Shown here one piece after another: positions 1 through 24,811 of a stretch of 24,811 nt of DNA. Below the pieces are notes generated by a model. That model saw only the letters and a list, made by a program, of their open reading frames with translations, did no database searches and had not been told where the DNA came from. The stretch is from a virus: the IMG/VR virus record IMGVR_UViG_3300028822_000182, positions 1-24,811 of that record; one strand, given 5' to 3'. Every line of letters begins with the position of its first letter. Positions within the stretch are counted from its first letter, which is position 1. Position numbers and translations under genes: made by a program.

Positions 1-2
1 TT

Positions 3-662
3 GGAGATACACAGGGAATTCCTCAAGACCAGCTTTCAGATCCGTTGACATTTTTTTGTATTCCTCCGGGAGAAGGAGCGAGTGTTGGAACTTTAGAATC
101 ACAAGTTGATATTGAACAGCTTGTTAAAGCAATCACTTTTCAAATAAACAGCATTATCAATAATTATGGGATATCTGCTGATATGTATTCTCTTGAGATT
201 CCTGAAATGTCTGGGAGGGCTTTAAAGATAAGAAACAGAGCATTGATGGAACAGAGGCAAGAGCAACTTCCTTTATATCGGAAATATGAGAAGGAATTGT
301 ATGAGAAAACCAGGATAATCAACAATGCTTGGCCAGCATTTCTTAAAAACATGAATGAAGAAGCTGAATTCTCCATTGATTTTGGAGAGATTGAATTCCC
401 GGATGATCCTATGGATGAGATTGAACTCCAGACAAAGAAACTTAGAGCTGGGATTATAAGCCTTCCTCAATTCTTCCAATTTTTCAATCCTGATATTAAA
501 GATGAGAAGAAGGCAGAAAAAGCCATTATTGCAAATCTTCAGGCACTTCAGGAGCTTGAAGAGAAGTATCCAAATGTTGATAAAACTCTTGATTATATAC
601 TTGGAGAAGGCTGGGATAGGAAGCCAGCAAGAGAAGGGGAAGGAGAAGGAGAGGCTGAATGA
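3..662 (+). CDS. Portal protein, C-terminal part (5' end outside window)
   Basis: The frame is open from base 3 with no in-frame start needed, so this is the end of a longer gene; the TTG at 45 is internal. About 219 residues are visible. They contain a long helical, charged region with the pattern SGRALKIRNRALMEQR, the crown/stem part typical of SPP1 gp6/HK97-type portals, and end in a repetitive EGEGEGEAE tail. Portals form the dodecameric ring at the capsid vertex through which DNA is packaged and to which the tail docks. The position just upstream of a Mu-F-like gene, scaffold and capsid fits a portal. A terminase would be expected upstream. Family call rests on recalled motif and synteny, not a search. 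Confidence 0.75.
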   Translation, partial: GDTQGIPQDQLSDPLTFFCIPPGEGASVGTLESQVDIEQLVKAITFQINSIINNYGISADMYSLEIPEMSGRALKIRNRALMEQRQEQLPLYRKYEKELYEKTRIINNAWPAFLKNMNEEAEFSIDFGEIEFPDDPMDEIELQTKKLRAGIISLPQFFQFFNPDIKDEKKAEKAIIANLQALQELEEKYPNVDKTLDYILGEGWDRKPAREGEGEGEAE

Positions 663-823
663 ATAAAACTAAATGTTCAATGGAAAATAAAGTTGATACT
701 TATAAAGAAATGGAAAAAATAAGGCCAATGCAAGCATTGTTTTTAATCTTATTAAAATGTTCTAAATGCCAAAAACCTTGTGAAATTCTAAATAGAGGAA
801 AGTTGAATAATGAAAATGCCTAA
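659..823 (+). CDS. Small hypothetical protein with Cys cluster
   Basis: A 54-residue gene whose ATG overlaps the portal stop codon (ATGA), so it is probably translated by coupling. It has C34-x2-C37-x3-C41 near the C-terminus plus C6, a possible small metal site preceded by a short hydrophobic stretch (FLILL). It is too short to assign to a family. The next gene starts inside its 3' end (14-base overlap). Function unknown. Confidence 0.55.
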   Translation: MNKTKCSMENKVDTYKEMEKIRPMQALFLILLKCSKCQKPCEILNRGKLNNENA

Positions 824-1004
824 GTTCCTATTCAAGATTATCTTCAAATGGATGATAAAATTCTTTGAGAAGCTTGATTTTGTTATGAAAAAGAATGGAT
901 GGCCAAGATGGAGAAGGAAGCAATTCTTTAGAGATTTTGTTAGTTCTCCTGAATCCAGGAAGGATTTGTATAAAGGATTCATGGATGAAGTAAGGAAATA
1001 TTAA
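810..1004 (+). CDS. Small basic hypothetical protein
   Basis: 64 residues, rich in Lys/Arg and aromatics (FKIIFKWMIKFFEK, then NGWPRWRRKQFF). The start has a GAGGAAAG ribosome site about 10 bases upstream inside the previous gene. The N-terminal half could be an amphipathic helix that contacts membrane or nucleic acid, but no family is recognised. It sits in the string of tiny genes between portal and minor head gene. Function unknown. Confidence 0.55.
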   Translation: MKMPKFLFKIIFKWMIKFFEKLDFVMKKNGWPRWRRKQFFRDFVSSPESRKDLYKGFMDEVRKY

Positions 1005-1138
1005 TGAAAATAAAGCTATTCAATGATTGGAAAAGGACACCTGAAACATTAATTTTTTTTGCATTTGCTATAGACACAGAAGATATATTGACTTTACACT
1101 TTTGGTTGTTTGGTTTTTCATTAGAATTAGATTTTTAA
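1004..1138 (+). CDS. Small hydrophobic hypothetical protein
   Basis: 44 residues, starting on the TAATG junction with the previous gene. It contains TLIFFAFAIDTED and LTLHFWLFGFSLELDF, two hydrophobic stretches separated by an acidic turn. It may be membrane associated or simply a small folded peptide. There is no separate ribosome site beyond the TAAGGAAAT sequence upstream, so expression is probably coupled. No family recognised. Confidence 0.4.
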   Translation: MKIKLFNDWKRTPETLIFFAFAIDTEDILTLHFWLFGFSLELDF

Positions 1139-1147
1139 GGAGGAGTT

Positions 1148-1309
1148 ATGGAAGATTTAAAAGTTTATTATAAAGATGAGCAGACAATTAATTCTGAATT
1201 CGATAAAGCGATTGAGAATCTTGCTCATAAATTTGGGCTTTATTTCACAGGAAGCGGTGTTGAGATTGAAACTCATATCAGAGATATCCATTTTGAGAAG
1301 AAGAAATAA
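1148..1309 (+). CDS. Small hypothetical protein
   Basis: 53 residues, with a very strong AAGGAGGAG ribosome site immediately upstream. The N-terminal half looks helical (EFDKAIENLAHKFGL) followed by a short strand region and a KKK end. It resembles the many short proteins between portal and capsid genes of siphophages. No motif identifies a role. Confidence 0.55.
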   Translation: MEDLKVYYKDEQTINSEFDKAIENLAHKFGLYFTGSGVEIETHIRDIHFEKKK

Positions 1310-1320
1310 AGAAAGAGTGA

Positions 1321-1485
1321 ATGGCAATAAGAATTCGAAAGATTAATGGTCATCTTGTTGCCCTTTGTGCAGCTAAAACTAAAAAGCAGAAAGGCGATAT
1401 TTATCTTGATGATAATCTACATCATGTACTTAGCGATAAATTTTATGCTGATTTCGTGAAGATGGGATTTATAAAGGAGGAATAA
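1321..1485 (+). CDS. Small hypothetical protein of a phage head-module type
   Basis: 54 residues beginning MAIRIRKINGHLVALCAAKT and ending KMGFIKEE. From memory this pattern (short basic start, 'VALCAA', then a D-rich 'GDIYLDD' and a helix) recurs in small proteins of siphophage structural regions, but I know of no established function. Its stop is directly followed by the ATG of the next gene, and the SD of that next gene (AAAGGAGG) lies within its last codons. Confidence 0.6.
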   Translation: MAIRIRKINGHLVALCAAKTKKQKGDIYLDDNLHHVLSDKFYADFVKMGFIKEE

Positions 1486-1611
1486 ATGAGCAAAATATTT
1501 CAAAGAAGAAATCCTAAAAGCAAAAGATACATAAAGTTCAGAAGAGGAATAAAAAGAACAAGGATCATTGGAAGCAGCAAAAAACCTTATTCTGGAGTTC
1601 CGAGAAGGTAA
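1486..1611 (+). CDS. Very small basic protein
   Basis: 41 residues with about 15 Lys/Arg (for example FQRRNPKSKRYIKFRRGIKR). The start codon abuts the stop of the preceding gene and an AAAGGAGG ribosome site lies 7 bases before it, which supports real translation. Such highly basic peptides may bind nucleic acid or the acidic capsid lumen. That role is inference only; no family is firmly recognised. Confidence 0.55.
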   Translation: MSKIFQRRNPKSKRYIKFRRGIKRTRIIGSSKKPYSGVPRR

Positions 1612-1736
1612 GATGGCAATTCTCTTGGGGTATGTTACGAAGCTGTACAATATCGTACAAAGCTGTACAAAATCTCCCACTAATATAAATTAAATTAATA
1701 CAAATTAAATTAAATTAATTAAAAGAATCACGAAAA
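1612..1736. promoter_or_regulatory. Gap with three phased GTACAA repeats and AT-rich tract
   Basis: This 125-base gap is the only long non-coding space in the portal-to-scaffold region. It holds GTACAA at 1645, 1655 and 1665, exactly 10 bases apart; copies one and three extend to AGCTGTACAA. It is followed by a run of AAATTAAATTAAT repeats (1687-1722). The helical phasing suggests a protein binding site, and the AT tract a flexible or easily melted segment. No convincing -35/-10 pair was found. A 26-codon ORF (1613-1693) also runs through it and cannot be excluded. Confidence 0.4.
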
Positions 1737-1964
1737 ATGTATGGATTAAGAAAACACATTAGAAAGCTTCAAATAATGGAAAATGAAGCATCTGAAAAAG
1801 CTGGGATGAGATTTATTCTCTCTCTCAATGAAAAACAACTCTTAGGAAAAGACAGAAAGAAATTCATAAAGAGATATATCGGGAATCTAATTCAAGATAT
1901 CTTCCCTGAAGTGATTAAAGCTGCCAAGATGGGAAGGGAATTTAATGATAGGATAACAAAATGA
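1737..1964 (+). CDS. Hypothetical helical protein
   Basis: 75 residues, basic and predicted largely helical (HIRKLQIMENEASEKAG, then KKFIKRYIGNLIQDIFPEVIKAAK). The start is uncertain: the ATG at 1737 has no clear SD, and an internal ATG at 1776 exists. It follows the repeat-bearing gap, so it may be the first gene of a separately controlled sub-operon. Its stop overlaps the next start (ATGA). Function unknown. Confidence 0.5.
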   Translation: MYGLRKHIRKLQIMENEASEKAGMRFILSLNEKQLLGKDRKKFIKRYIGNLIQDIFPEVIKAAKMGREFNDRITK

Positions 1965-2233
1965 ATATTTATAAAATAATGATAAGGAAGATATTTAAGA
2001 AATTATGTATTCACAGTAAAAAATATAAACTTTCAAGACCAGTTAGCTTTATAAGTGAAGATGGATTTTATTCTTTTGGTAAAACAATTATGTTTCCTGA
2101 ATTATTTGATGATTGGAAAGAATGTGAATCTTGTATTTTAAGAAACATTCAATGGGCTGTTCCCCATTCTTTAGGCAGTATAACCAGGGATTTATGTTTT
2201 GCTATTTGGCATAATGGAATTTTTGAAAGATAA
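1961..2233 (+). CDS. Hypothetical protein with CxxC
   Basis: 90 residues starting on an ATGA overlap. It has a basic N-terminus (IRKIFKKLCIHSKKYK) and a single C-E-S-C pair in the middle, then an aromatic-rich end (AVPHSLG, FAIWHNGIFER). Two cysteines alone do not make a zinc site unless the histidines or other Cys join in. No family recognised. Its 3' end carries the AAAGGAG ribosome site of the next gene. Confidence 0.5.
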   Translation: MNIYKIMIRKIFKKLCIHSKKYKLSRPVSFISEDGFYSFGKTIMFPELFDDWKECESCILRNIQWAVPHSLGSITRDLCFAIWHNGIFER

Positions 2234-2243
2234 AGGAGAAACA

Positions 2244-2501
2244 ATGAGCTTAATCAACACAAAAGAAGTCAAAGGAGGTTATCTTTGCGATGTTTGTGGA
2301 GATAAAATCATTGTTGATGCTCTTGTTACTAATATCAATCCTTTTGTGATCAAGGGAATTGACAAGCTTTTCCATGCTCATGAGAGATGTAAGCCATATC
2401 TGAAGAAAGCAGCCATAGGCAGGAATTGGAAGCTTTTACCGGATGGGCCACTGAAAGAGGCTTATTATGAGGCTTGTAAGGAACAATCTATTCCAACTTA
2501 A
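2244..2501 (+). CDS. Small zinc-finger-like protein
   Basis: 85 residues. The start at 2244 is chosen over an upstream ATG at 2199 because AAAGGAGAA lies 6 to 12 bases before it. C15-x2-C18 and, about 26 residues later, H44-x-H46-x2-C49 form a plausible single zinc site (pattern CDVCG ... FHAHERC). This is a treble-clef-like layout frequent in small phage proteins, often of unknown role. A helical tail follows (LKEAYYEACKEQ). No DNA-binding or enzymatic role can be assigned. Confidence 0.6.
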   Translation: MSLINTKEVKGGYLCDVCGDKIIVDALVTNINPFVIKGIDKLFHAHERCKPYLKKAAIGRNWKLLPDGPLKEAYYEACKEQSIPT

Positions 2502-2533
2502 TACAAAACTATGGGTAAAAAGGAGAGTTTTTG

Positions 2534-2752
2534 ATGAAAAAAAATTCTATAAGTAAATGTCATGGAGTTATGGTTTATTATAGGCAAATTGATGGAGAAG
2601 GAGAAGTGCTTCCTCATTGTTCTCTTTGTCATAAACCTGCTAAATTAATAAAAGAAGAAGATGATGATAAAAGTTCTCCTGATGGCATGACTGAACCTCC
2701 TCATGGAATAAGAAGGGAAAATTGGGGAAGCGGTGGTCATAGACATGGCTAA
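2534..2752 (+). CDS. Small putative zinc-ribbon protein
   Basis: 72 residues with a clear AAGGAGAG ribosome site; the ATG at 2534 is preferred to the TTG just before it. It shows C-H near the N-terminus and H-C-S-L-C-H about 20 residues on, a possible zinc knuckle. An acidic segment (KEEDDDKSS) and a Gly/His-rich tail (GSGGHRHG) follow. The tail overlaps the start of the next gene. Function unknown. Confidence 0.5.
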   Translation: MKKNSISKCHGVMVYYRQIDGEGEVLPHCSLCHKPAKLIKEEDDDKSSPDGMTEPPHGIRRENWGSGGHRHG

Positions 2753-3005
2753 AAGAAATGATTATCTTCAAATATTCAGGCTGAAGATCGAAGCCTTATT
2801 GAATCAATATGCTGATAAGATAAAAATCCTTATTGCAGACAATAAGCTGATTGGATTGAGCATGAGTTCGATCAAGGAGATGAAAGAGAGAGAAGATTCA
2901 AGATGGAATTTGGAGTTGAAGGCTTTGAACCGGGCAATCAAGGAGGAAGTTGGAAAGCTGATTAATAAAATCCATATTGAAGGATATCTGAAAGGTTTGA
3001 AATAA
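2745..3005 (+). CDS. Helical head-module protein, possible partner of the Mu-F-like domain
   Basis: 86 residues; the ATG at 2745 is preferred to an upstream GTG at 2733. The whole protein looks alpha-helical (FRLKIEALLNQYADKIKILI, and a long charged second half). It lies directly before the zinc-type Mu-F-like gene and joins it by TAATG. In SPP1/Mu-type phages the minor head protein has a helical N-terminal region and a zinc-like C-terminal region. These two small genes together may be a split form of that protein, which is inference from order and shape. Confidence 0.5.
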   Translation: MAKRNDYLQIFRLKIEALLNQYADKIKILIADNKLIGLSMSSIKEMKEREDSRWNLELKALNRAIKEEVGKLINKIHIEGYLKGLK

Positions 3006-3406
3006 TGCCAGCAGTTCCAAAGAGATATACAAATGTTGTCCTCAGTTCAAATCCTTGTCCAGATTGCATAAGAGCAAATGGAATGACTATGACAATGACA
3101 GGATGGAAAACCTCAGTATTTGGAATACCCGGTTCTGATAAAAGAGTTTGTGATGGCCATTGCCATTGTGTCCTTGTTCCTATTGATATGATGAAAGAAC
3201 TTCCTGCTATAGATAAAAAAGTAAAGCTCAGGGGAGATGATATTACTGATATTGGGAAAACTGTTGATATTTATCCTAATGAGATTCTATTGAAAGAACT
3301 TATGGATGAATATAATATGAGAATAGGGAAGCTTCCTCCAGAGATATATGAGATGCCTCTTAATAAAGTTATTCCTTTTCTGGAAGGATTGCTTATAGGA
3401 AAATGA
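3005..3406 (+). CDS. Mu F / SPP1 gp7-like minor head protein zinc domain
   Basis: 133 residues. C18-P-D-C21, then about 27 residues on, C49-D-G-H-C-H-C55, the arrangement (CPxC ... C.C) seen at the C-terminus of Mu F/SPP1 gp7 head morphogenesis proteins, where it probably binds a metal. The family's long helical N-terminal part is absent, so this is a stand-alone domain much shorter than usual. Such proteins are minor capsid components acting with the portal. Position soon after portal supports this. The acidic C-terminal half (IGKTVDIYPNEILLKELMDEY) is not recognised. Confidence 0.5.
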   Translation: MPAVPKRYTNVVLSSNPCPDCIRANGMTMTMTGWKTSVFGIPGSDKRVCDGHCHCVLVPIDMMKELPAIDKKVKLRGDDITDIGKTVDIYPNEILLKELMDEYNMRIGKLPPEIYEMPLNKVIPFLEGLLIGK

Positions 3407-3870
3407 CAGTTAAACTTAAAGGATTCAGAACAACCAAGAGAATGCTTCATGATGTTGAAGCTTTCCTGAGATCCACTAAACCAATGGAAGGAATTGTTGA
3501 AGATGTTGCAGAGGAGATCCAGAAGAAAACAGCAAGAGCAGCAGATTATAAAAACAAGCCATTTGAGCCTTATTCTCCAGATTATGCCAAGAAGAAGAAA
3601 ACAACTCATGTTGATCTGAGGCTTTCTGGAAGAATGCTTAGTTCAATGAGAACGAAAGTTATTAATGCAAATCATGGCAGAGTTTTTATTAAACCAGCCG
3701 GATATCCAAAGACAAGAGCAAAGACTGATATGGTTGCAAATATCCATACAACCGGGACAGGGAAACAGCCTCAGAGAGAATTTCTAAACATATCAAAATC
3801 GGCTATGGCTAAAATTCATAGAAAGAATTACGATAATCCTATTATGAAAATATTAGGAAGGAGAAAATAA
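3403..3870 (+). CDS. gpG-like phage virion morphogenesis protein (tail completion type)
   Basis: 155 residues, ATGA overlap with the previous gene. Features of the Mu gpG-like/phage virion morphogenesis family: 'FEPYSPDYAKKKK', 'DLRLSGRMLSSM', and C-terminal 'QPQREFLNIS', matching the family's P-R-E-F-L-x-x-S motif. The family acts in joining heads and tails. It lies before the scaffold here, an unusual place, as neck genes usually follow the capsid gene. The last eight codons (MKILGRRK-stop, 3844-3870) have a second, recoded copy at 4416-4442, so the gene's end has been replaced by an HNH insertion. The protein is probably still intact. Confidence 0.7.
   Translation: MTVKLKGFRTTKRMLHDVEAFLRSTKPMEGIVEDVAEEIQKKTARAADYKNKPFEPYSPDYAKKKKTTHVDLRLSGRMLSSMRTKVINANHGRVFIKPAGYPKTRAKTDMVANIHTTGTGKQPQREFLNISKSAMAKIHRKNYDNPIMKILGRRK
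3844..3870 (+). repeat. Recoded copy of gpG-like gene 3' end (functional tail)
   Basis: Encodes MKILGRRK-stop as ATG AAA ATA TTA GGA AGG and so on, ending TAA. The second copy at 4416-4442 encodes the same eight residues as ATG AAG ATA TTG GGG AGA and ends TGA. Lys2, Leu, Gly, both Arg and the stop codon differ, only at synonymous or stop-type third/second bases. The left copy partly overlaps, antisense, the last codons and stop of the HNH gene. Confidence 0.85.
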
Positions 3871-4359
3871 AAATTGGCGTCCATCAAAAATTATCTCATT
3901 TTGGTTAACTGGTTTTTTGCGTTCAAATCTCATATGAGCCGATTTAGATATAAAGGCAATGAGATTTTTCGGACGATTATCAAATCTTTTGCCATTGAAA
4001 TGATGCACTTCTTCTTTACGAAGAAGCGGTCTTTTAATCAGATTTTCAACAATCAAACGATGTTCTCCGATATAACTACAAACAGCATGGGGATTGCTTG
4101 GACAATAAATAAGTCTATATCCCCTACGAATAGTTGTGCCAGATTTAAAAGCTGGATGATCTTTGCCGAATTTCCCAAGCATCGGATTTTTCCTTCCATT
4201 AGCAGCACTCATTGGGTTATTATCACCACAAAATGCAAGTGCAACACAACGCCGAGAACAATATTTTGCTCTACCTATTTTAATATCATAAGAACGAGCA
4301 AGAAATTGCTTGCCACAAATCATACATTTTTTCTCAATTGTTCCTCTTTGCTTAATCAT
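3853..4359 (-). CDS. Antisense HNH homing endonuclease
   Basis: 168 residues from the ATG at 4359. N-terminal zinc site C12-x2-C15 ... C34-x3-C38 (CMICGK, YCSRRC). Then a NUMOD3-like segment (NPMLGKFGKDHPAF), followed by an HNH_3-type nuclease core: EHRLIVENLIKRPLL, E-V-HH-F-N-G-K, D-N-R-P-K-N-L. It nicks or cuts target DNA and promotes its own spread by repair. It is the only clearly supported gene opposite to the phage operons. A TTG at 4404 would extend it, but that TTG is better read as part of the -35 box of its promoter. Codon use (CGA, AAT-rich) differs from neighbours. The gene splits the gpG-like gene from its old 3' end. Confidence 0.85.
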   Translation of the reverse strand: MIKQRGTIEKKCMICGKQFLARSYDIKIGRAKYCSRRCVALAFCGDNNPMSAANGRKNPMLGKFGKDHPAFKSGTTIRRGYRLIYCPSNPHAVCSYIGEHRLIVENLIKRPLLRKEEVHHFNGKRFDNRPKNLIAFISKSAHMRFERKKPVNQNEIIFDGRQFLFSPS

Positions 4360-4375
4360 TTTATTTCTTGGTTTA

Positions 4376-4404
4376 GATATAACATATATTCTCTCTATGG
4401 TCAA
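4376..4404 (-). promoter_or_regulatory. Promoter for antisense HNH gene
   Basis: On the minus strand: TTGACC (4404-4399), 17-base spacer, TATATC (4381-4376). A transcript would start near 4370, about 10 bases before the ATG at 4359. This explains how the endonuclease is expressed against the flow of the structural operon. The leader is short and its SD weak (AAGAAA). Confidence 0.45.
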
Positions 4405-4415
4405 GAAGTGATTTA

Positions 4416-4442
4416 ATGAAGATATTGGGGAGAAGGAAATGA
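4416..4442 (+). pseudogene. Orphaned original 3' end of the gpG-like gene
   Basis: Nine codons reading MKILGRRK-stop. The TGA at 4440-4442 overlaps the ATG of the next gene (ATGA, 4439-4442), the same close junction used elsewhere in this operon. This indicates that this is the ancestral gene end, cut off from its gene by the inserted endonuclease. The segment still carries the GGGGAGAAGG ribosome site for the next gene, which may explain why it was kept. Confidence 0.75.
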
Positions 4443-4699
4443 AGCCTAATTATCCTGTGATTATTATCTATGCAAGAGATTGGGGAATGGATACTGTTCT
4501 TATGACAAAAAAAGAAGTGAAGAGATTAAAAGTTCCTCAAGGCTGGCTTGTTGGCTGGTTAGTTGATGAAACAAAGGAAGCCATAAAACTTGCTCATGAG
4601 TATTTTGATGATTCAGATGAGTATGAATTCAGGTATGTTTCAACAATCCCAAAAGAAACGATTATTTATAAGAAAATAATATCTGAAGGAGATATCTAA
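4439..4699 (+). CDS. Hypothetical head-module protein
   Basis: 86 residues. Begins KPNYPVIIIYARDWG, a likely beta strand, then a helix-rich middle (KEAIKLAHEYFDDSDEYEF) and a strand end. The ribosome site is provided by the orphaned gpG-like tail. Acidic overall. No family recognised. Its place between neck-type and scaffold genes suggests a virion assembly role, by context only. Confidence 0.6.
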   Translation: MKPNYPVIIIYARDWGMDTVLMTKKEVKRLKVPQGWLVGWLVDETKEAIKLAHEYFDDSDEYEFRYVSTIPKETIIYKKIISEGDI

Positions 4700-4849
4700 A
4701 TGGCCAAGAAAAGAAAAATGACTAAAACACAAAAAATTAAATGTCGTGCTTTAGTAAGTAAATTGAAAAGGAAAAGAAAAATAAGAACTCCTTATGCTCT
4801 TGCCATGTGGATGGTGAAAAGAGGAAAGGGAAAAAGGAGAAGGAAATAA
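4700..4849 (+). CDS. Very basic small protein
   Basis: 49 residues, of which about 23 are Lys or Arg, starting directly after the previous stop. Starts MAKKRKMTKTQKIK and ends KRGKGKRRRK. It could bind DNA or RNA, or neutralise packaged DNA. It is the last gene before the scaffold. Similar lysine-rich mini-proteins occur near capsid genes of other phages, but I cannot assign a family. Confidence 0.55.
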   Translation: MAKKRKMTKTQKIKCRALVSKLKRKRKIRTPYALAMWMVKRGKGKRRRK

Positions 4850-4854
4850 AATGG

Positions 4855-4883
4855 TTGACAACTTCCAGAAGGAAGTTTATTTT
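4855..4883 (+). promoter_or_regulatory. Palindrome within a possible promoter ahead of scaffold gene
   Basis: TTGACA (4855-4860), 17 bases, TATTTT (4878-4883) fits a sigma70 promoter. A perfect 7-bp inverted repeat AACTTCC-AGAA-GGAAGTT (4860-4877) almost exactly fills the spacer. It could be an operator, or the same bases could act in RNA as a hairpin followed by TTATTTT, i.e. a weak terminator or attenuator. Against the promoter: the RNA would begin only about 10 bases before the scaffold ATG. Confidence 0.4.
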
Positions 4884-4900
4884 AAATTAAGGAGGGCAAG

Positions 4901-5635
4901 ATGCTCACAAATATTAATGAATTGATTTCATTGATTTTTCCAGTTTTATCTTTTTTACCATTTATCTTTTTTGGAGGCATAGGTTTTGCTGGATCTGATG
5001 AGGAAGAAGAAGCTAAAAAGAAGTTAGAAGAAGAGAAAAAAAAGAAATTAGAAGAGGAAGAGGAGGAGGAAGAAGAGGAGGAGGAAGAAGAGGAAGAAAA
5101 AAAGACAAAAAAATGGGATGCTGAAACTAAGAGATATATCAAATCTCTGAGAGAAGAAGCAAAAAAGACCAGATTGGAGTTGAAAAAAATTAAAGATGAG
5201 AAAGATACAGCAGACAAAAAGAAGTTAGAGGAAGAAGGGAAATTCAAAGAGCTTGCTGATAAATCAGAGGAAGAAAAGAAAGCTGATCTTGAGAAATACA
5301 AACAGAAAATGATTAATTTGGAATTGAAAATTGAAGGGAACAAAGAAAAGATAATTGATGAGGAACTTGCTACACTTGCTCCAAAAGATAAGATTGAAAT
5401 TGATGATGATTTCAATGTTACCGGAGCAGATGAGGCAATCAAGGCTTTGAAAGAATCAAAGCCAAAATACTTCCAGAAGGAAGGAGAAGAAGAGGATGAG
5501 GATAATCCAAACAAAAACAAGACTCCAGAGGAGAGTTCAAAACCTGGTTTGAAAACCAAAATATTCAAATCTGATGAAAAGGATTCAAGGCAAAGAATTG
5601 CTGATGGATTAAGACCAAAAAAGAAAAAGAAGTAA
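4901..5635 (+). CDS. Scaffolding protein (GP20-like), with unusual N-terminus
   Basis: 244 residues, AAGGAGGG ribosome site. The middle and C-terminal parts match phage scaffold architecture: W-D-A-E-T-K-R-Y-I-K-S-L-R-E-E-A, long coiled coil, 'FKELADKSEEEK', a helix-rich region, and a basic C-terminal end (RPKKKKK) able to contact the capsid shell. Scaffolds guide capsid assembly and leave before maturation. The N-terminus is odd: residues 8-31 are hydrophobic (LISLIFPVLSFLPFIFFGG), like a membrane segment, followed by acidic low complexity with 16 Glu in a row (E51-E66). It lies directly before the capsid gene, the standard scaffold position. Confidence 0.75.
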   Translation: MLTNINELISLIFPVLSFLPFIFFGGIGFAGSDEEEEAKKKLEEEKKKKLEEEEEEEEEEEEEEEEKKTKKWDAETKRYIKSLREEAKKTRLELKKIKDEKDTADKKKLEEEGKFKELADKSEEEKKADLEKYKQKMINLELKIEGNKEKIIDEELATLAPKDKIEIDDDFNVTGADEAIKALKESKPKYFQKEGEEEDEDNPNKNKTPEESSKPGLKTKIFKSDEKDSRQRIADGLRPKKKKK

Positions 5636-5658
5636 AAATTCATTTAGGAGGTTAGCCA

Positions 5659-6573
5659 ATGGCTATGAGATTAATTGAATGGGCCAAAACAGAGCAGGAT
5701 GAACTCAGAAGGGGAGTCATTGAGGAATTTGCCAAAAGCTCAGTTATCCTTGATTATCTGCCATTTCAAGATATCGAAGGGAATGCCTATACTTATAACA
5801 AGGAGCATACACTCCCAGGGATCGGATTCAGGGGAGTCAATGAATCCTATGATGAAGGAACTGGAATTGTCAATCCAGCAACAGAAACTCTCAAGATCAT
5901 GGGGGGAGATGCAGATACAGATAAATTCTTAATCAAGACTCAAAGAGCTGGAGTGGATAGGAGAGCAACTGATATCGGAATGAAGGTTAAGGCTGCTGCT
6001 CTTTATTTTACCAAGATATTCTTTGATGGTGATCAGGCTTCAGATCCAAAACAGTTTGATGGGCTTAATGACAGAATAACCGGAGATCAACTTATTGATC
6101 CTGGAACAGATGGAGCAAATATCTCTCATAATTTGATTCTTCAAGCAATCCATGCGATTCAGGGAACTCCTGATTTGATGGTTATGGGAAAACAGATGTT
6201 GAGAAATCTCAACAATCTGGCAGAGGCTTCAATAATCCTTACAATTGATAAGGATGATTGGGGAAGGCAAATCAAGCTCTATGATGGAATTCCAATTGGA
6301 ATAGTTGAGGAAGATAATGATGATAATACAATTCTCGCATTTGATGAAACTCAAGGAAGCACTGTTGCAGCTTGTGGTTCTCTATATGTTCTGAAATTTG
6401 GAGCAGATGAATATCTCTCAGGTTTGCAAAATGGGCCACTTGATGCCTACGATCTTGGAGAAATTGATGATAAGCCAGTATTCAGAGCAAGGATTGAATG
6501 GTATATCACTATTGCAATCTTCCATTCCAAATCCGCTTCCAGGTTGCCTGGCATAACTGCTGCTGTTAGTTAA
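5659..6573 (+). CDS. Major capsid protein, HK97 fold
   Basis: 304 residues, TAGGAGG ribosome site 8 bases ahead. Features typical of this capsid group: N-terminal helix (LIEWAKTEQDELRRGVIEEFAKSS), then 'LPFQDIEGNAYTYN', an E-loop-like segment, 'GGDADTDKFLIKTQ', a spine-helix region, and A-domain segments 'DLMVMGKQMLRNLN' and 'IPIGIVEEDND'. It follows the scaffold. There is no separate protease, and the start region is not an obvious delta domain, so maturation by a protease is not evident. It should be the most abundant virion protein. Confidence 0.88.
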   Translation: MAMRLIEWAKTEQDELRRGVIEEFAKSSVILDYLPFQDIEGNAYTYNKEHTLPGIGFRGVNESYDEGTGIVNPATETLKIMGGDADTDKFLIKTQRAGVDRRATDIGMKVKAAALYFTKIFFDGDQASDPKQFDGLNDRITGDQLIDPGTDGANISHNLILQAIHAIQGTPDLMVMGKQMLRNLNNLAEASIILTIDKDDWGRQIKLYDGIPIGIVEEDNDDNTILAFDETQGSTVAACGSLYVLKFGADEYLSGLQNGPLDAYDLGEIDDKPVFRARIEWYITIAIFHSKSASRLPGITAAVS

Positions 6574-6607
6574 TCAGGAAAAAATAAGGAAAAATAAGGA
6601 GATAATA

Positions 6608-6970
6608 ATGGATAGAACAATTTATGATGCCTTAGGTGCGTTGAGGGCTTCTGGCCTTCAATCAACAGGATCAGAGAATGGGGATTCTCTGGATTTGGGG
6701 ATACTTGGGCTTGTTAGAGTAGTTGTTTCTGTATCTGTTGTTGAATCTGGTGCTTCTATTGCTATTAAGATTCAAGGTTCAAGTGATGATTCAACCTTTT
6801 ATGATCTTCCCGGAGGAGTGTTCCTTGATCCTTCTGATGGAGCTGATATTGATGCTGTTGGAGAATATGAGATATACATTAAATCAGGGTTCAGGTATTT
6901 TAGAGTTGTTGGAGTTGTTTCTACTGATGATATAACCTGGGAGAGCTACTTAACAAAAGCTTTTAAGTAA
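6608..6970 (+). CDS. Probable head decoration protein
   Basis: 120 residues right after the capsid gene, strong AAGGAG site. It is beta-rich and Gly/Ser/Asp-rich (RVVVSVSVVESGASIAIKIQ, GSSDDSTFYDLPGG, RYFRVVGVVSTDDITWE), a layout suggestive of an Ig- or jelly-roll-like surface protein. Capsid decoration proteins often sit in this slot. No catalytic or signal sequences. The intergenic leader contains a short direct repeat (AAAAATAAGG twice). The assignment rests on position and composition. Confidence 0.5.
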   Translation: MDRTIYDALGALRASGLQSTGSENGDSLDLGILGLVRVVVSVSVVESGASIAIKIQGSSDDSTFYDLPGGVFLDPSDGADIDAVGEYEIYIKSGFRYFRVVGVVSTDDITWESYLTKAFK

Positions 6971-7009
6971 TAGCTTTAAAATCCAAATCAAATAAAGGAG
7001 AGGAAGATA

Positions 7010-7294
7010 ATGAGTATCTTTATTCTCAAGCATCCAAGTAAAGATTTTTCAGGGAATGTTTATGGAGTTAGCTTTGATAATGGAGTTGGTTCAACCAGCT
7101 CCCAAAGAGATGCTAATTTCTGCATTCAAAAGCATGGCTGTGAAGATGTAACAGCAAAATATGAGAAGAAACAAGTTGATAAAGATAATCCTGCTGCTGT
7201 GAATTATGTTCTCAAATCCAAGAAGAAGGACAAGAAGAAAGACAAAGAGAAAGAAGAAGATCAAGAAGAAGCTCCTGCTGAAAAGAAGAAATGA
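7010..7294 (+). CDS. Hypothetical head protein with charged tail
   Basis: 94 residues, GGAGAGGAAG ribosome site. N-terminal part is a small folded-looking domain (FILKHPSKDFSGNVYGVSF), with two cysteines. The C-terminal 30 residues are nearly pure Lys/Glu/Asp (SKKKDKKKDKEKEEDQEE). The end overlaps the next start (ATGA). Such charged tails are common in phage head-lumen or neck proteins. Function not recognised. Confidence 0.55.
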   Translation: MSIFILKHPSKDFSGNVYGVSFDNGVGSTSSQRDANFCIQKHGCEDVTAKYEKKQVDKDNPAAVNYVLKSKKKDKKKDKEKEEDQEEAPAEKKK

Positions 7295-7992
7295 GCAAAT
7301 ATGTTGAAATCCTAACTGATAATGAGGCTGTCAAAGCTTATGATTATCCGATTGAAGTAAAAGTATATCTGGAGGGGACTCAGGCAGTTCCCTCCTCTGC
7401 CACTATTACAGTTAAGAATCCTAAAGGAAAAAAACAGGTTGAAGATCAATCTGTAACTATTGCTGGATCTGGAACAATGACTTATACGCTGGATTCAGCA
7501 TATACAGCCAATCTCTGGGAGAATGCAATAGTTGAAATTGAATATGTTATAAGCTCTATAACATATAAGATGGTTAGTCTTTTTGATGTTGTTATTAACA
7601 AGTTGAAATGTTCTGTTCTTGATGCAAATCTAAAGGATTATTATCCAAAAATGGCTGATGAAATCTGGAGTGAACAGAGCAATTATGATGATCAGATCCA
7701 AGAAGCATTCCTGGAAGTGAAAAGAGATATCAAGGATAAAGGCAAAAGGCCGGCCATGCTTATTGATGGCAGCCAGATTAGGGAACTCATTATTGCAAAA
7801 TCATTTGAAATAATCTTCTTTTCAATGATGAAAGAAGAAGGGGATAAGTGGTTTATCCGTCATGAGAAGGAAGCTCAAAAATACAAAGATAAAATTGCAA
7901 AACTTCTTATTCATTACGATATAGATGAATCGGGAACTATTGAGGAAGAAGAAAGGAGATTAAGCCTCTCTCAATTCCAGATGAAAAGATAA
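7291..7992 (+). CDS. Head-tail adaptor with N-terminal Ig-like domain and EF-hand loop
   Basis: 233 residues. Residues 1-105 look like a beta-sandwich domain (IEVKVYLEGTQAVPSSATITVKNP, YTLDSAYTANLWEN). Residues 110-205 are helical and match head-tail connector (gp6-like) style: 'LKDYYPKMADEIW', 'QIQEAFLEVKRDI', 'KSFEIIFFSMM', 'HEKEAQKYKDKIAKLL'. Next comes a textbook EF-hand loop, D210-I-D-E-S-G-T-I-E-E-E-E221, so calcium may be bound near the C-terminus. Adaptors sit below the portal and join the stopper/tail. Position after capsid fits. Confidence 0.6.
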   Translation: MSKYVEILTDNEAVKAYDYPIEVKVYLEGTQAVPSSATITVKNPKGKKQVEDQSVTIAGSGTMTYTLDSAYTANLWENAIVEIEYVISSITYKMVSLFDVVINKLKCSVLDANLKDYYPKMADEIWSEQSNYDDQIQEAFLEVKRDIKDKGKRPAMLIDGSQIRELIIAKSFEIIFFSMMKEEGDKWFIRHEKEAQKYKDKIAKLLIHYDIDESGTIEEEERRLSLSQFQMKR

Positions 7993-8414
7993 TGGGAGCT
8001 ATAAAAGATATTGTTGAAGCCATTGAAGCAAGGATGGTTGTTCTTGGATATTTAGAAACTGAGGAAGTATTTGATTTTGATGCTGTCCCGGATTCAGTAA
8101 TAGATGGTTCTTTCAGAATAGAAGTTGAAGGCGTTGAATCCATTTATGATTCTGGAAATGTTGGCAGAAAAATAGATTCAATTGATATCTGGATTGCTTT
8201 TAAAGAACTCAGGAAGCCAAGAACTCAATGGAAAACAGCTCTTGATGCAAGGGAAACTATTGAAGTTGATTTGATTAATCATGCTTCTATTTCCGGATTG
8301 AGTTCAGATCCTTTATTAGTGATGGATAGGGAAGCATCTGTTGAGAAATATCTTGGAGATTATCTTATTTTGAAGCTTGCTTTCAGTTGCGATTATTTAA
8401 GAGATATTTCTTAA
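7992..8414 (+). CDS. Probable tail terminator / neck protein
   Basis: 140 residues, starting on TAATG with the adaptor gene. Mixed alpha/beta: helix (IKDIVEAIEARMVVLGY), strands (FRIEVEGVESIY, SIDIWIAFKEL), helix (WKTALDARETIEVDLIN), strand end (YLILKLAFSCDYL). This order and length match tail-terminator (gpU-like) proteins, which cap the tail tube and bind the neck. It lies between adaptor and tube protein, the expected place. Sequence alone is not diagnostic; a stopper is the other possibility. Confidence 0.5.
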   Translation: MGAIKDIVEAIEARMVVLGYLETEEVFDFDAVPDSVIDGSFRIEVEGVESIYDSGNVGRKIDSIDIWIAFKELRKPRTQWKTALDARETIEVDLINHASISGLSSDPLLVMDREASVEKYLGDYLILKLAFSCDYLRDIS

Positions 8415-8430
8415 ATTACAGGAGGAAAGA

Positions 8431-8586
8431 ATGGCTGAAAAGAAAACTCATTTTATCTGGCTTTTGGATTCTTGTTATCCAAGAAAAGGGCCAAGGTTGA
8501 TAAAAGGAGAGAAGTATAAAATAAGCGATTATCCTAAAGATGTTGTTGCTGAATGGATTAGACAAAAAGCAGCAAAATATGCTTGA
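8431..8586 (+). CDS. Small hypothetical protein before tail tube gene
   Basis: 51 residues with a very good AGGAGGAAAG site. It reads as a small beta-rich domain (THFIWLLDSCYPRKG, GEKYKISDYP) then a short helix (VVAEWIRQKAAKY). Small proteins of this type often occur beside head-tail joining genes in siphophages, with no firmly known role. Included as a probable gene because of its ribosome site and codon use. Confidence 0.55.
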   Translation: MAEKKTHFIWLLDSCYPRKGPRLIKGEKYKISDYPKDVVAEWIRQKAAKYA

Positions 8587-8620
8587 GGATAATCTGAAAT
8601 CTAACTAAGGAGAAATAAAT

Positions 8621-9670
8621 ATGACTACTCCAACAATAGCACAAAAGAGATTAATGGCTGCAGGAGCTATAAAATCAAGTGCTGGCTGGGGGGTTGCTCA
8701 AGAAATAACCTCTGCCTTTGGAATGCTGATAGAAACAGATGGAGGACTTCTGAGAAACCAACCTTATATGCCGGCAAAAGAATCTGATACTCCATTTGTC
8801 CTTGAAGGTGATCTTGGAAATATTGAAGCTGTTGAATTTGGGCCTGAATTTTTCTTGCGGTATGATATGGGAGCAATTGGAGTTCTAATTGCTCAATTAT
8901 TTGGGAAGGCAAACGATGCTGTTAATCAAGGTGATATAGCTTATCTGCAATCTTTTGAATGGGAAGATGAAAATGATGGAGATTTTGCTACATTTGCAAT
9001 AGAAAGAAGAGATAAGATATTTGAAGTTCCAAGTGCAAAACCTCATATGCTGGATTTATCTATAGCTGATGGATTTTTGAAAGGGAAAATAGGATTGAAG
9101 GGAAATACTTTAATCAATACTTCCACAGTAAATGAACTAACTGAGATGGATGCCCTTACTTATGAAAGCAGAGGGACAAGAATTAAGTTTTCTCAACTTG
9201 TGGCAGATATGAATGATCAAGTTAATGGAGATGCAGCAGGTGAAACTGATCTTATAATATCCGATATTGCGATTCATTATGAAAGGCCAATGGATGGGCC
9301 TCATAAAGCTGGTTCTCCCTTTATAATTGAACCTAAACAAAATGGTCAAGGCATCATAACTGTAACAATGACATTTCCAAGAATGAGTGCAGTTAATGCT
9401 GCCTATTTTGCTGATTTCATAGCTGAAACAGAGAAGAAATTAAGACTTGAATTTACCGGAGCTGTTCTTGGATCTTCAGCACATAGCGAATTTCTCAGAT
9501 TGTTTTTTCCAAGAATGAGAATAATCAATATTGACTATCCTTTTGATGATATTATTCCAGCAACAATCACACTCCAGGCTGAGGAAGCTGCCTCTGCTCC
9601 AACCGGGATGGGAAAAACAAGGCCATATGTTGTGATTATGAATAGAAGATCAACAGATTATTTGACTTAA
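8621..9670 (+). CDS. Major tail tube protein
   Basis: 349 residues, TAAGGAG site. Followed directly by the frameshifting chaperone and tape measure genes, the canonical place for the tube protein. Beta-rich throughout, with a domain pattern of repeated sheets (GDLGNIEAVEFGPEFFLRYD, YLQSFEWEDENDG, HMLDLSIADGFLKG, ITVTMTFPRM). At 349 residues it is longer than the simplest (lambda-type) tube proteins and may hold an extra domain. It polymerises around the tape measure to form the hollow tube. No tail sheath gene exists here, so a siphovirus tail is implied. Confidence 0.75.
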   Translation: MTTPTIAQKRLMAAGAIKSSAGWGVAQEITSAFGMLIETDGGLLRNQPYMPAKESDTPFVLEGDLGNIEAVEFGPEFFLRYDMGAIGVLIAQLFGKANDAVNQGDIAYLQSFEWEDENDGDFATFAIERRDKIFEVPSAKPHMLDLSIADGFLKGKIGLKGNTLINTSTVNELTEMDALTYESRGTRIKFSQLVADMNDQVNGDAAGETDLIISDIAIHYERPMDGPHKAGSPFIIEPKQNGQGIITVTMTFPRMSAVNAAYFADFIAETEKKLRLEFTGAVLGSSAHSEFLRLFFPRMRIINIDYPFDDIIPATITLQAEEAASAPTGMGKTRPYVVIMNRRSTDYLT

Positions 9671-9671
9671 A

Positions 9672-9689
9672 ATCCTGATGATTCAGGAT
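9672..9689 (+). promoter_or_regulatory. Hairpin after tail tube gene
   Basis: Perfect 7-bp inverted repeat ATCCTGA-TGAT-TCAGGAT immediately after the tube gene stop, followed by an AT-rich stretch without a T run. In RNA it may protect the abundant tube mRNA or mark a processing site; it is not a strong intrinsic terminator. Confidence 0.45.
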
Positions 9690-9710
9690 AATTAAATATT
9701 GGAGGTATGA

Positions 9711-10172
9711 ATGCCAAAGATTAACTTTCCAAAGGGAAATGTTTGGAAGGAGTTTGAGCTTGATACTGCTCTTATAACTCCAAATGTTATCAAACTTGAG
9801 TTGAAACCTTGTTTGAAAAAAGATTCAACAAAAGCACTTCTTAAAGAAATTAAGATAAAAAGAGAAGCACTTGAAAGAAAAGGATCAGATGATGTTGCTC
9901 CAGAAGAACTTCTTTCTTATTTTGATTATGCTGTTGGTTTTGCCAAATCATTGGTTGTTGGCTGGGACTTGACAGATGAAGAAGATAAGGAAATTCCTTG
10001 TGATGAAAAAAACAAAACATTCTTTTTAGAAGATCTGCTATGGGAAAAAATTGTCGAAGGAGAAAAAGATAAAGAGGAGGATGAAGAAGAGGAAGGAAGA
10101 AAAAAAGTAAATTGGTTGTTTGTTGAGATCATCAAATTCTGTTCCAATATAGGGAATTTCTCAAAAAATTAG
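9711..10172 (+). CDS. Tail assembly chaperone, short (gpG-type) product
   Basis: 153 residues, TTGGAGG site. Begins with a strand-rich part (KEFELDTALITPNVIKLELKP), then helices (TKALLKEIKIKREALERKG, LLSYFDYAVGFAKSL) and an acidic stretch (KDKEEDEEEEGRKK). It lies between the tube and tape measure genes and ends in A AAA AAT TAG, where the stop directly follows a slippery heptamer. This is the lambda G/GT layout: the short product and a rare -1 fusion coat the tape measure during tail assembly. Sequence similarity to lambda gpG is not claimed. Confidence 0.75.
   Translation: MPKINFPKGNVWKEFELDTALITPNVIKLELKPCLKKDSTKALLKEIKIKREALERKGSDDVAPEELLSYFDYAVGFAKSLVVGWDLTDEEDKEIPCDEKNKTFFLEDLLWEKIVEGEKDKEEDEEEEGRKKVNWLFVEIIKFCSNIGNFSKN
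10163..10169 (+). other. -1 programmed frameshift site A_AAA_AAT
   Basis: In the zero frame the codons are AAA (10164) AAT (10167) TAG (10170). Slipping one base back re-pairs on AAA AAA and reads on as TTA GAA GCC in the -1 frame. That frame is open from 10127 to 10462. The stop in the -1 frame at 10124 confines the shift to 10127-10170, and this heptamer is the best candidate within it. Confidence 0.75.
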
Positions 10173-10462
10173 AAGCCTATCTTATTTGGCTTGAAGATTA
10201 CTGGCAAGCGATTGATTGGGATGAGATAGGCAAGGGAAGTTCAGCTTGCCAGAATCCTCCTTATGTGAATGAACATGATACATATTGTTTCAATTGGTAT
10301 TTGCAGAATGTTCATTCTTTCACAAGAGATTATAATTTGATGCCAGATTTAATAAAAGAACTGGAAATAAAAGGAGATGATAAAATATTATTCCTTTTTA
10401 AACTTGATAAAATTTATAGATCTTTCCAGAATATTGCAAATAAGAAATCAGAGAAGAAATAA
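10169..10462 (+). CDS. Frameshift extension of tail assembly chaperone (gpGT-type T part)
   Basis: About 97 residues read in the -1 frame after the slip: LEAYLIWLEDYWQAIDWDE and on to NKKSEKK, with stop at 10460. Aromatic- and helix-rich. An ATG at 10265 occurs inside but has no ribosome site, and the protein-like sequence continues upstream of it without a start, which argues for a fused product of about 250 residues instead of a separate gene. In lambda the T part contacts the tube protein while G coats the tape measure. The stop overlaps the tape measure start (TAATG). Confidence 0.7.
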   Translation, partial: LEAYLIWLEDYWQAIDWDEIGKGSSACQNPPYVNEHDTYCFNWYLQNVHSFTRDYNLMPDLIKELEIKGDDKILFLFKLDKIYRSFQNIANKKSEKK

Positions 10463-12357
10463 TGCCAAAAACTAATATTGATATTTATACAGAACTTCAT
10501 GGTTCAAGAGCTAAAGTTAAAGGACTTGAAAAGAATTTAAAGACTATGGAAGGCAGAGCAAGATCATCAGGAACTTCTCTCTCCGGCCTCTGGAAACAGG
10601 TTGCTATTGGAATGGGATTAACAATGGGAATCCCGGCTTTAATAAGAGGAGTCAAGAATCTGGCTTCATCATTTCTTGGAGTTTCAATTGAATTAGAACA
10701 ATATACAATCCGATTAAAAACTCTTCTTGGTTCTCAAGAGGCAGCCAGTAAAGCTATGGGTCATTTCCAAGATATTGCTTCAAAGTTACCATTTACTTTA
10801 GATGAAGTTATTGAATCAGGAATTAGATTAACAACAATAAAAGTTCCATTTAAAGATTGGCTTATTCCAATTGCTGATGTTGCTGCTGCGTTTGGATTGG
10901 ACTTGCCAACTGCAACAGATCAATTTTCAAGAGCTATGAGTGCTGGATTGGGAGCAGCAGATTGGTTCAGGGAAAAAGGCATTAGTGCCATGATAAGGGA
11001 TTTTGCAAAATTGAAATATGGTATTGATGATTTATCTAAAGCTGGAACTGCTAAATTAAAAGAAGTTATGTATGAATGGGCAAAAACTTTTGAAGGTTCA
11101 TCTGAAGAAATGTCAAAAACTTGGAGCGGAACAATTTCAATGATCCAGGATGCTTGGTTTCAATTTAGAAGCACTATTATGGAAGCTGGTATATTTGATG
11201 CACTTAAAGAAGGACTTCAAGATGTTCTTGAATGGATAAAAAGAATGCAGGAAGAAGGTAAAATTGAAGAATGGGCTGCGATTGCAGAACAGGCTTTTAA
11301 AGATGTAACAACTGCTGTTGGATTTGTCTATAAAGGATTAAAATTACTTGGAGAATTGAAGCCATCAAGACTTTATGAAGAAACAGACAAAGAAACAAAG
11401 GCATACAAAAGTTTGCATGAAGAAGTTGGTTTATGGACTGATTTTCAAGATAAAGCTGTTAGAGCTGAAATTATGGGTAAAGAAGAATTGATGGCAATTT
11501 GGGATAAATACGAACAGAATACAAAAGACACATATGCAGCTATTGCTTTGGGAGTTGAAAGTGAGGCATTACAAGAATTTCTTCTTAATTTAGCCGGAAG
11601 GCATATGAAAGCATTTGAAGCTGCAATTAAACAAAAAGAAGGGCTTGAGGAATTAGGAGAAGTAATTGAAAGATTAACGAAAAAAGAAAGTGAACAATTT
11701 AAAACCGTTAAAGAAGGAGCTAATGCTATAAAAGAAATTGCAATTGATTATGATAAATTATTTGATTCTATAGATACAACAGAACTTGATCTTGAATGGC
11801 AGGGATTTATAATAACATTTAAAGAAGCTCAAGAAGAATATAGAAAACAACTTTTAGAAAGTTTAGGGATTCATCAAGAAGCAACTGGAGATATGGGAGA
11901 TCAAGTTAAAGAGCTTTCAGATTTTGAGCAAATGGCATTGGCAGAGATGATGTCAAGTTATCAAGGCATAATCGGAACAATTCTCTCTGTTATTGAAAAA
12001 TGGGCAATAGGAGAGATTGTCAAATCAGTCATGACAGCACTTCCTTTTCCAATAAACCTTTTGGCCACAGCCGGAGCTATTACTGCTGTTAAGGCTATTT
12101 TTGCTGGAATAAAAGGAATGAAAGAAGGAGGAATTATCCCAGAGGAAGGAATTTATCATCTTCATAAAGGAGAATATGTTACCCCTGCAAATCAAGTAAC
12201 AAATGTTTATAATCAATTAACTAACAATGTTCAAGCAATCCAATTTCATCAAACAATTCAAATTGGAACAGAAAGAATCGCTGATGAAGTAATAACAGTT
12301 CTTAAAGATAGAGCAGAAAGAGGAACATTTACCCTGCCTTTAAAGGTGATTCAATGA
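10462..12357 (+). CDS. Tape measure protein
   Basis: 631 residues, the first gene after the chaperones. N-terminal 'KVKGLEKNLKTMEGRAR', then 'LRGVKNLASSF'-type helices and the family-like block 'LLGSQEAASKAMGHFQDIASKLPFTLDEV' followed by 'WFREKGISAMIRDFA', common in tape measures. Long helices follow. Near residues 505-555 a hydrophobic region (AIGEIVKSVMTALPFPINLLATAGAITAV) may form the channel or membrane-inserting part. The Gly-rich 'KEGGIIPEEGIYHLHKGEYVTP' end is a usual closing motif. At about 1.5 angstrom per residue the tail would be roughly 95 nm. The stop overlaps the next start (ATGA). Confidence 0.88.
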   Translation: MPKTNIDIYTELHGSRAKVKGLEKNLKTMEGRARSSGTSLSGLWKQVAIGMGLTMGIPALIRGVKNLASSFLGVSIELEQYTIRLKTLLGSQEAASKAMGHFQDIASKLPFTLDEVIESGIRLTTIKVPFKDWLIPIADVAAAFGLDLPTATDQFSRAMSAGLGAADWFREKGISAMIRDFAKLKYGIDDLSKAGTAKLKEVMYEWAKTFEGSSEEMSKTWSGTISMIQDAWFQFRSTIMEAGIFDALKEGLQDVLEWIKRMQEEGKIEEWAAIAEQAFKDVTTAVGFVYKGLKLLGELKPSRLYEETDKETKAYKSLHEEVGLWTDFQDKAVRAEIMGKEELMAIWDKYEQNTKDTYAAIALGVESEALQEFLLNLAGRHMKAFEAAIKQKEGLEELGEVIERLTKKESEQFKTVKEGANAIKEIAIDYDKLFDSIDTTELDLEWQGFIITFKEAQEEYRKQLLESLGIHQEATGDMGDQVKELSDFEQMALAEMMSSYQGIIGTILSVIEKWAIGEIVKSVMTALPFPINLLATAGAITAVKAIFAGIKGMKEGGIIPEEGIYHLHKGEYVTPANQVTNVYNQLTNNVQAIQFHQTIQIGTERIADEVITVLKDRAERGTFTLPLKVIQ

Positions 12358-13487
12358 CTGTAAGAATTTGTTATCTCAATCGCTGGAGGAATGGAACTAT
12401 CTTAACTCAATCCTCTCGGCATCCTCAATTCCCTTCAACGAATACTCAGCTTGATTCTAAGAAATATTTCTGGAGAAGCAGACATGGAACAGGAAGTGGA
12501 AATGGATTATTTGTTGTTGATTCAGATAATAAATATATTGATTTTGATGAATTAGGAAATGGGGTTGTTCTTGGAACTTTAACTGAAGGAAATTATACAG
12601 CAAAATCTTTAATTGAACATATTGCTTCAATCATGACAACAAGAAGTGCTGCTGCTGGTAAAAGCCAAACTTATCAAGGAACATTTTCAGAAGCAACCGG
12701 GAAGGCAACAATTGAGGAAACTTCAGGGCCTAATAATTTTTCAATTCTTTGGGATTCTGGAACTCATGGTTCTGGAAATGGAGATGATAATATCGGAACA
12801 ACAATTGGATTTGATGATTCAGCAGATGATACTGGAGCAGCCAGTTATACAGCAGATTATGTAAGAGTTCATTATCCAAAAGCTTATATAGATATTAATT
12901 TAGGAGCAGCCTATGAAATAGATTTTTTAGCAATCCTCAATCATAATATTGGAGATGTTACTATAACAATAACAGGAGCAGATGATTCAGCTTTTTCAGT
13001 AAATGTTGTCAATGATACAGTAACTTGGAATGCAACTGATCTTTATTTTTTCTTCTCAGCAGCCAGGACAAAGCAATACTGGAGGCTTCAAATTGAAGAT
13101 ATAGCTAATGCTCTTGGATATATTCAAATCGGAACAATAGTTTTAGGTAAATATTTTGAACCTTCAAGGCATTATACAAATTTTTACAGGAGAGGAAAAA
13201 GAGATCCTTCTGGTATTCAAGTTTCAGATGCTTCAGTTCTTTATAGTTCTGATAAGGATGATTTGGAATGGGGTTCTTTCCCATTTGAAGGATTGAATGC
13301 AGCAAGCAAAACAGAAATTGATGCTATGCTTGCAGAATGCAAAAGAAATAAAGCTTTTGTTATTGTTCATGATCCTGATAATCCAAATAGTGATTCATTT
13401 CTTATGAGAATGGAGGAACTTTCAGATCCGGAATCTCCTCATTATCTGAAATATAATTGGAATTTAACTTGCATTGAGGTAGTCTAA
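12354..13487 (+). CDS. Distal tail / minor tail protein
   Basis: 377 residues, directly after the tape measure. The middle part (about 45-165) holds a module known from many phage tail and fibre proteins: 'NKYIDFDELGNGVVLGTLTEGNY TAKSLIEHIA' style, then 'YQGTFSEATGKATIEE', 'FSILWDSG', 'GTTIGFDDSADDTGA'. The outer parts are beta-rich (YIDINLGAAYEIDFLAIL, YWRLQIEDIANALG, KYFEPSRHYTNF), consistent with a discoidin-like/Dit fold. It probably forms the ring at the tail tip that carries the hub protein. Position supports Dit; the name is inferred. Confidence 0.6.
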   Translation: MTVRICYLNRWRNGTILTQSSRHPQFPSTNTQLDSKKYFWRSRHGTGSGNGLFVVDSDNKYIDFDELGNGVVLGTLTEGNYTAKSLIEHIASIMTTRSAAAGKSQTYQGTFSEATGKATIEETSGPNNFSILWDSGTHGSGNGDDNIGTTIGFDDSADDTGAASYTADYVRVHYPKAYIDINLGAAYEIDFLAILNHNIGDVTITITGADDSAFSVNVVNDTVTWNATDLYFFFSAARTKQYWRLQIEDIANALGYIQIGTIVLGKYFEPSRHYTNFYRRGKRDPSGIQVSDASVLYSSDKDDLEWGSFPFEGLNAASKTEIDAMLAECKRNKAFVIVHDPDNPNSDSFLMRMEELSDPESPHYLKYNWNLTCIEVV

Positions 13488-16400
13488 ATGGCTGTTACAG
13501 CTCCAAGTGGATTGGCAGCCACAGTTCATTCTTCAAGTAAAATATCCCTTGCATGGACAAATGAAGGTGAATATCATCTTATCCAGATTTGGCAGAATAT
13601 TGGAGGAGCAGGATATGCTCTGATTGATACGATTGCTGGCTGGAAAGAGAATTATGAGATAACTGGATTAACTGCCTCAACTGAACATTGTTATAAACTC
13701 AAAGGGGAAACAATAGAGCCTCCAGCAGAATCTGGTTATTCTACTGAAGATTGCGGAACAACTTATTCAGTCCTGCAAATTCCAACTCTTTTAGTTGCAA
13801 CAGCAATTTCTGATACTGAAATTGAAATAGTATTCGTAGATAATTCAAGCGGAGAAGATGATCATAGATTAGAGATGGAACTTGTTGGAGATGGAGGATA
13901 TTCTGAAATAGCAACAATCCCAGCTAATGTTGAATATTATAAAAAGACTGGATTAACCAAAGGTGCTACATATAACTTTAAGGTAAGGGCAAAAGAAGGA
14001 GTTTCGTATTCTGGATATTCCAATGTGGCCTCAGCAACAACAATCTCTGAACCTTCAGCTCCTTCAGATCTGGCTTCTTCTGAAATACAGGATAGGAGTT
14101 TAAGATTAACCTGGACAGGAGTTGCAAATGAAACTGGCTATAAGATTGAGAAATCAACAACTGGAGCATGGGGAGGAGAAGAAGAAGAAATTGGAAAGAT
14201 TAGAGCAAACATTCATGAATTCTTGGTTGAAAATTTAGAGCCTTCAACAGCATATTATTTCAGGGTTTTTGCTTATAATGCTGCTGGAAATTCTTCAGCT
14301 TCCGGAGTCGTCAATCCAACAACTCTTGCTGCTTATTCAGAATCCGAATATGAGAAATTCATAAGAAAGCCAGTTATGGATTCTTGTTTCCTGCTGGAAA
14401 TATCAGAATTAAAATGTGATCTCAATCTTCATTATTGTTTTGTTTTAACTTCTGGTAATGTTTATGAAATAACTATTGGAGAAAGAGGAATTGATATAGA
14501 AGCTGTTTATGAGGATGGAGGAGCAACTTCATATACAGAAAGAACGACAGTTGCTCTTGTTGAGGCAAACGCCTCATCATTCTTTTTTGATTATTTTACT
14601 GGAATTTTATATGTCCATACTTCAGGTTCTGACGATCCTGGGAAATATTTCCTGTTAGGAGAATTCAAATTATATCTATCAAATAAAGAAGATATAGTAT
14701 TCAGCAACAATTATTATTATCCTCTTCTAAGAGAAGAAAACATTCCAAATATCAGCCAGGAAATAAAGCCTTATTATGAAGGCAATTTCTCAATTTCAGC
14801 AGGAACAATAAAGATCATAAATGGATTGATTAAAGAACCTGAAATTGAATATTTATTTGACAGACTTTACAGCAAATTCATCTGGAGAAATGCAAAAGCT
14901 GTTTTAAAACATGGAAAAGCCTCTTTTTCTTATTCAGACTATCAAAAGGTTTTTACTGGGATAATTGACAGGGCTTTTGCTGATGATAATCTTATAATAA
15001 TAAATCTCAGGGATTTCAGGGATGAAGCAAGAATTGATTTTCCTCTCAGCATTTATTCTTTAGATACTTATCCTTTACTTGAAGAAGGAAAAGAAAATTA
15101 TCCTATTTCTAAACAGTTTGGTTATAAAGCAGATCAACTTCCAATCTGGATTGATTTTGATAGACAGATATGCAAATTCCATGATGGCAGAGTTCATTCA
15201 GTAAGCTCAGTTAAAATCAATGATACAGTTAAAACTGAAGATACAGATTATTATGTTGATTATCAAAGGGGAAGAATAACTTTTGATGCAACTGCTGTTA
15301 TAATAACAGAAGATGATATTATTGAAGTTTCTTATTTTGGGATTGTTGATTCAGCCAATGAACTTATAAATAATGGAGCAGAGATATTTCTGGAAATAAT
15401 GTTAACATATTTTGGAAAAGCTCTTGCAGATTTGAATCTTGATACTATCTATAAAGCCAAATATGATAATACAGCAGAGCTTTCAATTCATCTTTACCAG
15501 GAAGGAACAACTTATGAAGAAATAATAAGGAACATTGAGCATACAATAAAATGTGCTTCCTTCCAGGATAAGGATGGAAAGATCGGATTGATTATTGATG
15601 AAACAAAGCCAGCCTCTAATATCAGGACAATTGAAAATAAACAGGTATTCAATCTCAGCCAATATAAAGGAAAGGATTCTTTGTTCAAGACAGTCAATGT
15701 TTTTTACAAAGAGAATACTCAGGATAATATTTGGCAGAAAGAATCCGGGAATTCAAATCCGATTGATTGGAAATATGGAGTGAAAAAGATTCTGGATATA
15801 TACACTTATTTTGAAAATAATTATGATGCTGGAGAATTGAAAGATGATATCCTGGAATTGCTGGATAAAGATTTTGTTGATTTTTCAGTTGATAGAGCTG
15901 TTTACGGAATAAAGCCAGGGGATCTGATTTACTTCAATAAAGACAGATTCAGGAATGCTGCTGGAGAAGCCATTAATCTTATCCTAAAAGTTTTAACTTT
16001 TAATAAATTAATATCTCAAAAAAGAACTCATATAATCGGAACTCTTATTAATTTCCTGGATAATTTTGACACGGATTCACTTCATCAGTTATGGACAAAA
16101 GACAAGATTGATTCAGATAGAACAGTAACTCCTTCAAAAACAAATAAGATCCTAACAATTGCAATAGCAAATAATGCTCATGGGGATTGGTGGCATGATC
16201 CTGATGGCAATATATTTAATGATACTCTAAAAGTTATCATGGATATTCCCGGAACTCCTGCTGAATTTATAACCAAACTCAATTCTTATACTGTAAATGA
16301 TAAAACTCAAGCTGGGATTTTTATTTCTTCAGATCCACAGGGTAAAACTGAGAATGGATCATATCTATTTGGAAGATATAAAAATTCTGGAACAGCAAAA

Positions 16401-16679
16401 GATGGAATGGCAGCAATAAGAATATCTCCAGAGGATTATACTTATATTGCAGTTACAACTTTACCTATTTGGCTGAAGATAAAAGTAACCGGAAAAACTA
16501 ATTCATATGTTCATTTTCTATATAGCACAGATGGAGCAGATTATATTCTCCTCCATACCACTTCAACAGCATGGTTTGGAACAGGACAATATTATATTGG
16601 GCTTTTTGTGAAAAATTTTGCTGCTGCCTGGAACAATATTTCAGCTCCTTTTGAATCCTTTAAAATGATAAGATATTAA
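13488..16679 (+). CDS. Tail hub / central tail-tip protein with FN3 repeats and C-terminal lectin-like domain
   Basis: 1063 residues, starting right after the previous stop. Three fibronectin type III domains fill residues 1-283, each with the pattern 'ISLAWTNEGEYHLIQI', 'YEITGLTASTEHCYKL' or 'LRLTWTGVANETGYKI ... AYYFRVFAYNAAG'. Residues 285-850 form the tail hub-like body (YYPLLREENIPNISQEIKP, WIDFDRQICKFHDG, FFDVEYS-like strands, 'FVDFSVDRAVYGIKPGDLI'). Residues 855-1063 look like a concanavalin-A/DUF1349-type sandwich (QAGIFISSDPQGKTENGSY, WLKIKVTGK, YYIGLFVKNF), possibly sugar binding. It likely closes the tube and touches the host surface. FN3 in front of the hub part is an unusual order. 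Confidence 0.7.
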   Translation: MAVTAPSGLAATVHSSSKISLAWTNEGEYHLIQIWQNIGGAGYALIDTIAGWKENYEITGLTASTEHCYKLKGETIEPPAESGYSTEDCGTTYSVLQIPTLLVATAISDTEIEIVFVDNSSGEDDHRLEMELVGDGGYSEIATIPANVEYYKKTGLTKGATYNFKVRAKEGVSYSGYSNVASATTISEPSAPSDLASSEIQDRSLRLTWTGVANETGYKIEKSTTGAWGGEEEEIGKIRANIHEFLVENLEPSTAYYFRVFAYNAAGNSSASGVVNPTTLAAYSESEYEKFIRKPVMDSCFLLEISELKCDLNLHYCFVLTSGNVYEITIGERGIDIEAVYEDGGATSYTERTTVALVEANASSFFFDYFTGILYVHTSGSDDPGKYFLLGEFKLYLSNKEDIVFSNNYYYPLLREENIPNISQEIKPYYEGNFSISAGTIKIINGLIKEPEIEYLFDRLYSKFIWRNAKAVLKHGKASFSYSDYQKVFTGIIDRAFADDNLIIINLRDFRDEARIDFPLSIYSLDTYPLLEEGKENYPISKQFGYKADQLPIWIDFDRQICKFHDGRVHSVSSVKINDTVKTEDTDYYVDYQRGRITFDATAVIITEDDIIEVSYFGIVDSANELINNGAEIFLEIMLTYFGKALADLNLDTIYKAKYDNTAELSIHLYQEGTTYEEIIRNIEHTIKCASFQDKDGKIGLIIDETKPASNIRTIENKQVFNLSQYKGKDSLFKTVNVFYKENTQDNIWQKESGNSNPIDWKYGVKKILDIYTYFENNYDAGELKDDILELLDKDFVDFSVDRAVYGIKPGDLIYFNKDRFRNAAGEAINLILKVLTFNKLISQKRTHIIGTLINFLDNFDTDSLHQLWTKDKIDSDRTVTPSKTNKILTIAIANNAHGDWWHDPDGNIFNDTLKVIMDIPGTPAEFITKLNSYTVNDKTQAGIFISSDPQGKTENGSYLFGRYKNSGTAKDGMAAIRISPEDYTYIAVTTLPIWLKIKVTGKTNSYVHFLYSTDGADYILLHTTSTAWFGTGQYYIGLFVKNFAAAWNNISAPFESFKMIRY

Positions 16680-16680
16680 A

Positions 16681-18213
16681 ATGATAGAAAGAGGATATAT
16701 CACAAGAGCAGAATTCCTTGATCATATAAGAAGGGATTGGAAATCTGCTCATAGTATAAGAGCTGGAATTTATGATTTTGTTGAACTGGATTATTCTAAG
16801 ATAAAAGGCCTTACTGCTAAATCAATTCCTTATGCTGGAGCAACCGGATATCTAACAGAGGATAATGCAGAATTATCTTGGGATTATTCAACTGATACAT
16901 TACATATTGGAACTATTAGTATATCAGATGGTTCTATTATAGATTCAGGTGGTTCTATTAGTTTTGGAAATGAAAATTTAGTTACTACCGGAACTTTTGG
17001 TTGTGGAACAATCACTGTGGCTGATGGAGGCAGCATTAGCCTTCAGGAAGATATAACATTCACAGGAGCGACTACAGAAAACCAGATTAAATTCCCTGAT
17101 AATTTAGCTGATGCACTTTCTTTTAAAGAGGAAGCTAATGCTTATTTAACTTTTGATACTCGTGATGGAATTGAAAATATTTTATTTAGTAAACCCTTAC
17201 ATATTTATCAAGCAAGTGAATATCCAATAGAAGTAGAATATGATGGTGATTGCAATATACAAATAGCCAACTGGTCTAATAATATTCAAGATAATCCAAC
17301 TTTTCGACACAAAAGAGGAAGGGGAACGAATTCATCACCTGCGATAGTTCAGGAAAATGACGTAACAGGTGAGTGGACTTGTTATGGTTGGGATGGAGCA
17401 ACTTGGAGAAGAACGGGTAGGATATATTTTATTGTAGATGGTACACCTGGTAGTGGTGATATGCCAGGAAGGATAGATTTTGAAGTAACGCCTGATGGTG
17501 GCTTTACTCCTGCTTTAGCCATGCGAATTAATAATGCAGGTGATATTAATTTTCAAGATGGAAATGTAGTAACTACAGGAACATTAGGTTGTGGTACATT
17601 AACTCCTGGAAATATACAATTAGGAAATAATTATCTCTATTTTAATGGTGGAACAACTTATTATCTATATCATACTGGTAGTGATGTAAGATGTGCCTGT
17701 GAAGGCTATTTTGAAATATTGCCAAATAATGATACTTTTGGACTCATTCTTAGAGATAAGGATGGTGCGGAGTATGGTAATTTACAAAATGTAGACGGAA
17801 TAACTTATATTGGAGACGGGACTGCTACTAAAGGAAACATGATTGCAATAAACGGAACAGCAGTTACCTTGCCTGGAGTATTAACAGTTGTTGGTTGTGT
17901 AACAGATGGCACTTGCGAAATTATGAAGAATGAAAACGCCATTGAAATCATAGATTATATATTGAAAACTGGCACTGGCAAAAAAGATGAATATAACCAT
18001 GAGCATATGGATATGGAAAAGATTTACAGCGAATATCCATTCTTAATATATGAGGCAAGAGATATTGAAACTGGCAGAAAGAAATATTATGATATACTTG
18101 GAGCAAAAGGTGATTTAGCCTACGCTGCAATTTTAGAGCTTAATGAGAAAATAGTTTCTCTTGAACAAGAGAATATATTATTGCAAAATAGAATAGAACA
18201 ATTAGAAGCTTAA
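16681..18213 (+). CDS. Tail fibre protein with S74-like C-terminal region
   Basis: 510 residues. The N-terminal 80 residues probably attach to the hub. The shaft contains short Gly/Ser/Thr-rich beta repeats, including twin segments 'VTTGTFGCGTIT' (101-112) and 'VTTGTLGCGTLT' (297-308). Between them lies a module with 'RHKRGRGTNSSPAIV' and 'CYGWDGATWRRTGRI', seen in many S74-type fibres. The last 95 residues (KNENAIEIIDYILK, YYDILGAKGDLAYAAILELNEKI, coiled coil VSLEQENILLQNRIEQLEA) resemble the intramolecular chaperone layout, but the usual S-D-x-R-x-K autocleavage site is not seen. Probably a host-recognition fibre; codon use in 17150-17900 looks less typical than in neighbouring genes. Confidence 0.7.
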   Translation: MIERGYITRAEFLDHIRRDWKSAHSIRAGIYDFVELDYSKIKGLTAKSIPYAGATGYLTEDNAELSWDYSTDTLHIGTISISDGSIIDSGGSISFGNENLVTTGTFGCGTITVADGGSISLQEDITFTGATTENQIKFPDNLADALSFKEEANAYLTFDTRDGIENILFSKPLHIYQASEYPIEVEYDGDCNIQIANWSNNIQDNPTFRHKRGRGTNSSPAIVQENDVTGEWTCYGWDGATWRRTGRIYFIVDGTPGSGDMPGRIDFEVTPDGGFTPALAMRINNAGDINFQDGNVVTTGTLGCGTLTPGNIQLGNNYLYFNGGTTYYLYHTGSDVRCACEGYFEILPNNDTFGLILRDKDGAEYGNLQNVDGITYIGDGTATKGNMIAINGTAVTLPGVLTVVGCVTDGTCEIMKNENAIEIIDYILKTGTGKKDEYNHEHMDMEKIYSEYPFLIYEARDIETGRKKYYDILGAKGDLAYAAILELNEKIVSLEQENILLQNRIEQLEA

Positions 18214-18220
18214 AAAATGA

Positions 18221-18240
18221 ATCTTAATAGATATTAAGAT
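18221..18240 (+). promoter_or_regulatory. Hairpin after tail fibre gene
   Basis: Perfect 8-bp inverted repeat ATCTTAAT-AGAT-ATTAAGAT in the 49-base gap before the next gene, with the SD just downstream. AT-only pairs except two G-C, so weak in RNA; no U run. May be a processing or spacing element, or a binding site. Confidence 0.35.
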
Positions 18241-18262
18241 ATAAAATTAAAGGAGAATGGCT

Positions 18263-18700
18263 ATGGCAACTATCAATCTCAACGAAAAATTCTATGATTT
18301 AGAAACAGGGGAAATAATCAAAGATCAAATCTTTGATAAAGATGAAAAAGGGATAGTTAAAACAGACAGATTCAATAATCCTGTCTTTAAAGATGGGAAC
18401 AAAATGACTCTGAAAATTTATATAATCAGAGCATTATTGGCAACTCATATTAATCCGGCTAATAGACAAACAGAACTTGTTGATGGAGAAGAAAAAGACA
18501 AGAGAGGAGAATTGGCAGAAAGAATCAAGGCAGAGAAAGAATTGATAACTTTAGCAGCAGAAGAAATAACTCTTATCAAGAGGCTTATTGGCTGGATGTA
18601 TTCTCCAATGATTGTAAGACAGGCTTATCAAATGTTGGAGCTAACTGATAAAGAAAAAGAGAAAGACAAGAAGAAAGATATTCCCGGTTCTAAGAAATAA
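18263..18700 (+). CDS. Conserved-looking phage protein of unknown function
   Basis: 145 residues from the ATG at 18263, chosen over one at 18257 because AAAGGAG (18249-18255) is too close to the first. Starts MATINLNEKFYDLETGE, then 'FKDGNKMTLKIYIIRALLATH', a helical acidic middle, and 'EEITLIKRLIGWMYSPMIVRQAYQML'. From memory, short proteins of this build (a strand start, then 'LI KK LIG...Y.P.IV.Q.Y..L') are common in phage genomes and have no settled role. Last gene of the tail operon; charged C-terminal tail (KEKEKDKKKDIPG). Confidence 0.6.
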   Translation: MATINLNEKFYDLETGEIIKDQIFDKDEKGIVKTDRFNNPVFKDGNKMTLKIYIIRALLATHINPANRQTELVDGEEKDKRGELAERIKAEKELITLAAEEITLIKRLIGWMYSPMIVRQAYQMLELTDKEKEKDKKKDIPGSKK

Positions 18701-18771
18701 ACTTTCCTTAATTTAATCAACCTACCTTTTGGGGTGATATTAATTATTTCCAAAATCATCTCTCTTTGCTA

Positions 18772-18800
18772 TTGACATACAATATATCACATGGTATGAT
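18772..18800 (+). promoter_or_regulatory. Strong sigma70-type promoter
   Basis: TTGACA (18772-18777), exactly 17 bases, TATGAT (18795-18800). RNA should start near 18807, about 20 bases before the lipoprotein ATG, leaving room for its AAAAGGAG site. It gives the accessory gene expression independent of the late operon. The 126-base gap around it has no clear terminator; only a weak TTTTGG/CCAAAA pair (18727-18755) is seen. Confidence 0.75.
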
Positions 18801-18826
18801 TTTAGTATAATAAAAAGGAGTTTGAG

Positions 18827-19285
18827 ATGAAAAGAAAAATATTAGTTTTAGGATTGACATTCCTTTTCTTTTTTGTTTATTGCAAATCTCCAGCATCTCC
18901 TGATATTGAAAAAATATTAGAACCTCAAGATGATTCTCCTTCATTATCTGTTGCTAATGTGATAATGAATGGCAATCCTGTTTGGTTCACTGATAGATTT
19001 AATTTTGATAATAAACCTATTTTTGGTTATTCAGGTTGGACTGATGGAACAGGTATTTTGATAAACATAGGAGAGAAAACAGCTCTCTCAGTAAAAATTG
19101 AAGCAATTCTTTATGATTCAACCGGAAAATATCTTTCAAGAAAAACTGTTGATCCTTCTTATAAGAATAATATTCAATCACAAGAAACTGCAAAATGGCA
19201 GATTATTTGGTTAAAAGAAGATAATTCCTGGTGGCAAAATGTTGATAGTCAAAAGACAAAATTTAATATTACATGGAGTGATTAA
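18827..19285 (+). CDS. Predicted lipoprotein (moron-type)
   Basis: 152 residues with a lipoprotein signal: basic start (MKRKI), hydrophobic core (LVLGLTFLFFF), then VYC19 followed by KSPASPD. The lipobox is not ideal (Tyr before Cys). The rest is a soluble beta-type domain (FNFDNKPIFGYSGWTDGTG, LSVKIEAILYDSTGKYL, WQIIWLKEDNSWW). It has its own promoter and lies after the tail genes, the usual place for 'morons'. Phage lipoproteins often alter the host envelope or block superinfection (known for some families); no match to such a family is claimed here. Confidence 0.7.
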   Translation: MKRKILVLGLTFLFFFVYCKSPASPDIEKILEPQDDSPSLSVANVIMNGNPVWFTDRFNFDNKPIFGYSGWTDGTGILINIGEKTALSVKIEAILYDSTGKYLSRKTVDPSYKNNIQSQETAKWQIIWLKEDNSWWQNVDSQKTKFNITWSD

Positions 19286-19301
19286 ATAAAAAGGAGAAAT
19301 A

Positions 19302-19514
19302 ATGAGAATTCCAAAATATGAAATTGCTTTTTTGGATAAATCAAATCAAGAAATAGTTTTTCTTACTTCAAATTTTCTTTTAAGGGCAAAATATTTGGCT
19401 AAAAGAATATTAAGATATAATCCATTTTTTAAAGAGGCTATTATATTGAAAAGGGGAATAGAAAAAGAATGGTTTAATTCTCCTTTTCAACCAAAAAAGG
19501 ATTATTATGAATGA
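19302..19514 (+). CDS. Small hypothetical protein
   Basis: 70 residues, AAAAGGAGAA site. Basic, with 'YEIAFLDKSNQEIVFLTSNFLLRAKYLAKRI' suggesting two strands then a helix, and a hydrophilic end. Located in the accessory operon after the lipoprotein. No motif recognised. Its stop lies within the next gene's first codons. Confidence 0.5.
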   Translation: MRIPKYEIAFLDKSNQEIVFLTSNFLLRAKYLAKRILRYNPFFKEAIILKRGIEKEWFNSPFQPKKDYYE

Positions 19515-19668
19515 TAAATATCATGAGCCTTTATCTGAATGGCAAAAAAGGAATTGTACTGGTTGTCAGTTTGCAGACATGAAAACAATTGGAACAGGTG
19601 AAGCTTGTTGTACTTATTATCTTCATTATGAGTTAGATGATAAAGGCGAATGCAAAACAAAGAGATAA
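19507..19668 (+). CDS. Small cysteine-rich protein
   Basis: 53 residues, starting 8 bases before the end of the preceding gene. C17-x2-C20, C34-C35 and C49 could form a zinc or disulfide-linked cluster (NCTGCQF, EACCTYY, GECK). No signal peptide, so cytoplasmic metal binding is likelier. Overlapping frame to the previous gene with no separate ribosome site seen beyond an AAAAAAGG stretch. No family recognised. Confidence 0.5.
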   Translation: MNDKYHEPLSEWQKRNCTGCQFADMKTIGTGEACCTYYLHYELDDKGECKTKR

Positions 19669-19672
19669 GACA

Positions 19673-19951
19673 ATGAAGAGAAAAATGACAAAAAAGGATG
19701 CTGAAAAAATCTGGAATGATATCATTGAAAGAAGAATGAAAAATGGATCTCTCCAAAACTTAATGAAAAGTATGATCACAAAACTTTCTAAGCTCAAATT
19801 TACTTATGATGGAAAAATCAAAGAAACAAGAAGAAGCCAGAAATATGGAACAATTGCTGATAGAAAATATCTTTATGCAGATAGGCATTTTCCAACACTC
19901 TTAAAAGAATATAAAATAGAAAGGAAAAAATTCAAGGAGGCTTTAAAATGA
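19673..19951 (+). CDS. Basic helical hypothetical protein
   Basis: 92 residues from the ATG at 19673; an upstream alternative start would lie inside the previous gene. It is highly basic (MKRKMTKKDAEKIWNDIIERRMKNG; DGKIKETRRSQKYGT; FPTLLKEYKIERKKFKEALK) and mostly helical. It may contact nucleic acid. The stop overlaps the next start (ATGA), and the AAGGAGG site of the next gene lies in its last codons. Function unknown. Confidence 0.5.
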   Translation: MKRKMTKKDAEKIWNDIIERRMKNGSLQNLMKSMITKLSKLKFTYDGKIKETRRSQKYGTIADRKYLYADRHFPTLLKEYKIERKKFKEALK

Positions 19952-19956
19952 AAAAA
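19935..19956 (+). repeat. Direct repeat, left copy (SD and start of secreted protein gene)
   Basis: 22 bases, AGGAGGCTTTAAAATG followed by six A. An exact copy lies at 20384-20405, 449 bases on. Each copy supplies the ribosome site and the first codons (ATG AAA AAA) of the gene that follows. Confidence 0.9.
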
Positions 19957-20385
19957 TCGATTGTTTGGTTATTTGTTTTATTTTTTGTTAGCGTTGTTCT
20001 TGCTCAAATTCAATTTAAATTTGAAATTACTCAAGAGTTTAAAAAAGGAGAAGCTGAAATTAGAATATTAGGCAAAACTTCTGATGAGGTTTTAAAGGGA
20101 GTTGTTAGGACACTATTTCGGTTGAAATGTAAGGTTATAGAAAAGGATGAAGAGATTGGTCTGATTGTTGCACAAAGAATAAAAACAAAAGAGAGTTATG
20201 AAGGAGGGGAAGTTGTTCTTGGCGGAGAGTATGTTTCTGATAGGTGGGAAATTATGATTGAACAGGTTGAGGGTACAGTTTTTGTTATCTGTTTTTATGA
20301 AGGGGAAGGTTCAGGTTTTTGGGGTAGTAGTAAAAAGAGCTTTGAATCTTTCTGTGAAAAACTTAAAAGTATTTTGGGGAGATAG
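19948..20385 (+). CDS. Secreted protein with Sec signal peptide
   Basis: 145 residues. A clear signal peptide: MKKSIVWLFVLFFVSVVLA with predicted cleavage at A19/Q20. The mature 126 residues have the pattern 'ITQEFKKGEAEIRILGKTSDEVLKGVVRTLFRLKCKVIEKDEEIGLIVAQRI', which resembles helix-grip periplasmic domains ('..vw.av...l...gy.v...d...G.i.a') of bacterial envelope proteins; the likeness is from memory. It is exported to the cell envelope and so may change host surface traits. It lies between exact 22-bp repeats, as an inserted unit would. Confidence 0.7.
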   Translation: MKKSIVWLFVLFFVSVVLAQIQFKFEITQEFKKGEAEIRILGKTSDEVLKGVVRTLFRLKCKVIEKDEEIGLIVAQRIKTKESYEGGEVVLGGEYVSDRWEIMIEQVEGTVFVICFYEGEGSGFWGSSKKSFESFCEKLKSILGR

Positions 20386-20405
20386 GAGGCTTTAAAATGA
20401 AAAAA
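20384..20405 (+). repeat. Direct repeat, right copy (SD and start of RHH gene)
   Basis: Exact match to 19935-19956. Recombination between the two would remove the secreted protein gene and leave the downstream gene with an unchanged ribosome site and start. Confidence 0.9.
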
Positions 20406-20714
20406 GAAAGATTCTCTTTCTGGTTTGACTTTGAGGATAAGATGAAACTTGAATCTATAGCTAAAGTTGATGATCTGAAAATCGGATATCTTATAAGGAA
20501 AGCCATAAAGGAATATATCAAAGAAAACTATGCCAAAGCTATGGTTGAGATAACTGCCAGGGAATATCAGGAAAAGCTGATAGAAGCAGACAGGAAAAAC
20601 AAAACCAAACCATTGACTAAATCCCAGCAAAAGATATTAAGAGTTGGAGTTAAAGAAAGACAGAAGATCAGAAGGCAGAAAGAGCAGAGAATGAGGGAGA
20701 GATATTACAAATGA
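20397..20714 (+). CDS. Ribbon-helix-helix transcription regulator-like protein
   Basis: 105 residues. Residues 4-43 have the RHH shape: strand (KERFSFWFDFED), helix (KMKLESIAKV), turn, helix (KIGYLIRKAIKEYIKENY). Such proteins bind DNA as dimers through the strands. The C-terminal half is long and basic (QKILRVGVKERQKIRRQKEQRM), which could add DNA or RNA contacts. Shares its SD region with the upstream gene by exact repeat. It could regulate promoters 18772 or 20926; inference from location only. Confidence 0.6.
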   Translation: MKKERFSFWFDFEDKMKLESIAKVDDLKIGYLIRKAIKEYIKENYAKAMVEITAREYQEKLIEADRKNKTKPLTKSQQKILRVGVKERQKIRRQKEQRMRERYYK

Positions 20715-20929
20715 AACTATTTGAAAAAGTTCAGGTTTTTGAAGAAGTAACCGGAAAGGTTATCGGCTGGGGAACAATAATTGGAATTAATAATAGAGAG
20801 AATATTCCAACGATTAAACTTGAGAATGGAAAGACTATTGTTGCTGATGAAAGATATTTCTGGATCTCTGAAAAAAAGTCTTTTGAGATTGGATTGAGGA
20901 TATTTAAAGATTTAGAGAAAAAAGCTTGA
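20711..20929 (+). CDS. Small hypothetical protein, possible SH3-like barrel
   Basis: 72 residues, ATGA overlap with the RHH gene. Alternating strands with glycines: 'EKVQVFEEVTGKVIGWGTIIGI', 'IPTIKLENGKTIVADERYFW', then a helix at the end. This resembles a small SH3-like fold, but the sequence gives no family. The next promoter's -35 box lies in its last codons. Confidence 0.55.
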   Translation: MKLFEKVQVFEEVTGKVIGWGTIIGINNRENIPTIKLENGKTIVADERYFWISEKKSFEIGLRIFKDLEKKA

Positions 20930-20954
20930 CTGAGATATTCCAATTATGTATTAT
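20926..20954 (+). promoter_or_regulatory. Strong sigma70-type promoter
   Basis: TTGACT (20926-20931), 17 bases, TATTAT (20949-20954), followed by a run of TATATATATA. The -35 box overlaps the stop of the previous gene. RNA should begin near 20961, about 40 bases ahead of the zinc-finger gene at 21003. It would drive the endonuclease and precursor-peptide genes. Confidence 0.7.
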
Positions 20955-21002
20955 ATATATATAAATGCAACAAATAAGGAATAATGAATAGGAGAGTTTA
21001 AT

Positions 21003-21176
21003 ATGGCACTTGAAAGGACTTGCAGACTCTGTAAAAAGAATTTCGATCCTAAAAGAGATTGGCAAAAATTCTGTTCTAAAAAATGCCAGAAAGAATATTG
21101 GAGGCAAGTTTTTCAAGATAAAGCAACAATAAATAAAAGACTTGAAAAAATTGAAAAACAATTAGAAGTGAAATAA
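21003..21176 (+). CDS. Small treble-clef zinc-finger protein
   Basis: 57 residues, TAGGAGAG site. C7-x2-C10 (CRLCKKNF), then C24-x3-C28 (KFCSKKC) is a classic treble-clef zinc site like the one fused to the N-terminus of the next gene and the antisense HNH protein. A coiled-coil helix follows (KRLEKIEKQLEVK). It ends on TAATG with the endonuclease gene. It may be a DNA-binding partner or a cut-down relative of the same domain; role unknown. Confidence 0.65.
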   Translation: MALERTCRLCKKNFDPKRDWQKFCSKKCQKEYWRQVFQDKATINKRLEKIEKQLEVK

Positions 21177-21772
21177 TGACATATCTAAGAGATGGTATTT
21201 GTATATTCTGCGGTGAATCCCATGAAAGACGAACTCCAAAAGGAAATTATAGATATTATTGTTCAGAAAAATGTCAAAAAAAAGCACAAAATGAATTTTC
21301 TATCTTTCAAGATAAAAAAATGGATATTAAACGAAAAAGAAATTATCTTTGTCTAACTTGTAAATATGGATGTAAACATAGACGAACTCTTACTATGAAA
21401 AGTTTGCTTATATATTGTCCAAAATATGAAATGCAAGATTATTCATATTTAAGAGAATCACAAAATATAAGACCAACAAAACCTGAAAAAATATTAGATG
21501 ATAATACTTCAAATTCAATAAAATATGTTGGTGATGCAAAGAAATGGATTAAATTAAATAATGGGAAACTGAAGAATCCGGATTTTATTGTGAAAGGACA
21601 AAAGAAAATCATTGAAGTTTTTGGAGATTATTGGCATAAAAATGATGATCCTCAAGAATTAATAAACTTATATAAGCAGATTGGATATGATTGTATAATT
21701 TTTTGGGAGCATGAAATTCATAATGATATAGATTTAATTAAAGAAAAAGTTGAAATATTTATAAGTCAATAA
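21176..21772 (+). CDS. Vsr-like (EDxHD) homing endonuclease with zinc fingers
   Basis: 198 residues. Two N-terminal Cys clusters: C9-x2-C12/C29-x3-C33 and C59-x2-C62-x3-C66. The C-terminal domain is Vsr-like: 'LKNPDFIVKGQKKIIEVFGDYWHKND' has D136, E147 and H154, and is followed by 'YKQIGYDCIIFWEHEI'. The E-V-x-G-D-x-W-H pattern is the EDxHD family of phage homing nucleases (a branch of PD-(D/E)XK). It should nick or cut DNA at a specific site and move with it. Coding is AT-rich with AAA/AAT-heavy codons unlike the structural genes, which fits recent arrival. Confidence 0.75.
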   Translation: MTYLRDGICIFCGESHERRTPKGNYRYYCSEKCQKKAQNEFSIFQDKKMDIKRKRNYLCLTCKYGCKHRRTLTMKSLLIYCPKYEMQDYSYLRESQNIRPTKPEKILDDNTSNSIKYVGDAKKWIKLNNGKLKNPDFIVKGQKKIIEVFGDYWHKNDDPQELINLYKQIGYDCIIFWEHEIHNDIDLIKEKVEIFISQ

Positions 21773-21792
21773 AATAAAAAGGAGGAATTGAG

Positions 21793-21978
21793 ATGGAGGA
21801 TCTGAAAGACAGGATTACTCACAAAGGAAAACTCTTTTATTATGTCATTAATTTTGGCAACAACCGGATCTATGGCAGAGGCAAAAAAAGGTTAATGGTC
21901 AATGAGAAAGATGAAGTAGAAAGAACTTTCTCCATAAACCGGAAAAGAAGTTTAAGCTCAATTTTAGGGAAGGCTTAA
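21793..21978 (+). CDS. Small basic hypothetical protein
   Basis: 61 residues, AAGGAGG site. Strand-like start (KGKLFYYVINFGNNRIYGRG) and a basic end (TFSINRKRSLSSILGKA). It directly precedes the precursor-like peptide gene, whose ATG follows its stop at once. No family recognised; co-translation with the next gene suggests shared expression. It is not evidently a peptide-binding (RRE-type) domain, and no maturase is seen nearby. Confidence 0.5.
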   Translation: MEDLKDRITHKGKLFYYVINFGNNRIYGRGKKRLMVNEKDEVERTFSINRKRSLSSILGKA

Positions 21979-22134
21979 ATGAAAGAAAAAAAGCCTTACA
22001 AAAAGCCAATATTAACAAAAGTTCCACTCCGGCCACAAGAAGCTGTTCTTGGTTTTTGTAAAACCAGCAATACAAGAGGGCCAGGAATTGCAACTTGTGC
22101 TTTTCCAAATGGCTGCTACACATTGGGATCATAA
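21979..22134 (+). CDS. Cys-containing small peptide resembling a RiPP precursor
   Basis: 51 residues. A leader-like start (MKEKKPYKKPILTKVPL), then 'RPQEAVLGFCK', then a Gly/Thr/Ser-rich end with C27, C40 and C46 closing in YTLGS. This layout (KKPYxKPxLxKVxLxPxEAVLxxC followed by a short Cys-bearing core) recalls, from memory, a set of roughly 50-residue peptides I regard as likely ribosomal peptide natural-product precursors. I cannot confirm a family without a search. No maturase, transporter or peptidase lies within the window, so if it is modified, host or distant phage enzymes must act. It starts right after the previous stop. Confidence 0.5.
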   Translation: MKEKKPYKKPILTKVPLRPQEAVLGFCKTSNTRGPGIATCAFPNGCYTLGS

Positions 22135-22145
22135 GAAATAGGGAA

Positions 22146-22274
22146 ATGACATTTTTAGATTGGGCTTGGATAGTATGTTATTGCATTTCTTTCATTTTAT
22201 CTGTCATTGTAATTGAAAGAAAATTGACACGAATTGTAAACAATATAAAAGGAGGCGATGGATTGAAAAAATGA
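22146..22274 (+). CDS. Small single-pass membrane peptide
   Basis: 42 residues: N-terminal hydrophobic segment (FLDWAWIVCYCISFILSVIVIE) and a short basic cytoplasmic-type tail (RKLTRIVNNIKGG). An AGGGA site is 5 bases ahead. One membrane span with a positive tail could suit a small holin, an antiholin or an envelope regulator. No endolysin is present nearby, so the lysis idea is weak. Not in any family I recognise. Confidence 0.4.
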   Translation: MTFLDWAWIVCYCISFILSVIVIERKLTRIVNNIKGGDGLKK

Positions 22275-22324
22275 GTGGAGGATTTTTAAACCAGCTCAAC
22301 TGTTGTAAGTGGAGGGGAGGCTGA
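22271..22324 (+). CDS. Possible 17-residue leader peptide
   Basis: ATG overlaps the previous stop (ATGA). It encodes MSGGFLNQLNCCKWRGG. Its stop falls in the loop of the hairpin at 22311-22338, so ribosomes on it would unwind or cover the left arm. This is the geometry of a leader peptide, but short chance ORFs are common. Confidence 0.2.
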   Translation: MSGGFLNQLNCCKWRGG

Positions 22325-22338
22325 AAGGCTTCTCCTCC
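22311..22338 (+). promoter_or_regulatory. Strong RNA hairpin ahead of 22359 gene
   Basis: GGAGGGGAGGC, 6-base loop TGAAAG, GCTTCTCCTCC: 11 pairs with two G-U. No U run follows, so it is not a typical terminator. The left arm is a very strong SD-like run, hidden when paired. The next gene's AAAGGAGG is 8 bases beyond. It could regulate translation or protect RNA ends. Confidence 0.6.
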
Positions 22339-22358
22339 AAATAATAAAGGAGGATTAA

Positions 22359-22598
22359 ATGAAAGATTTAAAAACAACAGACTTATTGAATAAAATCAAC
22401 GAGGAAGATATAGATGATAAGCTTTTTGGAGAAATTCTTGATGAACTCAGCACTCGAACTCCCTTTGGTTATCTTGAAGAACGCATTGATGAGTTAAAGA
22501 ATTTAATGGAAAAACAAGAAAAGGAAATAAAAAAACTACAAAATGACATGAGCGATCACATTCACTTAGCTGATGGTAAATCTGTAATTAAAATTTAA
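22359..22598 (+). CDS. Coiled-coil hypothetical protein
   Basis: 79 residues, AAAGGAGG site. Acidic helix-rich start (TTDLLNKINEEDIDDKLFGEILDELS), then a heptad-like coiled coil (YLEERIDELKNLMEKQEKEIKKLQNDM) and a short strand tail (HIHLADGKSVIKI). Oligomerisation is likely. The strong hairpin at 22311-22338 precedes it and a terminator-like hairpin follows. No family recognised. Confidence 0.55.
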   Translation: MKDLKTTDLLNKINEEDIDDKLFGEILDELSTRTPFGYLEERIDELKNLMEKQEKEIKKLQNDMSDHIHLADGKSVIKI

Positions 22599-22640
22599 GG
22601 ATATATCTAAAAAAGGAATCAGAAGGTTTTCTCTCAAAGT

Positions 22641-22685
22641 AAAAAAAAGGCTGGCAACTATCCCACCTTTATTATTGCCAGCCTT
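22641..22685 (-). terminator. Intrinsic terminator, strongest for minus-strand transcription
   Basis: An 11-bp perfect stem AAGGCTGGCAA (22647-22657) and TTGCCAGCCTT (22675-22685) with a 17-base loop. On the minus strand the stem is followed by eight T (the A run at 22641-22648), a textbook intrinsic terminator. On the plus strand the tail is only ATTTAAT, so it may work weakly both ways. It would end plus-strand accessory RNA and stop any leftward RNA from beyond. Confidence 0.7.
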
Positions 22686-22709
22686 ATTTAATAAAAAGGA
22701 GTTTTAACA

Positions 22710-22739
22710 ATGAATAAGGTAAAACATAAATCAAGTTAA
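22710..22739 (+). pseudogene. Tiny ORF with good ribosome site, possible remnant gene start
   Basis: ATG at 22710 after AAAAAGGAG, encoding MNKVKHKSS then stop. It precedes the second HNH insertion and could be the cut-off start of a gene interrupted there, but nothing proves it. The bases that follow contain the short repeat TCAAGTT-AAG-TCAAGTT. Confidence 0.25.
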
Positions 22740-22777
22740 GTCAAGTTCCTCATAGTCGTTATATTTTAAAATAAGCA

Positions 22778-23227
22778 ATGAGAAAAGGACAACATCATTC
22801 TGAAAAAACAAAAAGAAAAATAGGCAAAGCCAATAAAGGAAAAATTCGTTCTGAAAAAACAAAAAGAAAAATAAGTGAATCACTTAAAGGAAGAATTTCT
22901 CCAAATTGGAAAGGTGGAAGAAAAATTTCTGGAGGATATGTTTTTATTTATATGCCTGATCATCCAAATAATGTGCAAGGATATATTAGAAGAAGTCGTT
23001 TAATAGCAGAGAAAGCATTAGGTAGATATTTAAAACGAAATGAAATTGTCCATCATATTAATGAAAACAAATCGGATGATAGAAATTGCAATCTTTTAAT
23101 CTGCACTCAAGGTTATCATATATGGCTTCATCGAAAAATGGAAAGATTAAATAGATATAAAGGAATGAATAAATGGATATTTTTATTTATAGAAATAGGG
23201 AAAATAAAAGGATATGAAAATGGTTAA
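22778..23227 (+). CDS. HNH homing endonuclease with tandem NUMOD3 modules
   Basis: 149 residues. Two NUMOD3-type DNA-binding repeats (SEKTKRKIGKANKGKI, SEKTKRKISESLKGRI), then 'SPNWKGG', a strand segment (GGYVFIYMPDHPNNV), and an HNH_3 core: 'RSRLIAEKALGRYLKRNEIVHHINENKSDDRNCNLLICTQGYHIWLH'. Key H-H and the N/D-x-R-x-x-N-L segment are present. No clear SD lies before the ATG. It is in the same strand as the phage genes and sits between short ORF remnants. Unlike the antisense copy at 3853, it lacks an N-terminal zinc finger. Confidence 0.85.
   Translation: MRKGQHHSEKTKRKIGKANKGKIRSEKTKRKISESLKGRISPNWKGGRKISGGYVFIYMPDHPNNVQGYIRRSRLIAEKALGRYLKRNEIVHHINENKSDDRNCNLLICTQGYHIWLHRKMERLNRYKGMNKWIFLFIEIGKIKGYENG
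22798..22873 (+). repeat. Tandem repeat encoding two NUMOD3 modules
   Basis: A 25-base sequence at 22798-22822 is repeated exactly at 22849-22873, unit 51 bases (17 residues), and encodes SEKTKRKI twice. The intervening bases differ, so only part of each module is conserved. Confidence 0.85.
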
Positions 23228-23264
23228 TAAATCAATTGAATCTATTTTCAAGGAGATATTTTAA
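23220..23264 (+). CDS. Very short ORF before nuclease gene, possible remnant
   Basis: Encodes MVNKSIESIFKEIF after a GGATATG-type region at the HNH gene end, overlapping its last codons. A further ATG at 23214 is in frame. It loosely resembles the start of MNKVKHKSS upstream of the HNH gene (M-x-x-V-x-x-K-S pattern). It also carries the AAGGAG site of the next gene. Low confidence as a real product. Confidence 0.25.
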   Translation: MVNKSIESIFKEIF

Positions 23265-23266
23265 AA

Positions 23267-24664
23267 ATGCCTGAAAAGAAAAAATTATCAAAAGAAGCAA
23301 AGGCAGCTTTAACAAGAAAAGCCAGAGAAGATAATATTGCTGAATTTGAGAAAAGAAAAAAAACTCAAGTAAAGCCTCCGGAAGTTCCAAAGATGAAGAA
23401 AGAGGAATTAACTGCTGAAGAAATTAGGAAAAAACTCAGAAGGGGAATTCAACCAGAAAGAATTATTGCAGCAAAGAAGCCTTATTATATTCTCAAGCCT
23501 CAAAAAAAATTATTGGCTGAACAGGATATGGAAATTGTTGAATGCCTTGCTAAATCATATACAGCAGAACCAGTAAAATCATTAAAAGAAAAAGGAGATA
23601 TGGGACAGAAAAATCTTTATTTCTCAAATGTAAGAGATTGTCCAAGAGAGATTTATTACAAATTCTTTGAACCTCAAAGAGCAAGAGATTATACAGTTAA
23701 AGGACAAATTCTTTTTGATGATGGAAAGATTCATCATAGAACAATCCAAAGAAGATTAGAAGATATGGGAAAAGGAGAAGGATCAGAAGGATATTTGCAT
23801 ATTCCAGAAGTTGATGCAGGAGGCTATTATGACATTCTTTATAAAGTTAAAGAATTAAAAAATGGCTGGATAATTTGTGATATAACAGAAGTTAAATCTA
23901 AGCTTCCTTATGCTTGCAATGAAATTGTTCAAGCTGATTATGATCAAGCACAGCTTTACCATTATGCTGCCACACATTCAGATAGATTGAGAATCAAGAG
24001 AATTAAGATCCGGGCAATCAGGATACTCTATAAAGATAGAGCATTAGAAACTGATGATATTCATTTTGGCTGGCTTGTGAAACCTGATTATGACAGGCAG
24101 ATGGATATCATGAAATATTTCCAATATTTAAAAGAAGTTGTTATTGACAGGAAATTCCTTCCTCCTCATCCTTTTGAGAAGAATTCTAATAAATGCAAAT
24201 GGTGCAGATTCAAAGGCTGGTGCTGGCTTGAATATCCAGAATTAATGGCTGATGAAGTTAAAGAAGTTCCAGGAGATAAGATTGAAATTCCTGTGAAAGA
24301 GATTCTTGATTCTTATGCAAAAAAGCTTTATCAGATCATGAAGAAAGAGAAAGAATTGAAGGAAGAAAAAGAAAAAATATCTCCGGTTATCATGGCTTAT
24401 TTGGCAAAGGTTAAAAAATCAGTTTACAGATTGAATGATGAGCTTGGATTTGAGATCAGAAAAAGCAGGGATACAATTTGGGATAAGGAAATGCTTTATA
24501 AGAAAATCGGGAAGGAATTCTTCTATCAAATTGCTGATATCAAATCAACTCTTGTTTCTAATTTGATTAAGAAAGAATTTGTTGATGCTGGGATATTTGA
24601 GAAAGCTAAGAAATATAAATGGAGAAAGCCTTTTCTGGCTTTAACTAAATTAGGAAAAACTTAA
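23267..24664 (+). CDS. Cas4/RecB-like PD-(D/E)XK nuclease with Fe-S cysteines
   Basis: 465 residues, AAGGAG site. N-terminal 100 residues are charged and helical. The nuclease core has 'RDCPREIYYKFF' (C125), 'GKIHHRTIQRRL', 'GGYYDILYKV' (D189), 'ICDITEVKS' (E208, K210) and a QxxxY-type motif 'QADYDQAQLYHY'. C310-K-W-C313-R-F-K-G-W-C319 with C125 matches the four cysteines that hold a 4Fe-4S cluster in Cas4/AddB-type nucleases. The last 140 residues (coiled coil, then YRLNDELGFEIRK) are an extra domain. It likely acts as a DNA exonuclease in phage replication or recombination. A Cas4 role in CRISPR adaptation is not supported by any array here. Confidence 0.8.
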   Translation: MPEKKKLSKEAKAALTRKAREDNIAEFEKRKKTQVKPPEVPKMKKEELTAEEIRKKLRRGIQPERIIAAKKPYYILKPQKKLLAEQDMEIVECLAKSYTAEPVKSLKEKGDMGQKNLYFSNVRDCPREIYYKFFEPQRARDYTVKGQILFDDGKIHHRTIQRRLEDMGKGEGSEGYLHIPEVDAGGYYDILYKVKELKNGWIICDITEVKSKLPYACNEIVQADYDQAQLYHYAATHSDRLRIKRIKIRAIRILYKDRALETDDIHFGWLVKPDYDRQMDIMKYFQYLKEVVIDRKFLPPHPFEKNSNKCKWCRFKGWCWLEYPELMADEVKEVPGDKIEIPVKEILDSYAKKLYQIMKKEKELKEEKEKISPVIMAYLAKVKKSVYRLNDELGFEIRKSRDTIWDKEMLYKKIGKEFFYQIADIKSTLVSNLIKKEFVDAGIFEKAKKYKWRKPFLALTKLGKT

Positions 24665-24673
24665 AGGAGGAAT

Positions 24674-24811
24674 AATGGATAAAGAAAAAGCATTAAAAAA
24701 GGCAGAAGAGAATCATGACAAGGCTCTTAGAGTAATTGATCTTGCAGATAAAGTCTGCAAAAAAATAGAGCCTCATCTTCCCAAAGGATGGGAAATACAT
24801 ACAGGGCTTCT
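24674..24811 (+). CDS. Hypothetical protein, 3' end outside window
   Basis: 46 residues visible from ATG at 24674, after a strong AAAGGAGG site. N-terminal helix rich in Lys/Glu (EKALKKAEENHDKALRVIDLADKV) then CKKIEPHLPKGWEIH. It follows the nuclease gene closely, so likely the same replication/recombination operon. Nothing visible identifies it. Confidence 0.6.

What the first reader, a model, noticed from the sequence alone, without database searches (positions are those of the whole stretch)
3844..4442. HNH insertion that carries its own synonymous replacement for the end of its target gene
The gpG-like gene ends MKILGRRK-stop at 3844-3870, and the same nine codons appear at 4416-4442, beyond the antisense HNH gene. 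The copies agree in every residue but differ in six of nine codons, all synonymous or stop-to-stop. The right copy still overlaps the next gene by ATGA, so it is the ancestral end. The left copy is antisense to the last codons of the HNH gene. The endonuclease therefore seems to have inserted near the 3' end while keeping the target protein whole, and the recoding could make the site uncuttable. A coding overlap that both ends the nuclease and restores the victim is, to my knowledge, not commonly described.
Basis: partly seen in the sequence, partly recalled or inferred. Interest (0 to 1): 0.85.

Follow-up and report, generated by a model that had tools for sequence, protein, structure and literature searches.

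The report
Phage nuclease gene carrying replacement gene end
A selfish DNA-cutting gene has inserted at the end of a phage structural gene, and the structural gene now ends in a version with different DNA spelling but the same protein, while its old end lies stranded on the far side; this trick is documented in yeast and fungal mitochondria but I found no report of it in phages.

Summary
MKILGRRK-stop is encoded twice around an antisense HNH gene (3844-3870 and 4416-4442). The copies differ at 6 of 27 bases, all silent A/G changes. HNH-free relatives end the gene the same way, so MKIL/IGRR is the native end, and the closest one overlaps the next gene by ATGA as the right copy does. Two other phages (L088, L089) carry a 70%-identical HNH gene antisense at the same place. 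There the last ~28 codons of the target gene are foreign: GC3 falls from 0.85-0.90 to about 0.4, and the two tails are 98% identical although the gene bodies are 85%. The nuclease gene is therefore linked to a target-gene 3' end. The best reading is homing with co-transfer of the target's 3' end, leaving the recipient's old end as a remnant. That is the architecture of yeast WHO elements and of fungal mitochondrial endonuclease ORFs. The HNH/gene-end overlap is incidental, because it is absent in L088/L089. The donor was not found. This is a new phage variant of a known kind.

The parts
3403..3870 (+). gpG-like tail-completion/neck gene, 155 aa, ending in the left (substituted) tail
   Evidence: phrog_26 'tail completion or Neck1 protein' E=1.3e-6, weak Phage_tail_S E=0.004; 36-56% identical homologs in many IMG/VR contigs
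3844..3870 (+). Left copy of MKILGRRK-stop, in frame with the gene; inferred to come with the element
   Evidence: linkage of a foreign gpG 3' end to the same HNH family in L088/L089
3853..4359 (-). HNH endonuclease gene (likely start ATG near 4359, about 168 aa; longest ORF runs to 4404)
   Evidence: phrog_20891 HNH endonuclease E=3e-17, HNH_3 E=0.0017; dN/dS about 0.1 against L088/L089
4376..4404 (-). Promoter-like TTGACC-17-TATATC for the HNH gene, conserved in L088/L089
   Evidence: read from sequence and alignment; not flagged by the promoter scan
4405..4415 (.). Right end of the element; same 17-nt spacing from the start of GGTCAAGA to ATGAAGA in window, L088 and L089
4416..4442 (+). Right copy of MKILGRRK-stop: displaced native end, with the ribosome-binding site (GGGGAGAAGG) and ATGA overlap of the next gene
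4439..4699 (+). Downstream ORF, 86 aa, unknown function

Best explanation
The HNH gene, with its own promoter, is a free-standing homing endonuclease element aimed at the 3' end of the gpG-like gene. The nuclease cuts or nicks the native end in a phage that lacks it. Repair then copies from an element-bearing relative, bringing in the HNH gene and the donor's own end of the target gene, which replaces the recipient's end in the reading frame. In the window the right-hand exchange fell just before the native MKILGRRK, so that native end was pushed to the far side of the HNH gene, where it still supplies the ribosome-binding site and overlapping start of the next gene. The silent differences are those between donor and recipient alleles; they may also protect the new end from cutting. 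Shown: the two copies, the native status of the motif, the conserved HNH gene under purifying selection, and its linkage to a foreign target-gene tail in two other phages. Inferred: cutting, the direction of transfer, donor origin of the window's left copy, and resistance.
For: Exact peptide repeat with silent-only differences. HNH-free relatives carry the motif at the end of the gene, and L002 shares the ATGA overlap. L088/L089 carry a 70%-identical HNH gene antisense after the homologous gene. Their gene bodies match different HNH-free sisters (L088 with L087 94%, L089 with L090 91%), while their tails match each other (98% against 85% in the body, p=9e-4) and not the sisters (65% and 51%). 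GC3 falls to about 0.4 in those two tails, against 0.71-0.93 in HNH-free close kin L087, L090-L094. In both settings the right end abuts a host ATGAAGA at identical spacing; that heptamer occurs about 5 times per 10 kb in the window, so chance is near 5e-4. HNH dN/dS about 0.1 indicates a maintained protein. No Rfam intron in the window. WHO and mitochondrial mobile ORFs give the same architecture.
Against: No donor carrying the left-copy codons was found, and the window's own tail shows no compositional break beyond that of HNH-free MKIL-type relatives. L088/L089 replaced the whole tail and kept no detectable duplicate, so the duplicated arrangement rests on one genome. Tails also vary more than bodies between HNH-free phages (L087 against L090 86% to 59%). 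No cleavage data. The right remnant is only 27 bases.
Confidence: 0.74

Rival explanations
1. As above, but the left copy was shaped by selection to escape cutting: the six silent changes destroy the HNH recognition site, so the tail is an immunity cassette as in WHO elements.
For: Changes are spread over the whole 27 bases and all silent. Most K-bearing HNH-free relatives (L002, L005, L008, L120, L128) keep ATGAAG where the left copy has ATGAAA, and ATGAAGA abuts the right junction in both insertion settings. WHO elements are resistant through allelic differences (PMC7282813).
Against: Most left-copy codons (AAA, GGA, AGA, TAA) are the commonest synonyms in this phage, so drift suffices; L122 has ATGAAA without the HNH gene; the insertion itself could break the site; the recognition sequence is unknown.
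Confidence: 0.35
2. Simple target-site duplication: a staggered cut duplicated 27 bases on insertion and the copies then drifted apart.
For: Direct repeats flank the insert; an ATGARRA-like sequence is present at both ends in all three cases.
Against: Six silent and no other changes have P of about 1e-4 or less if the right copy drifted freely; L088/L089 have foreign tails rather than duplicates.
Confidence: 0.08
3. Metagenome assembly artefact joining two strains, one with and one without the HNH gene.
For: The contig is metagenomic; only one genome has both copies.
Against: The right junction has the same spacing to ATGAAGA as in two separate contigs; no long shared overlap exists to drive a false join.
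Confidence: 0.07
4. The interval is an intron or other spliced insert and the two ends are exon copies.
For: HNH genes often sit in group I introns.
Against: No intron family matches; the HNH gene is antisense; the left copy ends with a stop in frame.
Confidence: 0.02

Closest known systems
WHO elements of Torulaspora and Lachancea yeasts (PMC7282813)
   Same: Endonuclease gene lies between a full-length target gene whose 3' end is donor-derived and a displaced fragment of the old 3' end; each homing replaces the 3' end; 3' ends evolve faster than bodies.
   Different: Intein-like nuclease fused to a zinc finger, in the yeast nuclear gene FBA1, ~400-bp fragments, tandem clusters, cleavage shown. 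Here HNH type, antisense, in a phage, 27-base remnant, no cleavage test.
Fungal mitochondrial mobile endonuclease ORFs forming gene hybrids (Allomyces atp6; Glomus atp6, atp9, cox2, nad3; PMC3630166)
   Same: C-terminal duplication: inserted foreign C-terminus in frame, then endonuclease ORF, then native C-terminus; close protein identity with divergent DNA.
   Different: LAGLIDADG or GIY-YIG, often in phase with the gene, in mitochondria; here HNH and antisense.
Free-standing (intronless) homing endonucleases of T4-like phages, seg and mob genes (PMC2988022)
   Same: Phage, intergenic nuclease gene (HNH for mob), flanking sequence co-converted on transfer.
   Different: Cleavage sites are hundreds to thousands of bases away; I saw no duplicated or replaced target-gene end described in the passages of the review that I read; here the gene sits at the gene end with its own antisense promoter-like sequence.

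Membership tests
HNH homing endonuclease (phage free-standing) | HNH nuclease domain with catalytic H/N/H residues | tested here: met
   phrog_20891 E=3e-17; HHxNG...N..NL...H conserved in three sequences; HNH_3 below its curated cut-off in the window, L088 and L089
HNH homing endonuclease (phage free-standing) | Present/absent polymorphism at one site among relatives | tested here: met
   window, L088 and L089 with; more than 12 relatives without
HNH homing endonuclease (phage free-standing) | Site-specific cleavage and biased inheritance | not testable with these tools
   needs purified protein and mixed infection
WHO-type 3'-end-replacing homing element | Target gene 3' end is donor-derived and linked to the nuclease gene | tested here: met
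   met in L088/L089; for the window itself only the silent divergence supports it
WHO-type 3'-end-replacing homing element | Displaced fragment of the old 3' end beyond the nuclease gene | tested here: met
   right copy 4416-4442; not found in L088, L089 or L100
WHO-type 3'-end-replacing homing element | New 3' end resists the nuclease | not testable with these tools
   no cleavage assay
WHO-type 3'-end-replacing homing element | HO-like intein plus zinc-finger nuclease (family membership) | tested here: not met
   protein is HNH type; works like, is not a member
Group I intron with HNH gene | Intron RNA around the nuclease gene | tested here: not met
   no intron family at E<=1 in the window

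The most novel reading that the evidence does not exclude
Phages have their own class of homing element whose mobile unit is an HNH gene plus a cut-resistant version of the target gene's 3' end, so every insertion leaves the gene whole and immune and can strand the old end behind it. It arose independently of the yeast and mitochondrial cases and drives fast turnover of gene ends in this phage group. L100, with a different HNH gene after a different gene, may be another instance.
Probability: 0.35. Interest if true: 0.7.

Novelty: new variant of a known kind. Interest (0 to 1): 0.57.

Why it matters
If right, it shows that the tail-replacing homing known from yeast and fungal mitochondria also operates in phages with an unrelated nuclease family. 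It would explain how homing genes enter essential, unspliced genes without an intron or intein, and why the ends of some phage structural genes evolve far faster than their bodies. It also gives a sequence mark (foreign gene end plus stranded old end) by which such elements could be counted in genome collections.

Tried and rejected
Intron: no Rfam match. Target-site duplication with drift: rejected on silent-only changes. GC drop in the window's own tail as evidence of foreign origin: rejected, because HNH-free MKIL-type relatives show the same drop. Functional HNH/gpG overlap: rejected, absent in L088/L089. Homology of ATGAGGATATTA at the L088 left junction with ATGAAAATATTA in the window: undecided, because the aligner places the bases differently. 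Search for a donor by HNH protein, HNH alignment, conserved 19-mer, gpG alignment, tail pattern and neighbouring gene in IMG/VR: only L088/L089 and HNH-free relatives. Phage GenBank records: no DNA match and only distant proteins. No solved structure by sequence. Duplicated gene ends at the other HNH loci examined and at the window's second HNH gene: none found (several loci had no scorable neighbouring gene end). Literature searches for a phage precedent found none, but the library lacks most subscription journals.

Full report
Observation. The window is a 24,811-base IMG/VR virus record. The gpG-like gene 3403-3870 ends ATG AAA ATA TTA GGA AGG AGA AAA TAA. The stretch 4416-4442 reads ATG AAG ATA TTG GGG AGA AGG AAA TGA, the same eight residues and a stop. 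Six of nine codons differ, all by A/G transitions. Nothing else in six frames of the window comes closer than 5 of 9 residues. As DNA alone the repeat would not stand out: the repeat finder did not list it. If one copy had drifted without constraint, six changes would all be silent with probability about 2e-5 to 1.5e-4. The two copies therefore most likely diverged while each was a coding gene end.

What the ends are. HNH-free relatives with 36-56% identity in this protein end in IMKILGRVK (L002), IMKILGRA (L005), IMKILGRR (L008, L120), IMRILGRR (L103), IMKLLGRR (L128) and LMKIIGRR (L122). The motif is thus the native end. In L002 it runs into the next gene by ATGA, exactly as the right copy does at 4439. 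The right copy also contains GGGGAGAAGG just before that ATG, so it may be kept as the ribosome-binding site. Joining 3843 to 4416 gives the same 155-residue protein.

The insert. The antisense ORF is an HNH endonuclease (phrog_20891 E=3e-17; HNH_3 weak). L088 and L089 carry 70%-identical versions, also antisense and directly after the homologous gene. Against these, residues 16-177 show dN about 0.17 and dS about 1.6-1.8, so the protein is under purifying selection. Residues 1-15 show dN 0.31 and dS 0, so they are probably not coding; the stretch holds a conserved TTGACC-17-TATAT promoter-like sequence, and the real start is most likely the ATG near 4359. The promoter scan did not flag it because of its strict last-base rule. 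No intron RNA was detected. In all three genomes the right end lies at the same distance from a host ATGAAGA: the native gpG end in the window, and in L088/L089 the small KLIRTKR stretch that HNH-free L090 and L093 also have. That suggests a site preference, from two settings.

Linkage of the nuclease with a gene end. This is the decisive comparison. L088's gene body is 94% identical to HNH-free L087 and L089's is 91% identical to HNH-free L090, but over the last 28 codons these fall to 65% and 51%. Between L088 and L089 the tails are 98% identical although the bodies are 85% (p=9e-4). GC3 drops from 0.85-0.90 to about 0.4 only in the two HNH-bearing tails, against 0.71-0.93 in HNH-free kin L087 and L090-L094. 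HNH-free pairs also vary more in the tail, for example L087 against L090 86% to 59%, but none of those compared shows tails closer than bodies. So in these phages the HNH gene came with a foreign target-gene 3' end. In L100 a different HNH gene, on the sense strand, follows the upstream gene, and that gene's last 35 codons fall from 53% to 28% GC, the only such case among 22 loci.

Limits. For the window itself the donor origin of the left copy is inferred. Its low GC is no argument, since HNH-free MKIL-type relatives show the same drop. L088, L089 and L100 kept no detectable remnant, so the stranded old end is seen in one genome. The overlap of the HNH stop with the gene end is not conserved and is probably accidental.

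Mechanism. Best supported is homing to the 3' end of the gene with co-transfer of the donor's end. The right-hand exchange lay before the native end in the window and after the native stop in L088/L089. Whether the substituted end resists the nuclease is open. Most of its codons are the common ones of this phage (AAA 67%, GGA 61%, AGA 67%, TAA 67%), so no special recoding need be invoked. Most K-bearing HNH-free relatives keep ATGAAG where the left copy has ATGAAA, but L122 does not.

Known parallels. WHO elements home into yeast FBA1, replace its 3' end at each insertion, leave the old end as a fragment beyond the nuclease gene, and gain resistance through allelic differences; cleavage was shown (PMC7282813). 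Glomus and Allomyces mitochondrial mobile ORFs give the same order with close protein identity and divergent DNA (PMC3630166). T4 free-standing nucleases co-convert flanking sequence but cut far from their genes (PMC2988022). My searches found no phage case with a duplicated target-gene end. The finding is therefore a phage, HNH-type variant of a known kind.

Noticed in passing
L100:1589-2484: A different, sense-strand HNH gene (with NUMOD3) sits between the upstream gene and the gpG-like gene; the upstream gene's last 35 codons drop to 28% GC from 53%, the only such drop in 22 loci, suggesting another nuclease linked to a foreign gene end.
   Followed up: partly
L088:3534-3575, L090:2983-3010, also L087, L091, L093, L094, L099: A conserved KLIRTKR-like stretch lies just before the ribosome-binding site of the next (scaffold-like) gene whatever gene precedes it; MKKLIRTKR resembles MKILGRRK and might be the remnant of an older displaced gene end. 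Speculative.
   Followed up: partly
22778-23227: A second HNH gene with NUMOD3 motifs (39% identical to the first over 84 residues); no duplicated gene end beside it.
   Followed up: partly
L087, L090, L091, L094 gpG-like genes: Even HNH-free phages mostly differ more in the last 28 codons than in the gene body, as yeast FBA1 does under repeated homing; could equally be weak constraint on the C-terminus.
   Followed up: partly
L088/L089 3040-3540: Their HNH genes are mosaic: about 80-90% identical over the 3' half and nearly identical over the 5' half and promoter, a sign of further recombination.
   Followed up: no

Follow-up and report, generated by a model that had tools for sequence, protein, structure and literature searches.

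What use could a phage have for a single RiPP precursor? The question is raised by a 51-aa ORF in a virus record, in which a preliminary description had seen the build of a precursor peptide within an operon with no visible maturase.

The phage ORF and its surroundings

The window, that is, the whole 24,811-nt stretch of viral DNA analyzed here, encodes an epsilon15-type major capsid protein and a tape-measure protein, and near its right end an exonuclease-like gene matches Cas4/exonuclease PHROGs. The contig is linear (24.8 kb), and the record is probably incomplete. About half of the genome probably remains unseen, given that the best matches among phages with a related capsid protein measure 50-56 kb. 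The 51-aa ORF, which runs from ATG to TAA at 21979-22134 (+) and encodes MKEKKPYKKPILTKVPLRPQEAVLGFCKTSNTRGPGIATCAFPNGCYTLGS, is flanked by phage genes on either side, and its GC3 of 0.25 compares with 0.12-0.42 for the other phage genes. The basic leader, EAVLG junction, and Cys-bearing tail of the preliminary description were correctly placed in it. The features of the region are as follows:

21793..21978, + strand: 61-aa ORF (reading frame) directly upstream of the peptide, its stop abutting the peptide start
21979..22134, + strand: RiPP-precursor-like orphan peptide of 51 aa, with leader MKEKKPYKKPILTKVPLR, junction PQEAVLGFCK, and core-like tail TSNTRGPGIATCAFPNGCYTLGS
21997..22008, + strand: YKKP, an instance of the [YW]xxP leader motif found in relatives, putative docking site for a PqqD-type RRE
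22033..22062, + strand: PQEAVLGFCK junction motif (family consensus PEEAVLxxCK; alignment A1)
22146..22274, + strand: 42-aa hydrophobic ORF (reading frame), single-pass membrane-like, 11 nt past the peptide stop

The stop of the 61-aa ORF and the start of the peptide are contiguous (TAA/ATG), with a purine-rich AGGGAAGG about 5 nt 5' of the peptide ATG, and the two are probably co-translated, while the 42-aa ORF possibly belongs to the same operon. Neither Pfam nor NCBIfam nor the phage collection has a match for the 61-aa ORF, no homologue of the 42-aa ORF was found in the fetched loci of bacterial relatives, and promoter/terminator, Rfam, and tRNA scans added nothing.

The peptide region is bracketed by two endonuclease-like genes. 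The ORF at 21176-21772, with a GC content of only 0.25, combines a Cys-rich N terminus with a weakly Vsr/DUF559 endonuclease-like C terminus. The ORF at 22778-23227 resembles NUMOD3/HNH homing endonucleases, and about 105 bp of its DNA are 75% identical to the HNH endonuclease gene of Staphylococcus phage IME-SA4. Separately, a G/C-rich inverted repeat without a T tract (GGAGGGGAGGC...GCTTCTCCTCC) lies at 22312-22339, 5' of a 79-aa ORF.

A bacterial precursor family and its gene neighborhoods

When searched alone against Pfam, NCBIfam, PHROGs, PDB sequences, phages, plasmids, and viral contigs, the phage peptide returned nothing useful; matches in Microbacterium phages (E 1-2) and weak matches to tryptase inhibitors in the PDB were judged to be due to chance. 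Its relatives were reached only via a degenerate DNA pattern for P[EQ]EAVLxxCK, which with one genome per species gave at least 118 stretches, mostly encoding small peptides. After filtering, the family set comprised at least 114 bacterial peptides in at least 109 loci, spanning more than 10 phyla. In samples of two phyla, 11 of 297 Thermodesulfobacteriota and 44 of 295 Nitrospirota encoded members. Pfam, NCBIfam, and PHROGs lack a model for this precursor family, and the literature searched contained neither a mention nor a product of it, nor its motif together with radical SAM; for SynChlorMet, too, it gave no match. The family appears to be undescribed in these libraries and this literature.

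Against a profile made from the bacterial peptides alone (114 among the matches listed), the phage ORF scores 65.6 bits (E 1.8e-18), the member median being 64.1 bits. Because the motif had been used for gathering the set, it was masked in a further test, in which the phage peptide still scored 45.5 bits, whereas none of 1,000 shuffles exceeded 16.6 bits. The E value and the masked-motif test exclude chance resemblance. Judged by these comparisons, the 51-aa ORF is a real gene, and the phage peptide almost certainly belongs to a precursor family associated with radical-SAM enzymes.

The common form of the family reads KK-x-Y-xx-P ... LxPEEAVLGxCK ... GP ... C ... C ... GS, with a second branch of the form KxWxKPELIVLVRxKPEEAVL. 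Besides PEEAVLxxCK, members usually carry two further Cys and often end in GS; in alignment A1, the junction is invariant at its P, E, A, V, L, C, and K columns. The YxxP and PEEAVL segments are near-invariant, while the tail varies except for its Cys, GP, and GS, a pattern that fits the leader/core split initially proposed. The phage peptide has the leader motif, the junction Cys, the tail Cys, and the terminal GS (alignment A1; statistics over the members listed), its tail retaining three Cys, GP, CxxPxxC, and the final GS. The [YW]xxP leader, found in 111 of 114 members among the matches listed, matches the W/Y/LxxP sequence mapped as the recognition sequence of PqqD-like RREs (PMC12710340), of which YxxP is characterized for lasso peptides (PMC12710340), whose leaders are of the YxxPxL type (PMC10368454).

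Among the members recovered, the nearest relative of the phage peptide (63% identity) is L173, from a Thermodesulfobacteriota metagenome-assembled genome, with which it branches with a support of 99/93 in a tree built on 48 columns. A class-level search around the L173 genome did not find a closer precursor. The L173 locus also holds HprK-like and S26-like genes and part of a radical-SAM gene. Between the two coding sequences, 9 codons are identical, 23 differ synonymously, and 16 nonsynonymously, the differences being distributed 14/13/33 over the codon positions (pN 0.26; pS 0.88, saturated). This codon signal, in which synonymous changes dominate, is one of constraint, and is due in part to selection along the bacterial branch.

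The neighborhoods of the relatives point to a maturation system. Of 109 tiles among the matches listed, 96 contain radical-SAM genes, 81 HprK-like genes, 70 PqqD genes, and 66 S24/S26 peptidase genes; none of these was detected with the same profiles in eight control tiles that hold chance motif matches. Neighbors were found by clustering with mutual coverage and by profiles built from the same loci, and for that reason their identities rest on Pfam/NCBIfam matches of representatives: PF04055, PF05402, and PF00717, with PF13186 just under cut-off and the NCBIfam matches (HprK-related, Scm) below cut-off. The common order is PqqD, radical SAM, precursor, HprK-like, S24/S26 peptidase, and it recurs in a separate phylum-level genome sample that partly overlaps the first set. 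As judged from these gene contents, the maturase associated with the family is a radical-SAM enzyme, and radical-SAM enzymes probably turn the bacterial relatives into natural products. The preliminary likening to RiPP precursors is thus borne out: instead of homologues confined to phages without modification genes, which had been named as counting against it, bacterial homologues are abundant and in most loci lie beside radical-SAM and PqqD genes.

In Chloroflexota and others, long ORFs (L199:589-2499, L163, L166, and L198) match both radical-SAM and HprK-like profiles and are apparent fusions of the two. In L089:2743-6612 and similar S24/S26-tagged ORFs of Acidobacteriota, the S24/S26-like peptidase seems to be fused to, or to run into, a large secreted protein with a C25 (gingipain-type) peptidase domain at its end. 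A precursor in L268 also neighbors a C25 peptidase.

A lone precursor in the phage

Neither PF04055 nor any of the maturation profiles has a match in the 24.8-kb window, which reaches about 22 kb upstream of the peptide and 2.7 kb downstream of it, so that the preliminary statement about a missing maturase holds for this linear, probably incomplete record. Adjacency to radical-SAM, PqqD, HprK-like, or S24/S26 genes, typical of the family and not strictly defining, is not seen for the phage copy, and no host flanking genes were found around it. Scans of IMG/VR with exact, relaxed, and stricter patterns and with the family alignment, in which the patterns cover part of the family and near-identical records may be omitted, found no other true viral member. 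One viral pattern match (L002) was judged to be chance, its ORF being endonuclease-like in appearance and without a family reading, as were four more (L229-L232), whose frames are interrupted by stops. As for the host, a search with the capsid protein gave no copy in 295 Nitrospirota and three distant copies (42-46%) in 297 Thermodesulfobacteriota.

Bacteria also harbor precursors without maturation genes nearby. Members occur in four of four Schekmanbacteria genomes, at ten places in one of them, mostly with no maturation gene across the 5-19 kb examined and often beside large, secreted-looking proteins. By analogy, these scattered copies suggest action in trans, with one enzyme set possibly serving many precursors. 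In genome G602, near-identical precursors (L259-L265; CKSDTGAGPNQSxCIIPQCFNPGS) are dispersed and adjoin large proteins that look secreted, some of them of beta-propeller types (SBBP/DUF7948, RCC1, and LVIVD); the G602 peptide may work in partnership with surface repeat proteins.

We favor, with moderate confidence, the explanation that the phage peptide serves host PqqD/radical-SAM enzymes as an additional precursor and that host-dependent maturation is its selected role. Against this reading, a single phage copy offers no conservation among phages that would show selection there. The peptide would be made from the small phage operon during infection or lysogeny, and its YKKP leader would bind a PqqD-type recognition protein of the host. 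A host radical-SAM enzyme would then modify the Cys-containing tail beyond the EAVLG junction, and a host S24/S26 peptidase, or an exporter, would free the tail as an additional peptide product. More tentatively, phages might use host RiPP maturases in trans while carrying the precursor only, an infected or lysogenized cell making a phage-specified modified peptide.

The gene might instead be a passenger, a host precursor gene captured near homing endonucleases and without a selected role, as the single viral copy and the endonuclease-like genes on both sides (21176-21772 and 22778-23227) would allow. However, the frame is intact, all conserved family positions are retained, the peptide start abuts the upstream stop, no host flank was brought along, and synonymous sites are saturated relative to all relatives compared; we regard capture without a role as unlikely. 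It is somewhat less likely still that the peptide acts as a decoy, its leader titrating the host PqqD/radical-SAM machinery and blocking a host peptide product. The leader and junction are indeed the best-conserved parts, and the record has no maturation or export gene, but a leader alone would suffice, whereas here the tail has retained its Cys, GP, and terminal GS. Because the whole tail is kept, a processed product is favored over a mere decoy.

We consider it quite improbable that the phage carries a complete biosynthetic cluster with its maturase in the unseen part of the genome: this linear record probably lacks part of the genome, and its best capsid-related phages reach 50-56 kb, but in bacteria these genes are adjacent, and here none lies in the roughly 22 kb upstream or 2.7 kb downstream, while PF04055 is also absent from eight capsid-related IMG/VR records, all short. 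Finally, an assembly chimera or chance resemblance, brought to mind by the single record and the short peptide, can practically be discounted, chance by the profile and masked-motif results above, and a chimera by the lack of the host flanking genes expected of it and by a GC3 inside the range of the other phage genes.

If host-dependent maturation is indeed the role of the phage peptide, a lone precursor using host PqqD/radical-SAM enzymes would offer phages a compact route to redirecting host peptide chemistry, and the product might serve to alter the surface, to keep out rival phages, or in competition among cells. The phage peptide also points to a radical-SAM precursor family that is widespread in bacteria and lacks a model in Pfam and NCBIfam.

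Comparison with known systems

The bacterial loci resemble SynChlorMet (Scm; TIGR04248-TIGR04251) in that their HprK-like protein matches ScmC, their PqqD-like protein ScmD, and their radical-SAM/SPASM proteins ScmE and ScmF. However, these matches lie far under the curated cut-offs (e.g., 91 vs. 400 bits), and no NCBIfam model matches the precursor family.

With paeninodin-type lasso precursors, the family shares a YxxPxL-type leader (PMC10368454) and a discrete PqqD-type RRE/chaperone. In contrast to lasso systems, its tail is Cys-rich with a GS end, and its conserved neighbor clusters are radical SAM, HprK-like, PqqD, and S24/S26, no lasso-cyclase cluster being seen on clustering; lasso models matched two of 20 precursor members weakly and nonsignificantly (best E 0.016). 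HprK-like kinases occur in some lasso clusters too.

The combination of a radical-SAM maturase, an RRE, and a Cys-containing core is reminiscent of sactipeptides and ranthipeptides (AlbA, StsB, and PapB), although the family maturases match AlbA/StsB/PapB-type models only below cut-off. Lastly, a RiPP gene on a phage recalls phage-borne bacteriocin/RiPP clusters; sublancin, for example, is a RiPP encoded in prophage SPbeta. To our knowledge, known phage RiPP genes belong to clusters with their own maturation and export enzymes, whereas the phage record described here carries the precursor only.
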